Shown in pieces: positions 1-64,000 of a DNA stretch of 64,000 nucleotides (positions are counted from its first letter, which is position 1; every line of letters begins with the position of its first letter). A model generated the notes under the pieces. That model saw only the letters and a program-made list of their open reading frames with translations. It had not been told where the DNA came from and ran no database searches. Made by a program: the position numbers and the translations under genes. The stretch covers positions 62,001 through 126,000 of the forward strand of contig JAGBEP010000014.1 of the NCBI GenBank assembly GCA_017936925.1, read 5' to 3'. The DNA is from Clostridia bacterium. Its GTDB lineage: Bacteria > Bacillota > Clostridia > TANB77 > CAG-508.

Positions 1-546
1 CTTGCTAACTGTACTACAAAAATTGTTTTCGGTAATAATACTCCTGAAGACAATGAATGGTGGGAAAAAGAGTTTGGTGATAAACGTGAATGGTCATTTA
101 AAATGGATTATCAAACAGACGGTTCTAAAAATAATGATGGCAATCCAGCATATTCAACTACATATAAAGATATCAGTTGGGCTTACAAATTAAACTTTAA
201 AGCTGGAAAAATACAATCACAAAAATTTAAAGCAATTATATATAAAACTAGAGATATAAAAGGTAAAATGTTAGTTGGTAAAGGAAAACTTGATTTTCTA
301 GAATCAAAATATAAAGAAAAACATCCACCAAAACAATTTAACTTCTCTAAATATTACGATTCAGCCACAACTCATGACTCAGAAAAAAAAGATATTTTAG
401 GAGGATTAATTGGTCAACCTAAATTTGATCCTTTAATTTCTGAAGAAGATGGACCTATCAAATATAATTCAACAGATGCTAAATTCTTCTATGAAAATGA
501 AGGTGCAATCACTTATAATATACCTAAAAATAATAATAAAAAATAA
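1..546 (+). CDS. VirD4/TraG-like conjugative coupling protein, C-terminal fragment
   Basis: The reading frame is open from base 1, so the gene starts left of the window and only about 181 C-terminal residues are seen. The stretch LANCTTKIVFGN followed by EDNEWW resembles the motor-domain end of VirD4/TraG-type ATPases of Gram-positive conjugative elements. The rest is a hydrophilic, lysine- and asparagine-rich tail. In such systems this ATPase links the relaxosome to a type IV secretion channel at the membrane. The Walker motifs lie outside the window, so the family call rests on the C-terminus alone. A strong terminator follows. It suggests that an integrative conjugative element lies mostly to the left. 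Confidence 0.6.
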   Translation, partial: LANCTTKIVFGNNTPEDNEWWEKEFGDKREWSFKMDYQTDGSKNNDGNPAYSTTYKDISWAYKLNFKAGKIQSQKFKAIIYKTRDIKGKMLVGKGKLDFLESKYKEKHPPKQFNFSKYYDSATTHDSEKKDILGGLIGQPKFDPLISEEDGPIKYNSTDAKFFYENEGAITYNIPKNNNKK

Positions 547-561
547 TCATACTATTTACTT

Positions 562-600
562 AAAATCCATATTATGTTATAAACATAATATGGATTTTTT
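562..600 (+). terminator. Rho-independent terminator after the coupling protein
   Basis: A perfect 17-bp stem (562-578 with 582-598) with a 3-nt loop ATA ends in a T run. It starts 16 bases after the coupling-protein stop codon. Confidence 0.9.
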
Positions 601-644
601 ATCCAAGCAATATTCTCACTCTTTCCAAGAAAGGTGGTGTATTT

Positions 645-767
645 ATGTCAAACCCAAACAGATATGATTATGATTCAGACGATTACACTTATGACGAAGA
701 TACCGATACTCTAATTGATCGTGACGGAAACAGCGCTTACGATGGAGACGGAAACCCCGTTGATTAG
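645..767 (+). CDS. Small acidic 40-residue protein with DGDGN motifs
   Basis: The ORF begins at ATG 645, preceded by AAAGGTGG at a good distance (630-637), and ends at TAG 765-767. It encodes 40 residues rich in Asp and Tyr, ending in DRDGNSAYDGDGNPVD. The two DxDGN-like loops resemble EF-hand or dockerin calcium loops, but no full domain is present. Its codons (CGT, GAC, AGC, GCT, CCC) are more GC-rich than those of the chromosomal genes, so it probably belongs to the mobile element. It lies between two terminators and is probably its own unit. The function is unknown. Confidence 0.6.
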   Translation: MSNPNRYDYDSDDYTYDEDTDTLIDRDGNSAYDGDGNPVD

Positions 768-813
768 TCACTTGATTTTTAATTAACAGTTCCATGTAAA
801 AGAGAATATTGCT

Positions 814-854
814 AAAAAAGACCGGCCTATTAATAGGCCGGTCTGATTCTTTTT
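814..854. terminator. Bidirectional terminator
   Basis: A 10-bp perfect GC-rich stem (820-829 with 834-843, loop TTAA) carries an A run on its left and a T-rich stretch on its right. The minus-strand version is the stronger one and serves the NTPase gene ending at 858. The plus-strand version may end the 40-residue gene. Confidence 0.85.
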
Positions 855-857
855 ATT

Positions 858-1388
858 CTATCTCCAAATATCATCATTTATAAAAGTAGTAAGTGCCATA
901 ACAAATGCATATTCAGTCAAATCAATTCTAGAAATAGTATCATGAGTTAAAAAAGCTATTCCACCTTTTCCTTTTCTAAGTTCTTTCTTCTTAAAAATCT
1001 CATCCATAACAGTTCCTAAATCTTCTTTTATAATTTTATTAACATACTTTTCTGGAACAGGAAAACCAGGACTAGTTCCCCATGATTCAATACCATTTTT
1101 ATCTTTAATAACAGCAATATTAACAATTATCCACTTTCCTAATAAATTAGTAATTCCTGATTCTATGCCACAAAAATAATCAGCTTCTATATTGTTATCT
1201 TTAGCATATCTCATTAAATTATCAACTCTGTTTTTAGCTCCCTGATAAATTTCATTATTTACAGGTTCATCAGAAACATCAGAGAGAACTGGTATTCCTT
1301 CAATATCACAATCTTTATAATATTTCAAAAAAGCTTGCTCTGCTCCAGCAATTTTACCGGGATTTTTTGTTCCAATTAAAACTTTCAT
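858..1388 (-). CDS. Inosine/xanthosine triphosphatase, YjjX/DUF84 family
   Basis: This 176-residue protein starts with MKVLIGTKNPGKI, the typical N-terminal nucleotide-binding motif of DUF84/YjjX NTPases. It also has FCGIESGI in mid-protein and the late glycine-rich KGKGGIAFLT stretch. The length fits the family. These enzymes hydrolyse ITP and XTP, which cleans the nucleotide pool of deaminated purines. The start is supported by GGAGGAGAGG just upstream. It follows the ATPase gene by about 60 bases and ends at the bidirectional terminator at 820-843. Confidence 0.85.
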   Translation of the reverse strand: MKVLIGTKNPGKIAGAEQAFLKYYKDCDIEGIPVLSDVSDEPVNNEIYQGAKNRVDNLMRYAKDNNIEADYFCGIESGITNLLGKWIIVNIAVIKDKNGIESWGTSPGFPVPEKYVNKIIKEDLGTVMDEIFKKKELRKGKGGIAFLTHDTISRIDLTEYAFVMALTTFINDDIWR

Positions 1389-1450
1389 TTTACCTCTCCT
1401 CCATTATTTTATACTAATTTATAACACAAAACATTTATCTACACATAAAA

Positions 1451-4069
1451 CTAAATCCATTCACTATATTTTTTAATATATATTTTTTTCGCAAACATAG
1501 CAATAATACAATATAAAATTGTTACAGTAATTATTAAAACAATATATTCCATAGCCAATGGAACAAAACCTAAAATCTTTCCTACAAATGTAAAAGGAAT
1601 TATCAATCCAATAATTGGTAACAAAATAGATGATGCATAAACAGCTTTGTGCGCATTACTTTGAATAAAAGGAATTTTCTGAGTTCTAATAATATGCATA
1701 CCTGCTAAATTAGAAACAATACTATAGCAAAACCATATTGTCTGAAACATTGCAGCCTCTCTAATACCAAGAACAAACCACATCGCAATAAATACAAGCA
1801 TATCAAAAGCTGAACTCAATGGTCCCATAAAAAACATAAAATGCTTCAATCCGTTAATATTAAACTTCTTAGGTTTTTTTAAATCTTCCTTATCAACATT
1901 ATCAAAAGGTAGCGTCATTTGGCCTAAATCATAAAGTAAACCTTCTACTAATAATTGTATTGGTGTTTCAGGAAGAAATGGAAGTACAACACTTGCTATT
2001 ATTACAGACAATACTTCTCCAAAATTAAAACTTGTAGCCAATTTTATATATTTAATCAAATTAACAAAAGTTCTTCTTCCTTCATCTACACCGTCTAATA
2101 AGACTTTTAAGTCTTTTTCTAATAAAATAATATCAGCAGATTCTTTAGCAATATCAACAGCTGTATCAACAGAAACGCCAACATCAGAGTTAGATAATGA
2201 CGGACTATCATTAATTCCATCTCCCATATAACCAACAACATTTCCAGTCTCTTTTAATATTCTAACAATTCTAGCTTTTTGAATTGGAGAAAGTTTTGCA
2301 AATATATTATTTTTTCTAAGTAATCTTGCTACTCCCATATCTGGTAATTTGTCAAGCTGAGCTCCTTCAATTATTTCTTTAGTATTAATTCCTACTTTAC
2401 CGCAAACACATTTCGTAACTTCAACATTATCACCAGTTAGAACAATAACTCTAACTCCTGCTTTATTTAATTTTTGAATAGACTCTTTTGCTGATTCTTT
2501 AGGTGGATCAAGAAATCCAATAAATCCTAAAAATACCATTTCTTTTTCATCTTCAACACTAAAATTATCTATCCCTAAAATGTCATTTTTTTGACATATT
2601 CCTACAACTCTTAATCCATCCTTATTTAAGTTTCTACTAATTTCTAAAACATTATTTCTTATAGTATCTGTAATATTTATAACTTTACCATCTAAATCAG
2701 CCATCGTACAAATCGATAAAATTTCCTCTATTGCACCTTTAGTAACCATTTGTCTTTTTCTATTCTCACCCTCTACAATTACAGATAATCTTCTTCTTGC
2801 AAAGTCAAAAGGAATTTCATCTATTTTTTTATACTTATCATTCAAAGTATCTAAACCATTCTCATTAGCCCTTTTTATAACAGCTTCATCAATATTTCCT
2901 TTTAATCCTGTCTGAAAATTTGCATTTAGAAAAGCATGTTTTAAAATTCTATCATTTTGTCTACCATTAATATCTAAATATTTTTCAAGAACAATTCTAT
3001 CTTCTGTCAAAGTACCAGTTTTATCAGTACATAAAATATTCATTGCTCCAAAATTTTGAATAGAATCAAGCTTTTTTACAATAGTCTTTTTCTTAGACAT
3101 TCTTACAGCACCTTTAGATAAACAAGAAGATAAAATTACTGGAAGCAATAAAGGTGTAATAGTAATAGATATAGCCACAGCAAAAGTAAAAGCAGTAATT
3201 AAATCATGTTTTACACTATTAAACAAAAACACAATAGGTATAATTACTATCATAAATTTTATAAGCATCTTACTAATATTTTCAATTCCCTTTTGAAAAG
3301 ATGTTTTTGGTTTATCTTGACTTATATTCTTAGCAATCTTTCCAAAATAAGTGCTATCTCCTATTTTTATAACAATACCTTTTGCACTTCCAGAAATAAC
3401 ATTCGTTCCCATAAAGCAAATATTTTCTAAATCTAAAATGCTTTCTATTTCTTCATTACTTTCTAAATTAACCGTCTTTTTTACAGAATCAGACTCTCCT
3501 GTCAATGAAGATTGACCAACATATAAATCCTTTGCCTCAACTATTCTAAGATCTGCAGGTATCATACTTCCAGCAGACAAAAGAACAACATCTCCAACAG
3601 TTACATTATTTATAGGAACATCAACTTTTTTTCCATTTCTAATAACTGTTACTGTAGTTTCCACTAATTCTTTTAACTTAAGTGCAGCCTTATTTGACTT
3701 ATATTCCTCTGTAAATTCAAGCACAGTACTAACAATTACTAAGATTATAATAACTATAATATTTGCATAACTTGGCTTAGGTGGAAGAAAAACATCAGTG
3801 TAAAATAAAATTAAAACAATTCCTAATAAAATACTATTAAAAGGGCTGAATAAACTTTCAGAAAAATAATTATACCATCTTTTAGGTTTAGCCTGTTTTA
3901 TTTCATTTTTCCCAAATCTCTTTAAATGTTCATCTATTTTTTCATCATTCAAACCACTATCAACATTTATATCATATTCTTTTATTAATTCTTCTTTATC
4001 TAACGTAGCTTCTTTTCCATAAAGTTTATCAATATCAATTATATCTTTTGCATTTTGCACTAAAACCAT
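1451..4069 (-). CDS. P-type ATPase of the MgtA-like group
   Basis: This 872-residue membrane cation pump has the TGES actuator motif (190-193), the phosphorylation motif DKTGT (Asp349), TGDN, and MGDGINDSPSL. Hydrophobic segments lie at about 75-115, 265-310 and 690-860. Overall order and the IQNFGAMNILCTDKTGTLT region match Mg2+-importing MgtA. Two features differ: the M4 motif is TPLLLP (305-310), not the TPEMLP of MgtA, so the acidic ligand is lost; and the M5/M6 region reads VEGLLYDLGQ where MgtA has QNLLYD. The substrate may therefore not be Mg2+. It lies 8 bases after the sirtuin gene, probably in the same operon. Confidence 0.85.
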   Translation of the reverse strand: MVLVQNAKDIIDIDKLYGKEATLDKEELIKEYDINVDSGLNDEKIDEHLKRFGKNEIKQAKPKRWYNYFSESLFSPFNSILLGIVLILFYTDVFLPPKPSYANIIVIIILVIVSTVLEFTEEYKSNKAALKLKELVETTVTVIRNGKKVDVPINNVTVGDVVLLSAGSMIPADLRIVEAKDLYVGQSSLTGESDSVKKTVNLESNEEIESILDLENICFMGTNVISGSAKGIVIKIGDSTYFGKIAKNISQDKPKTSFQKGIENISKMLIKFMIVIIPIVFLFNSVKHDLITAFTFAVAISITITPLLLPVILSSCLSKGAVRMSKKKTIVKKLDSIQNFGAMNILCTDKTGTLTEDRIVLEKYLDINGRQNDRILKHAFLNANFQTGLKGNIDEAVIKRANENGLDTLNDKYKKIDEIPFDFARRRLSVIVEGENRKRQMVTKGAIEEILSICTMADLDGKVINITDTIRNNVLEISRNLNKDGLRVVGICQKNDILGIDNFSVEDEKEMVFLGFIGFLDPPKESAKESIQKLNKAGVRVIVLTGDNVEVTKCVCGKVGINTKEIIEGAQLDKLPDMGVARLLRKNNIFAKLSPIQKARIVRILKETGNVVGYMGDGINDSPSLSNSDVGVSVDTAVDIAKESADIILLEKDLKVLLDGVDEGRRTFVNLIKYIKLATSFNFGEVLSVIIASVVLPFLPETPIQLLVEGLLYDLGQMTLPFDNVDKEDLKKPKKFNINGLKHFMFFMGPLSSAFDMLVFIAMWFVLGIREAAMFQTIWFCYSIVSNLAGMHIIRTQKIPFIQSNAHKAVYASSILLPIIGLIIPFTFVGKILGFVPLAMEYIVLIITVTILYCIIAMFAKKIYIKKYSEWI

Positions 4070-4077
4070 CTTCTTTC

Positions 4078-4791
4078 TTATTTTATTTTTTTAAAAACAT
4101 CTCCTAAAGATTTATTAATAACTAAATTTGCATATCTATCATAAGTAGTAGCATCCCTATTTATTAAAACCAACTTATTTCCATTATAATAACGAATAAG
4201 AGAGCTTGCAGGATATACAGTAAGTGAAGTTCCAGCAATAATTAGACAATCCGCCTTAGCAATTGAATCTATTGCAGACATTACAACATTCTCGTCTAAT
4301 CCTTCTTCATATAAAACAACATCAGGCTTTATAATCCCTCCACACTCACACCTAGGAATATCTTCAGAATTTTCAAAAACCGACTCAGCATCATAAAACT
4401 TATTACATCTCATACAATAATTTCTAAGAACGCTTCCATGAAGTTCAAAAACATTTTTCGAACCAGCTTTTTGATGTAGTCCATCAATATTTTGAGTTAC
4501 AATAGCCTTTAGTTTTCCTCTTTTTTCTAGTTCTGCCAATTTTATATGAGTTATATTAGGTTCATATTTCAAAGAATTTAATTTCTCTTTATAAAATCGA
4601 TAAAATTCTTTAGTATTATTCATAAAAAAATTATGACTTAAAATTTCCTCTGGTGGAAATTTATATTTCTGATTATATAGTCCATCTTTACTTCTAAAAT
4701 CAGGAATTCCACTCTCAGTAGAAACTCCTGCTCCTCCAAAAAAAACGATATTATCACTTTTTTCTATTATATTTAAAAACTCATCTATCAT
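4078..4791 (-). CDS. cobB: Sir2-family NAD-dependent protein deacylase
   Basis: The protein removes acyl groups from lysines with NAD as co-substrate. Motifs visible from the N-terminus are GGAGVSTESGIPDFRS (NAD binding), TQNIDGLHQKAGS, the catalytic ELHG histidine, and a Cys4 zinc site (YCMRCNKFY and then RCECGG). The length of 237 residues is normal. An ATG at 4806 is in frame, but GGTGG lies eight bases before the ATG at 4791, so 4791 is preferred. It follows the RNA methyltransferase gene with almost no gap, suggesting an operon of methyltransferase, sirtuin and ATPase. Confidence 0.92.
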   Translation of the reverse strand: MIDEFLNIIEKSDNIVFFGGAGVSTESGIPDFRSKDGLYNQKYKFPPEEILSHNFFMNNTKEFYRFYKEKLNSLKYEPNITHIKLAELEKRGKLKAIVTQNIDGLHQKAGSKNVFELHGSVLRNYCMRCNKFYDAESVFENSEDIPRCECGGIIKPDVVLYEEGLDENVVMSAIDSIAKADCLIIAGTSLTVYPASSLIRYYNGNKLVLINRDATTYDRYANLVINKSLGDVFKKIK

Positions 4792-4806
4792 TATTATTAC
4801 CACCAT

Positions 4807-5748
4807 TTATAATTTTATAAACTTAGATACAAAGAATCCTTCCATAGTTTTCGAAGGTAATATTTTTATTGTTTTTTCCACTGATTTATCTATTCCCTCA
4901 CTATTTCCTTTAATCGAATCCTTAATTTCTATTTCAATATCAGTTAGTTTTACATCAAAATTTTTCAAAGCCCAATCTAAAACATATTCATTCTCATCTC
5001 TATTAATCGTACAAGTAGAATACACAAGCTCTCCACCTTTTTTTAAAGTTTTATATGCACTTGCAAATAATTTTTTCTGAAGTTTAACTAAATCATTAAC
5101 ATTTCTTTTAGACCAATTTTTATATGTCAGCGGAGAAGTAACAATAAATCTTCCCTCTCCACTGCAAGGAGTATCTAACAAAACTTTATCAAACATTTCT
5201 CCGTATTCATCACCTAATTTTTCACCTCTACGATTAATAACATTAACTATATTAGCACCTTGAGTTTGAACATTAAATTTTAAGCGCTCACATCTAATTT
5301 TATCTAACTCATTTGCTAAAATATAACCTTTATTTTCCATAAGCATTGCCAGCTGAGTAGTTTTACTACCAGGAGCAGCTGTCATATCTAAAACAGATTC
5401 TCCAGTTCTAGGATTAAGCACCAACGGTGGAACCATACTTGATAAACTTTGAAAATAAATATATCCTTTCTCATAAATATCTAATTTTTGAATATCTTTT
5501 TCTTTAACATTTTTTATAATCAACGCTTCCTTAAACCAAGGAACTCTTTCAAACTTTATATTTTCTTCTTTAAATCTATTCATTAAATCATATATATTAT
5601 ATTTTAAAGTATTTACCCTTAATGTAACAAATCTATCATCTGTCATTCCAATCAAAATTTTATCAACTGTAACAGGGGTATAAACTTCATATAATTCATT
5701 CATAAAATCTTCAGGCAACCTTCTTTTAATCTCTGTAATTGATAACAA
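4807..5748 (-). CDS. RsmB/NOP-family RNA m5C methyltransferase
   Basis: This enzyme transfers a methyl group from SAM to cytosine C5 in rRNA or tRNA. It shows the SAM motif DMTAAPGSKTTQ, the proline-cysteine motif DTPCSGEGRF, and the catalytic Cys motif STCTINRDENEYV. At 313-322 residues it is shorter than RsmF and lacks the C-terminal PUA-like part, as do several clostridial members. Two TTG starts are possible. The one at 5775 has no ribosome site; the one at 5748 has TTGGAGAG upstream and is preferred. It is the first gene of a probable operon with the sirtuin and ATPase. Confidence 0.85.
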   Translation of the reverse strand: MLSITEIKRRLPEDFMNELYEVYTPVTVDKILIGMTDDRFVTLRVNTLKYNIYDLMNRFKEENIKFERVPWFKEALIIKNVKEKDIQKLDIYEKGYIYFQSLSSMVPPLVLNPRTGESVLDMTAAPGSKTTQLAMLMENKGYILANELDKIRCERLKFNVQTQGANIVNVINRRGEKLGDEYGEMFDKVLLDTPCSGEGRFIVTSPLTYKNWSKRNVNDLVKLQKKLFASAYKTLKKGGELVYSTCTINRDENEYVLDWALKNFDVKLTDIEIEIKDSIKGNSEGIDKSVEKTIKILPSKTMEGFFVSKFIKL

Positions 5749-5878
5749 TATTTTTCTCTCCAATCTATCTTTCAAGATATTAAACTAAATCTTTTCACTA
5801 AACAAAAAGGGTTTAGGTTATGCAAACAATTATTGTAATAATTATAATCAACTAATTAAATAATAAAATTTTTTCATA

Positions 5879-5913
5879 TAAAAAATACCTATATTATTAT
5901 AAACATAGGTATT
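5879..5913 (-). terminator. Terminator of the PH-domain gene
   Basis: A 9-bp stem AATACCTAT/ATAGGTATT (5884-5892 with 5905-5913) is followed on the minus strand by a T run. It sits just past the stop of the 5920-6309 gene. Confidence 0.75.
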
Positions 5914-5919
5914 CTATTT

Positions 5920-6309
5920 TTAATGTTCATCATCTTCATCATAGTCATCATCATTATCAACAAAAAACTCTCTGCTTGAAACTCTCTTTTTATCTCTTTG
6001 TCGTTCAACCATTTTAGATAATTTTTCTTTTACTTCAAAAGGAGTTTTTATATCTTTAATTTCAAATTCAGGAGCAGTTCTATCTCCAGAACAAATATGT
6101 ATTGTTCCTACTCCAAATATTCTTTGTAAAAAAGAACGTTTTAAAGTTAAATCTACGATTCTATATAATTTTATCTCCTCTTGTTTAGTAGAAAAAATTC
6201 CAGAATCAACCAAAAGCTTATCTTCTAATAAAGTATAAACTGTAAAAGATAATGGTAAACCTAAAAAAGGTCTTTTCCTGTCTCGCCATTCATAATTACT
6301 TATTTTCAT
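5920..6309 (-). CDS. PH-domain protein (bPH2/YdbS-like)
   Basis: This 129-residue protein matches the bacterial PH-like fold: the strand pattern YTLLEDKLLVDSG, then EEIKLYRIVDLTLKRS and FGVGTIHI. It has no membrane segment, unlike YdbS and YdbT, and ends in an extreme acidic tail (VDNDDDYDEDDEH). It probably binds a protein partner or nucleotide-like ligand in the cytoplasm; the exact role is unknown. It forms its own transcript, ending at the hairpin at 5884-5913. Confidence 0.7.
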   Translation of the reverse strand: MKISNYEWRDRKRPFLGLPLSFTVYTLLEDKLLVDSGIFSTKQEEIKLYRIVDLTLKRSFLQRIFGVGTIHICSGDRTAPEFEIKDIKTPFEVKEKLSKMVERQRDKKRVSSREFFVDNDDDYDEDDEH

Positions 6310-6385
6310 TTCTTATTCCCCTTTCAATATATACGAACATTATTTTTTATACATTATATCATTAATTAATAAAATATTAACACTT

Positions 6386-6793
6386 TTACAATATTTTTCT
6401 AATTTTTTCGTCAAATTCTGGTTTTGCTCTTTTTAAACTAATCGGTTTCAATTCTTTAGTAGTAAAGCAATGCTTACTTTCTGCAATATTAACCAATTCT
6501 CCTGTCTCCTTATTAGTAACTTCATATCCAACTGTCATTCTCACACTTGTATATTCCTTAATAAAAAGTTTTATAACAATAGTATCTCCAAAAGTAACAT
6601 GATGTTTATATTCAGTCGAAAAACCTAAGACAGGTGTAGTAATTCCATTTTTCTCTAATAAATCAACTGGTAATCCAATATCCTCTAACCAAGCACATCT
6701 AGCTTCTTCAAAATATCTAATATAATTTGAATGATGAACAACTCCCATTTTATCAGTCTCATAATAATTAATTTTTCTCTCAAAAATATACAT
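6386..6793 (-). CDS. Acyl-CoA thioesterase, YbgC/FadM (4HBT) family
   Basis: This 135-residue hot-dog-fold protein has the catalytic motif YYETDKMGVVHHSNYIRYFEEAR, in which the Asp and the following aromatic and His residues are diagnostic of the 4HBT family. It would hydrolyse acyl-CoA or acyl-ACP thioesters. The start has AGGAG upstream. The stop codon of the frame-corrected FAD oxidoreductase gene lies only four bases before its start, so the two are probably co-transcribed. Confidence 0.85.
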   Translation of the reverse strand: MYIFERKINYYETDKMGVVHHSNYIRYFEEARCAWLEDIGLPVDLLEKNGITTPVLGFSTEYKHHVTFGDTIVIKLFIKEYTSVRMTVGYEVTNKETGELVNIAESKHCFTTKELKPISLKRAKPEFDEKIRKIL

Positions 6794-6797
6794 TTCT

Positions 6798-8374
6798 TTA
6801 ACTCCTATCTTCTTCTATTATTTTTATTGCACATCTAATCCCATCAACAGCAGCAGACATTATACCACCAGCATATCCGAGGACCTTCACCACAAGGATA
6901 TAAACCAATTACACTTTCAGACATAAGTTCTTCATTTCTCGTAACCTTCACAGGGGAAGAACTTCTTGTTTCAACGCCAGTCATAATTGCATCATTATCA
7001 GCAAACCCTTTTACCTTTGTATCAAAATATTTTATTCCCTCTTTTAATGTATCAGCTACAAATTTAGGTAATATTTCATTTAGATTCGAATACGTAATAC
7101 CAGGCTTATAAGTAGGTTTAATATCTCCTAAACAATCAGTTTTTCTATTATTCATAAAATCTTCTACTCTTTGTATTGGAGCAAAATAATTTTTTCCACC
7201 TAATTCAAAAGCTTTTTCTTCTAATTCTCTTTGAAAATATAGTCCCTCTAATGGTGATTCTCCTTTAAAATCTTCTGGTGTAACATTTACTAAAACTGCA
7301 CTATTAGCATTTTTACCATCTCTTGCAAATTTGCTCATTCCGATTTACTACAATAGTATTTTCTTCACTCGAAGAAGCCATAACAAAACCACCAGGACAC
7401 ATACAAAAAGTATAGCAAGATCTTCCAGTTTCTTTATTATGGTAAGCAAGTTTATAATCAGCTGCTGGTAAATTTAATTTAGATTTATTTCCATATTGAG
7501 CTTCATTAACCATTTTCTGACTATGTTCAATTCTAACACCAACAGAAAAATTTTTCTTTTCCATTTTTATATTCTTTTCATAAAGCTTTTCAAACGTATC
7601 TCTAGCACTATGACCTATAGCCAAAACTGCAGTATCAGTATATAGTTCTCTTTTCTCTGTAATAACCGATTTTAAAATTCCATTGTCTATATTAAAATCA
7701 ATTACTTTTTCATTAAACAAAACTTCCCCACCATTACTAATTATATGATTTCTAATATTAGAAACTATTTTCACCAAATTATCTGTTCCAATATGAGGTT
7801 TACTAACATACGTAATTTGTTCAGGTGCACCAAACTCCACAAATCTATTTAAAACAATTCTACATAAAGGATCATGTATTCCAGAAGTAAGCTTTCCATC
7901 TGAAAAAGTACCAGCACCACCTTCACCAAATTGAATATTTGATCTCGTATTTAATTTTCCAGTTTCTATAAATTCATCTACATCTTTTTGTCTATCTTCT
8001 ACTCTTTTACCTTGTTCAACGATAATAGGTTTTAAACCGTACTCAGATAAAATAAGTCCGCAAAAAAGTCCAGCAGGCCCCATACCAATAATAACAGGCC
8101 TTTTCTTGCTTTTCCTATTCAAAACAAGTTTTAGTTTTTCATCAGCTGCTAAATCAATCTTTTTTAATTTACTATACCTTTTTTCATCTTTAACACATAT
8201 ATCAATCGTATAATTATAAAAAATATCTTCCTTATTTCGAGCATCTATAGATTTTCTAAAAATTCTAAAATTTTGAAGATCATCATATTTAACATGATTT
8301 TTATTACATGCAATTTTTAAAACATCTTCTGAACTTAGTTCTTCTCTAATTTTTATATTTTCTAATCTTAACAT
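6798..8374 (-). CDS. NAD(P)/FAD-dependent oxidoreductase (COG2509 type), with two +1 frameshift sites
   Basis: In the zero frame the gene is broken twice. Skipping one C at 7342 and one at 6879 gives a continuous 524-residue protein ending at TAA 6798-6800. Conserved motifs then join: GMGPAGLFCGLILSEYG (FAD binding), NIQFGEGGAGTFSDGKL, VVNGMSKFARDGKNANSA across the first site, and YPCGEGPGYAGGIMSAA across the second. The family is flavin-dependent with unknown substrate. The start at 8374 (MLRLENIK) has GGAGAAAAT upstream; the in-frame ATG at 8392 overlaps the previous gene. Both lesions are the same: CGGA where the family needs a single Gly. It may be an active recoded gene or an assembly artefact. 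Confidence 0.82.
6876..6879 (-). other. CGGA +1 frameshift site (FAD oxidoreductase, second)
   Basis: The minus strand reads CCT-CGG-A. Reading CCT then GGA restores the Gly of the conserved GEGxGYAGG motif and the remaining C-terminus. Codon frame is consistent with the first site: 462 bases, exactly 154 codons, separate them. Confidence 0.85.
7339..7342 (-). other. CGGA +1 frameshift site (FAD oxidoreductase, first)
   Basis: The minus strand reads AAT-CGG-A at codon 345. Skipping the C gives AAT-GGA-ATG-AGC, the conserved NGMS motif. The unshifted frame stops soon after. Confidence 0.88.
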
Positions 8375-9018
8375 ATTTTCTCCATAATCCATTTTATATC
8401 TTCAATAGATTTATCCATATTAAAAATACCATTTCCTACAGGATAAAAAATTGGAAACACTTTATATCGAATATCATTTATTTCTTTAATAAACGACATC
8501 TTTCTACATTGAGAAACAGATATTTTTCTATCAAGTATAATAGAACTAACCTGATTTCCCAAAGTAATAATTACCTTTGGCTTAATAATGTCAATTTCTT
8601 TTTCCAGTAAACTTAAATATTGTTTTAAAACATCATCACTAAGAGGTCTTGCATCAATCTGAGTACACTTACCTAAATTAGTGATAAAAATCTTATGCTT
8701 TTTCACATCTTCATAAACTTTATCTGCAAAACTGTAATCCCAATCTTTCGGCTTTTTTTCCATAATTTCATTATAAATTTTTTCATCTAATAGCCCAACA
8801 GAAAAAAATAATTTCCAGATATTTTTTGTACTAATCCAAGGAGATTTTCTTCCCTTCCAAGACTTCTGACTAGCCAAATTTTTTCCAGTAGGATTCATAA
8901 AAACAAAACAAATATCAGGATTTTCCTCTAATCCGCCATTATAAATTGAATCAAGCTCTGGACTACCATATTTAATTTGCAATTTATCATATTCCTTATT
9001 TAAATCCTTTACCTTCAT
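8368..9018 (-). CDS. Uracil-DNA-glycosylase-superfamily protein
   Basis: The 216-residue protein shows a UDG-like fold pattern: ICFVFMNPTGKNLA near the N-terminus (position of the water-activating motif), KVIITLGNQVSS in the middle, and FYPVGNGIF near the end (position of the HPSP-type motif). These enzymes excise uracil or related lesions from DNA. Key residues are divergent, so activity is not assured. ATG 9018 is preferred, since GGAG lies nine bases upstream; the TTG at 9036 lacks a site. Its end overlaps the start of the FAD gene by seven bases. Confidence 0.7.
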   Translation of the reverse strand: MKVKDLNKEYDKLQIKYGSPELDSIYNGGLEENPDICFVFMNPTGKNLASQKSWKGRKSPWISTKNIWKLFFSVGLLDEKIYNEIMEKKPKDWDYSFADKVYEDVKKHKIFITNLGKCTQIDARPLSDDVLKQYLSLLEKEIDIIKPKVIITLGNQVSSIILDRKISVSQCRKMSFIKEINDIRYKVFPIFYPVGNGIFNMDKSIEDIKWIMEKIC

Positions 9019-9168
9019 AAAACATTTCTCCAACAACTATTTCTATTTTCTTAAGTAATAACATTTTTTTAATTGTCAATCAATTAAAATCTTAATAATT
9101 TTATCATAAAGCCATATATTTCTCAAGGCAACTTATATCAAAGCTAACAGTTCAAACTACTAAAATAT

Positions 9169-9202
9169 AAAAATAAGAGAAGATATTTCTCCCCCTATTT
9201 TT
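9169..9202 (-). terminator. Terminator after the GNAT/DUF402 gene
   Basis: Stem parts AAAATA/TATTTT and GAGAA/TTCTC enclose a small internal loop, followed on the minus strand by T-rich sequence. It lies immediately past the stop at 9209. The structure is imperfect. Confidence 0.55.
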
Positions 9203-9208
9203 CACAAA

Positions 9209-10732
9209 TTATTTTGATTCAATCTTTTCTAAATATTTATTAGTAAAATTATTTAGATTTTCAACATTATTTTCCAATCTCTTCATTAAATCATAAACTA
9301 GATCTTTACCTAGTTTATATTCACTCTCAGTCATCTCGTATCTTTGATAAGCCTCTTCATATTCATCTTCATCAAGAAGCAATATATCTCCATCAGGAGT
9401 AACAACAACATCTAAATACCAGTCTTCATCATATGGAAATCCATTTTCTCTTCCAATATCTCTAACTAAATCAAAATACCACTCAACAATTCTACCCAAA
9501 TTGTCATAAATAGCTGTAAGTTTAAAATTAGAATTTTCCCCATAAACTTCAAGCCACTTATATCCAGTATCCCTGATACATAATCCTTTTGGCAACAAAA
9601 ATTTTTCATTCATTTTTATAAAATTATTCAAATGAATATAACCTTTAAAATCATCTTCATCCACTCTAATAGTTTTTTCTTCAACATTTCCCAAACTTTT
9701 AAGATTTAAATGAGCACTTTGTTTTTTTAAACTAATCCAAAATCTTTGTTCAATACTTTCATCTTCCATTTTTATTTCATTTTCTAAAACTCCGCCATTA
9801 TTCATAATACTTTTTCTAGAACCAACATTATCCTTATCGCAAGACATTAATACTCTCTTTATTCCAAGTTCTTTACACTTTTCTAATGCAAGTCTTATCA
9901 TTTCAGTAACATATCCTTTTTTTCTTTCAGAAGGTCTAACACCATCACCAATATGTCCAGAAGTTTGTAACAGTTTCTCATTTAAACAATGCCTGATTTG
10001 AATAAGGCCAATTAACCTTTTATCTGATTTTCTAATAGCCATATATAAACTCGCAGGAACCCTTCCCTCACTACACTTAGCAAAATCTACATCGTTTCTT
10101 ACTTTTTTTAACCAACTATCAAAATCTCTTAAACGGTCTAATCCACCGCACCCATTTAAAATCATTTCACCATTATCAAAATGTTCTTGCAAATAATCCA
10201 TAATCTGATCACGATATTCTTCTGTTGGAAAAACTAATTCTAATTCACCCTTAGCATTATTTAGCTTATATTTTTTTAATACCATCGGTATAAATCTTAT
10301 TCCATCAGTTTCTTTCTCATTCGATAAAATTTCAAAACCCATTCTTTTATAAATCTCTACAGCATAGGGTGAAGAATTTACCGTTATATCAGTATTATTC
10401 ATTCCATATAACCCTTTGGCATATCTAATTAAATATTTAGCAATTCCTTTTCTATGATAAGCTTTGTCAACAAACAGCATTCCAATATGTGAATTATCTC
10501 TAATTGCAAGCATTCCAATAATCTTTGAGTAATCTTTTACAATTACAATTTTTAAATTCTCCTTTAAAAGCTTTTTTATATTTTCTACATTAGCAAACTT
10601 ATAAAAATTTTTTATTCCCTCATCACTATATTCAGGAGCCTCAAATTCGTCAAAAACTTTCTTTACTAACTCCATCGTCTCTTCTAATTCATTTAAATTC
10701 ATTTCTCTACATTCATATTCCATACTAATCAC
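9209..10732 (-). CDS. Three-domain fusion: GNAT, GNAT, DUF402
   Basis: The 507-residue protein has three parts. Residues 1-155 form a GNAT acetyltransferase (GMLFVDKAYHRKGIAKYL, the acetyl-CoA loop). Residues 165-330 form a second GNAT of the YjcK type (HIGDGVRPSERKKGYVTEM). Residues 340-505 form a DUF402 domain (WYFDLVRD, DEDWYLDVVVTPDGDI, LLDEDEYEEA), whose acidic residues bind metal in nucleoside-phosphate phosphatases such as NtdP and FomD. Such domains usually occur singly. The fusion could couple acetylation with hydrolysis of a phosphate. The substrate is unknown. Confidence 0.82.
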   Translation of the reverse strand: MISMEYECREMNLNELEETMELVKKVFDEFEAPEYSDEGIKNFYKFANVENIKKLLKENLKIVIVKDYSKIIGMLAIRDNSHIGMLFVDKAYHRKGIAKYLIRYAKGLYGMNNTDITVNSSPYAVEIYKRMGFEILSNEKETDGIRFIPMVLKKYKLNNAKGELELVFPTEEYRDQIMDYLQEHFDNGEMILNGCGGLDRLRDFDSWLKKVRNDVDFAKCSEGRVPASLYMAIRKSDKRLIGLIQIRHCLNEKLLQTSGHIGDGVRPSERKKGYVTEMIRLALEKCKELGIKRVLMSCDKDNVGSRKSIMNNGGVLENEIKMEDESIEQRFWISLKKQSAHLNLKSLGNVEEKTIRVDEDDFKGYIHLNNFIKMNEKFLLPKGLCIRDTGYKWLEVYGENSNFKLTAIYDNLGRIVEWYFDLVRDIGRENGFPYDEDWYLDVVVTPDGDILLLDEDEYEEAYQRYEMTESEYKLGKDLVYDLMKRLENNVENLNNFTNKYLEKIESK

Positions 10733-10823
10733 CTGCCTTCTTTTTTTCTATTTTACTTGTAGCTCACTCATCAGTCAATACATACATTTTATTTAATCAG
10801 TAACATATAATCATAAAAAACAA

Positions 10824-10869
10824 AAAAAGATACTTTAAGCATTTTTTACACTACTTAAAGTATCTTTTT
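10824..10869 (-). terminator. Terminator of enolase
   Basis: A perfect 16-bp stem (10824-10839 with 10854-10869) with A and T runs at its ends lies 18 bases past the enolase stop. Confidence 0.92.
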
Positions 10870-10886
10870 AAAATCAATAGCTTATA

Positions 10887-12206
<1,320 letters not shown>

Positions 12207-12348
12207 CTATTTATTTATAATCAACTTATATAATACAAAACATATAAGTTTACTTTGGCACTTTAAACCGAGTCAAATTCTATCACAAATGCATTTGCAT
12301 TTCAAGACCTATTAACCGTTTTTTTAGGCATTATAAAAGCAAATTCTT

Positions 12349-12771
12349 TTAATTTTCATCATCTATAAAATATTCTTTATTCATTTCAACTTGTTGCAAC
12401 ATATGACCAATATTGCCTTCCCCAGCAAATTTATCAAAATCAAAAAAATTCTCATCTTTACTTACCCAGTAAAGCTTATTTAATTCTTCAATCAAATTAA
12501 CATTATTTTTAAGTTTTCCAGCAAAAAGCTCTAATTCCATATCAGATATCTTATACTGAAAATTCATAACATGCTTTAAATTAATATCTTTATTCGTTAT
12601 TCCTGTTTCTTCATTTAGTTCCCTATATGCCGCTTCTAATTCATTTTCATCTTTTTCTACTTTGCCACCAACTAAATTAAATTTTCCCATATAAGGTTCT
12701 TTAGTTCTTCTACACATTAAGATTTTTTCTCCATCAGTACTATATACCATAATAACATTTAATTTTTTCAT
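12349..12771 (-). CDS. Nudix hydrolase (MutT-like)
   Basis: The 140-residue protein carries a full Nudix box, GGKVEKDENELEAAYRELNEETGI, at about residues 36-59, with the REXXEE metal-binding core intact as RELNEE. It has the short length of the MutT/YtkD-type single-domain proteins that hydrolyse nucleoside diphosphates linked to another moiety. The preceding CRRTKEPYMGKFNLVGG is typical of 8-oxo-dGTPase-like members. It is next to a second, different Nudix gene. Confidence 0.88.
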   Translation of the reverse strand: MKKLNVIMVYSTDGEKILMCRRTKEPYMGKFNLVGGKVEKDENELEAAYRELNEETGITNKDINLKHVMNFQYKISDMELELFAGKLKNNVNLIEELNKLYWVSKDENFFDFDKFAGEGNIGHMLQQVEMNKEYFIDDEN

Positions 12772-12831
12772 TTATAAGCACATCCTCATTCAACATTCTA
12801 ATCTAATTATTTTTTACTAAATTCTTAAAAT

Positions 12832-13374
12832 TTACTTATTATCTAACCATTCATAATACTTTATCAAATACTTCCAACAACCCTCTTTATCAGTTATTCC
12901 ATCATAATTTTTCTCTATTCTTTTAATAATTTCCTCTTTATCAATCCACTTAACCTCAGAAACTTCATCTGGTTGTAATTTTAAAAGTTTTTCATCTATA
13001 TTTTTATTAGCTATATAATATTCATTAAAGTGTCTATTTATAATATCGCCTTTTATATTAGTCGAAATTGAAGAACCAATAAAAGTCAAATCTTTTTTAT
13101 CTATATCAAGTCCTAATTCTTCTTTACACTCTCTTGTTATTGCCTCAAAACCAAATTCTCCTGCTAAAACATGTCCACCAAAAGTTATATCCCACATATT
13201 AGGCCACAATTTCTTCTTCTCACTTCTTTTTTGCAACAAAACTTGTTTCTTATCATTTATAATAAATCCAGCAACAGCTTTATGCCACAAACCATCTTTA
13301 TGACATATTTCTCGTGTTTCTACTCTATCAATATATTCTCCTTTATCACTTAAAACATCAAAAAATTCTTCCAT
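12832..13374 (-). CDS. Nudix hydrolase, isopentenyl-diphosphate isomerase-like
   Basis: The 180-residue protein has an N-terminal VLSDKGEYIDRVETREICHKDGLWHKAV, characteristic of the YfcD/IDI-like Nudix group, followed by the box GGHVLAGEFGFEAITRECKEELGL. The metal-binding REXXEE is RECKEE. These proteins hydrolyse diphosphates; true IDI activity is unlikely, since the isomerase Cys/Glu context is not evident. It is 60 bases upstream of the other Nudix gene and may be co-transcribed. Confidence 0.85.
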   Translation of the reverse strand: MEEFFDVLSDKGEYIDRVETREICHKDGLWHKAVAGFIINDKKQVLLQKRSEKKKLWPNMWDITFGGHVLAGEFGFEAITRECKEELGLDIDKKDLTFIGSSISTNIKGDIINRHFNEYYIANKNIDEKLLKLQPDEVSEVKWIDKEEIIKRIEKNYDGITDKEGCWKYLIKYYEWLDNK

Positions 13375-13503
13375 ATTTTATACCTCTTTTCATCAATTTC
13401 GTAGTTACACATATTAAACTAAAAAACACTATTTATCTTATATCATGTTTTAAACAAAAAATAAATCTAATTTATAAAATTTATAAAACTTCTAAGTATA
13501 ATA

Positions 13504-14529
13504 TTATTTACAAAAATCTTCAATAAATTTTTTATATTGACAAGTAAGATTATATAAACTATCTGCTAAAATGTACTCATCAACTTCATGAGCAGTTACT
13601 GGACCTGCCCCTAAAATCATGCAATTACTTTTTATAAAACTAGCTTCTGTAATAAAATTACATGTTTTAGAAAAACCTTGAGTATCATTAAAAAATGATG
13701 ATATTCTATTGATCTCTTGAACAGACGCTAAATATTTGTTTTTCAAAAACTCTATTTCTTTAGCAATTCTATTTTCAACACTCTTATCAATAGTTCTAAA
13801 GTCTACCAAAAATTCACAATAGTCAGGAACTGAATTAATTGCACTTCCTCCACTTATTTTTCCTATATTCATTGTTGTATAAGGAATTTCAAAATTAGTG
13901 TTAATATTATTTCTTATTCTATTTTTATAAAACTCATTTAATTCATTTATAAAAGATACTGCTTCCATAATAGCATTTTTACCTTTATTTGGAGTACTTG
14001 AATGAGTTTTTATACCTTTAAATGAAATTTTATATTCAATTAGTCCCTTACTACCAACTATAATCTCATTATTTGTAGGTTCACCTATTATCATCGTTTT
14101 TGGAAATTTTTTTTCATAATTCACTACATCTTTAATTCCAGAAAAACCTATCTCTTCATCATATGTAAAATACAACTTTATTCCCTTACTTAATTTTGTA
14201 AAATCAACTTGTGATATAGCAGAAATCATTGCTGCAATTCCTGATTTCATATCACAAACCCCTAAACCATATATCTTATTATCAACCTTAGTTAAACCAA
14301 ATTTCTCATATTTCCATCCGTCTGTAAATTCAACTGTATCAGTATGTCCTAAAAAACCTAAAGAATTCTCCTTTTTATTCGACATAATTAAAAATTTTTC
14401 TCTTCTTTCTGTTACAAATCCCATTGCTTTTAACGTTTCTTCCAAATAATCTAATATCTTCTTATTTTCTTTATCCTTAATTGTATTACATTTAACTAAA
14501 TTTTCTAAAACCATTTCTACATCTAACAT
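13504..14529 (-). CDS. M20-family metallopeptidase/deacylase (ArgE/DapE type)
   Basis: The 341-residue protein has the metal-site motifs of M20 enzymes: LGHTDTVEF (His and the catalytic Asp), YGLGVCDMKSGIAAM (bridging Asp), FTYDEEIGFSG (general base Glu-Glu), IIGEPTNNE, and a late His in GPVTAHEVDEYI. The central dimerisation domain is present. Family members remove acyl groups from amino acids or act as dipeptidases. The substrate cannot be told. It follows the GNAT gene by 17 bases and has AGAGGAG upstream, so the two likely form an operon under the attenuator-like leader. Confidence 0.88.
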   Translation of the reverse strand: MLDVEMVLENLVKCNTIKDKENKKILDYLEETLKAMGFVTERREKFLIMSNKKENSLGFLGHTDTVEFTDGWKYEKFGLTKVDNKIYGLGVCDMKSGIAAMISAISQVDFTKLSKGIKLYFTYDEEIGFSGIKDVVNYEKKFPKTMIIGEPTNNEIIVGSKGLIEYKISFKGIKTHSSTPNKGKNAIMEAVSFINELNEFYKNRIRNNINTNFEIPYTTMNIGKISGGSAINSVPDYCEFLVDFRTIDKSVENRIAKEIEFLKNKYLASVQEINRISSFFNDTQGFSKTCNFITEASFIKSNCMILGAGPVTAHEVDEYILADSLYNLTCQYKKFIEDFCK

Positions 14530-14546
14530 TTAACTTTCTCCTCTAC

Positions 14547-15137
14547 TTACTCAATTTCTTTTTCTGAATACAAATTAACCATACTCATTTTTTTCTTCAA
14601 ACTTTCCCTATTTAAAGAATTTAAATCAATTTCTAAAAATATATTCTGCATAGTTTCTACATTTCCATTTACCCTCTCTCTCTCCACACTTTGATAAACA
14701 TCAGGAATTTGCTTAAAACCTATTTTTGAAGCAATACTATAAGACATTGAGCCCCTTTCCAAAGTTCTCATATATATCTTGTCATATCCTAAAGCCTTAG
14801 ATTGCATAACCCCATATAGCATAAGTTGATTTCCAAGTCCATTTCTTCTATAACCATCTAAAACTGCAATATCAGCCAAATACATAATATTTTCTCCATT
14901 ATAATTAACCGGATGATCTGCCTTCACACCCCTTTCTAAAGCAATTAAACCACAACACCCCTCAGTAGTAGTAGTAGTAGTATATACTCCATAAACATAA
15001 CCTTTTTCTCTATATTCCCTAAATATTTCTTCTAATTCCTCATCTGTGTACTTTTCATTATAAGGCGGTCCTGAAAACACCCTATATACTTTTTTAAAAT
15101 CTTCTACATCAACAAGTTCTTTAATTTTTCCGTCCAT
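14547..15137 (-). CDS. GNAT acetyltransferase behind a regulatory leader
   Basis: The 196-residue protein has a GNAT core with IAVLDGYRRNGLGNQLM (acetyl-CoA pyrophosphate loop) and an upstream sheet. A run of six Thr codons made of ACT repeats (around 14965-14982) lies in a loop before EGCCGL. TAGGAGG precedes the start. What sets it apart is the 5' leader of about 260 bases, with its own promoter, a leader peptide and alternative hairpins, so expression is probably inducible. GNAT enzymes behind such leaders often modify antibiotics; here this is inference. The M20 gene follows. Confidence 0.8.
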   Translation of the reverse strand: MDGKIKELVDVEDFKKVYRVFSGPPYNEKYTDEELEEIFREYREKGYVYGVYTTTTTTEGCCGLIALERGVKADHPVNYNGENIMYLADIAVLDGYRRNGLGNQLMLYGVMQSKALGYDKIYMRTLERGSMSYSIASKIGFKQIPDVYQSVERERVNGNVETMQNIFLEIDLNSLNRESLKKKMSMVNLYSEKEIE

Positions 15138-15191
15138 AATTTTCCTCCTATAATAAATTAAAAGAAAAAAGATAAAAAAATAGATATGAAA

Positions 15192-15229
15192 AAAGACTAT
15201 ATATAGAATTTTTCCTACATATAGTCTTT
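15192..15229 (-). terminator. Terminator hairpin within the GNAT leader
   Basis: An 11-bp perfect stem ending in a minus-strand run of six T residues lies about 55 bases before the GNAT start codon. Its place inside the leader suggests conditional termination. Confidence 0.7.
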
Positions 15230-15315
15230 AAAACATATCTATAAAATATTTTTAAACTATCGTAGGCACAGCAATTTTAGCCTGTACCTACGCAATTTTA
15301 TTTACAATGCAGTAG

Positions 15316-15372
15316 TTACAAGCTCCTACGATGATGATGTAATTGAACGTTTAAAAATATTATTAATTTCAA
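15316..15372 (-). CDS. Putative 18-residue leader peptide
   Basis: A TTG start at 15372 lies eight bases after AAAAGAGG (15381-15388) and directs an 18-codon ORF, MKLIIFLNVQLHHHRRSL, ended by TAA. It starts about 30 bases after the -10 box. Three consecutive His codons and two Arg codons overlap segment S1 of the downstream switch. This layout is that of ribosome-mediated attenuation. Whether it senses histidine, an antibiotic or another stress cannot be told. It could also be a chance ORF. Confidence 0.5.
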   Translation of the reverse strand: MKLIIFLNVQLHHHRRSL

Positions 15373-15399
15373 TTTTTTTACCTCTTTTCTTTAAGCAAT

Positions 15400-15428
15400 A
15401 TATTAACAAAATAATTTAAATCCGTCAA
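15400..15428 (-). promoter_or_regulatory. SigA-type promoter of the GNAT leader
   Basis: TTGACG (15423-15428) and TAATAT (15400-15405) are separated by exactly 17 bases, with an extended -10 TG. It drives transcription into the leader peptide and GNAT gene. Confidence 0.75.
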
Positions 15429-15500
15429 CTGTTTTATGTAAATTTATATGTTTGCTATCTCTTTCCATTCCATTTATCTAATATTTCTTTTTCATTCATA

Positions 15501-16277
15501 TTAAGAACCTGTTGACTCATAATGTTTCACTCCTATCTTCCAAACACATATGCAAGGTATCAAAAATATCACCGTAAATATCGGAATAAATCCATAATAA
15601 AAATTATCAACTTTTCCAAATAAATATAATACCGGATAATAATTCACCAAACCAAAAGGAACTATGAAAGTAAAAAATATTCTAAACCACTTTGCATAAA
15701 TATCTATTGGATACTGTGCAACTTTCTTTCCACCTTCTGCTAATATATTCATAAATTCTAATCCATCCACCGTCCAAAAGCAAAATGAAGCCTTCAGTAT
15801 AAATATACCTAAAAAAATTATAAAACATCCTAAATTCATTAATACAAAAACTAAAACCCTAAATAAATTCCAATCAATATTAATATTAAGAAGAGCAATT
15901 ACAATCACACATATACATTGAACCGTCCTACCAATCTTAGAAAAATCAAATTCCATACAAGTTGACTGTAATAATGCATTTTGTGGTCGTATCAATATTC
16001 TATCAAACTCTCCATTTTTTATGACATTATCAAAATGATCTAATCCCCTTAAAAACATCTCACTTAATGAAAAATTTAAGAATACCATTCCAAATAAAAA
16101 AGCAACCTCATAAAATGTCCAATCTCCTATTTGATTAAATTCTTCAAATAAAAAATATACTGATATTGTAAGCAAAAATGTTATCAAGAAACTTCCTATT
16201 ACTGATATTATAAAAGCTTTTCTATATTCTAACTGCATCTTTATTAACATAAGTATAGTTTTCAAATATACCTTCAT
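15501..16277 (-). CDS. ABC-2 transporter permease (COG3694 type)
   Basis: The 258-residue protein has six hydrophobic segments and the signature of the ABC-2 permease pair that works with COG4586 ATPases: FSEMFLRGLDHFDNVIKNGEFDRILIRPQN in the first half and the late FGLVNYYPVLYLFG. It forms half of the membrane channel. It follows the other permease by eight bases and ends the three-gene operon. Homologous systems are often linked to drug or lipid export, but substrates are mostly unproven. Confidence 0.88.
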   Translation of the reverse strand: MKVYLKTILMLIKMQLEYRKAFIISVIGSFLITFLLTISVYFLFEEFNQIGDWTFYEVAFLFGMVFLNFSLSEMFLRGLDHFDNVIKNGEFDRILIRPQNALLQSTCMEFDFSKIGRTVQCICVIVIALLNINIDWNLFRVLVFVLMNLGCFIIFLGIFILKASFCFWTVDGLEFMNILAEGGKKVAQYPIDIYAKWFRIFFTFIVPFGLVNYYPVLYLFGKVDNFYYGFIPIFTVIFLIPCICVWKIGVKHYESTGS

Positions 16278-16285
16278 TTTTTCTC

Positions 16286-17083
16286 CTATCCACCTTGAAT
16301 TACTACTTTTTTCAATCTATTATTGGTAATTATTGTTCCAGTTATTGTAAGAAACAAAAGCCAAACAATTTGCATTCCTATATAACCTATTGCACTATTC
16401 ATTGCCATACTTCCCGAATAAATTCTAAAAGGTAAATCAGCAGCTAAACTAAATGGTAGTATATAACAAAAACTTTGCCAAAAACTAGGCATCAATGCTA
16501 TTGGAACAAAAGTACCTCCAAAAAATTCAACAATTGCATAAAATATTGAATTTGTTCCTTTAGATGACATAGTATAAAATAAACTTATATAAAACACATT
16601 CATTATTGCCGCCATTAAGCAAATTGCTAACATCAAAGATATTATAAACAATATAAACGCCATAAAACCTACAGGAGGTTGTAACGATAATCCTAAAGGT
16701 AATAAAGGTGCAATTATCAGTATTGGAATACTTTTTAAAAATCCTCCTGCAATTTTATTTGCCAATGTTTTAAAAAACCACATCCAATATATATTAACTG
16801 GTCTACATAGTTCATATGAAATATTTCCCTTTTCTATCATTGTTTTAATATCAGAATCTGAAGAAGCACTTATTATTGAATAAAAAGCTTGCTTCAACCA
16901 TACATACGATATTAATTGTTCAAGAGAAATATTATTTGATGTTACAACTCTATAAAAAGCCTGAAAAATAAGTATTTGCATAATAGCCCAAAAAAACTGT
17001 GTAAACATTCCACCAATTGCAGCAGCCCTATACTGCAGAGCAACATTTAATCTTAATTTAAAAAAAGATAAATACTTTTTCAT
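16286..17083 (-). CDS. ABC-2 transporter permease (COG4587 type)
   Basis: This 265-residue integral membrane protein starts with a short amphipathic stretch, then FTQFFWAIMQILIFQAFYRV and five further hydrophobic segments. MIEKGNISYELCRPVN is the typical cytoplasmic loop of the family. It pairs with the 15501-16277 permease to form the channel. It lies 31 bases after the ATPase gene in the same transcript. Confidence 0.88.
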   Translation of the reverse strand: MKKYLSFFKLRLNVALQYRAAAIGGMFTQFFWAIMQILIFQAFYRVVTSNNISLEQLISYVWLKQAFYSIISASSDSDIKTMIEKGNISYELCRPVNIYWMWFFKTLANKIAGGFLKSIPILIIAPLLPLGLSLQPPVGFMAFILFIISLMLAICLMAAIMNVFYISLFYTMSSKGTNSIFYAIVEFFGGTFVPIALMPSFWQSFCYILPFSLAADLPFRIYSGSMAMNSAIGYIGMQIVWLLFLTITGTIITNNRLKKVVIQGG

Positions 17084-17114
17084 ATTTATTATAAAACCCT
17101 TTCTCTTTTAATTA

Positions 17115-18104
17115 TTAAATCTTTAGCTCTTTATATAGTTTAGCTATTACATCATCTGTTGACATTTCTTCAATACTCAAATCTACTATTTCGACTTGAT
17201 TTGTTAATTCATTTAATATATCCGCCATATTCTCATCTTTATGCTTTAAAACTAAACTTGCACTTTCTTCTGTTTGCTCTAAAATTTTTACATCTTTTAT
17301 CTTTATCTTTTTATCTGTATATTTAAATTTGACATTTATCCTCATTTTATCTTTATATTTATTCTTTATCTGCTCTAAACTACCATCATACAAAATTTTT
17401 CCTTTACCAATTAAAATAATTCTATTAGTTAAAGCTTCAATATCTTGCATATCATGTGTTGTAAGAATTATCGTCAAATTTGTAGTTTCATTTATTCTTT
17501 TTATACATTTTCTAAGTGATAATTTAGATACAGCATCTAACCCTATCGTTGGTTCATCCAAAAATAAAATTTTAGGATTATGCAATAATGCAGCTGCAAT
17601 TTCACATCTCATACGCTGACCTAAGCTCAACTGTCTAGTAGGAATATTTTTAATTTCATCTAAATCTAAACTCTCAGATAATTCTTTTAATTTCTTCTCA
17701 TACTCTTCAGAAGGAATATCATAAATATCTTTTAACAATTCAAAAGAGTCTATTGGAGGAACATCCCACCACAACTGAGAACGTTGTCCAAAAACCACTC
17801 CAATATTTTTTACATATTTTTTTCTATCTTTCCAAGGAACATATCCATCTATTTGACATTCACCAGAAGTTGGAACAAGTATACCACACATTATTTTTAT
17901 TGTTGTTGATTTTCCAGCTCCATTAGGCCCTATATAACCAACAATCTCACCTTGTTTTATGTCAAAACTAATATCATCTAACGCATTTATTATTTTATAC
18001 TCTCTTTTAAAAAAAGATTTTATAGCATTTTTCATTCCCGCTTCTCTTTTTGATATTTTAAACTGTTTTGATATGTTTTTTACATGAATTATATTATCTT
18101 CCAT
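17115..18104 (-). CDS. ABC-2 transporter ATP-binding protein (COG4586 type)
   Basis: The 329-residue ATPase has Walker A GPNGAGKST, a Q-loop FGQRSQLWWDVP peculiar to COG4586 proteins, the signature LSLGQRMRCE, Walker B ILFLDEPTIGLD, and the switch His in TTHDM. A C-terminal accessory domain of about 90 residues follows. It powers the two permeases encoded after it. ATG 18104 is preferred, as GGAG lies six bases upstream; the TTG at 18116 lacks one. Confidence 0.92.
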   Translation of the reverse strand: MEDNIIHVKNISKQFKISKREAGMKNAIKSFFKREYKIINALDDISFDIKQGEIVGYIGPNGAGKSTTIKIMCGILVPTSGECQIDGYVPWKDRKKYVKNIGVVFGQRSQLWWDVPPIDSFELLKDIYDIPSEEYEKKLKELSESLDLDEIKNIPTRQLSLGQRMRCEIAAALLHNPKILFLDEPTIGLDAVSKLSLRKCIKRINETTNLTIILTTHDMQDIEALTNRIILIGKGKILYDGSLEQIKNKYKDKMRINVKFKYTDKKIKIKDVKILEQTEESASLVLKHKDENMADILNELTNQVEIVDLSIEEMSTDDVIAKLYKELKI

Positions 18105-18155
18105 TTCATTCTCCAATATCTCTTACATATTTATTTCATCTTTTCATCAGACTTA

Positions 18156-18773
18156 TCATTGATTTTTATTCTCAAATTTCTTTATAATAAAATTTCCCCA
18201 AATTATATCTTTAGCACTTCTTTTCGTACTTGGAAGAGTTTCAAAATAATCAATAAGTTTAACATTCTTATTTAATCTATATAATATTTCTATCATCTCA
18301 TCTTTAGTTAAATAATTATAATATTTTCCCTCTTTTATCTCATAACCTGACCCTCTTTTAAAAGACGTATAAATTATTCCATTAGTTTTTAAAGCCTTTA
18401 TCATTTTAGTTAAAACAATCGGTAAAAGTTCTTTTTCAACATGCAATATTGAAGAACATGCCCATATTCCATCATAAGTATTTATATCATCTAATTCTTC
18501 AAATTTCATGCAACTCACTTCTTGACCTATATATTCGCTAGCAAGCTCGCACATTTTTATTGAACCATCTATTGCTTTAACTTTATATCCATTATCTATA
18601 AAATATTTACTATCTCTTCCTGAACCACATCCAAAATCTAAAATATATGCATCTTTTGATAAACTTTTTAAAAATTTGTCATAATTTTCTTGTAAATTTC
18701 CAACTAATGTTTGCTCGCAATACTCCTTTGCATTTTTATTATAATAATCTAACGTATTATAATTTTTTTCCAT
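18156..18773 (-). CDS. Class I SAM-dependent methyltransferase
   Basis: The 205-residue protein has the SAM motif ILDFGCGSGRDSKYF, then VKAIDGSIKMCELA and IWACSSILHVEK, the arrangement of small-molecule methyltransferases near TehB/UbiE. ATG 18773 follows GGAGGAGG by three bases and starts the conserved NYNTLDYYNKNAKEY segment. The frame remains open 28 codons further upstream to 18857, but that part overlaps a terminator and has no ribosome site. It lies just before the ABC operon, perhaps co-transcribed. The substrate is unknown. Confidence 0.82.
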   Translation of the reverse strand: MEKNYNTLDYYNKNAKEYCEQTLVGNLQENYDKFLKSLSKDAYILDFGCGSGRDSKYFIDNGYKVKAIDGSIKMCELASEYIGQEVSCMKFEELDDINTYDGIWACSSILHVEKELLPIVLTKMIKALKTNGIIYTSFKRGSGYEIKEGKYYNYLTKDEMIEILYRLNKNVKLIDYFETLPSTKRSAKDIIWGNFIIKKFENKNQ

Positions 18774-18831
18774 TTTCCTCCTCCATTTTTTCGCATCCTT
18801 TTTATTTTTTAAATTATACCATAGAAAAGAA

Positions 18832-18866
18832 AAAAAGAAAGTATTTACGCAAAACACTTTCTTTTT
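18832..18866 (-). terminator. Terminator after the RimJ/RimL-type gene
   Basis: An 11-bp stem AAAAAGAAAGT/ACTTTCTTTTT (18832-18842 with 18856-18866) lies downstream of the gene ending at 18929 and upstream of the methyltransferase start. Confidence 0.8.
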
Positions 18867-18928
18867 ACATTGGTCTATTTGTTTATTACTAAATTCTACT
18901 ATTTTCTTATAAATAATATCTCCTACAA

Positions 18929-19492
18929 TTATTTCTGATTTTTATTTCTTATATAGCTTTCAGTAAATTCATTTTCTAAAATATCCATAGCTATAGTATC
19001 ATAGTATTTACCATTAATAAATCTATTTTCACGGATTCTTCCATTTTCCTTAAATCCACATTTTTTATAACATTTTAATGCTCTTTCATTAAAACTCATT
19101 AAATTTAATTTTATACTATGTAAATTCATATAATTAAAACCATAATCTAATATTAATCTTATAGCTTCTGTTCCATACCCCTTACTCAAATAATCTTTAT
19201 CTCCAATAAAAATACCTAATGTTGCTGTTCTATTTAAATAATCAATTTTTTCTAAACTAATAGTTCCTATTAATTTATCCTCTTCTAAAGTTACAATTGA
19301 AAAAGTAGCTTCTGGATTTGAATTTTCTTGTAAATACTTTCTCTCTCCTTCTAAAGACATTACTACACCACTTCTTCCAGTATAATCTGTAACCTCAAAA
19401 TCATTCATCCACTCTGTAAATTTTTCTACATCTTCTATACTTCTTGGTGATAAATATATTCTATCTCCTAATAACTTTTTAAAATATTTCAT
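18929..19492 (-). CDS. GNAT acetyltransferase, RimJ/RimL type
   Basis: The 187-residue protein has the typical start LLGDRIYLSPRSIEDVEKFTEW, the acetyl-CoA loop FIGDKDYLSKGYGTEAIRLIL, and the late SFNERALKCYKKCGFKENGRIR, all of the RimJ/RimL or SpeG-like subgroup. It would acetylate a protein N-terminus, polyamine or small molecule; the target is unknown. It stands alone with a terminator downstream. A weakly supported 20-codon ORF ends by overlapping its start codon. Confidence 0.85.
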   Translation of the reverse strand: MKYFKKLLGDRIYLSPRSIEDVEKFTEWMNDFEVTDYTGRSGVVMSLEGERKYLQENSNPEATFSIVTLEEDKLIGTISLEKIDYLNRTATLGIFIGDKDYLSKGYGTEAIRLILDYGFNYMNLHSIKLNLMSFNERALKCYKKCGFKENGRIRENRFINGKYYDTIAMDILENEFTESYIRNKNQK

Positions 19493-19653
19493 TTTATTTC
19501 CCCATTTCCATAATTTAATCTCATTTTATTTTCTTTAACAAAATTCTTCATTCTAAACTTTTCCCTTTCAGTTTCAATCTAATATCACTCTAAATATTAC
19601 TTTCTATTTTTATCTTGTAATTCTTGAGAAAAATTTTAGATTTATTATAATAT

Positions 19654-21030
19654 TTAAATTTTATCATTTTTTAGAATAAGCACTGCTACACACTCCACAT
19701 GGCTTGTAAAAGGAAACATATCAACAGGCGTAATCTCTTTAATTTCATATTTAGTAGAAAACACTTTTAAATCTCTAGCCAAAGTAGCAGGATTGCAACT
19801 AACATAAACAACCTTTTTAGGTTCAATATTCAATATAGTTTCTATAGCTGTTTTATCACATCCTTTTCTTGGCGGATCTACAAAAATAACATCAGCATTA
19901 ACATGATTTCTAGAAATAAATTCTGGTAAAGCTTTTTCCACATCGCCAACAAAAAATTCACTATTTTCAATATTATTTATACTAGCATTTTTCTTAGCAT
20001 CTTCTATAGCCTCTGGTATTGTTTCAATTCCATATAATTTCTTTATTCTATTTGAAGCACAAATTCCAATAGTTCCAATTCCACAATATAAATCAAATAC
20101 AGTCTCTTCTCCACTAAGTTCTGCTTCTTGAATAGCTTTAGAATATAATATTTCTGTTTGAATCGGATTTACTTGATAAAAAGACATTGGTGAAATTTTA
20201 AACTTAAAACCTAAAAGTTCATCATAAATATATCCATTACCAAATAAAATAACATTTTTCTTTCCTAAAATAACATTAGTACTAGAAGAGTTTATGTTTT
20301 TTACAATTGTCTTTACATTTTTATACTTTTCTTTAATAAAATCAACTAATTCCTTTTCACATTTTATTTCTTCTTCATTAGAAACAATTGTAACCATCAC
20401 CTCATTTGTTTTTAATCCAATTCTCAAAACTAAATGTCGTATTTGCCCATTTCTTTTTACTTCATTATAAACAGGTACATTTTTTTCTTTTATAAAATTA
20501 AATATTCCAGTTGCAATCTCCTGAATCATTTCATTCTGAATTAAACATTTTTCAGTCTGAATCACCCTATGAGATCTTTGAGCAAACACTCCCATAACAG
20601 CATTTCCATTATTATCTATGCCTAATGGGTATTGTAATTTATTTCTATAATAATATGGTTTTTCCATACCAATAGTTTCTTTTACATTTACATTTAACCC
20701 TTGTTTCTTAAATATAGATAAAACCGCATTTCTCTTAATTTCCAAAGTTTTTTCATAATTAATATGGCGCATAGCACATCCACCACATTTTAAATATGTA
20801 TCACAATCTAAACTCTCTCTATAATCTGATTTTTCTATAAACTCCTCTATCTTAGCGAAAGCATGCGATGATAGCACTTTTAAAATTTTTATTCTAACCT
20901 TCTCTCCTTTTATCGCATTAGGAATAAAAACAGTAAAACCATCAATTTTAGCTATTCCCTCACCCTCAAAACCATTATCTATAATTTCAACTTCATATAT
21001 TTGATTTTTTCTTATACAAACTTCTTTCAT
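19654..21030 (-). CDS. rlmD: 23S rRNA m5U methyltransferase, RumA/RlmD type
   Basis: The 458-residue enzyme methylates uracil C5 in 23S rRNA. An N-terminal TRAM domain (DNGFEGEGIAKIDGFTVFI) comes first, then the iron-sulfur cysteines (CDTYLKCGGC and a later Cys in EKCLIQ). The SAM motif is VFDLYCGIGTIGI and the catalytic region FVDPPRKGCD with YVSCNPATLARDL, whose Cys forms the covalent adduct. In Firmicutes one such enzyme often covers two uridines (RlmCD). The gene is monocistronic. Confidence 0.93.
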   Translation of the reverse strand: MKEVCIRKNQIYEVEIIDNGFEGEGIAKIDGFTVFIPNAIKGEKVRIKILKVLSSHAFAKIEEFIEKSDYRESLDCDTYLKCGGCAMRHINYEKTLEIKRNAVLSIFKKQGLNVNVKETIGMEKPYYYRNKLQYPLGIDNNGNAVMGVFAQRSHRVIQTEKCLIQNEMIQEIATGIFNFIKEKNVPVYNEVKRNGQIRHLVLRIGLKTNEVMVTIVSNEEEIKCEKELVDFIKEKYKNVKTIVKNINSSSTNVILGKKNVILFGNGYIYDELLGFKFKISPMSFYQVNPIQTEILYSKAIQEAELSGEETVFDLYCGIGTIGICASNRIKKLYGIETIPEAIEDAKKNASINNIENSEFFVGDVEKALPEFISRNHVNADVIFVDPPRKGCDKTAIETILNIEPKKVVYVSCNPATLARDLKVFSTKYEIKEITPVDMFPFTSHVECVAVLILKNDKI

Positions 21031-21127
21031 TTTTTATAAATTTTCCTTCATACATTTTTATGTAAGCATTTTATCAAACTAATGCCTATTTTTCAAGCAT
21101 TTTGAAAACACATACAGTTCTCTTTTC

Positions 21128-21156
21128 TTGATTATGTAAACTCATTGTGATATAAT
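21128..21156 (+). promoter_or_regulatory. SigA-type promoter of the ABC fusion gene
   Basis: TTGATT (21128-21133) and TATAAT (21151-21156) are 17 bases apart. The start codon at 21308 lies about 145 bases downstream, so the transcript has a long 5' leader with no clear hairpin. Confidence 0.75.
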
Positions 21157-21307
21157 AAAACCAAATATATACATTTTTTTGAGTTGGATAATTTCAATTT
21201 AACCAAACAACATCTTTGTTGTCTAAAAATGTTTATATTGTGTTACTCTTAAACCATTGCTATTAAAAAGTGAATAATTTCACACACAAGAAAGGAAGGA
21301 AAACATC

Positions 21308-23125
21308 ATGGCACAAAAAAGAAACATCAAAAAAATCAATTATGTAAAGGAGGTTAGAAAATTAATACGAGATTTCTTTCGGAGAGATTTTATAAGAGAT
21401 AACATCTTAATCCAGCCACGAGAATTAAAAGAAATGTATAAGAAAATGAACATTACCAAATTTATTATGAACGGAATTGTATTCAATTTTCTTAGCTTTC
21501 TAACTCTTGCTGGAAACTATGCAATTGAAAAAGGCTTTGGAATTATTGGTATATTACTCTACTTAATTTATTTTGGTAAAAACATCGTTCATACATTATA
21601 CAATCAATGGGATCGAAATCTTTCGTCCGAAATTGAGTTCAAACGTGAAGATTCTCTTACCATTGTAGGAAGCAAAATATTACAAAAAGTAACTAACCAC
21701 ATCTACCAGAAAAAAGATAATCAATGGAATCAATGTTCTAATGAACAAATTACCAATTGCATAGCAGACTATTTGTTAAACATATGGGATGTACAAAACA
21801 ATTACCTGATTAACATCGGGCAAATCATTTCAACACTCATAATGTTAACAGCTACAATATTAACCAACAGAACAATACCTCAAAGTCAGTTCATTCCACT
21901 GTTAATAAGCAGCAGTATTATAACATTATTATGCTGTGCATATGATAGGTATCATCATTCCAATTTCATAAAAGAGATTAATCCTCTTTCAGATGAAAAA
22001 GCAATGATAAAAAATGACATATTAAGAGTCGTTCCAATCACCGCAAAAGATCAAGATGTCAGAATCAAGAGATATCAAAATCTAAGTCACAAACAATTTA
22101 CCCAAAAAAGAGAATTGATAAAAAAAGATTTTGGCTCAGATCTTCTCTCATCTGCTGTACACATTATTTCATCATACATTCTTGTTCTAACTTACATTAG
22201 AGAATCTGGTGAAATAACTTTAGCAACCATAGCCGGAATGACTGCTAGTCTAGCAATTTTTAACAGTGCAGTAAGCTCTTTTGGAGACATTATACGTGTT
22301 TTCACATCTCGTTCTAAGTCCTGGGATTCAATTGAAAAAAGAGAAGAACTCACTAAAGAAATTTTAAAAATTTATCATAAAGAAACAAGTTCTAAACCTA
22401 TTTCAATTGACTCGCTCACAATCTCACCTTTTGAAATTATGTATAATGAAATTTCTGAAAACGATAAGCCATTTAGTCTTTGTTTAAAAGAAACAATACA
22501 ATATCAAAAAGGCGATTGTATTGCTCTTACTGGCGCAAGTGGTAGTGGAAAATCAACCTTCTTAAAGGTAACTACAAATCGAATTAAATTCAATCATGTT
22601 GAAAGCACAACCATTCCACCAGTAAACTACATGTACTACGATGAAACAATCGATTTTGGAAATATGCCTATCTGGGACGAAATCTTTTGCTTAGATTCAG
22701 ACACAGCTTCCGTTCCTACTCCAGAAGAAATCAGCAAAATGGAATACATTTTAAAAGAGCTGAAGCTCTATTATGAAATTTCAGAAAACTGCAAAGATTT
22801 CTGGAGATGGATAAAAGAAAACAAAGCAAGCAGTCTTTCAAGAGGTCAAAAGCAACGTCTTATCATAGCCAAAATCTTGTTTTGGTTAGATCAAAACATT
22901 GATATTGTTGCACTAGACGAATGTACCTCCGGTCTCGACAGCGATTCTTTGGACGAAGATAATGCAGATGCTATAAAAATTTTACAGTTTATCATCGATT
23001 ACTGTAATCGTGATAAAAAGCGTATTCTGTTCATCTCCACTCATCAGAATGTCGACGAGCTTTGTAACCATAAGCTACATTTCAAACGCAATAACGGACG
23101 AACCCTTATCAAAAAAATTTACTAA
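21308..23125 (+). CDS. Divergent ABC protein with fused membrane and ATPase domains, foreign composition
   Basis: The 605-residue protein has hydrophobic segments in its N-terminal half (about 55-100, 165-220 and 280-325) and a C-terminal ATPase: Walker A GASGSGKST, a signature SLSRGQKQR, Walker B IVALDECTSGLD and a switch His in STHQNV. It looks like an exporter-type half-transporter, but the membrane part is unlike common families. Codons (CTC, CGT, GAC, TCC) are richer in GC than those of its neighbours. It contains an ordinary in-frame CGG codon followed by A (in FFRRDF), which native genes here never have. It has its own promoter and terminator. The role is unknown. Confidence 0.75.
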   Translation: MAQKRNIKKINYVKEVRKLIRDFFRRDFIRDNILIQPRELKEMYKKMNITKFIMNGIVFNFLSFLTLAGNYAIEKGFGIIGILLYLIYFGKNIVHTLYNQWDRNLSSEIEFKREDSLTIVGSKILQKVTNHIYQKKDNQWNQCSNEQITNCIADYLLNIWDVQNNYLINIGQIISTLIMLTATILTNRTIPQSQFIPLLISSSIITLLCCAYDRYHHSNFIKEINPLSDEKAMIKNDILRVVPITAKDQDVRIKRYQNLSHKQFTQKRELIKKDFGSDLLSSAVHIISSYILVLTYIRESGEITLATIAGMTASLAIFNSAVSSFGDIIRVFTSRSKSWDSIEKREELTKEILKIYHKETSSKPISIDSLTISPFEIMYNEISENDKPFSLCLKETIQYQKGDCIALTGASGSGKSTFLKVTTNRIKFNHVESTTIPPVNYMYYDETIDFGNMPIWDEIFCLDSDTASVPTPEEISKMEYILKELKLYYEISENCKDFWRWIKENKASSLSRGQKQRLIIAKILFWLDQNIDIVALDECTSGLDSDSLDEDNADAIKILQFIIDYCNRDKKRILFISTHQNVDELCNHKLHFKRNNGRTLIKKIY

Positions 23126-23138
23126 TCTCACAGCTTTT

Positions 23139-23176
23139 AGGCGTACTTGCATCTTTGCAAGTACGCCTCTTCCTTT
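23139..23176 (+). terminator. Terminator of the ABC fusion gene
   Basis: A perfect 13-bp GC-rich stem (23139-23151 with 23156-23168), loop of four, followed by a pyrimidine and T-rich tail. Confidence 0.88.
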
Positions 23177-23222
23177 TTATAGCTAATTCTTTCAATACCT
23201 TCTAATAACCATTTTCTTATAG

Positions 23223-24701
23223 TTAAAGTATTATACAAATAAGTCCTCCACTTCCCTCATTAACAATTCTTTGAAGTGTTTCTTGAATCTTCATTTGAGC
23301 ATCCTCTGGCATTCTAGCAAGTTTATTTTGCAAACCTTCATTTACTAAATCATGCACGCTTTTTCCAAAAATATTTGAATCCCAAATTTTCTTCTTATCT
23401 TCTTCAAATTCAGAAAGCAAATATTTAACAAGCTCTTCAGATTGCTTTTCACTCCCAACAATAGGTGCAATTTCAGTTTCTGTATTAATTTGAATCATAT
23501 GAAGTGAAGGTGCTTTTGCTTTTAATCTCACACCAAACTTAGACCCCTGTCTAATAATCTCTGGCTCTTCTAAAATTAAATCGTCAACTGTCGGATTAAC
23601 AATTCCATACCCCTTCTCTTTTACCTCATGAAGAGCATACTGAAGTTTATCATATTCCTTCTTTATCTTTGAAAATTCTGTAATCTTAGCAAACAATTTT
23701 CCCTCATCACTAATTTCTTCACCAGTAATTTCAGTAAGAACTTGATAAAACAATTCTTCTCTCAATGATATTGAAATATTAACATTTCCCGTACCTAAAT
23801 CAATTTTTTCTATATCCGTTCTAGTAATAATCTCTGTTTGTTGCAAAGACTTAATATCAATACTTACATCCTTTAATTTTCTAGTATCACAAAATGAATC
23901 TTTTATTTCCCTATAAAGTTCAGATTTTATATCATTTGTATCTTGTAATCCTTCTATCCATCTTGGAAATTTTATATTAATCTGTTCAATTGGAAACTCA
24001 TATAAAATTTTAGAAAAAATACTGTTAATATTATCTAGAGAAAGTTCTTTACAATTAAGTGGCACAACAGCCGTATTATACTTATCCTCTAACTCATTTC
24101 TAAGTTTTAAACAATCCTCACTAGATGGATTAGCAGAATTAAGAACAATAACAAAAGGTTTTCCTTTGGCTGAAAGCTCTCTAGCTACTCTTTCTTCTGG
24201 ACTTACATAATCCTCTCTAGGAATTCCTGTAATAGAACCATCAGTAGTTATTAAAATAGCAATACTAGAATGTTCTTCAATTACCTTCTTAGTTCCAATC
24301 TCTGCAGCCTTTTCAAAAGGAATTTCTTCATCAGACCATGGAGTTTTAACCATTCTAGGCATATCATCCTCTAAATAACCAATTGCATTATTAACCAAAT
24401 ACCCCACACAATCTACCATACGAGTTTTAAGCTTTAAATTATCAGCCAAAGTTATTTCAACTGCTTCATTAGGAATAAATTTTGGCTCTGTTGTCATTAT
24501 AGTCTTTCCCGCAGCACTCTGAGGAAGCTCATCAATCGCTCTTTCCCTTTTATACTCATTTTCAATATTAGGTAAAACTAAAAGTTCCATAAACTTTTTT
24601 ATAAAAGTAGATTTACCAGTTCTAACAGGTCCAACAACCCCCACATAAATATCCCCATCCGTTCTACTCGCAATATCCTTATATATATTCAAATTTTCCA
24701 T
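23223..24701 (-). CDS. spoIVA: Stage IV sporulation protein A
   Basis: SpoIVA is a cytoskeletal ATPase that polymerises on the forespore surface and forms the base of the spore coat. The 492 residues include the Walker A GPVRTGKS (24-31), the EYKRERAIDELPQSAAGKTIMTTEPKF segment, VGYLVNN, and the conserved C-terminus ending GGLICIIL, needed for localisation. Length and ends match clostridial SpoIVA. In Bacillus it is anchored by SpoVM, whose gene lies about 10 kb away in this window. Mother-cell SigE control is expected from the family, although I could not call a clear site. Confidence 0.97.
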   Translation of the reverse strand: MENLNIYKDIASRTDGDIYVGVVGPVRTGKSTFIKKFMELLVLPNIENEYKRERAIDELPQSAAGKTIMTTEPKFIPNEAVEITLADNLKLKTRMVDCVGYLVNNAIGYLEDDMPRMVKTPWSDEEIPFEKAAEIGTKKVIEEHSSIAILITTDGSITGIPREDYVSPEERVARELSAKGKPFVIVLNSANPSSEDCLKLRNELEDKYNTAVVPLNCKELSLDNINSIFSKILYEFPIEQINIKFPRWIEGLQDTNDIKSELYREIKDSFCDTRKLKDVSIDIKSLQQTEIITRTDIEKIDLGTGNVNISISLREELFYQVLTEITGEEISDEGKLFAKITEFSKIKKEYDKLQYALHEVKEKGYGIVNPTVDDLILEEPEIIRQGSKFGVRLKAKAPSLHMIQINTETEIAPIVGSEKQSEELVKYLLSEFEEDKKKIWDSNIFGKSVHDLVNEGLQNKLARMPEDAQMKIQETLQRIVNEGSGGLICIIL

Positions 24702-24787
24702 AACACCCTCCTAAATTCTAATGGACTACTACTTTTAATTAATGTATATTTTCAAATTCTAAATTTATTACTTAAATTTCAAAATTA

Positions 24788-24817
24788 TGGATTAATATAA
24801 AAAAATTGTAAATACTA
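24788..24817 (+). promoter_or_regulatory. Possible SigF/SigG-type promoter of the ger operon
   Basis: TGGATTA (24788-24794) and AATACTA (24811-24817) are 16 bases apart, close to the forespore consensus. Ger operons are normally SigG-controlled. The match is loose. Confidence 0.35.
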
Positions 24818-24845
24818 AAAAAAGAAAATAAAAAGGAGCTTAAAA

Positions 24846-26513
24846 ATGTCAATTAAAAATTGTATAGATGAACTCTTATCCTTTAATTTAGATAAAAAGC
24901 ACAATTTTAGTCTTATAGAAGATAGCAAAATTACCAGTATACCTCAAGAAAACATGCAAAAAAATATATCTAATTCTTTAAACGATAACATAACATTATT
25001 TTCTAAAATATACTCTCAAAAAATAAACAGTGACATCGTTATAAGAAATTTTTTATTAAACGCCAAAGGAAAGCAATACAATGCTAGTCTTATATTTATA
25101 GACGGAATGGTTGATAGTGAAATTATAAACAGATTTGTTTTAACACCACTCATGCATAAAAATCAAACAAATATTGGAAATTTTCAAAACAGTTTCATAA
25201 GTCAAAAACAAGGACTAAACTATAGAACAAACAAAAAAATAAATCTAGAGCAATCTATTCTTGAATCCTTAGTTAGCCAAAATTCTATTACAACTGAAAA
25301 TGAAACATCTAAAATATTAGATAAAATCAACAATGGTTTTACAGCTCTATTTGTCGATACACTTTCAGTATGTTTTTGTATAGAAGCTAAAGGATTTAAG
25401 ACAAGAAGCATATCTAAACCAGAAAACGAAATTGTTGTTAGAGGCTCTCAAGAAGCATTTGTAGAAAATATTCGTACAAACACATCAATAATAAGAAGAA
25501 TTATTAATAATGAAAATTTAGTAATTGAACAACTAGAAATTGGAAAAATAACAAAAACCTCAGTAGCTTATTGCTATATGAAAAATATCGCCAATACTAG
25601 TCTAGTAGAAGAAGTAAAATATAGATTAAACAATGTAAATATAGATTCATTAACTAGTTCTGGTATTTTAGAACAATTAATTCAAGATGACTCAAATTTA
25701 TTATATCCTCAACTTTTTGCAACAGAAAGACCAGATAGAACATGTAACAATATTCTCCAAGGAAGAGTAATCATATTAGTTAATGGAAGTCCTTATGCTC
25801 TTATAGCACCAGCAGTACTTGTTGATTTTCTTTCATCCCCTGAAGATACAAATTTACAATATCAATATGGTAATTTAGCTAGAGTTATTCGATGTATTGC
25901 TTTTTTCATCGCAATGTTTCTTCCATCTTTTTACATTGCAATAACAAATTTTCATCAAGAATTACTACCTACAGATATAGTATTTGCAATATCATCAATG
26001 AGAAAATCAATTCCATTTCCTATCATTTTTGAACTACTAATTATGGAAATATCTTTTGAACTGATACGTGAAGCAAGTTTAAGAGTTCCATCACCAATTG
26101 GTGCAACAATAGGAATAATTGGAGGTCTAATTTTAGGTGAAGCCGCTGTATCGGCAAATCTTGTAAGTCCTTTACTAATAATCATTGTAGCTATGACAGG
26201 AATATGTTCATACGCTATTCCTGACTTTTCATTAAATTTCACCATACGTTGCTTTAGGTTCATCTATACTATATTAGGATATACAGCTGGATTCTTAGGA
26301 ATTGGTTTTGGAATTTTTATAAATCTAATTTTACTATCAAATCTTAAGTCTTTCGGAGTTTCTTATTTCTCGCCTTATGTTCCGGTTGGAAACAAAAATA
26401 CTGATTCATCATTCTTTATAAAGCCCGTTTGGAAACGAGAAGAACGTAGTTCATTCTTAAAAACACAAAGACCTAAGCAAGAAGAAAAAATCAGTATGAA
26501 ATGGAAATATTAA
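24846..26513 (+). CDS. Spore germinant receptor A subunit (GerA/GerKA family)
   Basis: The 555-residue protein is the A subunit of a nutrient germinant receptor in the spore inner membrane. A hydrophilic N-terminal domain is followed by the family motifs LFVDTLSVCFCIEAKGF, VVRGSQEAFVENIRTN, PDRTCNNILQGRVIILVNGSP and then four or five membrane segments with RVPSPIGATIGIIGGLILGEAAV. AAAAGGAG precedes the start. It is first in a gerA-gerB-gerC operon. Which nutrient is sensed cannot be read from the sequence. Confidence 0.95.
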   Translation: MSIKNCIDELLSFNLDKKHNFSLIEDSKITSIPQENMQKNISNSLNDNITLFSKIYSQKINSDIVIRNFLLNAKGKQYNASLIFIDGMVDSEIINRFVLTPLMHKNQTNIGNFQNSFISQKQGLNYRTNKKINLEQSILESLVSQNSITTENETSKILDKINNGFTALFVDTLSVCFCIEAKGFKTRSISKPENEIVVRGSQEAFVENIRTNTSIIRRIINNENLVIEQLEIGKITKTSVAYCYMKNIANTSLVEEVKYRLNNVNIDSLTSSGILEQLIQDDSNLLYPQLFATERPDRTCNNILQGRVIILVNGSPYALIAPAVLVDFLSSPEDTNLQYQYGNLARVIRCIAFFIAMFLPSFYIAITNFHQELLPTDIVFAISSMRKSIPFPIIFELLIMEISFELIREASLRVPSPIGATIGIIGGLILGEAAVSANLVSPLLIIIVAMTGICSYAIPDFSLNFTIRCFRFIYTILGYTAGFLGIGFGIFINLILLSNLKSFGVSYFSPYVPVGNKNTDSSFFIKPVWKREERSSFLKTQRPKQEEKISMKWKY

Positions 26514-26530
26514 AAAGGAGCTATAAAACA

Positions 26531-27613
26531 ATGGAATTTAAAATAGGCAAATATCAAGCCATATCTTTTATTTTAATTGTAATGATAAACAAAATTTTAT
26601 TAAATATTCCAAAAGAAATAATAAAGCAATCTCAAACAGGAGCAGCAATTAACGTAATATTTACATGCATATTGGCTCTACTCTTAACTTTATTTATCTG
26701 CTCATTAGTAAAAAAATTCCCAGATGAAGATATAATAGATATATCTAAATTCGTTGGAAGCAAGCCCTTACAAGTGCTTCTCGGAATAGCATATATATTA
26801 TTTTTCTCATCAATAATAATTACCGTTATATATGAATTCACAAACCTATTACAAGTAATATATTTTCCAACAACATCTGTATATTTACTTTTACTCTCTT
26901 TCATTATCCCAATGGCAGTAGCTAGTAAAATAGGTTTCAAATCTATTTTAAAAACAAACACTATAATTACAATTTTTATATTATTAAGTCTTATAGTAAT
27001 ATTTTTAGGAACAATTACAAACTTAAGAATTACTAGAATATATCCAATATTAGGAACTAATATAAATAATACATTCATTAAAGGATCTATCAATATATTT
27101 GGATATGGTGGACTAATATATTTATTCTTTCTATCACCTTTATTAAAAAACAAAAAAGACTTCAAAAAAATTGCTATAATCTCTATATTAATCTCTGGAC
27201 TATTTTTACTATTTACAATAACAATTTTGCTAACCATCTTTCCATTTATAAGTCATAGCGAAGAAATTCTATCAATGTATCTATTAACTAGATGTATTGA
27301 ATTTGGAGAATTTATTCAACGAACAGATGCAATTTTCATCTTTTTATGGATAATTTCAGGCTTTTCATATCTAAGTATTTCTTTAAATTTTATAAATATT
27401 ATTTTCGAAAAATTAACCACATGCAATAAATCAAAAAATTATTCATATTCATTTTTAGGAATATTTTTTGCAATAATTATCCTTTTCAAAAATCAATCAT
27501 TATTTAAATTTTTAGAAACATATTTTTATAAATATTTTATACTTGGATTACTTTTCATAAGTCTAATAATATTAATTATTGCTAACAAAAAAAAGAAAGG
27601 AAATAGCATATAA
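26531..27613 (+). CDS. Spore germinant receptor B subunit (GerB/GerKB family permease)
   Basis: The protein of 360 residues has ten hydrophobic segments and belongs to the amino-acid-permease-like GerB group that forms the ligand-binding membrane subunit. KIGKYQAISFILIVMINK at the start and LQVIYFPTTSVYL are typical. ATG 26531 is preferred, since AAAAAGGAG lies ten bases upstream; an in-frame ATG at 26501 would overlap gerA. It stands between the A and C subunit genes. Confidence 0.93.
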   Translation: MEFKIGKYQAISFILIVMINKILLNIPKEIIKQSQTGAAINVIFTCILALLLTLFICSLVKKFPDEDIIDISKFVGSKPLQVLLGIAYILFFSSIIITVIYEFTNLLQVIYFPTTSVYLLLLSFIIPMAVASKIGFKSILKTNTIITIFILLSLIVIFLGTITNLRITRIYPILGTNINNTFIKGSINIFGYGGLIYLFFLSPLLKNKKDFKKIAIISILISGLFLLFTITILLTIFPFISHSEEILSMYLLTRCIEFGEFIQRTDAIFIFLWIISGFSYLSISLNFINIIFEKLTTCNKSKNYSYSFLGIFFAIIILFKNQSLFKFLETYFYKYFILGLLFISLIILIIANKKKKGNSI

Positions 27614-28747
27614 ATGAAAAAAAAACTATTAATAATAACTTGTATATTAACTATATTACTAGCATTTACTAAATCATATGATGTTAAAGGCACAGAAGAA
27701 TTATCATACATTATCGCAATTGGATTAGATAAATCTGATTCAGAAAAAGAACCCTTATCTTTAACTATACAAATTGCCAAACCTGATACAACAGGAGAAA
27801 CTGGTGGCACCACTATAAAAACAGAAACAGAAACAGTAAATTGTAACTCTTTTAATTTAGGACTATCAATGCTCAATTTAGAAAACGTCAATGAATTAAA
27901 TCTCTCTCATTGTACAGCTATAGTTATATCCGAAGAAATCGCTAAAGAAGGAATTGAAAATTTTATAAATACCCTAACAAATAATATTGAAATTCGTCCA
28001 ACATGCAACATGCTTATTAGTCAATGCAAAGCTTCTGAATTATTAGAAAAAGCTTCAACAATTGAAGATATTTCATCTAAATTTTACAGTTCATTTATTA
28101 ATTCTGCAAAAATCACATCATATGTAACAAACTGCCAATTATCTAGTTTTTTTGCTAGTCTTCATGGAGATGTAACAGAACCTTTAGCTCTATATACATT
28201 TATAAAAAATGATACAATTGAAAGTATCGGATTAGCCGTATTTAAAGATTATAAAATGGCGGGAAGATTATCAGGTTTAGACACATTATGCTATAACTTA
28301 CTAACAAATGAATTTGAAGAAGCAACAATTGAAGTATATAATCCTCAAAATCCATCGATTCCACTTGCAGTACATCTTTCAGGTCCGACAGAATCAAAAA
28401 TAAAAGTATCATTAGAAAATAATGTTCTCAAAATAAAATGTGATATCTCTGTTAATTCAGCAATTTTATCAGCAAGTAAAAACTATGACTTTTCGACAGA
28501 AAATTCTCGAAAAGAAATCGAAGCAGAAATAAATAAATTTTTAAAAGAATCATTCTCAACATTTTTAAATAAAACTTCAAAAGAATATAATAGTGACATT
28601 ATAGGATTCAAAGGATACTTTAATAAAAATTATTTAACTCAAGATGAGTTAAATAATTATAACTGGAATACTTTATATCCTAAAGCAGAATTCGAAATAA
28701 ATGTAACCAACTATTTAACATCAGGTTTTCTATTTTCTAAAAATTAA
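27614..28747 (+). CDS. Spore germinant receptor C subunit (GerC family) without lipobox cysteine
   Basis: The 377-residue protein matches the Ger(x)C family: ELSYIIAIGLDKSD after the signal region, VNELNLSHCTAIVISEEIAKEGI, and a C-terminal domain with GFKGYFNKNYLT. GerC proteins are lipoproteins in the spore inner membrane. Here the signal region MKKKLLIITCILTILLAFTKSYDVKG has no Cys at the usual cleavage point; the only early Cys lies inside the hydrophobic core. The protein may remain anchored by an uncleaved helix. The start codon abuts the gerB stop. Confidence 0.92.
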   Translation: MKKKLLIITCILTILLAFTKSYDVKGTEELSYIIAIGLDKSDSEKEPLSLTIQIAKPDTTGETGGTTIKTETETVNCNSFNLGLSMLNLENVNELNLSHCTAIVISEEIAKEGIENFINTLTNNIEIRPTCNMLISQCKASELLEKASTIEDISSKFYSSFINSAKITSYVTNCQLSSFFASLHGDVTEPLALYTFIKNDTIESIGLAVFKDYKMAGRLSGLDTLCYNLLTNEFEEATIEVYNPQNPSIPLAVHLSGPTESKIKVSLENNVLKIKCDISVNSAILSASKNYDFSTENSRKEIEAEINKFLKESFSTFLNKTSKEYNSDIIGFKGYFNKNYLTQDELNNYNWNTLYPKAEFEINVTNYLTSGFLFSKN

Positions 28748-28821
28748 CACCACACAATACCATAAACAATAATAGTTCATAATTTAAAAAAGCTATTATA
28801 AAACAATAAAGGAGAAAACTC

Positions 28822-28978
28822 ATGAAACTAATTATAATTCTATTCTCGTTATATGGATTTTTAGAATCCTCTTCTTATGCTATATATGAATATAAACAAA
28901 ATAAAACCGGAGCAGTAAGTTTAATAATACTTTCCGTGCTCCGGATTTGTACTTCCAATATTTAGTATATTAATATAA
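28822..28978 (+). CDS. Small membrane protein of the ger operon, with +1 frameshift site
   Basis: ATG 28822 follows AAAGGAG and lies 74 bases after gerC, in the same direction. In the zero frame the second hydrophobic segment breaks into RICTSNI and stops. Skipping the C at 28942 gives a 51-residue protein with two hydrophobic segments, ending LSVLGFVLPIFSILI at TAA 28976-28978. Small hydrophobic fourth proteins are known beside some clostridial ger operons, so a role in the receptor is a reasonable guess. An 8-bp inverted repeat (28907-28914 with 28937-28944) spans this part, its right arm ending inside the frameshift site. Homology is not established. Confidence 0.65.
28942..28945 (+). other. 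CGGA +1 frameshift site (small ger-operon protein)
   Basis: The plus strand reads CTC-CGG-A. Reading CTC then GGA continues a hydrophobic segment (VLGFVLPIF) to a stop two bases before the convergent cytidine deaminase stop. Confidence 0.7.
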
Positions 28979-28979
28979 A

Positions 28980-29360
28980 TTACAAATTAAATGCATCTGG
29001 TAATAACTGTTCAATAGAAAAACAATCAAGTTTTCCATCATAATATGCATAAATTTTAAAATCAGATTTTACAAATTCAGACATAAATTGTCTACAATAT
29101 CCACAAGGTAGACATCTTTCTAATTTATCAGCATTAGTATCTCCACCAACTACTATAATATAATCAAAATCAAATTCGCCTTCAGAAATAGCCTTTGCAA
29201 AAGCAACTCTTTCTGCACAAATTGATTGAATACCTTGATTATTTATATTACAACCAGTATAAATCTTTCCGCTTTTCATTTTTAAAGCAGCACCAACCTT
29301 AAAAGTTTTACAGTAAGCTTTATCTCTAGCCTCAATAGCTAGTTTTATCTCCTCTTCCAT
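28980..29360 (-). CDS. cdd: Cytidine deaminase
   Basis: The 126-residue enzyme deaminates cytidine and deoxycytidine in pyrimidine salvage. Visible are FKVGAALKMKSGKIYTGCNIN, the zinc ligand and catalytic Glu in CAERVAF, and the two further zinc cysteines in CLPCGYCRQFM. Length is normal for the homotetrameric type. It converges on the small ger-operon gene, with one base between the two stop codons. Confidence 0.95.
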   Translation of the reverse strand: MEEEIKLAIEARDKAYCKTFKVGAALKMKSGKIYTGCNINNQGIQSICAERVAFAKAISEGEFDFDYIIVVGGDTNADKLERCLPCGYCRQFMSEFVKSDFKIYAYYDGKLDCFSIEQLLPDAFNL

Positions 29361-29484
29361 ATTTCCTCCTTATTATTCAATATATCACTTTTAATATTAT
29401 TTCCCAAAAAATAAACATTATAATAATTATACACTATATTTTAGTTATATAATAAATTTTAAATCAAAAAATTTCCTATAATAT

Positions 29485-29521
29485 AAAAAATACACTATGC
29501 TAAGCATAATGTACTCTTTTT
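29485..29521. terminator. Terminator of rpmE
   Basis: A 10-bp stem with one G-T pair (29491-29500 with 29504-29513, loop TAA) has A and T runs on its two sides. It lies directly past the rpmE stop at 29522. Confidence 0.85.
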
Positions 29522-29722
29522 TTATTGTAATCCATATTTTTTCTTAAATTTATCAGCTCTACCACCAGTAGTTTCTCTTTTTAAGTTACCTGTCCAGAAT
29601 GGATGACATTTTGAACATACGTCAACCTTCATATCTTGTTTTGTAGAATTTGTTTCTATAACATTTCCACAAGCACAAGTAATTGTAGCAGCTGTATAGT
29701 TTGGATGTATTTCAGCTTTCAT
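29522..29722 (-). CDS. rpmE: Ribosomal protein L31, zinc-binding type
   Basis: L31 bridges the large and small ribosomal subunits. The 66 residues begin MKAEIHPNY and carry the four zinc cysteines in CACG and [10 protein letters not shown], then [11 protein letters not shown]. This is the C+ (zinc) form. The ATG at 29722 is preferred, with GAGG eight bases upstream; a GTG nine bases earlier is in frame but overlaps that site. It is monocistronic with its own terminator. Confidence 0.96.
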
Positions 29723-29846
29723 GTACTTCACCTCTTCCTTACTTTCTTAACAATATCTTTTATATATTAACACACCTTTTTCCTTTTTTCAATAGTTTTT
29801 ATTCATTTTCTGGCGTATCTTTTAGTATATTACTACTTTTTTCTTA

Positions 29847-30047
29847 CTATTTATTAGTGTTCTTTTTACTATCAGAACCACTTACAGAATCTTTAACTTG
29901 AGTAACCACATTGTCTACAGTATTAGTAACTGTACTTTTTACATTTTCATTGAAAGAAACTCTTTTTACTAATTTTGAAGTAACATTAAATAAACAAGCT
30001 ATAATTAATATTAAAAGCCCTATTTTCTTCCACCATTTTGCAAGCAT
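29847..30047 (-). CDS. Small single-pass membrane protein
   Basis: The 66-residue protein has one hydrophobic helix (about residues 9-24, IGLLILIIACLFNV) preceded by AKWWKK and followed by a polar, Ser/Thr/Asn/Val-rich tail of about 40 residues ending in SDSKKNTNK. AAGGAG precedes ATG 30047. An upstream in-frame ATG (30119) has no ribosome site. I do not recognise a family. It stands alone between rpmE and the lipoprotein gene. Confidence 0.6.
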   Translation of the reverse strand: MLAKWWKKIGLLILIIACLFNVTSKLVKRVSFNENVKSTVTNTVDNVVTQVKDSVSGSDSKKNTNK

Positions 30048-30191
30048 CAGTACTATTCTCCTTTCAATAAAGTTACACAATATATTATAACTACAATTTA
30101 CAATTTTGTCAATTAGCAAATATTAGAACATTTTTAGTAACAAGCTATTACACTTATCAAATAATTTCACTAAAAAGCAAATATATAAAAT

Positions 30192-30234
30192 CAAAAAACT
30201 AGTGAATTGATGCATAAATACATCTTTCCACTAG
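30192..30234 (-). terminator. Terminator of the lipoprotein peptidase gene
   Basis: Stem CTAGTG/CACTAG (30199-30204 with 30229-30234), an inner GATG/CATC stem, and a minus-strand run of T residues lie 36 bases past the gene end. Confidence 0.75.
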
Positions 30235-30269
30235 CTTCCTGAGGCACATTTTTTTATTTAGTCTATAAG

Positions 30270-31301
30270 TTACTTTCCATTTTCCAAAAGAGCAAGTTGT
30301 TCATTTAATCCTTCCGGAACCTGCCCATAGAAAATCTTTTCAACAAACTCTTCATATGCTTTGTCCAACTCTTCTCTCTCTGATTCAGACAAGTCTCTCG
30401 CCATTGCATAAATGATTTCCAAATCAGCAATTGCATATTGATACATCCCATAAAAAGCTTGCTCATATAAGCTCTCATCTAACAATAAAGTCTCAAAATA
30501 AAACATTAAAGTAGACTGGAACATTAGATACTCTGAAGGAGTAGCAATTTCAGTAGTAGCAGTAGTATATTTCAATACATCCTCATCAATTGCTCTACAA
30601 AAAGCTTCAATATCATTTTCCAAATACAACTTATCTAAATCTGGAATAACACATTCCAACATATTGCATAAAAGCACATTAGACAAATATGTACTTCTAA
30701 CACTATCACAAGCCTTAGGATAATTCTCTTCCAAGAAATCCAAAATAATCTTATGATTCAACCCCTCAGTAATATCCATTCCGAGAACTCTATCATTTTG
30801 TTCTCTCAGCAAAAAGGCATTCGTACCATTATTCTCATAATAAAGATAATGACCAGCTTCATGAGCTAAAATACCTATGAAAAAATCAGTAACTTCTGAC
30901 TCCAGATATGCTTTATTGATAATTACCGCATTCATATTCTGAATATATGCCGCATAAAGTTGCATCAACCCATTACGAGCAACAACAGAATCAACCGAAT
31001 TCATATCAATTACATATACAGGAATATGCTCAGATTTAAAATTCAGCCCATACTTTTCATTAATGTAATCTTTTTCCTGATCACACAATTTCCAGAACAA
31101 TTCCTGGACCTCCTGATTGGCCTCCTCTTTCACAAGCATTTCATAATGTTCATCACTCTGTGTGCCATACTGAAAATTGGCATCTCTACATGCAATCAAC
31201 ATATCTACCCGAGTAGTATTGACCACATTTGAATCAGCAGTTGAACAACCTGTAGTTAAAAGCAACAATAATGTCAGTAAAAACGCCCCTATTCTTTTCA
31301 T
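30270..31301 (-). CDS. Lipoprotein with HEAGH metallopeptidase motif, foreign composition
   Basis: The 343-residue protein starts with a lipoprotein signal peptide whose lipobox is LTTGC (Cys at about 19). At about residues 144-148 it has HEAGH inside GILAHEAGHYLYYE, the zinc-metallopeptidase HExxH pattern, with acidic residues downstream. It should act outside the membrane. I cannot assign a named family. Codon choice is more GC-rich than in the neighbours, and it uses an in-frame CGG (in NTTRVD, followed by G) as a normal codon. It has its own promoter and terminator, like the two other foreign-looking genes. Confidence 0.72.
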   Translation of the reverse strand: MKRIGAFLLTLLLLLTTGCSTADSNVVNTTRVDMLIACRDANFQYGTQSDEHYEMLVKEEANQEVQELFWKLCDQEKDYINEKYGLNFKSEHIPVYVIDMNSVDSVVARNGLMQLYAAYIQNMNAVIINKAYLESEVTDFFIGILAHEAGHYLYYENNGTNAFLLREQNDRVLGMDITEGLNHKIILDFLEENYPKACDSVRSTYLSNVLLCNMLECVIPDLDKLYLENDIEAFCRAIDEDVLKYTTATTEIATPSEYLMFQSTLMFYFETLLLDESLYEQAFYGMYQYAIADLEIIYAMARDLSESEREELDKAYEEFVEKIFYGQVPEGLNEQLALLENGK

Positions 31302-31418
31302 TTTACATTCCTCTCATTCCGTTTTATATTAAGTTGCAATCTATGTAAAAGGAAAATTTTTTCTTTAGTGCCATAGAAAAAATTATTTTCCTATTGATTT
31401 TATACATTAGATACTATA

Positions 31419-31447
31419 ATTATACTATAAAAAATCATATTTTTCAA
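31419..31447 (-). promoter_or_regulatory. SigA-type promoter of the lipoprotein gene
   Basis: TTGAAA (31442-31447) and TATAAT (31419-31424) on the minus strand are 17 bases apart. The start codon lies about 110 bases downstream. Confidence 0.75.
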
Positions 31448-31462
31448 CTTTATGTAAACTCT

Positions 31463-32671
31463 CTATGTTCTGAATAAATAAAACCACTTTTGCAAAATCT
31501 TTTTAGTTTGAGTAATAAAACTAATTTTTTCAACATTTTCACAAGAAACTAAATTAACTTCTCCCAAAACATTCTCTCCATTTTTAAAAATTACTTTTCC
31601 CAAAACTTGATTTTCTTTAATAGGAGCATCTACCATTTTTTCTATTACAATTTCTTGCACAAGCTCAAAGTCCTCATTTTTTTTACACATTGTTCCAAAA
31701 GAATCTGAAAATTTAACTGAAAGTTTATCTTTATCTCCTTTTCCAACATTCACTTCCATTACTTTTTCATCTTTCTTAGAAAACTCTTTATATTGATATG
31801 TACTAAAACCATAATCTAAAAGTTTTTTAGCACAACTAAATCTATCTTTAGTAGTAGGTGCACGCATTACAACAGCAATTAAAGATAAATTATCTCTAGT
31901 AGCACTAGCAGACAAATTAAAAAGTGCAAGAGAAGTTGAACCAGTTTTTAGACCTGTTGCACCTTGATAGTTTCGAATAAGTTTATTTGTATTAACAAGT
32001 TCTGATTTTCCATCACGTAAACTATCCATCCAAATAGTAGTATATTTCGTAATATTTGGGTGATTATTCAAAAGTTCTCTAGACATTAAAGAAATATCAT
32101 AACTAGAAGTAACATGACCATCCTCATCAATTCCATGACAATTCTTAAATACAGTATCATTCATACCAAGTTCCTTGGCCCTTTGGTTCATTCTATCCAC
32201 AAAACTTTCTTCACTACCAGCAATACGTTCGGCCATTGCTACAGTACAATCATTAGCAGAAACAACGCAAATCGCCTTAAGCATCTCATCAACAGTAAGC
32301 TCTTCTGAAGTATCAAGCCAAATTTGAGAACCACCCATTGAAGACGCTTCTTCACTACAAGAAACCTTATCTTCATAAGACAGTCTTCCACTATCAATCT
32401 CTTCCATAATTAAAAGAATAGTCATTATCTTAGTTACACTAGCAGGTCTTAACTGTTCATGAGAATTATGATCATATAAAACTTCACCAGTATCTTGAGA
32501 AATTAAAATAGCAGACTCGCAATTAAGCTCTAAAAAATTTTCTCCAACTTCGCCAGTAGTTTCAACAACTGCACTTTCTGACCATGTAGGAATCGTTACA
32601 TAAGTTGCAAAACAAGATTTTGAAAATAAAAAACATATAAATAATAAACAAAAACAAATTTTTCTTTTCAT
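31463..32671 (-). CDS. D-alanyl-D-alanine carboxypeptidase, DacF/PBP5 type
   Basis: The 402-residue secreted protein trims the terminal D-Ala from peptidoglycan stem peptides. A signal peptide (about 1-22) is followed by the penicillin-binding motifs SVTK (SxxK, catalytic Ser), SAND (SxN) and KTGST (KTG). The C-terminal domain ends in a probable membrane-binding helix (QTKKILQKWFYLFRT). In Clostridia this group often serves sporulation (DacF/DacB), and the spore genes nearby fit, but a vegetative role is equally possible. Confidence 0.92.
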   Translation of the reverse strand: MKRKICFCLLFICFLFSKSCFATYVTIPTWSESAVVETTGEVGENFLELNCESAILISQDTGEVLYDHNSHEQLRPASVTKIMTILLIMEEIDSGRLSYEDKVSCSEEASSMGGSQIWLDTSEELTVDEMLKAICVVSANDCTVAMAERIAGSEESFVDRMNQRAKELGMNDTVFKNCHGIDEDGHVTSSYDISLMSRELLNNHPNITKYTTIWMDSLRDGKSELVNTNKLIRNYQGATGLKTGSTSLALFNLSASATRDNLSLIAVVMRAPTTKDRFSCAKKLLDYGFSTYQYKEFSKKDEKVMEVNVGKGDKDKLSVKFSDSFGTMCKKNEDFELVQEIVIEKMVDAPIKENQVLGKVIFKNGENVLGEVNLVSCENVEKISFITQTKKILQKWFYLFRT

Positions 32672-32745
32672 AAAAAACTCTCCACCATTTTTTTATTATT
32701 TATATGCTAAAACTTTTTAAATATAATAATATTTAAACAAAATAT

Positions 32746-33762
32746 TTATTTATAAAAATCTTTTTTCATAAGAGAAACATCTAAATCTTCCGAAATATCA
32801 TCACCTGCTCCATGTTCCGTAAACTGCCATCCAATAGTCTTTTTCTGAAGCCTTGTGTTAGATGCTCCTTCCTGCTCTGTATCAAAATACCAATAATCTG
32901 GAATTTTATTCTCTTCAGGATAATAAGCAATCCAAAATTTAGTTTTCAACTTACTCAAATACAAATTAGCTGTTTGAGCATTTGTATAAACAATCGTATC
33001 TATTCCCTCTTTATCTAAATCATTTATAAGTTCTTGAACCAATTTATATCTAGAATCCCAAATAGTATCAGCTCTTCCCTTACCATCATGTTTTTCAACA
33101 TCTAAAGCCACTGGAAGAACACAATTTTCTCCAGCATTTTCACTAATAAAATTTTTTATAAAAGAAACTTCTTCATCAATTTCTTTAGAATCTAAAGCTT
33201 CATCTAAAAAATAAAAACCATATGGAATCTTCAAATATTCACAAGCTTCTATATACATATCATAATTTTCATCATAATAAAAATTACCTTTCGAACCATA
33301 ACCCCTACCGCCGGCTCTAATATATACATAACTAATCTTATTCTCTAATAAAAACACCTCATAATCTCCAGCAGACTCAAAAGTTTTATCAACATTAAAC
33401 TGAGATACATCAGAAACTAAAACCTTTTCAGAGTTAATTTCTTTGTAATAATCAATATTTTCCGCACGAACATAACCATTAATTTTTCCATCAACTTTAA
33501 TTTTATACCATTCAATATCATGTGCCTCAAACTCATCTAAAATATATACATTCTCCCCCTTATTTAACAACCTTAATTGTTTAACATTTTCCACTTCAGC
33601 TTCTAAATAAAAAGGAACCTTTTCCCCAATTACAACACCATGTATAGATGAATCTATTTCCTGTTGATTAACTTTTTCATAATAATATTTAATAGCAAAA
33701 AAAGCTATTCCCATAATTAAAATTAATAATACTACAATAATAACTAATATCTTTTTCTTCAT
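32746..33762 (-). CDS. GH25 lysozyme with SH3-like domain, membrane-anchored
   Basis: The 338-residue protein has an N-terminal membrane anchor (about 5-25), an SH3b-like region (about 45-110: LLNKGENVYILDEF, EWYKIKVDGKINGYV), then a GH25 muramidase domain with the strand-1 VSDVSQFN, VYIRAGGRG, GFYFLDEAL, VALDVEK (catalytic acid pair) and WIAYYPE. It would cleave peptidoglycan glycan strands. It stands 75 bases upstream of the carboxypeptidase gene, on the same strand, so both wall enzymes may be transcribed together. Confidence 0.9.
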   Translation of the reverse strand: MKKKILVIIVVLLILIMGIAFFAIKYYYEKVNQQEIDSSIHGVVIGEKVPFYLEAEVENVKQLRLLNKGENVYILDEFEAHDIEWYKIKVDGKINGYVRAENIDYYKEINSEKVLVSDVSQFNVDKTFESAGDYEVFLLENKISYVYIRAGGRGYGSKGNFYYDENYDMYIEACEYLKIPYGFYFLDEALDSKEIDEEVSFIKNFISENAGENCVLPVALDVEKHDGKGRADTIWDSRYKLVQELINDLDKEGIDTIVYTNAQTANLYLSKLKTKFWIAYYPEENKIPDYWYFDTEQEGASNTRLQKKTIGWQFTEHGAGDDISEDLDVSLMKKDFYK

Positions 33763-33849
33763 TTTATCTCCTGCATATTTTATATCATATACATTTTAAC
33801 ATTATCTTATAAAACATGTCCACCTAATTTTGCAAATCATATTTACCGC

Positions 33850-33878
33850 TTTATTGTTTACATAAATTGTGGTATAAT
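33850..33878 (+). promoter_or_regulatory. Promoter of the 33913 gene
   Basis: TATAAT (33873-33878) with an extended -10 TGG and a weak -35 (TTTATT, 33850-33855) at 17 bases. The start codon is 35 bases downstream. The -10 area (TTGTG and TATAATAA) resembles the promoter at 21128. Confidence 0.6.
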
Positions 33879-33912
33879 AATTATAACCGATTATTCAGAA
33901 GGAGGAAAAAAT

Positions 33913-34569
33913 ATGCCAAAGTTATTTTGTCGGTACTCTAAGCTAGTTCGTCCTGACGAACTACCATCTTGGTTTAAAATAACATCAAAAGAAAGTCTGC
34001 CCGCTGAAGACAGCAATTGCGGAAAAAGCACATACGAATTTTACAAAAAACTTCGGATAGCACTCGAAATTAACGTTCAAGGCAACAAATCCACTGTTCT
34101 GATCTACCCGCTCCGGATTGCCGAAATATATGTATGTTCCAGAAATGGAAAAAGTAAACTTTTCGACAGTAACATAAAGATGTATCATCATCTACAAAAA
34201 ATTGGTGCAATCCAAGAAAGTAGTGATGCAGTTAGACAAGAATTCCAGCCCTATAAAATGCTAGATTTTGAAAAAATAGCCTCCTTAATTCCAGGAGCTA
34301 CAGCCATTCATCAACCCCTATATCAATATCAACTAGATGATGAAGATGTAGTAGTCAAAAATTTCAATAAAGCTCAAATTTGGGCCATTCCTTGTCTATT
34401 TGAAGACTTAGTCTACTTCGAAGTTTTTATCGAGCGTAAATTTGTTGACGACGATTTCAAGTCACAAGCCAAAGCAAAAAAGCTAATCGAAATCAAAGAC
34501 GAAGCCTTCATGCCTCCCACCGAAGTATTCACAGAACTTCTAGAGCACCTATCCGAATACAATTTCTAA
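33913..34569 (+). CDS. Unknown 218-residue protein, foreign composition
   Basis: The gene has a strong GGAGGA ribosome site and starts MPKLFCRYSKLVRPDELP. I do not recognise the family. The protein is soluble, mixed alpha/beta in character, with no signal peptide or membrane segment. Its codons (CGG, CTC, CCG, GAC, TTC) differ sharply from the AT-rich neighbours. It uses CGG three times in the zero frame (at CRYSK, LRIAL and PLRIA), two of these followed by A. Skipping the C at the first CGGA would bring a TAG at once. It has its own promoter and terminator. Confidence 0.65.
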   Translation: MPKLFCRYSKLVRPDELPSWFKITSKESLPAEDSNCGKSTYEFYKKLRIALEINVQGNKSTVLIYPLRIAEIYVCSRNGKSKLFDSNIKMYHHLQKIGAIQESSDAVRQEFQPYKMLDFEKIASLIPGATAIHQPLYQYQLDDEDVVVKNFNKAQIWAIPCLFEDLVYFEVFIERKFVDDDFKSQAKAKKLIEIKDEAFMPPTEVFTELLEHLSEYNF

Positions 34570-34584
34570 TTTTTAAACCATGAT

Positions 34585-34635
34585 AAAAAGAGAAGCAACA
34601 ATCAATATTCGTTGCCTCTCTTTTTATTTTTTTGC
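34585..34635 (+). terminator. Terminator of the 33913 gene
   Basis: A 15-bp stem with one mismatch (34585-34599 with 34611-34625) is followed by T-rich sequence. Confidence 0.88.
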
Positions 34636-34645
34636 CTTAAAACAC

Positions 34646-34674
34646 TTGTAATTTTTAACAAACTATGTTATATT
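34646..34674 (+). promoter_or_regulatory. SigA-type promoter of rpmB
   Basis: TTGTAA (34646-34651) and TATATT (34669-34674) are 17 bases apart, with an extended -10 TGT. The rpmB start is 45 bases downstream. Confidence 0.65.
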
Positions 34675-34718
34675 ATCTAATAGTCAGTTTAATAAATTAA
34701 ATGGAGGTGCGTGAAGTT

Positions 34719-34916
34719 ATGGCAAAATGTGCAATTTGTGATAAAAATATAAATTTTGGAAATCAATTAAGTATCACTCGTTCTCATATTAGTAAAAGAT
34801 CTACAAGAACTTTTAAACCAAATTTAAGAACAGTTAAAGCTATTGTTGATGGACAACCAAAAAGAATAACAGTATGTGCTAAATGCTTACGTTCTGGAAA
34901 AGTAAAAAGAGCTTAG
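34719..34916 (+). CDS. rpmB: Ribosomal protein L28
   Basis: The 65-residue protein begins MAKCAICDKNINFGNQ and has the late ITVCAKCLRSGKVKR, so it keeps the Cys4 zinc site of the zinc form of L28. ATG 34719 has GGAGGTG nine bases upstream; an in-frame ATG at 34701 overlaps that ribosome site. It is a component of the large subunit. In Bacillus rpmB lies next to spoVM, as it does here, in convergent orientation. Confidence 0.96.
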   Translation: MAKCAICDKNINFGNQLSITRSHISKRSTRTFKPNLRTVKAIVDGQPKRITVCAKCLRSGKVKRA

Positions 34917-34948
34917 TAAATTTAGTATAATATATTCGAAAATAAATT

Positions 34949-34978
34949 GTGTGGATTAAATGCCGCACTTTTTTTTTT
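34949..34978 (+). terminator. Terminator of rpmB
   Basis: Stem GTGTGG/CCGCAC (34949-34954 with 34963-34968, one G-T pair) is followed by ten T residues. Confidence 0.88.
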
Positions 34979-34992
34979 GCCATTTTTCTTTA

Positions 34993-35070
34993 CTAATTAT
35001 TTTTTATTCCAAAAATTAATTTTAAAAAACCACTTAAAAACTTAGGAGATTTTTTTACAACAACCTTCAT
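34993..35070 (-). CDS. spoVM: Stage V sporulation protein M
   Basis: This 25-residue peptide contains SPKFLSG and LIFGIK, matching the amphipathic-helix peptide SpoVM of Bacillus (26 residues, with LPKFLGG). SpoVM senses the convex forespore membrane and anchors SpoIVA. AAAGGAG lies upstream of three consecutive ATG codons (35076, 35073, 35070), and any of them may start translation. The neighbouring rpmB matches the Bacillus gene order. SpoIVA is encoded in the same window. The peptide is short enough to be missed by gene callers. Confidence 0.85.
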   Translation of the reverse strand: MKVVVKKSPKFLSGFLKLIFGIKNN

Positions 35071-35106
35071 CATCATCAGAGCTCCTTTCTATACAATAAT
35101 TTTTAA

Positions 35107-35256
35107 TTAACAAAAAAGCCATGCAATTCCAAGTGCAATTACTATAATTCCTATAATCACAAGCCACCAAGTAACTGGAAGCAATAGTACCATTATAGTC
35201 CCAACCCCAAAACCAATTAAACAAACTGCAATAGTCTTTTTTAACCCTCTAAACAT
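35107..35256 (-). CDS. Small 49-residue membrane protein upstream of spoVM
   Basis: ATG 35256 follows AGGGGG and encodes 49 residues with two hydrophobic segments (about 9-26 and 28-48: FGVGTIMVLLL, WWLVIIGIIVIALGIAW) and a basic N-terminus MFRGLKK. Similar short two-helix proteins are frequent in clostridial genomes, some spore-associated. The spoVM ribosome site follows 20 bases after its stop, so the two are likely co-transcribed in the mother cell. No name is assigned. Confidence 0.7.
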   Translation of the reverse strand: MFRGLKKTIAVCLIGFGVGTIMVLLLPVTWWLVIIGIIVIALGIAWLFC

Positions 35257-35341
35257 ATTTTATCCCCCTATCCCTTTATATAATATATTATTTGGTGTAT
35301 AATAATGTTCAAATAGTTTATTATTAAATAGGAAGTATAAA

Positions 35342-35987
35342 ATGAAAACAAAAAAAGAAGCAACAGAAATTCTAAAGATTTTAAAAAATTATTATCCAGA
35401 AGCCACATGTAGTTTAGACTTTGAAACGCCATTTCAAATCGTAATAGCTGTAATGTTATCTGCACAATGTACAGATGAAAGAGTAAATAAAACTACTCCT
35501 CTACTTTTCAAAGAATATGGCACACCTGAAAAATTATCTAAAATAGATTTAAAGAAATTAGAAGATATAATTCATCCATGTGGATTTTACAAAAACAAAG
35601 CTAAAAACGCATTAGCTTGCAGTCAAAAATTAGTAAGTGATTTTAAACGGAATTGTTCCTAACACAATGGAAGAATTAATGACCTTACCAGGAATTGGTC
35701 GAAAAAGTGCAAATGTAATAATGTTAGAAGCCTTTCATGATGCACAAGGAATTGCGGTAGACACTCATGCAAAAAGAATATCAAATAAAATTGGATTTTC
35801 AAAAGAAACAGACCCAGAAAAAATTGAAAAAGACTTATTAAAACAATTCAAAAAAGAAGATTGGGTTGACGTGAATCATCTTTTTGTTTGGCATGGCAGA
35901 TATACATGTATAGCCAGAAATCCAAAATGTAGCTCTTGTCCAATTTCAAAATATTGTAATGAATATAAACGCAAAAAAAACATATAA
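35342..35987 (+). CDS. nth: Endonuclease III, with +1 frameshift site
   Basis: Skipping the C at 35648 gives a continuous 214-residue protein, the usual length of Nth. It is a DNA glycosylase/AP lyase for oxidised pyrimidines. Features: AVMLSAQCTDERVN, the helix-hairpin-helix LPGIGRKSANV with catalytic Lys, the Asp in VDTHAKRI, and the [4Fe-4S] cysteines with spacing C-x6-C-x2-C-x5-C near the C-terminus. The zero frame ends at FKRNCS, just before the hairpin-helix, which would be inactive. After correction FKGIVPNTMEELMTLPG matches the family. GGAAG precedes the start. Confidence 0.93.
35648..35651 (+). other. CGGA +1 frameshift site (nth)
   Basis: The plus strand reads AAA-CGG-A at codon 103. 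Skipping C gives AAA-GGA-ATT-GTT, the Gly of the conserved F-x-G-x-V-P segment. Confidence 0.9.
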
Positions 35988-36014
35988 TAACCTAAGAAAA
36001 GGAGTGTATGTGAT

Positions 36015-36149
36015 TTGACAAATATAAAATGTTCCTATGATTGTAAATTTCAAACAGGCGGATTCTGTAATTATCAAACAATAAAACGAAAAGAACTATC
36101 TAAACAAAATACAGATTGCATATATTACGAAAAAAAGCATACAGATTAA
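36015..36149 (+). CDS. Small Cys-rich protein downstream of nth
   Basis: A TTG start at 36015 lies ten bases after AAGGAG and encodes 44 residues with CSYDCKFQ, TGGFCNYQ and a late DCIYYE. The four cysteines (C6, C10, C18, C35) could bind zinc or an iron-sulfur cluster. It starts 27 bases after nth and shares its direction, suggesting the same transcript. The family is not recognised. The stop codon lies in the loop of the shared terminator. Confidence 0.65.
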   Translation: MTNIKCSYDCKFQTGGFCNYQTIKRKELSKQNTDCIYYEKKHTD

Positions 36150-36165
36150 CTGTATGCTTTCTTAT
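36134..36165. terminator. Bidirectional terminator between nth and the bactofilin-like gene
   Basis: An 11-bp perfect stem (36134-36144 with 36150-36160, loop of five) is flanked by A and T runs. It serves both convergent units. Confidence 0.88.
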
Positions 36166-37320
36166 TTATTTTTTCATTTTTGTAAAGCAATTTTTAACTA
36201 TAATACCAAGTCCTGTCATAGTCCATATAAATGCCACTACTGCACCAGCAAATGCAATTTGATATACAATCCAAGTAATTATTGTAACTACAGGAACAGC
36301 TATAGGTAATTTAAAATTAGGCTTCTTATCTGAAATCTTTCCTGCAACAGCTATAGTAGTAATAGCCATAGAAATTATTAAAACAAAAACAAATAATGCT
36401 AAAGCTGCAAAAACTGCTGTAGTAAATATTCTCAAAAAGATAAATGCAACTAATAAAATAGGAACTAAAATTAATGTAGCAATTCCTATTCCAAAAGAAC
36501 TAACACTTAAATTCTGTATTGATTTTTCTATTGTATTAGGCAATAACTTCATAACAATTATAAATACAAGCATAGTTAAAACAAAATATCTAGTAAAATC
36601 TAAAACCTTATCAACTACTATATCCATAACAGTTTCTTTTTCTTCAATCTGTAATTCAAAATTAGTATTAGCTATATTAGCATTTTCACTTATTATAGCT
36701 TCTCTACCTGAAGAATAATTTAATGTTCCAAAAATTATAGCACCATCATTTATTTCAAATTTAGTAACTGCTGCATTAACATCACGATAAAAAGTTCCAT
36801 TAAGACTAATATGTTCAGCAGATACATTAGCATTATACATAATAGTATAATCTTCACCAAATACTATATCTTTTCCAACAGCATATAATTCTCTAGCAAC
36901 TTTTCCATTAAAATCAACATTAGAAGAAACAATAAACACATTACCATTCAAAGAAGCTTCTTTTTCAATATTCAATTTGTTAGCCAAAATAAATACATCT
37001 CCATTAATAGTAATATCTTTAAGAATAACATTTGAAGCAGCCATAAAAACATTTCCATTAATAATTTTTCCACTCAAAGTAATATCTTCAGCAGCCCTAT
37101 AATAATTTTCTTCTGAAATTTCTTTTGAATTAAATCGCTCTGCAAGTTTTTCCTTTATCTCCTCTAAAGTCATATCCGTATTCTCTGTATTTGAGTCAAT
37201 TTCATTTGCAGTATCAATCACATTTTCTACTATATTTTCATCAGTAGCATAAACTGACGAAAAAGAAAATATAACAACAAACAGAATAATCGTTAAAACA
37301 ATAAGAATCTTTTTTTTCAT
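36166..37320 (-). CDS. Membrane protein with bactofilin-like polymer-forming domain
   Basis: The 384-residue protein starts with a signal peptide (about 1-25), then a beta-helix of repeated short strands, for example SGKIINGNVFMAASN, ITINGDVFILANK and ASLNGNVFIVSSN (about 88-205). Four to five membrane helices fill the last 150 residues. Bactofilins are normally cytosolic polymers; here the signal peptide places the repeat domain outside. It may form an extracytoplasmic scaffold. It lies one base from rpe and likely belongs to the rlmN-prpC-prkC-rpe transcript. Confidence 0.75.
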   Translation of the reverse strand: MKKKILIVLTIILFVVIFSFSSVYATDENIVENVIDTANEIDSNTENTDMTLEEIKEKLAERFNSKEISEENYYRAAEDITLSGKIINGNVFMAASNVILKDITINGDVFILANKLNIEKEASLNGNVFIVSSNVDFNGKVARELYAVGKDIVFGEDYTIMYNANVSAEHISLNGTFYRDVNAAVTKFEINDGAIIFGTLNYSSGREAIISENANIANTNFELQIEEKETVMDIVVDKVLDFTRYFVLTMLVFIIVMKLLPNTIEKSIQNLSVSSFGIGIATLILVPILLVAFIFLRIFTTAVFAALALFVFVLIISMAITTIAVAGKISDKKPNFKLPIAVPVVTIITWIVYQIAFAGAVVAFIWTMTGLGIIVKNCFTKMKK

Positions 37321-37321
37321 C

Positions 37322-38005
37322 TTACTCTCCCTCCCTTTCTATATATTCTTCTTTCAAATCAGAAACAGCTTTAGAATAATTATCAGATGACAAAATATAA
37401 TTTCCTGCAACTAATATTGTAGCACCACTACTAACAGCATCTCTACAAGTAACATTATTAATTCCACCATCTACTTCAATATCAATATCTATGTCATTAT
37501 CCTCACAATATTTTCTTAATTCACAAATCTTTTTATCCGTTCCAGGAATAAACTTTTGACCACCTTTTCCAGGCACAACAGACATAATTAAAACCATATG
37601 AATATATGGAAGAAAGTCATACAACATCTCTATACTAGTATCAGGGCTAATAGCTATACTTGCTTTTACCCCATTTGAAACTAAATATTTAATATTAGAC
37701 ATCACTTCCTCTTTGTCCTTACAAGCCTCAATATGAAAAGAAATTCTATCTGCCCCCTGATCAATAAAATCATCAAAATAATCTCTAGGATTCTCAACCA
37801 TAAGATGAACATCAATAGGAGTCATACAAATATTATGAATCTTTAAAGTATAATCCTTCATTAACTCTACATTATTTCTCTCTACAAATTTTCCATCCAT
37901 AACATCCATATGGAAAAAATCTATTTTTGCAGTTTCTATATTATAAAAATAATCAACTGCATTCTCTTCTTCTACATCTAAAACCGAAACAGCAATCTCA
38001 GCCAT
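37322..38005 (-). CDS. rpe: Ribulose-phosphate 3-epimerase, divergent
   Basis: The 227-residue TIM-barrel enzyme interconverts ribulose 5-phosphate and xylulose 5-phosphate. Present are the metal-site motifs FFHMDVMDGKFV, DVHLMVENPR and IEVDGGIN, the loop VMSVVPGKGGQKF, and the phosphate site SGATILVAGNYI. The N-terminus is AVSVLDVEEEN in place of the usual SIL-S-D-F, so it is a diverged member. Its place after the PASTA kinase matches the Bacillus order, but rsgA, normally between them, is absent. Confidence 0.88.
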   Translation of the reverse strand: MAEIAVSVLDVEEENAVDYFYNIETAKIDFFHMDVMDGKFVERNNVELMKDYTLKIHNICMTPIDVHLMVENPRDYFDDFIDQGADRISFHIEACKDKEEVMSNIKYLVSNGVKASIAISPDTSIEMLYDFLPYIHMVLIMSVVPGKGGQKFIPGTDKKICELRKYCEDNDIDIDIEVDGGINNVTCRDAVSSGATILVAGNYILSSDNYSKAVSDLKEEYIEREGE

Positions 38006-38039
38006 TATAAAAATCTCCTTTACTTAAACTAAATCAAAT

Positions 38040-38070
38040 TTAGGGCATGATTATTTTTTTCATGCCCTAA
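38040..38070 (-). terminator. Hairpin between the kinase gene and rpe
   Basis: A perfect 10-bp stem TTAGGGCATG/CATGCCCTAA (38040-38049 with 38061-38070) sits right after the kinase stop. The minus-strand tail is only weakly T-rich, so it may attenuate rather than stop transcription into rpe. Confidence 0.55.
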
Positions 38071-38078
38071 TCTTTCTT

Positions 38079-40124
38079 TTATGGGAAAGCTAAAGTTGTT
38101 TGAGTATTAAAATCAATATCCTTTGTAATCTTTGTAGTTCCATTAATAATCAAAGAAACAGACATATTACCTTTTCCATATATAGTTATTTGTGGACTAG
38201 TAGTTACATCATAGCTTCCTCCACCAAAAGTATTGTCACCAACCTTTAATGATACAGTAGCAGTAGTAACACTAGGAGTATCCGTATTCTCATCTTCATC
38301 ACTAGGAGTCTGAGGTTGAACATACTTTGATAAATCAATAGTAACTACAGCAGAAGTAGTTTTCTGCACTTTATTTACTGTAATTGTAATTGTTTCACCT
38401 TCTTTAGCCTTATCAGTAATATCTTGTTTTAAAACTATTCCATCTGATTTATTATTATCCTCTGTATATTCAACTCTAACAACAAATCCAGCATTTTCTA
38501 AATTAGCTCTAGCAGTAACCTCCGCTTGACCTATTGTATTAGGAACATCTAGTTTATCACTACCAGAACTTACTGTCATTGTAATTGCTGTATTATCCTT
38601 AAATTCTATTCCTTCTTGAATACTTTGCCTAATAATTAAACCTTCTTTTAAACTATCACTAGCTTCCTCTTCATATTTTATTTCACCAAGATATCCTAAG
38701 TCTTTAAGTAATTGTTCTGCCTCCTCTTTTGTTTTTCCTGTTAAATCAATCATTTTCAACATTTGAGGTTCTTTTTCTTTTCTAACATAAATTGTAATCT
38801 GATCTTTAACTTTTATACTATAATTTGCTCTATAAGCTGGATCTTGTCTAACAACTTGCCCTGGCTCAACAGCTTCACCATTATAAGATTCATCATCTAC
38901 ATATTCAATTTTTAAATCATTTTTCTTTTTAAATTCAGTCTCATTATAAATACTAACAGCTTGACTTTCAGTTAATCTTTCTCCTTTTGAATTCTTTACC
39001 AAATTAGGAATCTGAGCATCAGCAGATTTAGTTAAATTCATAAAAAGAATTGTTCCTCCAAGTGCTACTGAAAATAAAATAACTGCAACTAAGATAAAAG
39101 AAAGAATAACATGATCCTTCATAAAACCAAAGAAACCTCTTTTTTTCTTTTTTCTAGGTTTACTCTTCTCTTCCTCTTCATAATCATCGTCATCATCTTC
39201 TTCATCATCTCTTACCTTATTATCTATATCATAAAGAATATTTATTTTTTGAGTTTGCAATGTATCAAACTTTTTATTCATTTTAACAAAATCATCATCT
39301 GGTCTTTTCAAAGCTGTACTTAAATCTATAAGCATATCAGTAGCATTTTGATATCTATCTTCAGGATCTTTTTGCATTGCTTTTAAAATTATATTATTAA
39401 CACTTATAGGTATTTGTGGATTTAATTTTCGAGGCTCAATTGGATCCTCTTGTACCTGCATCAATGCAACTGAAACTGGTGTATCAGCATCAAAAGGTAC
39501 TCTACCAGTAAGCATTTCATACATAACAATACCAAGTGAATATATATCAGATTTAGCATCTGTACTTGCACCCTTAGCATGTTCTGGTGAAAAATAATGT
39601 ACAGAACCAATTGTAGTTCCAAAAGCCGTTATTGTAGAATTTGAAACTGCCTTAGCAATACCGAAATCCGTAACTTTAGCCATTCCATCTTCTGTAATAA
39701 TTATATTGTGTGGTTTTATATCTCTATGTATTAAATTGTTTTTGTGTGCTGTCTCTAAAGCTGATGCAATTTGAATTGCTATATTAACAGACCATTTCCA
39801 AGACAATTTGCCATCTTCAACAATAATTTCTTTTAAAGTCTTTCCTTGAATAAGCTCCATCACAATATAATAAACATCACCCTCATTACCAACATCATAA
39901 ATTGAAACAATATTAGGATGAGTCAAACTTGCAGCTGTTTGTGCTTCAGATTTAAATCTTTTTACAAACTCTATATCAGTAATAAACTCTTCTTTTAACA
40001 CTTTAACAGCAACAAATCTGTTAAGCACATGGCATTTGGCTTTATATACTGTAGCCATGCCACCTACACCTATTTTTTCTAATATTTCATACCTATTAGC
40101 AAGCATTCTTCCTATTAGATTCAT
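38079..40124 (-). CDS. prkC: PASTA-domain Ser/Thr protein kinase
   Basis: The 681-residue transmembrane kinase senses peptidoglycan. The cytoplasmic kinase domain shows GVGGMATVYKA, the Lys in AVKVL, HRDIKPHN and DFGIAK. A basic, acidic-rich linker leads to one membrane helix (about 340-360), then three PASTA domains outside and a Thr/Ser-rich tail with a small beta-rich end. In spore formers this kinase triggers germination on muropeptides. It overlaps functionally with the phosphatase gene 35 bases upstream. Confidence 0.96.
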   Translation of the reverse strand: MNLIGRMLANRYEILEKIGVGGMATVYKAKCHVLNRFVAVKVLKEEFITDIEFVKRFKSEAQTAASLTHPNIVSIYDVGNEGDVYYIVMELIQGKTLKEIIVEDGKLSWKWSVNIAIQIASALETAHKNNLIHRDIKPHNIIITEDGMAKVTDFGIAKAVSNSTITAFGTTIGSVHYFSPEHAKGASTDAKSDIYSLGIVMYEMLTGRVPFDADTPVSVALMQVQEDPIEPRKLNPQIPISVNNIILKAMQKDPEDRYQNATDMLIDLSTALKRPDDDFVKMNKKFDTLQTQKINILYDIDNKVRDDEEDDDDDYEEEEKSKPRKKKKRGFFGFMKDHVILSFILVAVILFSVALGGTILFMNLTKSADAQIPNLVKNSKGERLTESQAVSIYNETEFKKKNDLKIEYVDDESYNGEAVEPGQVVRQDPAYRANYSIKVKDQITIYVRKEKEPQMLKMIDLTGKTKEEAEQLLKDLGYLGEIKYEEEASDSLKEGLIIRQSIQEGIEFKDNTAITMTVSSGSDKLDVPNTIGQAEVTARANLENAGFVVRVEYTEDNNKSDGIVLKQDITDKAKEGETITITVNKVQKTTSAVVTIDLSKYVQPQTPSDEDENTDTPSVTTATVSLKVGDNTFGGGSYDVTTSPQITIYGKGNMSVSLIINGTTKITKDIDFNTQTTLAFP

Positions 40125-40159
40125 ATATTTATCTCTCCTTAATTTAAAAAGATATCATT

Positions 40160-40909
40160 TTATCTGTTATCGATAATTATAACAGATATATTATCAAGAC
40201 CACCTGCCATATTAGCTTTATCAACTAATATCTCAGTTAAATCTTTTTGTTCATTTTCTTTTTCATTCAAAATCACGTTAAGAATTTCTTCTTCTCTTAC
40301 CATATTAGTTAAACCATCTGAACACATTAAAAGAACATCATTTTTATTAAGAACTGTATATAATATATCTGGTTCAACCTCCTCATCAGTACCAAGAGCC
40401 TTTATAAGTAAATTCTTTTTAGGATGATTATATGATTCTTCTCTAGTAATCTCTCCATCCTGAATCAACTTCTCAACATAACTATGATCAGTTGTAATCT
40501 TTTTTATTTTATTCTTTCTAACTCTATAAATTCTACTATCTCCAATATGTCCAATATAAACTTTATTTTTATATATAAGTAAAACCTCTAAAGTAGTTCC
40601 CATATCTTGCAGTTCTTCATCTTCTTCAGATTCCTCATAAATAGTGGAATTAGCAAAACTTATAGAATCTTCAATTAAATCTAATATTGATTGTTTATCT
40701 TTAGATATTTCATCAAACTTTTCATTTATATACTTAGAAACAGCTGTAACAGCAACTTTACTAGCAATTTCTCCTCCTTTATATCCTCCCATACCATCAG
40801 CAAGTATATAAAGCTTTAATCCATTGCTTTTATTCTCAGTTGTAAACAAGCTGTCCTGATTCATACTCCTAGTCTGACCTATATCTGTTTTAGTAAATAC
40901 CTTCATCAT
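40160..40909 (-). CDS. prpC: PP2C-type protein phosphatase
   Basis: The 249-residue Mn2+/Mg2+-dependent phosphatase has the metal and phosphate motifs KTDIGQTRSMNQDSL, LADGMGGYKGGE, MGTTLEVLLI, IGHIGDSRIY, LMCSDGLTNM and GGLDNISVIII. It reverses phosphorylation by the neighbouring PASTA kinase. The start codon follows the rlmN stop directly, showing tight coupling within the operon. Confidence 0.96.
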   Translation of the reverse strand: MMKVFTKTDIGQTRSMNQDSLFTTENKSNGLKLYILADGMGGYKGGEIASKVAVTAVSKYINEKFDEISKDKQSILDLIEDSISFANSTIYEESEEDEELQDMGTTLEVLLIYKNKVYIGHIGDSRIYRVRKNKIKKITTDHSYVEKLIQDGEITREESYNHPKKNLLIKALGTDEEVEPDILYTVLNKNDVLLMCSDGLTNMVREEEILNVILNEKENEQKDLTEILVDKANMAGGLDNISVIIIDNR

Positions 40910-41941
40910 CTACTCCTTCTTTAACTCCGCTCTTCTAAGCTGTCCACAAGCTGCATCAATATCTGATCCAAGCTCTCTCCTAATCGTAGCTACAATTCCA
41001 TTATCATTTAGATAATCTCTAAATTTGATAATATTATCATTTGTACTCTTGGTATATTTACCATTTTCAATTTTATTAATAGGAATCAAATTAACATGAC
41101 AAAGCATTCCTTTTAACAATTTTACTAACTCTTTAGCATCATCTAAATTATCATTATTATCCTTAGCTAAAGCATATTCAAAAGAAATTCTTTTATTTGT
41201 TATTTTTATATATTCCTTACATGCAGTCATTAACTCTTCTATAGGATACATTTTATTAACAGGCATCATCTCACTTCTTTTTTCATTATTACTACTGTGT
41301 AATGATACTGACAATGTACATTGAATATTTTCTTTTGCTAGTCTATATATATTAGGAACTAACCCACTAGTAGAAATACTAATATGTCTTGTTCCAATAT
41401 TAAGTCCTTTAGGATTATTTATTATACTAATAGCTTTTATAACATTATCATAATTATCAAGTGGTTCTCCAATTCCCATAAAAACAATATTTGAAATTCT
41501 AACGTTCTCTTCTCTTTGAACTGCTAAAATTTGTTCAACAATTTCTCCCGCTTCCAAGCTTCTAGAAAAAGGAATACCTGTTGAAGCACAAAACTTACAT
41601 CCCATTTTGCAACCAACTTGAGAAGAAACACAAATTGAATAACCATATTTATATTGCATTAAAACTGATTCAATAGCATTTCCATCCAAAACATCAAATA
41701 AATATTTTTTTGTACCATCTTTTGATTCAAGTTTTTTAATAATTTTAAAATTATGTAATGAATAATTTTCTTCCAAAACTTCTCTGAAATTCTTTGAAAT
41801 ATTAGTCATTTCATCAAAACTTTGAACATTTTCTTGATGAATCCACTTAAAAATTTGTTCCGCTCGAAAAGATTTCTCTCCTAAAGCCTGCATTTCATTC
41901 TTTAGTTCATCTAATGTAAAACTCTTAATGTTTTTTTTCAA
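40910..41941 (-). CDS. rlmN: Dual-specificity RNA methyltransferase RlmN
   Basis: This radical-SAM enzyme methylates C2 of adenine 2503 in 23S rRNA and of adenine 37 in tRNA. The 343 residues contain the cluster motif CKMGCKFCAST (CxxxCxxC), FMGIGEPLDNYDNV, and the late catalytic Cys in DIDAACGQL. The length is typical. It heads the rlmN-prpC-prkC-rpe order found across Firmicutes. Confidence 0.97.
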   Translation of the reverse strand: MKKNIKSFTLDELKNEMQALGEKSFRAEQIFKWIHQENVQSFDEMTNISKNFREVLEENYSLHNFKIIKKLESKDGTKKYLFDVLDGNAIESVLMQYKYGYSICVSSQVGCKMGCKFCASTGIPFSRSLEAGEIVEQILAVQREENVRISNIVFMGIGEPLDNYDNVIKAISIINNPKGLNIGTRHISISTSGLVPNIYRLAKENIQCTLSVSLHSSNNEKRSEMMPVNKMYPIEELMTACKEYIKITNKRISFEYALAKDNNDNLDDAKELVKLLKGMLCHVNLIPINKIENGKYTKSTNDNIIKFRDYLNDNGIVATIRRELGSDIDAACGQLRRAELKKE

Positions 41942-42034
41942 AAAATTTCCCCCAATTCTGTGTATTATATAGGTTTGTTATACCATATACAAAAATTTTT
42001 TTCAATAGTTTTACTATAAAACATTAGAGCATAA

Positions 42035-42080
42035 AAAAATCTTTATGTACCAAGCTTTACAAGGTTACATAAAGATTTTT
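42035..42080 (-). terminator. Terminator of the polysaccharide locus
   Basis: A perfect 15-bp stem (42035-42049 with 42066-42080) with A and T runs lies just past the stop of the last glycosyltransferase gene at 42089. It appears to end the long minus-strand locus. Confidence 0.9.
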
Positions 42081-42088
42081 AATATATA

Positions 42089-43033
42089 TTATTTTTCATC
42101 AAAATTTATTTTTTCTTTAATTATATATTCTGGTCTTCCTTTGCTTTCATCATATATTCTAGAAATATATTCAGACATAATCCATAAAGAAAATAATTGT
42201 ACACCTGCAAAAAATGTTATTGATACCATTATAGAAGTCCAACCATCAGCTAAATTATTCCAATTCAAAGCATATGATAATATTGAATATACTAATATAG
42301 CAAATGAAACAAATATAGATAATATACCAAGTCCTCCAACTAATTTTAAAGGTTTAGTAGAAAAACTAATAATTCCATCTTTAGCAAGCTTCAACATCTT
42401 TTTAAAAGGATATTTTGTTTCACCTAATTCTCTTTTTGGTCTATCATATAAAAACTCTTTTTGCTCAAATCCTACCCAACTAAATAATCCTCTTAAAAAT
42501 TTATTATGTTCAGGTAAATTATTTATAACATCAATTACAGCTCTATCTACCAGTCTAAAATCGCCTGTATTCTTAGGTATTTCTACTTCAGACATAGCAT
42601 TTAAAAAGCTATAAAACATTTTAGCTGTTAATAATTTGAAAGCAGATTCTCCTTTTCTAGTATTTCGTTTTCCATAAATAACTTCATTTCCATCTTCCCA
42701 AAGTTTAAGCATTTCAGGAATTAATTCTGGTGGATCTTGCAAGTCTGCATCCATAATAACAATAGCGTCTCCAGAAACTTCTTTTATACCAGCTGTTACT
42801 GCAGCTTGATGTCCAAAATTTCTAGAAAAAGAAACTATTTTTACTTTTTCATTTTTACTTGCAATCTCTTTTAATATTGATAATGTTTTATCTTTGCTTC
42901 CATCATTTACAAAAATTATTTCATAATCATATTCTTTCTTTAGTGTTTCTAAAACTGTGCTTACTCTCTCGTAACATAAGTTTGCAACATCTTCTTCATA
43001 GTACATTGGTATAACTACAGATACTTTTTTCAT
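42089..43033 (-). CDS. GT2 glycosyltransferase with two membrane helices (GtrB/DPM1-like)
   Basis: The 314-residue protein has the GT-A motifs VVIPMYYEEDV, FVNDGSKDKT, MDADLQDPPE (metal-binding DAD) and later RRELGETKYPFKK, with two membrane helices near the C-terminus (about 230-285). Such enzymes load a sugar onto undecaprenyl or polyprenyl phosphate, giving the lipid-linked donor for extracytoplasmic transferases. The start overlaps the stop of the preceding GT-C-like gene by four bases (ATGA). A paralogue lies at 44520. Confidence 0.92.
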   Translation of the reverse strand: MKKVSVVIPMYYEEDVANLCYERVSTVLETLKKEYDYEIIFVNDGSKDKTLSILKEIASKNEKVKIVSFSRNFGHQAAVTAGIKEVSGDAIVIMDADLQDPPELIPEMLKLWEDGNEVIYGKRNTRKGESAFKLLTAKMFYSFLNAMSEVEIPKNTGDFRLVDRAVIDVINNLPEHNKFLRGLFSWVGFEQKEFLYDRPKRELGETKYPFKKMLKLAKDGIISFSTKPLKLVGGLGILSIFVSFAILVYSILSYALNWNNLADGWTSIMVSITFFAGVQLFSLWIMSEYISRIYDESKGRPEYIIKEKINFDEK

Positions 43034-44517
43034 TTTTCTACTCCTTTTATTTTATTTAATTTTTCATTCATATCATTTAATTTATCATATATAAATTTCA
43101 ATACTGGTGCACTTAATAAACTTAACATTATATATTGCTCATATCTGTATCTTGGCTGTACTTCTATAAATATATGAACTAAGAAAAATCCTATAAATAT
43201 TATTTGTAACAACTTTATATAATGATTATCTTTCTTACTAAACTCAAAATCTTTACTTTTAATAAAATAACCCATTGACATAGCCAAACTTAATAATACT
43301 AATAATACATACTGTACATATCCATATAATTGTACAACTTTAACCGCATTTCCTTCTTTTATATTATCCCATCCATATTCAACTTGATTATCTTTTTCTC
43401 CACAAAATGAAATCATTTTTCTAGAAATAAAAGTCATTACTTCTCTGGAATTCTTACAAGAATCTATTAAATAATCTTTGCTAGCTTCATTATAAGCATC
43501 ATAATCAAAATTAAATTTTTCTAAATCAAAATAAACTTGCGTTTTTTCTGCACTTTCTGTTGGTATATTATAAACACTTCCTCCAGTCATTCCAATAAGA
43601 AATTTAAAATATTTCAAATTTCCATGAATTACTGAATTAGGAGCCACATTATTAGTCATTATATCAAAAATTCCAAGTATTCCTATAAAAGAAAAAGTTA
43701 TTAAACACATACTTATAATAAGTTTTTTTGCATCTTTAAACTTATTATATAATAGTTTCCATAAAATAAAACATATATACGCTATAAGTATAACTATACT
43801 ACTTTGCCTTAATATTATTGAAATGCCCAAAGTTATACCTGATGCAATTTTGAATTGCCACTTCTCTTTTAAGAAAAAATATATAGATAAACATATAAAA
43901 AACGCTTGAATATGCTGATTATTTAATATAGAAGAACCACCTACATTAAATAATAAAAGCATATATATTAATGATGACATAATACCAATCTTTTTTGAAT
44001 ATATTTTCTCACCTATACTACAGATTAGTAAATTAGTTAAAGACATTACGATTATTTCAATTATTTTTAGTGCCTTTAAACTATCTCCAAAAATTTTCAT
44101 TAATCCTGCCAAATACATTACATAACCAATTTGGAAATTATAAAAATAAAAATAATTTGTCTTATCAAAAGATAATACTTTAAAATTTCCTTCAACCATT
44201 TGTTTAGAACCTTGAAATAACACGCCATAATCATTAACAGGTTGCGTTTTAGCAAATATTCCCCAAATAGTATATACTACTATAGACATAAAAAATAAAA
44301 TAAATTTATATTTCTTTATACTAAAATTCTCTAATACTTTATAAAATGTTAATAATAGACAAACCATTAAAATAAGTTGCACACTTGTAACTTTATATCA
44401 TGGTGAAGACAATTGCCATAAACCACAATTAACAATGTAAATTATCATAACAGCTATGAAAATAATTGGTATAAAATTTTTCCACACCGATGATACTATC
44501 TTTTTTACATTCTCCAT
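43030..44517 (-). CDS. Multi-spanning GT-C-like glycosyltransferase with in-frame TGA at codon 40
   Basis: The zero frame is open from ATG 44517, which has GAGG ten bases upstream, to the TGA at 43030, except for one internal TGA at 44398-44400. It separates an N-terminal helix (IPIIFIAVMIIYIV) from ten or more hydrophobic segments. TKTQ-like stretches such as FAKTQPVNDYG suggest a PMT/ArnT-like enzyme using the lipid-linked sugar made by the next gene. A GTG at 44382 could restart translation but has no ribosome site. TGA is a true stop elsewhere here (43030, 58120). It may be a nonsense mutation, an error or a readthrough. Confidence 0.7.
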
Positions 44518-44519
44518 AT

Positions 44520-45455
44520 TTAACGTTCCTCTTTATTTCTTTCTTTAACTATATATATAGGTCTATTTTTTATTTCCATATATTCTTTAGACATATATTG
44601 TCCCATAATTCCTAAACAGAATAATTGAATTCCACTTATAAATAAGATAATACATATCATTGATGGCCATCCAGCAACTGGATCTCCATATATACATGTT
44701 CTTATGATAATAAATATAATCATTAAAAATGATACCATACAGAAAAACATACCTGCTAAAACAGATATAAGCAATGGTGCTGTTGAAAATGCTGTAATTC
44801 CATCTAATGCATATACAAACAGTTTTCCAAAATTCCATTTTGTTTTTCCAGCAACTCTCTCTCTATTGTCATAAGCAATCCATTTTGTATTAAATCCTAC
44901 CCAACTAAAAATTCCCTTAGAAAATCTATTATACTCAGTAACTTGAAGTATACTATTTACCATTTGTCTTGTCATTAACCTATAATCTCTTGCCCCATTA
45001 ACAATTTCTGTTTTAGTAAGTTTATTAATTATCTTATAGAATAACTTTGAAAAGAAAGAAATTATAAAATTCTCACCTTTTCTAGTTTTTCTTTTAGTAG
45101 CCACACAATCATACTCTTTTTCTAATAATGTTGCATACATTTCATTTAAAAGTTCTGGTGGATCTTGTAAATCTGCATCCATAATTGCTACATAATCTCC
45201 TGTAGATTCTTTTAGACCTGCATACATTGCCGCTTCTTTTCCAAAGTTTCTTGAAAACGATATAAATTTAACCCTATTGTCTCTTTCTGCATATCCCTTT
45301 AATATTTGAAGTGTTTTATCTTTACTTCCATCATCTACAAAAATATACTCGAATTCCGCATCAATTGTAGCAGATATTTCTACTATTTTATTATAAAAAA
45401 TTTCTAAAACTTCTTCTTCATTAAAACATGGTACAACTATTGATATTTTATTCAT
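44520..45455 (-). CDS. GT2 glycosyltransferase with two membrane helices (GtrB-like), second copy
   Basis: This 311-residue paralogue of the 42089 protein has IVVPCFNEEEV, FVDDGSKDKT, MDADLQDPPE, NRERVAGKTKWNFGK and two C-terminal membrane helices. It should make a polyprenyl-phosphate sugar. Two such enzymes flank one GT-C-like gene, so two different lipid-linked donors may be made. Its stop lies three bases before the next start. Confidence 0.92.
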   Translation of the reverse strand: MNKISIVVPCFNEEEVLEIFYNKIVEISATIDAEFEYIFVDDGSKDKTLQILKGYAERDNRVKFISFSRNFGKEAAMYAGLKESTGDYVAIMDADLQDPPELLNEMYATLLEKEYDCVATKRKTRKGENFIISFFSKLFYKIINKLTKTEIVNGARDYRLMTRQMVNSILQVTEYNRFSKGIFSWVGFNTKWIAYDNRERVAGKTKWNFGKLFVYALDGITAFSTAPLLISVLAGMFFCMVSFLMIIFIIIRTCIYGDPVAGWPSMICIILFISGIQLFCLGIMGQYMSKEYMEIKNRPIYIVKERNKEER

Positions 45456-45489
45456 ATTTCCCTCGATTTTCTAATATTTGAATTTCACC

Positions 45490-48400
45490 CTATTTTTTAT
45501 CATAAATCCAATAATATTGCAATTTATTAAACTTTTCTAAAGCTTTTTCATTTTCTTCTGATAAATTTTGAACGAAAGTATTATTTTCATAATAAAAATC
45601 TTGATTTATTGCTTGTACATTTTCTCTAAACTCATTTGACATTTTCATAAATTCATTTCCTTCATAACCAGCTAACTCAAAATATTTATTCATTAAATAA
45701 TTAGGACTAATTCTTTCACCATTACCTATAAAATCATTTTTCAATACTTCCTTAGCTTTATCATTAGCCCAAATAACATATGAAGTACAATAATAATTTG
45801 TTGCACCTTCTTCTGTATCCCAAGCTAAATTAATACCTAACATATTATATACACTATTTTCATTTCCAAGCCAAGGATTATGATCACCAAATAAAATTAA
45901 AACTACTGGTTCATCATCTTCTTTTAAATTATCTACAAGTTTCTTTAAATTTTTTCCAGTATCTTCTATACCAGTAAAATAGTTATTTAATATTGCTACA
46001 TTTTCCTGTGTATAACCTTCTTTAGATTTAACAAACTGCTTTGTACTCTCATTACTTTCTGTAGAATATGGACCGTGATTTTGATATGTTACGTTAAAAC
46101 TAAAATATGGTTTATTACTATTTTGTATATGATTATCATATAATCTTAAAATTTCGGTAATCAATACTTCATCACCAGCAATTGAATCTTCTGAAAATTC
46201 TTTATATTTGTTTTCATAAAAATAATAATTTTCAAAACCAATATTTCTATTAATATTAATTCTATTATAAAACCATTCATATGAAGGGTGTGAACCTTCA
46301 ACCGTATATCCTTGCTCTTTAAAATATTCCACATATGAATTAGTTTTCTTTCTAAATGTAGGTAAAGATGTATATCCTGTTAAAAACTTTCTCTCTGTAT
46401 CTACTGTTCCACCTGCAAATATACTAGTAACTAGTTCCCCTGAATAACTTTCTTTTTCTATTTCATGAAAATCTTTATATGGATCAATAGCAAATTCAAT
46501 TTCATCAAATTTAGAAAAATCATTATATGCTTCTAGCATAATACCTATTACATTTACTTTTTTATCATTAGCTATATCAGAATATTTATATTCTGATATC
46601 ATCTTTTTAGCTTCAGCTTTATCATATCCTTCAGGAACTACTATCTTCATTTCAGAATAACTATGTAAAAAAGAATATAATGTTCCTCTAGAAATATATT
46701 GATTTATTGTCGACCACTTATTAAAATAATTTCCTTCGTTTCTAGTTTTTGCATATAAATCTTTAGAAAGGTAAATAGTATTTATTCCCATAAATCCAAC
46801 TACTACTAATACACTCATTTCTAAAATTCTAGCTATAATTCTTATTGCTAATTTACTTTTAGTAAGTTTAATTTTTTCTTTATTCTTACTTCTATCACAT
46901 AAAATATATAACACTACTGATATTAATAGGAAAACAATTATCCAACCTATCATTTCTGCAGTAAATTCAATAGTATAATTTGTTTTCATTTTTAAAGCTT
47001 CTTTTATTAATGTTACATCTTCCATTAATAAGTTATCATCTCTTAGTTGCATTTTAAAAAGATTTATAAGAACTATTCCATATGAAATCAAAGAAGAAAA
47101 TAAAAATGATAAACTAACTTTTCTAGTCAACACATAAAACATTATAGCTATATACACTATAGGTAAAAAATTTAAGAATATTATCCACTCATTATTAAAA
47201 TAAGATAAAAACATCAATTTTCCTAGGGTACCTGTAGAAAAATATAAACATACTCTATTCACAATCCAACATAATATAATTAAAATTGTAATATGAGTAA
47301 TTGGTGACTTGAAAATTTTTTCTTTATTTTTTATTATATTTTTTTCAGCTTTTTTTACTTTTTCTAAATTAAGCCAATTTTTATTTTTTAAAAAATCAAA
47401 TAAATTTTTCAACCCAATTGAAGCCAAAATAAATACATATGGTCTGAATGAAAAAGCATATCTTCCTTGAACTTCTATCAATAAATATATAACTGCTATT
47501 CCAAACAAATATATATAATATAATATTTTTTCATCACTATTTTTTATTTTAAATATTCCTATTATTGAAAAAATTATAACTACTTCCCATATAACTTTAT
47601 CCCAAGAATATATAAAATTATAAAAATCTTCCATAGAAATATTAGTTTTTCCAATATTAATCCCTGTTCCATTTAGATAAGATAATGACCATTCATTTGC
47701 AAAATCATTCCAAAACAAATTTATTTTATTTTTAAATAACGAAATCACATTTCTATTAAATAAATTTTGTTTAATCTTTGAAATTCCATATTCAGTTTGT
47801 TCTTCTTTTGAACTAAATGCAAAAAATTTATTATACTCTTCCTCTGTCCATCTTCCTGTTGATTTATAGTCTAAACCTAATACAAACTTATATGTCCAAC
47901 TAGCATCACTTTCTTTTGTTATAAGTGATGTTGATTTTAATATTAACATTGTTCCTTGTGTAATTATTAAAAATCCAGTAATAAGTATTAGCATCTTAAT
48001 TATTGCTGATTTTATATTTTCTTTTTTAAATACACATAAATATAATAAATATACAATATAAGTTATAACAAATACTTTTCCTTCTGGCCTAAGCAATTCA
48101 GCTACAGCAATAGTTATAGTTGATAGTATTACTCTAATATATTGATTTTTAAATATTTCTTTTTCAAAAATAAAATCAAATGCCAATAATGTTAAAAAAA
48201 GAAATATATGCTGATTTGATAATATATTATTATAAAAAATTGGATTTAAAAATATAGCATATAATGTAGTAAAAATTTGAGAACATTTTTTATTAGATAC
48301 TCTATTCATTATCCTATACATCAGTAAAATAGATAATATACTTAATCCAACATTAATACATTCTAAAAACATAATTTTATTACATACTAATAAAATTAAA

Positions 48401-48772
48401 GATTGAAACAAAATAAACGGTAATTGATAGTTCCACTCATTGATATATCTAGTCGATTTTTCATTTAAGCTACCATTTCCATCTATAACATCTTCTGATA
48501 TTTCATACATAGTTTTAAAATCAGAAACTTGTGGATTATGTATTTCAAAAATACATACCGTTCTAATAATTAAAGAAATCGCCACTAGACATATTAAAAA
48601 TTTTTTGTGACTTATATCAAACCTATATAAACAATATATAGTTATTCCAGTCACTAGCATTGCTATCATAATCTCAAAAGAATTTTTAAATAAGAATAAA
48701 CAAATAGCAATCACACATATTATTAATAAGCTTTTAAGTCCGTTTACTAATACACTTTTTTACATCGTTCAT
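45490..48772 (-). CDS. Large fusion of a GT-C-like membrane region and an LtaS-like phosphotransferase, with +1 frameshift site
   Basis: ATG 48772 has AGGGG upstream and overlaps the control region after the previous gene. After ten codons the frame meets CGGA. Skipping its C at 48742 joins MNDVKKCISK to GLKSLLIICVIAICLFLFKN and the rest, 1,093 residues in all. The first half has about ten membrane helices with a PMT/ArnT-like look. The second half has five helices and then an alkaline-phosphatase-fold domain of the LtaS type, with TGYTSLPT (nucleophile Thr region), NVTYQNHGPY and LFGDHNPW. It should transfer a glycerol-phosphate or similar group to a surface polymer. Confidence 0.82.
48739..48742 (-). 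other. CGGA +1 frameshift site (large LtaS-like fusion)
   Basis: The minus strand reads AAA-CGG-A at codon 11, followed by TAA after one more codon in the zero frame. Skipping C gives AAA-GGA-CTT-AAA and the first membrane helix. Confidence 0.85.
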
Positions 48773-48792
48773 TTTTATTTCCCCTATTTATA

Positions 48793-50329
48793 TCACTCAT
48801 CTACACTATCTGCACCTAATAATACCGCACTATAAAATATTGATTTTTTTGGAATTTCAGTTTCTAAATAATCAAAACCTAATTCTTCTATTAAAGTCTT
48901 TTTTCCTGAAAATAAGTTAGTTCCAAGTCCGTAATCTATCACCTTCTATTTTTGCTCCTAAACTTGCCAAAATTGTTGGATAATAATCCATTGTTGAATA
49001 TTGTCTATTCTTTATATTTTCACTATTTATTGCAGAATTAATTATTACGTTATACACTGTTCTTTTGTAATCTTTATCTATTCTTCCTTGATAAAAATCT
49101 TTTTGCTTTCCTAAGTGATCTCCTAAAATAACAATTGTAGTATTATCATAGAAATCTTGAGTTTTTAACCATTGTATAAATTCATATACTTTTTTTGATG
49201 CATCTGCATATACATTTTCATATTGTGAATCATACTTTCTTTCAGCATTAGAACTTAAATATCCATCTGGAAAATGAGTATCTGCAGTTTGCAAAATAAA
49301 ATTAAAAGGCTTATCTTGACTAGCTAAGTCTAATATTTCCTCTTTAGCCCATTTATATAATCTATCATCTTCAAATCCCCACCATACAACTTCACTTTCA
49401 GTCATTTTACCAGTTTCTATTGCATATCCTAAATCGAATACCTTATAGTCACCATTGGTTCTAAAATACTCTTTTCTTCCTCCAAAACTACCATTAGAAC
49501 CCATCATTATTTCTAAATTATATCCTTGTTCTTTTAATACATCTCCTAGAGTATATGCGTTTTCTAAATATCTACCATTTCCATTATATCTTCCAGTAAC
49601 AGCATCATCAGTTACTGCATTTGTTTTTAAAGGAATACCTGCCGTTTGAGCAACTAACGCTGCAGAAGTAAAGTGAGTATCAATTTGTTGCAAGGCTCCT
49701 CCTAATTTATCAGTATTTGAAAAACTAATATTTTTCTCATCTAAAAGTAATTCTTCTAATTCTGGAATTATACTATATTTCCAGCCACCGCCATTTGCTT
49801 CTGAACACATTGTTGTTTCCATACTTTCTAAAGATATAAAAATCAAATTTCTCTTATTTTCTGGAAATGTAATATAAGATGAATCAGCACCCACATAATA
49901 TTTTTCATATAAATTAGTTTCTTGAGTTATATTTATTAAATACCTGTCCACTTTAAACACTTTAATAGCAATGCCAAAAGATACTATAAATATTAAAATT
50001 GTACACAAAACCTTATGCTTTATAGGATATATTTGTTTGCTTATTTTTCTACTTCTTATTTTTAATTTTAAAACAAGTTTATATCTACAGTTATTTAAAA
50101 TTACATAACTTAAAACAATAAATACAATTATTAAAGGTATAATATTCGAAAAAATTATATCTTTAATAACATTTTTTGAAGTTCCTGACACACCATTCAT
50201 TGCGTAATATAAAATTTGGTCAAATGATTCATCTGCATAATTATTTAAAAAATAATTTGATCCTACTAAAAACAATGAAGCTACAAAAATAAATAAAGTA
50301 ATAATAACATTTCTAATTTTTTTCTTCAT
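48793..50329 (-). CDS. LtaS-family sulfatase-like phosphotransferase, with +1 frameshift site
   Basis: The zero frame ends DRLRTWN at 48917. Skipping the C at 48931 gives RLGLGTNLFSGKKTLIEELG, the ending typical of LtaS-like proteins, and a stop at 48793, for 511 residues. Four N-terminal membrane helices precede an extracytoplasmic catalytic domain with ISLESMETT (nucleophile), TADTHFPDG and ILGDHLGKQKDF metal motifs. It modifies a surface polymer with a phosphate-linked group. ATG 50329 has GGAG upstream; an ATG at 50344 also lies in frame. Confidence 0.88.
48928..48931 (-). other. CGGA +1 frameshift site (LtaS-like protein)
   Basis: The minus strand reads TTA-CGG-A at codon 467. Skipping C gives TTA-GGA-CTT-GGA, the conserved RLGLGTN ending. 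Confidence 0.9.
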
Positions 50330-50636
50330 TATTTTTCTCCACATCTAATTCTAACTTCAAGTTCATTTTTAAAATCTTTTCTATAACTGGATATATTATT
50401 GCAATAACAATAGATAATACCATATATTTTAATGTAAATTGATTCGTAAAAATAAATTCTGTTTGTTTAATTCCATATATTAAAATACAATATTCTATTA
50501 CATTTATTACTAAAACAGCTTTAAAATATCTTTGACACACTTGAATATTTTTCTCAGTCTTTCCATCTAATTTTTCATGCATCTTTATTGCTACAATTGC
50601 TGGAAAAAATATAGCTAATATTTGATTTATTCCCAT
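50313..50636 (-). CDS. Small multi-spanning membrane protein
   Basis: The 107-residue protein has three hydrophobic segments (about 1-17, 36-55 and 68-88) and a charged tail (ELDVEKNNEEKN). Its end overlaps the start of the LtaS-like gene by 17 bases, so both are translated from one transcript and may work together at the membrane. I do not recognise a family. Confidence 0.7.
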   Translation of the reverse strand: MGINQILAIFFPAIVAIKMHEKLDGKTEKNIQVCQRYFKAVLVINVIEYCILIYGIKQTEFIFTNQFTLKYMVLSIVIAIIYPVIEKILKMNLKLELDVEKNNEEKN

Positions 50637-50660
50637 ATGCTCTTCTCCTAATTACTATCT

Positions 50661-51767
50661 TTATTTCTCTTTATATTTTTCTATAATGCTATCCGTAATT
50701 CTTTTGCTTGCTTTTCCATCTCCATATGGATTAGAAGCCTTACTCATTTTTTCGTACTCTTTTTGGTCTACTAATAATTCTTTAGTTAATTTGTAAATAG
50801 TTTCTTCATCTGTTCCAGCAAGCTTCAATGTTCCAGCATCAATCCCTTCAGGTCTTTCAGTTGTATCTCTTAATACTAAAACTGGTTTTCCAAGTGATGG
50901 GGCCTCTTCTTGAATTCCCCCGCTATCTGTTAAAATTAAATATGATTTAGCTATAAAGTTATGAAAATCAATAACTTCTAATGGATCAATCAATTTTATT
51001 CTATCACAATCTCCTAAAACTTCATTAGCTACTTCTCTAACTTTTGGATTTAAATGAACTGGATATACAACTTTAACATCTGAAAATTCATCTATAATTC
51101 TTTTTATCGCCTTAAACATCCCTCTCATAGGCTCACCTAAATTTTCTCTTCTATGAGCTGTTAAAAGAATCATTCTATCATTTCCAATCCAATCAAAAAT
51201 TTCATTTGAATAATCTTTTCTAACAGTTGTGGCTAAAGCATCTATCGCAGTATTTCCTGTAACATAAATTTTTGATTCATCTTTATTTTCTTTTAATAAA
51301 CTTTTTTTACTATTCTCTGTAGGAGCAAAATGCATATCAGCCATAACTCCTACCATCTGTCTATTCATTTCTTCTGGATATGGAGAATATTTATTCCATG
51401 TACGAAGACCAGCTTCAACATGTCCAATATCTACTTGGTTATAATAAGCAGCAAGTGCTCCAGCAAAAGTAGTTGTTGTATCTCCATGTACTAAAACTAT
51501 ATCTGGCTTAACCTCTTTTATAACATTTTCTAAGCCATACAACACCCTACTAGTTATATCACTTAAAGTCTGACCTTGTTTCATAATATCTAAATCATAA
51601 TCTGGTTTTATTTCAAAAACCTCTAATACTTGGTCTAACATTTGTCTATGCTGTGCGGTAACACATACAGTACATTCGATTTCTTTTCTTGATTTTAATT
51701 CTTTTACAAGTGGAGCCATCTTTATCGCTTCTGGTCTTGTACCAAATACAGTCATTACTTTAATCAT
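50661..51767 (-). CDS. wecB: Non-hydrolysing UDP-N-acetylglucosamine 2-epimerase
   Basis: The 368-residue enzyme makes UDP-ManNAc for wall teichoic acid or capsule. It has VFGTRPEAIKMAPLV, VHGDTTTTFAGALAAYY, HVEAGLRT, PYPEEMNRQM, LTAHRREN, and LTDSGGIQEEAP, all conserved in the family. A TagA/WecG-type transferase that would use UDP-ManNAc is encoded two genes upstream, a consistent pair. Confidence 0.96.
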   Translation of the reverse strand: MIKVMTVFGTRPEAIKMAPLVKELKSRKEIECTVCVTAQHRQMLDQVLEVFEIKPDYDLDIMKQGQTLSDITSRVLYGLENVIKEVKPDIVLVHGDTTTTFAGALAAYYNQVDIGHVEAGLRTWNKYSPYPEEMNRQMVGVMADMHFAPTENSKKSLLKENKDESKIYVTGNTAIDALATTVRKDYSNEIFDWIGNDRMILLTAHRRENLGEPMRGMFKAIKRIIDEFSDVKVVYPVHLNPKVREVANEVLGDCDRIKLIDPLEVIDFHNFIAKSYLILTDSGGIQEEAPSLGKPVLVLRDTTERPEGIDAGTLKLAGTDEETIYKLTKELLVDQKEYEKMSKASNPYGDGKASKRITDSIIEKYKEK

Positions 51768-51777
51768 ACTTTGCCTC

Positions 51778-52755
51778 CTAATTCATCTTATTTTTTTCTA
51801 ACATATATATAATTTTTGCAAAAAATTTATTAAAATGTTTTATATAAAAAGCTTTGCCACCGCTTTTTAAATACTTGTTTTCTTTATACTCTGGAAATTT
51901 TTCTTTAACATTTTTCTTAGCAAAATCAATACCTTCTTCAAATTTCTTCTTATCTTTTGATTTAGCTAATCTTTTAATATAAGTTGCAAACATATATCTA
52001 GCATATATATATTCTATTTCTGCATCATACTCTTCTAATTTTTTTTCTTTATAAAATGTTACAAGTTTTTCAAGCATCTTATTAATATCTAATAACTTAT
52101 CTGAATATGTATAAGTAACAGAATTTTCTCTTTGGATATATTGATATAAAACATCATCTACATATGCAATACTATTTAAAAGAGGTATCATCTTATATAA
52201 AAATAAAACATCTTCAAACCATATCCCAGGTTCAAATAATAATTCTTTATTTTCAAATAACTCTCTTTTGTATATTTTATTCCACACTACAGTATACATA
52301 TTAAGTAATAAATCATCTTTTTCTTCTTTAGTTAAAGCAATTGAATTAATTTTAACGCCAGAATTAATAATTACATTTTTATTTGGATAAACGCAATTAA
52401 CATTGCTAGCAACTACATCATAATCTTTTTCAATGGCTTTATTATACAATATTTCAAACATTTTTTCATCTACATAATCATCACAGTCTACAAAAGCTAT
52501 ATATTTTCCAGTAGCTACTGCTATTCCATTATTTCTAGCAACACTTTGACCTTGGTTTTCTTGTGAAATAACCTTAACTATATCTGGGTATTTTTTTTCA
52601 TATTTTCTTGCAATTTCTTCAGTTCGATCTTGTGAACCATCATTTACTATGATTACTTCAATTTCTTTTTTAGTTTGTTTTACTAAAGAATTCAAACATT
52701 TTACTAAATACATTTCTGCATTATATGCTGGAATAATAATACTTATATCTTTCAT
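51778..52755 (-). CDS. GT2 glycosyltransferase
   Basis: The 325-residue GT-A protein has SIIIPAYNAEMYLVKCLNSL, VNDGSQDRT, and FVDCDDYVDEKM (DxD metal site), without membrane helices. It is related to the 56210 and 57182 proteins, also EpsJ-like. It adds a sugar to the lipid-linked repeat unit on the cytoplasmic face. Acceptor and donor are unknown. It is followed closely by wecB. Confidence 0.92.
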   Translation of the reverse strand: MKDISIIIPAYNAEMYLVKCLNSLVKQTKKEIEVIIVNDGSQDRTEEIARKYEKKYPDIVKVISQENQGQSVARNNGIAVATGKYIAFVDCDDYVDEKMFEILYNKAIEKDYDVVASNVNCVYPNKNVIINSGVKINSIALTKEEKDDLLLNMYTVVWNKIYKRELFENKELLFEPGIWFEDVLFLYKMIPLLNSIAYVDDVLYQYIQRENSVTYTYSDKLLDINKMLEKLVTFYKEKKLEEYDAEIEYIYARYMFATYIKRLAKSKDKKKFEEGIDFAKKNVKEKFPEYKENKYLKSGGKAFYIKHFNKFFAKIIYMLEKNKMN

Positions 52756-52762
52756 ATTACAC

Positions 52763-55060
52763 CTATTTTTCTTCTGATAGTTTAAATAAATATTTTACAT
52801 TACTATCAATAAATCTTTTTATTCTTTTAGGTTCTGTTGTTATTCTATAAAGCCATTCTAAATGCAACTTTATAAATATTTTTGGAGCTCTTTTTTTCAT
52901 TCCACTTAAAACATCAAAACTTCCACCAACACCAATAAAAATTCCTTTATTAAATTTTTCAAAATTTTTATCTATTAATAATTCTTGGTTTGGTATTCCT
53001 AATGCAACTAATATTAAATCTGGATTGCATTCCTGTATTCTTTCAAATACTTCTTGCTTATCTTTAACATAACCATTTTCAAATCCAACTACATTAATAT
53101 TAGTATATTTTTGCTTTATTACCTCATTTAATTTTGAAACTACTTCTGGTTTTGCTCCAAACAAGAAAACACTTTTTTTGTTCTCATTACAAACTTCAAA
53201 TAAAGACTCCACTAGTCCTACTCCAGTTATTGTCTCTTTCTGAGGATACTCAAGCATTTTTGCACCCTTTATAATTCCAATACCATCAGGAACAATGGTA
53301 ACATAATCTTGTAATAAGCATTCTTTAAACTCTTCATTTTTTTCTGCAATCATTAATGTTTCAGGATTTGCAGTTACTATAAATCTTTTTTCTTCACTTA
53401 CTAAAGCTTCTTTAATTTCTGAATGAAATTTTTCTTTTCCACCCTCATATAGCTTATCAAAATATTTTCTCAAATTTCTTTTTTTTTCATAGACTTCTGG
53501 ATCATCTCCAAAACACATATTAAACACAATAGCTGTCATTAATGCTAAATATATAAATGGAAACATCTCATTTAAAATGTGTCCTGAAGAATATGCAGCA
53601 AATAATCCCATTACCATTGCAATCATGTATATCACTTTACTCAAATATAAATTATCCTTAAACTTTTTAAAGAAATTTACTATTCCTGCTAATAAAATAA
53701 TTACATATGGAGCTATAAATAAAACACTACCTGTTATACCTAAAGCATCAAACTGAGTTTCAAAATCTCTTTCAGGCCATACAAAAGAACTTGATCTTGT
53801 AAAAGAAATTCCCCAAATATAATTAGAAAGTCTATTGTCTCTTTGTAGTAATCTATCAATCAATAAAGCTCTCATTTTTCTATTTCCAGCTCTTTGATAT
53901 TCTGGAACATTCATTATTAAATCAAACCAAAAATCTACATCTTCTGTATATGGATATGCCTGATAAGGAAAATAACCATTAATATTTGCTTCATCTATAT
54001 TTTCTTCAATATATGCCAATTTATCAATTTCTTCATCAGTTCCTGTATTAATATTAGGTTTAACATTATTAGCAGTTTGCTTATTATTCATTCCCATATC
54101 ATATCCTAAATTTCCTGATGATGCTCTTACCTTAAATGGTGAATAAATAAAGAAAATTCCAATAATTATAAAAAAAGCTATACAACAATATAAATTTTTT
54201 CTTTTAAATATATCCATAGAAATTTCTTTATGTATTATTTTTTGTAAAACATAAATACAAGTAACTAATATCATTGCAGCTATTCCACCAATTGCTCCAA
54301 CTCTAGTAGTTATACATATCATTGCAATAATGTGCAAAGTTAGTACTATCCATTCTCTTATTCTTTTTTCTTTAAACGCTATATATGTAAGAACAGGTAC
54401 TAAAATAACTGTAACCCCAGATAATTGATTTCCTGATTGAAATAATCCTCTAGAAGTATATCCAACCCAACCAGTTGTATCTTCACCAGCTTCTATTCCT
54501 TTACTAAACCACTCAATTATATTACCAGTATTATAATCTTTATCTAAGGAATATGATAAATATGAAACTTTAAATAAATTACTTACTATAAGAGAAACTG
54601 AAATAATAAGTGATACTGTAATCACCATTTTTCTTATATCTTTATAATTCGGTTTTATATTATAAATAATATATATCAATACAGCTGGTATACACATTCT
54701 AGCCAAATATAAAATCTCTGCCAACATACTATATTTAGCTTCTGCTAGCTGTATTTTAAAGCCAACAGCATTAATATGATGAAATACAGTATATATAGCT
54801 ACTAATATTCCATATCCTATAAAAATCTTTGTACTTTTATTCTTTCTTGCATGAATCATAACAAAAATCATCATAACAAAAACCCATAAAAATCTTATAA
54901 TTGTCGCAAGAGACATTCCTAATATCTGTATCTTGCTATCAAATAAACTCATATAAATGTCTAAAATAGGTTGTAAAATTATAAAAATAATAAATAATTT
55001 TTTAGTTAACTTAATTAAATCCATTTTGTTTTCTACTTTTTGAAATAACTTTTCCATCAT
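52763..55060 (-). CDS. Fusion of an O-antigen ligase/polymerase-like membrane domain and a WecG/TagA glycosyltransferase
   Basis: The 765-residue protein has about ten to twelve membrane helices in residues 1-505, with a large external loop (about 310-430), the layout of Wzy/WaaL-like polymerases. From about 535 on it is a WecG/TagA/CpsF transferase with TANPETLMIAEK, VPDGIGIIKGAK, FLFGAKPEV, ALGIPNQELLI and GGSFDVLSG. The C-terminal enzyme would add ManNAc, or a related sugar, to a lipid acceptor. Such a fusion of membrane polymerase and cytoplasmic transferase is unusual. ATG 55060 and 55057 are both possible starts. Confidence 0.85.
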   Translation of the reverse strand: MMEKLFQKVENKMDLIKLTKKLFIIFIILQPILDIYMSLFDSKIQILGMSLATIIRFLWVFVMMIFVMIHARKNKSTKIFIGYGILVAIYTVFHHINAVGFKIQLAEAKYSMLAEILYLARMCIPAVLIYIIYNIKPNYKDIRKMVITVSLIISVSLIVSNLFKVSYLSYSLDKDYNTGNIIEWFSKGIEAGEDTTGWVGYTSRGLFQSGNQLSGVTVILVPVLTYIAFKEKRIREWIVLTLHIIAMICITTRVGAIGGIAAMILVTCIYVLQKIIHKEISMDIFKRKNLYCCIAFFIIIGIFFIYSPFKVRASSGNLGYDMGMNNKQTANNVKPNINTGTDEEIDKLAYIEENIDEANINGYFPYQAYPYTEDVDFWFDLIMNVPEYQRAGNRKMRALLIDRLLQRDNRLSNYIWGISFTRSSSFVWPERDFETQFDALGITGSVLFIAPYVIILLAGIVNFFKKFKDNLYLSKVIYMIAMVMGLFAAYSSGHILNEMFPFIYLALMTAIVFNMCFGDDPEVYEKKRNLRKYFDKLYEGGKEKFHSEIKEALVSEEKRFIVTANPETLMIAEKNEEFKECLLQDYVTIVPDGIGIIKGAKMLEYPQKETITGVGLVESLFEVCNENKKSVFLFGAKPEVVSKLNEVIKQKYTNINVVGFENGYVKDKQEVFERIQECNPDLILVALGIPNQELLIDKNFEKFNKGIFIGVGGSFDVLSGMKKRAPKIFIKLHLEWLYRITTEPKRIKRFIDSNVKYLFKLSEEK

Positions 55061-55068
55061 AACCCCTT

Positions 55069-56217
55069 CTATATTACTTTATAAATTTTTTCCATGATTT
55101 CTGAATTCTCAAATTTATATTCTAATAAATTTTCTTTGTATTTTACCATATTTTCTCGATTATTCAAAACATTTTTTAATCCAATATATAATGATTCATC
55201 ATCATTTTCTACAACTAAACCGTATTTATCTGCTAAAATTTCCTTTGCTCCCGCTACATCTGTAGATATACATGGTACTCCCAAAATTATTGCTTCATAT
55301 AAAACTGTTGGTAGCCCCTCTAAATTAGAAGATAATACAAATAAATCTGCATTTTTTACATATGGAAATGGATTTTCTTTTCTTCCTAATATATGAAAAG
55401 TATCTTCATTTTCATTTTTCTTAACTAACTCTTTAATATCTTCTTTTTCTATTCCATCTCCTATTAAATAAGAATTTATCTTTATTCCATCATCAATTAA
55501 TCTTTTATGAACATTTGCAAATCTTTTAAAATTTTTCTGCCATTCTAATCTACCAACAGATACTAAATTAATACAATCTTTACTATACTCTACATCCATT
55601 GGTTCTTTTGATTGATTAATTATCTTTTCCGTATCCATTAAGTTATGTATAACTTGTATGTTTTTTATTCCATACAATTCTTTATATGCTTGCATAACCT
55701 TATCAGAAACACACACACATATATTCATCTTCAATAAAGATTCTTTAACTAATTCATAATATCTTTTAGAATCATTTGACACTGATACATCAGTATGCAT
55801 CCATGCAACCTTATTAGGCGTATCACCATTAGCAACAAAAATATGTGAAAAACCATCACTAAAAGCTATTTCTGTGTCATACTTCTTAGTTAAAAGTCTT
55901 TTTCTACTTTCAGAAATAATGTTCTTAACTTTACCAGTTTTCATTGCAATTACTAACTTTAACTTATTAAAAAATTTCTTTATATTTTTTTCTTTCACTA
56001 TTCTTTTTATAGATTCGTCAACATATGAATAATACTCATTTCCCGCTATAATATTAACATATGAAGGAATTTCAACTTTCATATCTTCATAATAATGTAA
56101 TACCAATAAATCAATATTATATTTAGTTTCATCTATATTTTTTAATAAATTTGCAATAACTTTCGTTATTCCACCCATAACCAAGTTATCTACAACAAAA
56201 AGTAGATTTTTAGGCAT
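55069..56217 (-). CDS. GT4 glycosyltransferase
   Basis: The 382-residue GT-B protein has an N-terminal VVDNLVMGGITKVIANLL and a donor-binding C-terminal half with VSVGRLEWQKNFKRF, LIGDGIEKEDI, VLSSNLEGLPTVLYEA and GVPCISTDVAGAKEI, the E-x7-E retaining motif. It overlaps the preceding GT2 gene by eight bases. It adds a nucleotide-sugar-derived residue to the lipid-linked chain. Confidence 0.93.
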   Translation of the reverse strand: MPKNLLFVVDNLVMGGITKVIANLLKNIDETKYNIDLLVLHYYEDMKVEIPSYVNIIAGNEYYSYVDESIKRIVKEKNIKKFFNKLKLVIAMKTGKVKNIISESRKRLLTKKYDTEIAFSDGFSHIFVANGDTPNKVAWMHTDVSVSNDSKRYYELVKESLLKMNICVCVSDKVMQAYKELYGIKNIQVIHNLMDTEKIINQSKEPMDVEYSKDCINLVSVGRLEWQKNFKRFANVHKRLIDDGIKINSYLIGDGIEKEDIKELVKKNENEDTFHILGRKENPFPYVKNADLFVLSSNLEGLPTVLYEAIILGVPCISTDVAGAKEILADKYGLVVENDDESLYIGLKNVLNNRENMVKYKENLLEYKFENSEIMEKIYKVI

Positions 56218-57163
56218 TATTACCTCCTAAAATTATTCTTAATAGATTTTTTTGTTTATAATAAAACAAATTGCATATTATCTTATACTTTAAACTTTGC
56301 ATTTTATAATATCTGTTTTTTCTCCAATTTGGAAATTTTTCTTTCATTATTTTTGAAATTTTATCTATATTATTTTGACCTTCTTTATACGCTAAAAATC
56401 TTAAATTAGCAGCATGTAATAGATGTTCTATATATATGTATTCCAATTCTTCAACATATTCTGTATCAATAAACTCTTTATATAATCTTTCTACCGCAAC
56501 AAAAATATTTTCTAATTTACTGTTATACTCTTTTTGTCTCATCGTAGAATTTTCATGGATATCATAATCATATAGTCTTTCACTTAAAAATCCTATATTA
56601 GAAGTATATTTAGCTAAAATAGGCATAGTTGCTAAATCTTCATATATATAATTTTCTAAAAATCTCACACCATTTTTTTTAAAAATTTCTGCTTTCATTA
56701 CTTTATTAACTGGTGATGATTCTGAAACAATATATTTTCTAGCATTATCATTTGCATTAATACCGTAATGTTCTTTATCTACCTTTTGTCCATTAATAAC
56801 TTCCCAAAAGTCAAAACATACAATATCTAAATTGTTTTTTTCAATATATTCTATAGCTTTTTCATACGCATCTAACTCTAAGTAATCATCAATATCTACA
56901 AAAGCTATATACTCTCCAGAAGCTTTTTCTATCCCTAAATTTCTAGCTGTAGCTTGTCCACCATTTTCTTTTGCAAAAAACTTTATTAAATCAGGATACT
57001 TACTAGAATATTTTTCAATTATTTCTTGAGAATTATCTGTACTTCCATCATTAACTAAAATAATTTCTAAATCTTTAAATGTCTGTGATAATATAGATTT
57101 CAAACATCTTTCAATATATTTCTCAGCATTGTATATAGGAACAATTACACTTAACTTAGGCAT
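56210..57163 (-). CDS. GT2 glycosyltransferase
   Basis: The 317-residue GT-A protein shows SVIVPIYNAEKYIERCLKSI, VNDGSTDNS, ENGGQATARN and FVDIDDYLE. It is paralogous to the 57182 and 51778 proteins; the three probably arose by duplication. It acts on the cytoplasmic side in building the polysaccharide repeat unit. Sugar specificity cannot be read. Confidence 0.93.
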   Translation of the reverse strand: MPKLSVIVPIYNAEKYIERCLKSILSQTFKDLEIILVNDGSTDNSQEIIEKYSSKYPDLIKFFAKENGGQATARNLGIEKASGEYIAFVDIDDYLELDAYEKAIEYIEKNNLDIVCFDFWEVINGQKVDKEHYGINANDNARKYIVSESSPVNKVMKAEIFKKNGVRFLENYIYEDLATMPILAKYTSNIGFLSERLYDYDIHENSTMRQKEYNSKLENIFVAVERLYKEFIDTEYVEELEYIYIEHLLHAANLRFLAYKEGQNNIDKISKIMKEKFPNWRKNRYYKMQSLKYKIICNLFYYKQKNLLRIILGGNNA

Positions 57164-57181
57164 ACAAGAATCCTTTCATAA

Positions 57182-58123
57182 TTAAATTTTAAATTTTATT
57201 TTTACAAGTACTTTTCTAATTTTTCTTTTCAATGTGTCAGTCATTACATATTTCATAACATTTCTTTTTTTGAGTTCTTTTCGATAATCTTGCTTCAATT
57301 CATCATGTATTGATTCTAATCTAAAAATTAATGCATTAGAAATATATGACATAAATAGCTTCTTTGAATACTCATCCTTAAAAGTTATTTTTTCTACTTC
57401 TGAAACTAAAAAATCATAACCACATAAATGATCTTTCATGCTCTTCTTTTCTTTTTCAATAGAAGTATTTCTAGTTATACTATTTTGAGTTTGTAAATAA
57501 AAATATCCATCAAAATCTGTAAAGCAAACTTTTTTAGCTTTCAAAATTATTAAAGGTATTAATGCAAAATCTTCATGATATATTCCTTTCTTAAATTCAA
57601 ATTTATTATCTTTCCAATAGTTTAATCTATAAGCATATCCACAAGCTGGATCGAAACAAACTTTAACTTCGCTAACTAAAAAACTCATAGCTTCTTCACC
57701 TGTAAGAATATTGCTTTTGCCTTTTTTAGTAATATTAAGTATTTCTAAATTTTCATTTACATCAACTAAATTATATCCTATAATATCTAAATTGCTATCT
57801 TCTTTTATCTTTTCATCTAGTTTCTCTAATAAATGTTCATCTATATAATCATCTGAATCTAAGAAAATTATATACTCTCCTGATGCCCTAGCAATTCCAT
57901 AATTTCGTGCATCACTTAATCCGCCATTTTCTTTTATAAAACCTTTTATTTTATCTGGATATTTTTCTACATATTCATATATTATTTTTTGTGAATTATC
58001 AGGACTTCCGTCATTTACAACTATTACTTCAAAATCTTGATTTGTCTGATTAATCACACTATCTAAACATTTTGATAAATACTTTTCCACATTATAAACA
58101 GGAACAATAATACTAAATTTCAC
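57182..58123 (-). CDS. GT2 glycosyltransferase, GTG start
   Basis: The 314-residue GT-A protein begins MKFSIIVPVYNVEKYL at GTG 58123, supported by AGGAG and by overlap with the TGA stop of the upstream gene (GTGA). An upstream in-frame start at 58162 would lie inside that gene. Motifs are VNDGSPDNS, ENGGLSDARNYG and LDSDDYIDE. It belongs to the EpsJ-like transferases of the locus. Confidence 0.92.
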   Translation of the reverse strand: MKFSIIVPVYNVEKYLSKCLDSVINQTNQDFEVIVVNDGSPDNSQKIIYEYVEKYPDKIKGFIKENGGLSDARNYGIARASGEYIIFLDSDDYIDEHLLEKLDEKIKEDSNLDIIGYNLVDVNENLEILNITKKGKSNILTGEEAMSFLVSEVKVCFDPACGYAYRLNYWKDNKFEFKKGIYHEDFALIPLIILKAKKVCFTDFDGYFYLQTQNSITRNTSIEKEKKSMKDHLCGYDFLVSEVEKITFKDEYSKKLFMSYISNALIFRLESIHDELKQDYRKELKKRNVMKYVMTDTLKRKIRKVLVKIKFKI

Positions 58124-58939
58124 GCTTTTTTCTCTCCTAATTTTTGTACTATTTTTTTGCACGCTTTAATTGGATGGCACAAATAATATTTAACTAATTC
58201 TACTTGATTTAACTTAATTTTCCCTTTTTCTTCACCATATTTTTGTACGTATTTATTTAAACGTTTTTTATATTTTTCATTTTTCTTTTTTTCTTCTTCT
58301 GTATGCCAAGAACCAGAAAAATGATGAATAGTACAAGTATTTTCTGTTAAAACAATCTCACCTGTTTCATAGTCCTTAGGAGAAAAATATTCCTTTGGAT
58401 AGTAAGTATTTCCATCAATAACTGATACTTTAGTTTTATCATTTATTTTATTCAAAAAAGTTTTTTCAAGAACTTTGGAATTTCTTATAACACATGTAGT
58501 AAGATCAAATTCTCCATTTAAATTAACAAAATGTACATCTTTATAATCATCTAACATTTTTTTAACTAATTCATTATATTTATTTGCTCCAAATCCGCAC
58601 ACCTGTATTTATATGTACATTATCTTCTGATGCAAGAAACGAATCTGTTTCTAATATAAAATCAATATTTTTTATAATTTCAACATCCGTATCTAAATAT
58701 ATCCCACCATGATTATAAATTATCCATAATCGTGCATAATCTGTAACAAAAGCCCATTTTTTATTTTCATATGCTTCTTTACTGTAATCGCACATAGTTA
58801 CATCATAGTTTGATTCATTCCATTCAATTATTTCGTAATCTGGACAATACTTCTTCCAAGATTTTATACATTTTTCAACTAACTCTGGTTTATCTCCATT
58901 TCCAAACCAACAATAATGAATTTTTTTAGGAATTGACAT
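58120..58939 (-). CDS. GT32-type capsular glycosyltransferase, with +1 frameshift site
   Basis: The zero frame stops after NTGVRIWSK. Skipping the C at 58597 gives NTGVGFGANKYNELVKKML and runs to TGA 58120, for 272 residues, a normal length. Motifs are IPKKIHYCWFGNGDKP at the N-terminus, AFVTDYARLWIIYNHGGIYLDTDVE (DxD metal site), and a late TCTIHHFSGSW. The family transfers hexoses in capsule and mannan assembly. It ends by overlapping the GTG start of the next GT2 gene. Confidence 0.92.
58594..58597 (-). other. CGGA +1 frameshift site (GT32-type transferase)
   Basis: The minus strand reads GTG-CGG-A at codon 115. Skipping C gives GTG-GGA-TTT-GGA, the conserved GxGFGA segment. Confidence 0.9.
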
Positions 58940-58971
58940 ATGATATTCACCTCATTCTTTATTATATCAAT

Positions 58972-60510
58972 TTAAACCTTTTTTAACTTACTAAAAATTC
59001 CTTGTATCATTACTAAATTTTCTTTTCTTTCATCTTTATCAAATAAAATAAAAATATTTATTACTAATCCTATTATTCCAACAATTATACAAGCAACTAT
59101 CATTTTTATCCACGAATTTACATTTAAAACAAGATTAAGCATAAAAGCTATTACTACAAGTATTGCCACCGAAATAGTATTTTTCAATATCGCAGGATAA
59201 AAAGTTGTTTTCTTAAATCCTAAACACTTAGCACCATAAATAGGTAAAAATGTTAATACTCTTACAATATTGTAAAATGCACCTACAGAAGCAATATAAA
59301 TAATTTTAGCATTTTCGTTATGAATAAAATTCAATCCTATAAAAACTGTGCTTATACTTAAAGAACTAAAAATAATTAAAGCAATTGAAGAAATTTTTAT
59401 TTTATTTTTAACAGTAAATATATTGTATAAAGGTTCTAATGGTAAAGCAAAAATTAAGTTAAAACTTGTAATTATTGTTAATAACTCTAATAAAGAAGCA
59501 TTTTGTGCTGGAACCCATAATTCATAAAAGCTTTTTCCATAAGCAATCAAAATAGCAATAGGTATAGCTGAAAATAATCCCATTAATTTAATAGAGGAAA
59601 TCAACTGTTTTTTCATTTCTTCTGAATCGCCTTTTGCAAATGCAATTGTAAGCTGAGGTGCAAAAATTGATGCCAGTGTTCCGAATAATGATAAAACAAT
59701 ATTTGAAACAGTTTTTGACAAATTCATAATTCCCATTGCTACTGGATTTATAAAAATGTTAGTAATAAGTAAGTCTAATCCTGATGATAAAATAGAACTT
59801 AATTTATTAACAGAGTTCCAAATTCCTGAAGCTAACAATTCTTTTAAATATTTATAGCTAAAATATTTTTTGTTTATTCTTAAATTTGGAGTCAATTTTC
59901 TTTTATAAATAATATTACTAATTAAATTATTTAATCCTAATACTAATGTCGCTACACCAACATAAAATGTATATGATGGTAAAAACACATAACATCCAAC
60001 TAAAACAAGAGCTCTTAGAATCATTCCTCTAATATTGGCTATAGCAGTTAAGTCTAATCTATCTTTAACAAAAGTTGCAACTGAAAATATTGATGTAAAT
60101 AAACTTAAAATAAAATTAGCAAAAATAAAAATCCATAATATCTTTATATCAACAATAATGTTCTGTGAAATATTTATAATGTTTCCTAAAAAAATAATCA
60201 CAAATATAAATACAACTGTCAATATTACTGATAAAAATAAATTTGCAAAGAAAACAGATGTAAAATACCTATTAGCGTCTTCTTCATTATTTTGATGAAT
60301 TTTTATTGTTATAAATCTACCTGCCATTGAATTTAATGCAACTGTTATTAATTGAGCATACTCTACAAAATTATTAGCCAAACCAACAAAGCCATTAGCT
60401 TCAATACCAAGATGATTAACTATGTATGGTGTAAGAAAAAAACTTATTCCCATATTAACAACAAAAGCAATTATTTGTGCTATCAAATTTATATATACCT
60501 GTTTTTTCAT
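58972..60510 (-). CDS. Polysaccharide flippase, Wzx/MATE-like
   Basis: The 512-residue protein has 12-14 hydrophobic segments and the Wzx-type start QVYINLIAQIIAFVVNMGISFFLTPYIVNHLG. It would flip lipid-linked repeat units across the cytoplasmic membrane. Its place at the upstream end of the glycosyltransferases, with a polymerase-like gene in the same locus, suggests a Wzx/Wzy pathway. It follows the acyltransferase gene by 20 bases. Confidence 0.92.
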   Translation of the reverse strand: MKKQVYINLIAQIIAFVVNMGISFFLTPYIVNHLGIEANGFVGLANNFVEYAQLITVALNSMAGRFITIKIHQNNEEDANRYFTSVFFANLFLSVILTVVFIFVIIFLGNIINISQNIIVDIKILWIFIFANFILSLFTSIFSVATFVKDRLDLTAIANIRGMILRALVLVGCYVFLPSYTFYVGVATLVLGLNNLISNIIYKRKLTPNLRINKKYFSYKYLKELLASGIWNSVNKLSSILSSGLDLLITNIFINPVAMGIMNLSKTVSNIVLSLFGTLASIFAPQLTIAFAKGDSEEMKKQLISSIKLMGLFSAIPIAILIAYGKSFYELWVPAQNASLLELLTIITSFNLIFALPLEPLYNIFTVKNKIKISSIALIIFSSLSISTVFIGLNFIHNENAKIIYIASVGAFYNIVRVLTFLPIYGAKCLGFKKTTFYPAILKNTISVAILVVIAFMLNLVLNVNSWIKMIVACIIVGIIGLVINIFILFDKDERKENLVMIQGIFSKLKKV

Positions 60511-60530
60511 TATATATCCTTTCTTACGTT

Positions 60531-61502
60531 CTAGTTACTTTTTTCTTTTTTAGGAATTTTTCCAATTATAAACGGAAAATATTTATTTACTAAATATATA
60601 ATTATGATTTCAATTAATAATAAAATTACTAATAATAGCAAGCCTCCTGAGTATGTAAAAAAATTAAAATTAATATATTTTCTAAATAAATAAATTAAAT
60701 TTAAATGTGTAACCATTATAATTAAACTGTTTTTTCCTAAATAAGCTAATTCATTGCAATTTATTTTTTTTGAAATTTCTATAATTAACCATGAACCTAA
60801 AATACTATTAATTGTATATAAAATAGCATTATTCAAAACTAAATTATTTAAATCTACAAAAGCATTTACTTTAGCTAAAACAGCTTGAATAACAAATACT
60901 ATTGCAATCTGCCAAATTTTAAAATTTATATTATTAATTAATTCAAGTAAATAATATCCTATAGTTACAAAACCAGTTGCAATTCCCACTCTTCCGATTA
61001 ATATAAAAATTCTAGATGATTCATTCAACTTTAATCCAATAAATATACTAGCTATATAAATGCACAACATTAGTATTTTAAATATAATATTATTCTTTAT
61101 TAGTTTTTTAGTAACATAAAAAATAATTTCACTAAACATTAGAGCTGGTAAAAACCATAAAACATCAACGCCTATAAATAACGTTGTATTTATAAGCATT
61201 TGCTTTATATTTGCCTCACCTACTAATTTCAAAACACCTATCGTAACAATACTAAAGAATACATAAGGAATAATAAAAGCTTTTGCCTTTTTTATTATAA
61301 AATCTTTTATACTCTCATCTGTTCCTTTATATTTTAAAAGCATTCCAGCAATAATGAAAAATAATGGCATATGAAAAGAATATATCCAAACAACTGTTAA
61401 TCTATCTCTTATTACTGGATTAAAAGCATATATATGTGCAATAATCACTAATAAAATACCTATTCCTTTCGCTATATCCAAAAATTCTAATCTCTTCTTC
61501 AA
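60531..61502 (-). CDS. Membrane acyltransferase, acyltransferase-3 (WecH/OafA-like) family
   Basis: The 323-residue protein has ten hydrophobic segments and the family start FLDIAKGIGILLVIIAHIY (the essential His) with FHMPLFFIIAGML and VLWFLPALMF. It O-acetylates a sugar of a surface polymer, with the acyl group moved across the membrane. It is the first gene of the long minus-strand polysaccharide locus. Confidence 0.92.
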   Translation of the reverse strand: MKKRLEFLDIAKGIGILLVIIAHIYAFNPVIRDRLTVVWIYSFHMPLFFIIAGMLLKYKGTDESIKDFIIKKAKAFIIPYVFFSIVTIGVLKLVGEANIKQMLINTTLFIGVDVLWFLPALMFSEIIFYVTKKLIKNNIIFKILMLCIYIASIFIGLKLNESSRIFILIGRVGIATGFVTIGYYLLELINNINFKIWQIAIVFVIQAVLAKVNAFVDLNNLVLNNAILYTINSILGSWLIIEISKKINCNELAYLGKNSLIIMVTHLNLIYLFRKYINFNFFTYSGGLLLLVILLLIEIIIIYLVNKYFPFIIGKIPKKEKSN

Positions 61503-61593
61503 TTTTATTACCCCTATAACTTTATTAACAGATGTATCTTATCATATTCACATATTTTTGTCCACAAATTAGAACATTTAAAACTTGATTTTG

Positions 61594-61622
61594 TTGCTAT
61601 TTGATAAATTTTGTCATATACT
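61594..61622 (+). promoter_or_regulatory. SigA-type promoter of asd
   Basis: TTGCTA (61594-61599) and TATACT (61617-61622) are 17 bases apart, 64 bases before the asd start codon. Confidence 0.6.
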
Positions 61623-61685
61623 ATTAAAGTAGAAAAATATAATTATATTTTTCTCTTTTATCACTTTAAAAGTGAGGTATTAAAA

Positions 61686-62681
61686 ATGAAAAAATATAAA
61701 TTAGCATTAGTAGGCGCTACAGGATTAGTTGGTAGAAAAGCTCTTCAAGTATTAGAAGAATTTAACCTACCTATTTCTGAGTATGCCTTTTTTTGTTCTT
61801 CAAGATCTGCTGGACAAAAAATAACTTTCATGGGAAAAGAATATATAACTCGTGAATTAAAAGATGATTCTTTTGACGAAGGATTTGATTTTGCAATATT
61901 TTCAGCAGGTGGAGACACTTCAAAACATTTCTCACCTATTGCTGCCTCTAAAGGTTGTATAGTAGTCGATAACAGTAGTGCTTTTAGAATGGATTCAGAT
62001 GTTCCATTAGTAGTTCCAGAAGTAAATATGCATGCTGCTCTTAAAAATAAAGGAATAATTGCAAATCCTAATTGTTCTACAATTCAAGCTGTAATTCCTT
62101 TAAAAGCATTAGATGAAAAATATACAATAAAAAGAATTGTATATTCTACTTATCAAGCTGTTTCTGGAGGTGGAAAAGCTGCTGTAGACGATTTTTATAA
62201 TACTCAAAAAGGATTAAAACCTGAAAAATGGCCACACCCTATTTATAATAATTGTCTTCCACATATTGATGTATTTTTAGAAAATGGATATACAAAAGAA
62301 GAAATGAAAATGATAAATGAAACTCGTAAAATATTAGAAAAACCCGATTTAAAAGTAACCGCAACCACTGTTAGAGTTCCAGTTTTAAATTCACACAGTG
62401 AATCTATCAATATTGAATTTGAAAAAGATTTCGATATAAAAGATGTTTATAAAACTTTAGAAAATTATCCTGGAATTATTGTTCAAGATGATCCTTCTAC
62501 TAACACATATCCATTAGCTACAAACGCTACAGAACATAATGAAGTATTTGTTGGAAGAATACGTAGAGATGAATCTGTTGAGTCAGGACTAAATATTTGG
62601 GTAGTTGCAGATAATATTAGAAAAGGCGCAGCAACTAATGCAATTCAAATAGTTCAAAAATTAATAGAACAAGATGCCTAA
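61686..62681 (+). CDS. asd: Aspartate-semialdehyde dehydrogenase
   Basis: The enzyme reduces aspartyl phosphate to the semialdehyde, at the branch to diaminopimelate, lysine, threonine and methionine. The 331 residues show LALVGATGLVGRKALQVL (NADP binding), SAGGDTSKH, the catalytic Cys in ANPNCSTIQ, YQAVSGGGKAAVDDF, and the active-site His in RVPVLNSHSESI. GTGAGG lies eight bases before ATG 61686; an in-frame ATG at 61611 overlaps the promoter. The unit is monocistronic. Confidence 0.96.
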   Translation: MKKYKLALVGATGLVGRKALQVLEEFNLPISEYAFFCSSRSAGQKITFMGKEYITRELKDDSFDEGFDFAIFSAGGDTSKHFSPIAASKGCIVVDNSSAFRMDSDVPLVVPEVNMHAALKNKGIIANPNCSTIQAVIPLKALDEKYTIKRIVYSTYQAVSGGGKAAVDDFYNTQKGLKPEKWPHPIYNNCLPHIDVFLENGYTKEEMKMINETRKILEKPDLKVTATTVRVPVLNSHSESINIEFEKDFDIKDVYKTLENYPGIIVQDDPSTNTYPLATNATEHNEVFVGRIRRDESVESGLNIWVVADNIRKGAATNAIQIVQKLIEQDA

Positions 62682-62692
62682 ATTATAAACAT

Positions 62693-62741
62693 AAAAATAG
62701 AAGGACATTTGGTTTTAAAAACCTCTTGTCCTTCTATTTTT
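62693..62741. terminator. Bidirectional terminator between asd and the following gene
   Basis: A perfect 15-bp outer stem (62693-62707 with 62727-62741) and an inner GGTTTT/AAAACC stem lie between the two convergent genes. The right arm overlaps the stop of the minus-strand gene. Confidence 0.9.
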
Positions 62742-63996
62742 ATTTATCTTCTAAAACTTCTTTTTTACTCTCTTTTAAAAAACTAATTCCAATTAATAGA
62801 GGTAACGTAATAAACATTGCATAAATATAACGATATTCTCCTGAAACAGGTGAAGCTAAACAAGTAAGCCACAATACTAAAATTGGTGCATATGCTAAAA
62901 GCTTTGCATACTTTTGGGTATAAATGCAATACATAGCAAAAGTTATTAATACCCAAAAAGCACAACCTATACTAAATGTCATTGAAATAATTGGCAAACT
63001 TCTATTATTAATCATTCTTTCTATAAAATTCAACTTCTCTGATTTCAGTAATGGACTAGCTTCTATATCTAATTGTCCATACTTTTCTATACCTGTAAGA
63101 TAAGTCCAATATGTATATTCAGGATACCAATAGCCATAACATCCTTCTATAAAAGATTCAATTGCAGTTACAGGATATTTAGCCACTAATCCAATCCATG
63201 TCTTTATAAAAGTTCCTTTATCTTTCTTAAATTCTTCATCATTTAAACTATTTTTAACATTATCAGATAATGTTGGAACATATATTTCAGGCAATTTTTC
63301 TAAAGGCAAATACTTATTTATATTTTTTCTTTCTTTTTCGTTTAATTCATCTCCATGATACTTAGTAATTCGAGCTATTTGCTGTACTGGTATAGTTAAC
63401 GCTTCTCTAGGAGAAACTTCTTTTACATTCAATAGGCTAAAAACTGGACCTTTCCATAACATATAAAATCCTATAACTATAGCACTGCAAACTATTAATC
63501 TTTTATAATATTTTTTAGCAACTATAAATAGAAAAGGTAATGTTAAAACAACAATATAAATACCATTATTTTTGAATAATATTACCAAAATCATTGAAAT
63601 CACTAGTAATACATTTTTAAACTTTGAACTCATAAATTTATCTTTATTAAAAGCAACTTCTGATAATGCAATTACAAAAAGTAAAATTACTCCAGAAAAT
63701 AAAATATCCTTCCACATAGTTACACTATAGATGCTGTTTATTGGATATAACGCAAAAAATAACAAACCTACTAATCTAATTCTAATATCAATATTTCTTT
63801 TAGCCATATAATAAAGTGTAAAAGAAAATATTGCAGAAAGTATAATCATTTGGAAAATACTATATATAGCAATACCTGTTACCATGCTTCCTACACTTTT
63901 TCCAATATTTATAGCAATACTAATCAAAAAGGTATGAAAAACTGGATGATGATTAGTTAATAAATTTATTCCTAAAGTTTGTGATATCTGATCCAT
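62740..63996 (-). CDS. Multi-spanning membrane protein (DUF6020-like), probably 5'-truncated
   Basis: The sequence gives at least 418 residues with nine to ten hydrophobic segments. Conserved-looking parts are LTNHHPVFHTFLI near the start, LYPINSIYSVTMWKDILFSG, GCYGYWYPE and SPVSGEYRYIYAMF. These resemble the DUF6020 family of putative membrane glycosyltransferases. MDQISQTLG at the window edge looks internal, so the true start probably lies beyond 64000. A role in surface polysaccharide is plausible, given the neighbouring locus. Confidence 0.7.
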   Translation of the reverse strand: MDQISQTLGINLLTNHHPVFHTFLISIAINIGKSVGSMVTGIAIYSIFQMIILSAIFSFTLYYMAKRNIDIRIRLVGLLFFALYPINSIYSVTMWKDILFSGVILLFVIALSEVAFNKDKFMSSKFKNVLLVISMILVILFKNNGIYIVVLTLPFLFIVAKKYYKRLIVCSAIVIGFYMLWKGPVFSLLNVKEVSPREALTIPVQQIARITKYHGDELNEKERKNINKYLPLEKLPEIYVPTLSDNVKNSLNDEEFKKDKGTFIKTWIGLVAKYPVTAIESFIEGCYGYWYPEYTYWTYLTGIEKYGQLDIEASPLLKSEKLNFIERMINNRSLPIISMTFSIGCAFWVLITFAMYCIYTQKYAKLLAYAPILVLWLTCLASPVSGEYRYIYAMFITLPLLIGISFLKESKKEVLEDK

Positions 63997-64000
63997 TGAA

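Follow-up and report, generated by a model that had tools for sequence, protein, structure and literature searches.

How is a small operon, consisting of a GNAT acetyltransferase gene and an M20 metallo-hydrolase gene, switched on in a bacterium of the class Clostridia? The genes lie in the 64,000-nucleotide stretch of DNA analysed here (the window), behind a leader that an original prediction, made from this one sequence, took for a drug- or amino-acid-responsive attenuator built as a three-segment RNA switch. The answer that we favour, with a probability of about 0.93, is a transcription attenuator in which a translating ribosome senses histidyl-tRNA and so controls the GNAT-M20 operon. Comparison of homologous leaders reveals its parts and their conservation, the pairings and the His run, and shows that the genes behind sister copies are histidine genes. 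How the fold depends on the position of the ribosome is computed, while stalling and antitermination in the cell, and a service of the GNAT-M20 operon to histidine supply, are what we infer from these data.

Architecture of the leader

Every part described, from the promoter to the M20 gene, lies on the minus strand:

15400-15428, minus strand: promoter of the leader RNA, TTGACG-17-TAATAT, with TG ahead of the -10
15380-15386, minus strand: Shine-Dalgarno site AAGAGGT of the leader ORF, conserved in homologues
15316-15372, minus strand: leader ORF, 18 codons with a TTG start, ending LHHHRRSL-stop; predicted histidine sensor
15349-15364, minus strand: segment 1a, pairing with segment 3b (15245-15257) in untranslated RNA
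15331-15339, minus strand: tandem His codons CAT CAT CAT, predicted stall site
15325-15332, minus strand: segment 1b (ATCGTAGG), encoding Arg-Arg; pairs with segment 3 if free of the ribosome
15308-15324, minus strand: segment 1c with post-stop bases; pairs with segment 2 (97.9% paired over 64 copies)
15279-15295, minus strand: segment 2 (CGTAGGTACAG), partner of either 1c or 3
15256-15271, minus strand: segment 3 (CTGTGCCTACGATAGT), partner of 1b, 2 or 4
15245-15257, minus strand: segment 3b, pairing with 1a
15214-15225, minus strand: segment 4 (ACTATATGTAGG), forming the 5' arm of the terminator or, in the antiterminator, pairing with segment 3
15182-15240, minus strand: intrinsic terminator stem-loop, segments 4:5 plus an outer stem
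15171-15181, minus strand: T run of the terminator
14547-15137, minus strand: GNAT acetyltransferase, PF00583 over cut-off; first gene predicted to be regulated
13504-14529, minus strand: M20 metallo-hydrolase, ArgE/DapE-like; second gene predicted to be regulated

The near-consensus promoter, the ribosome site, the 18-codon HHHRR ORF and the terminator before the GNAT start had all been proposed, and each is found as listed. Of 66 homologous leaders, 60 have a promoter with at least 10 of 12 matches at the corresponding place, compared with 6% of shuffled controls. After its start codon, which is TTG here whereas nearly all homologues use ATG, the leader peptide reads KLIIFLNVQLHHHRRSL. The terminator is strong, stands 45 bases upstream of the GNAT start and is the sole terminator-like site detected in this region, against an expectation of 0.1; the GNAT ATG itself is at 15137, with its Shine-Dalgarno site at 15149-15142. 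As a whole, the leader is a long nested inverted repeat with low-complexity ends, and it folds with a z of -9.0 relative to shuffled sequences, none of the 200 shuffles doing as well. A further complementarity joins 15160-15182 to 15371-15393 (minus strand), that is, the bases just past the terminator to the ribosome site of the leader, and it recurs in two homologues (L007 and L008); such a pairing might mask the ribosome site in the full-length RNA.

Pairings and their conservation

The two mutually exclusive pairings proposed for segment 3, namely 15259-15266 with 15325-15332 and 15261-15271 with 15282-15292, proved exact. A switch of three segments is however incomplete, as five are needed to couple the position of the ribosome to the terminator, and two pairings had been missed: 15324-15308 with segment 2, and 15266-15256 with 15225-15214, the 3:4 helix. 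Segments 1b (CGTAGG), 2 and 4 each carry GTAGG, so that three copies of one short motif compete for a single partner, the CCTAC of segment 3. Most of the leader stop codon sits within 1c.

The 1a:3b helix is 93.2% paired, with changes on both sides at 4 of its 13 pairs, the 1b:3 helix 98.8% with one compensated pair (in L034), and the 2:3 helix 96.4% with three pairs changed on both sides; covariation exceeds that of shuffles for all three. For the terminator it reaches 0.229, against 0.113 when shuffled, and 10 of 21 pairs have changed on both sides. The 3:4 helix is nearly invariant (99.1% paired in 60 close copies), and the case for it rests on this invariance within the close family together with the few divergent relatives whose two strands appear to have changed jointly. 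These compensating changes were identified by eye from the sequences. L034 holds a compensating set, TGTAGG/CCTACA with TGTAGG in 1b. Across segments 2, 3 and 4, L142 reads GTAAG/CTTAC/GTAAG (L150 keeps CTTAC/GTAAG in 3 and 4), L151-L154 read AAGG/CCTT/AAGG, where the 3:4 change of CCTT with AAGG is named for L151, L152 and L154, and L175 reads GCAGG/CCTGC/GCAGG. Segment 4 retains its GG, which lies within or next to the terminator loop, in 60 of 60 copies, a constancy that the antiterminator pairing explains.

Position of the ribosome and choice of fold

How could such rivals be sorted by a translating ribosome? For 64 copies, the equilibrium fold was computed for an incomplete transcript, from the leading edge of the ribosome to the end of segment 4. 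When the first or second His codon occupies the A site, the 3:4 helix (ON) has a probability of 0.98 or 0.94, which falls to 0.23 at the third, to 0.15 and 0.07 at the Arg codons and to 0.04 at the stop codon. From the third His codon onward (His3, Arg, Ser, Leu or stop), 2:3 replaces 3:4. The predicted switch depends on 1c: when that region is shuffled, 3:4 at the first His codon drops from 0.98 to 0.06, and the switch is lost. The ON/OFF boundary shifts by one codon with the footprint assumed, the first His codon staying ON and the stop codon OFF throughout edges of 12-18 nt, and a stall at the third His codon folds OFF unless the edge is at most 13 nt. Stalls upstream of the first His codon fold ON too. 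The model thus predicts an element that would respond to other early blocks in the leader as well; His is the only repeated codon run kept there.

Several folds are less tidy. Untranslated RNA is mixed rather than clearly OFF (0.45 for 3:1b, 0.35 for 3:4), certain copies whose stop codon comes late lack a clear OFF state at that codon, and distant relatives at the level of the class give mixed results. In the equilibrium fold of the window's own full-length leader, the terminator is preferred even with a ribosome at the first His codon; 3:4 must therefore form before segment 5 exists, timing being decisive as in other attenuators.

These elements suggest the following course of events. Transcription would begin a few bases beyond position 15400, with a ribosome translating the leader. 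When histidyl-tRNA is scarce, this ribosome would halt at the first or second His codon, covering 1b and leaving 1c free to pair with segment 2. Segment 3, kept free in this way, could pair with segment 4 once the latter has emerged, consuming the 5' arm of the terminator and letting transcription proceed into the GNAT gene. When histidine is plentiful, the ribosome would reach the stop codon in 1c, 2:3 and 4:5 would form, and transcription would end. The leader thus combines what is looked for in an attenuator: a Shine-Dalgarno site and short ORF with a His run, a terminator before the gene, and pairings that depend on ribosome position (computed for 64 copies).

Distribution and genes behind the leader

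A blastn search of the family with the leader of a relative as query gave about 60 long matches; scanning named genomes for a pattern yielded 68 stretches, nearly all from uncultured Clostridia. Leader identity is 60-99% across the 64 copies in other genomes, identity in the columns that the pattern fixes for most of them (CATCATCGTAGG.GC.TGTA) being partly due to selection. Conservation in 64 copies rules out chance. Two covariance models, R1 and the broader R2, were trained on the collected copies and did not demand the motif. In the search of other genomes that had been suggested at the outset, R1 locates the element in 68 of 390 genomes of the family (about a sixth), with one or two copies per genome and a single one in this genome. 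The element has relatives in further families of the order and, at the level of the class, in 8 genomes of one additional family; among 377 other genomes sampled from the phylum there was none. Its range takes in at least four families within a single class and consists in large part of uncultured gut Clostridia. Four pattern matches without a leader (L046, L062, L070, L073) were dropped, an R1 match that precedes the gene for translation elongation factor Ts (L155) was rejected, and short blastn matches within this genome (L002-L005, 26-48 bases) are apparently AT-rich chance. One copy of the element, L187, lacks the leader ORF.

The first recognised gene downstream of 66 leaders is a GNAT in 18 cases, a homologue of the CntK-like histidine racemase in 13, a HisRS-racemase fusion in 11, a family-3 solute-binding protein (SBP_bac_3) of an amino-acid ABC transporter in 10, a HisRS-like protein in 4, a phosphoribosyltransferase-like protein in 3, HisS in 2 and an M20 enzyme in 1; the remaining 4 show none or too little sequence. 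The GNAT-M20 order is retained behind 17 leaders, and a divergent leader with IHHW (L189) again has GNAT-M20 downstream. Few relatives carry the GNAT gene (5 of 56 genomes), and a search for related loci with the GNAT as probe found none, the leader being the better probe. Divergent leaders precede hisC, hisZ, hisG, hisE, hisS, transporter and pepD genes, among which hisC, hisG, hisE, pepD and one hisZ pass curated NCBIfam cut-offs.

In L049, L059, L072, L087, L092 and L106, the first gene after the leader encodes an unusual fusion of about 690-706 aa between a HisRS-like part and a CntK-like racemase; that of L072 scores over the TIGR00442 cut-off in its N-terminal part, its racemase domain (E 2e-24) being below cut-off. 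In L063, L086 and L100, the leader precedes a PRTase-CE-like protein and then a LOG-family-like gene, with no obvious histidine link. Two class-level leaders (L173, L177) stand before a short ORF, about 67 codons long, whose similarity to a histidyl-tRNA synthetase is confined to the C-terminal end of that enzyme.

Histidine as the conserved signal

What, then, is being sensed? Divergent leaders, found as weak R1 and R2 matches, differ at most positions yet keep the His run: HHHRRN, HHHCRS, HHHC-stop, HHHF-stop, HHH-stop, HHHR-stop, HHHRQS and HHHHH occur, and a few keep two His (YHHC, WHHRR, IHHW). Among the copies as a whole, HHHRR, HHHCR and HHHFR are also seen. L034 even uses the synonym CAC for one His codon. 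The His run is kept and the Arg codons are not; histidine, not arginine, is therefore the conserved signal, and the genes downstream of sister copies belong to the histidine pathway.

This bears directly on two other signals. An antibiotic that stalls the leader ribosome and turns on a resistance acetyltransferase was one half of the original proposal, in keeping with the drug-modifying enzymes found among GNATs and with a short leader bearing a basic HHHRR stretch; we now hold it to be very improbable, since the same leader stands before hisS, his biosynthesis, transporter and racemase genes, the GNAT matches no NCBIfam family, those for resistance included, and it is the Arg codons that vary among copies while the His codons stay constant. 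The other half, an amino acid, has held up, with histidine genes downstream elsewhere and the His codons retained. Sensing of arginine, or of histidine and arginine together, through CGT AGG is no easier to believe. Two Arg codons do follow the His run, and the M20 gene resembles that of acetylornithine deacetylase, but Cys or Phe stands in place of the first Arg (CGT to TGT or TTT) in L021, L033 and L034 as well as in most divergent copies, some peptides stop directly after HHH, Arg stalls fold to the terminator path with the low 3:4 values given above, and the sister targets are histidine genes.

Might the ORF be incidental to a ligand-binding riboswitch or a T-box-like element? The strong and conserved RNA fold would suit such an element, but ORF, Shine-Dalgarno site and His run are conserved, the pairings are arranged around ribosome positions, and neither a T-box nor any other Rfam family matches at the site, though T-boxes exist elsewhere in the genome; we give this reading very little credence. 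Least probable of all is an interspersed palindromic repeat lying here by accident. A long nested inverted repeat with low-complexity ends might suggest one, and copies of the palindrome at unrelated loci had been named as the finding that would point to it; the search found none, with a single full copy here and one or two per genome elsewhere, before a small and mostly histidine-related set of genes. The histidine-sensing attenuator also suits its host: no histidinol dehydrogenase was found in this genome, whereas 13 of 14 control genomes were positive, fitting a bacterium that needs to acquire histidine and for which control of acquisition would be sensible.

Comparison with known systems

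The impression that this is not a known leader class was borne out, as no Rfam family matches. The His_leader model (RF00514) gave no match at gathering score or at E<=10, and the T-box model (RF00230) none in the window; seven T-box matches lie elsewhere in this genome, one over cut-off, and other synthetase genes there are preceded by T-boxes. Matches to miRNA and RsaH families fell far short of their gathering scores and were set aside.

Attenuators with histidine leader peptides are familiar from Proteobacteria, and in the his leader of E. coli the pairings B:C and D:E alternate with C:D and E:F. The present element shares with the leader of E. coli and its relatives (RF00514) the tandem His codons, the logic of alternative pairing and a stop codon so positioned that a ribosome terminating there sets the following segment free. 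It differs in having three His codons instead of seven, in standing before several separate operons, among them those of transporters, of racemases and of the GNAT-M20 pair, and in a leader strand that can also pair directly with segment 3. In Firmicutes, histidine T-boxes control hisS, his genes and transporters; these sense tRNA directly without a leader ORF, whereas the element described here has one. To our knowledge, leader-peptide attenuators have long been held to be absent or rare in this phylum, with T-boxes dominating.

There are nevertheless precedents. A histidine leader peptide was proposed for Bacillus hisZ with a hisS paralogue (Naville and Gautheret, 2010; PMC2965389), likewise a His-run ORF before hisS-family genes of a Firmicute, with a predicted terminator; it belongs to Bacilli and ours to Clostridia, and the two are set apart by description (PMC2965389). 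A 2022 article (PMC9413887) presents candidate histidine attenuators in the B. cereus group, Peptostreptococcaceae/Lutispora and Erysipelotrichales. As described there, these are also Firmicute elements with three to five His codons, a terminator and an antiterminator; compared by description only, they belong to other lineages and stand mainly before his operons. No report of such an attenuator for the lineages considered here was found in the open-access literature. A new histidine leader-peptide family in these Clostridia, absent from Rfam and apparently unreported, is well supported by the comparison of sequences.

The GNAT-M20 operon and histidine supply

If the switch acts as predicted, it ties a little-studied acetyltransferase-peptidase operon to histidine supply, and it offers a regulatory handle on the GNAT-M20 pair, the HisRS-racemase fusions and the phosphoribosyltransferase-like protein, all predicted in that supply. 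ArgE/DapE-type M20 enzymes deacylate amino acids, and sister operons have a related M20 gene behind that of the racemase; the search of this genome for a racemase homologue found none. It is plausible that the operon recovers histidine from acylated or D-forms. More tentatively, and with the odds somewhat against it, the attenuator may mark an undescribed histidine-salvage regulon of gut Clostridia, in which the GNAT, a CntK-like racemase (alone or fused to HisRS) and the M20 enzyme would make L-histidine from D-histidine or N-acyl-histidine, all under the same starvation leader. The literature searched held no paper describing an acyl-amino-acid racemase pathway that corresponds to this trio of GNAT, racemase and M20 enzyme.

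Matches of the GNAT to pentatricopeptide repeats in the PDB were rejected as an artefact, no single stretch being over threshold. Inside its gene, at 14967-14985, an AGT/ACT triplet run missing from homologues encodes TTTTTT and is possibly an unstable microsatellite. In L082, L033, L066, L142 and L150, a gene for a VanX-like M15 dipeptidase adjoins the racemase in the leader-controlled operons.
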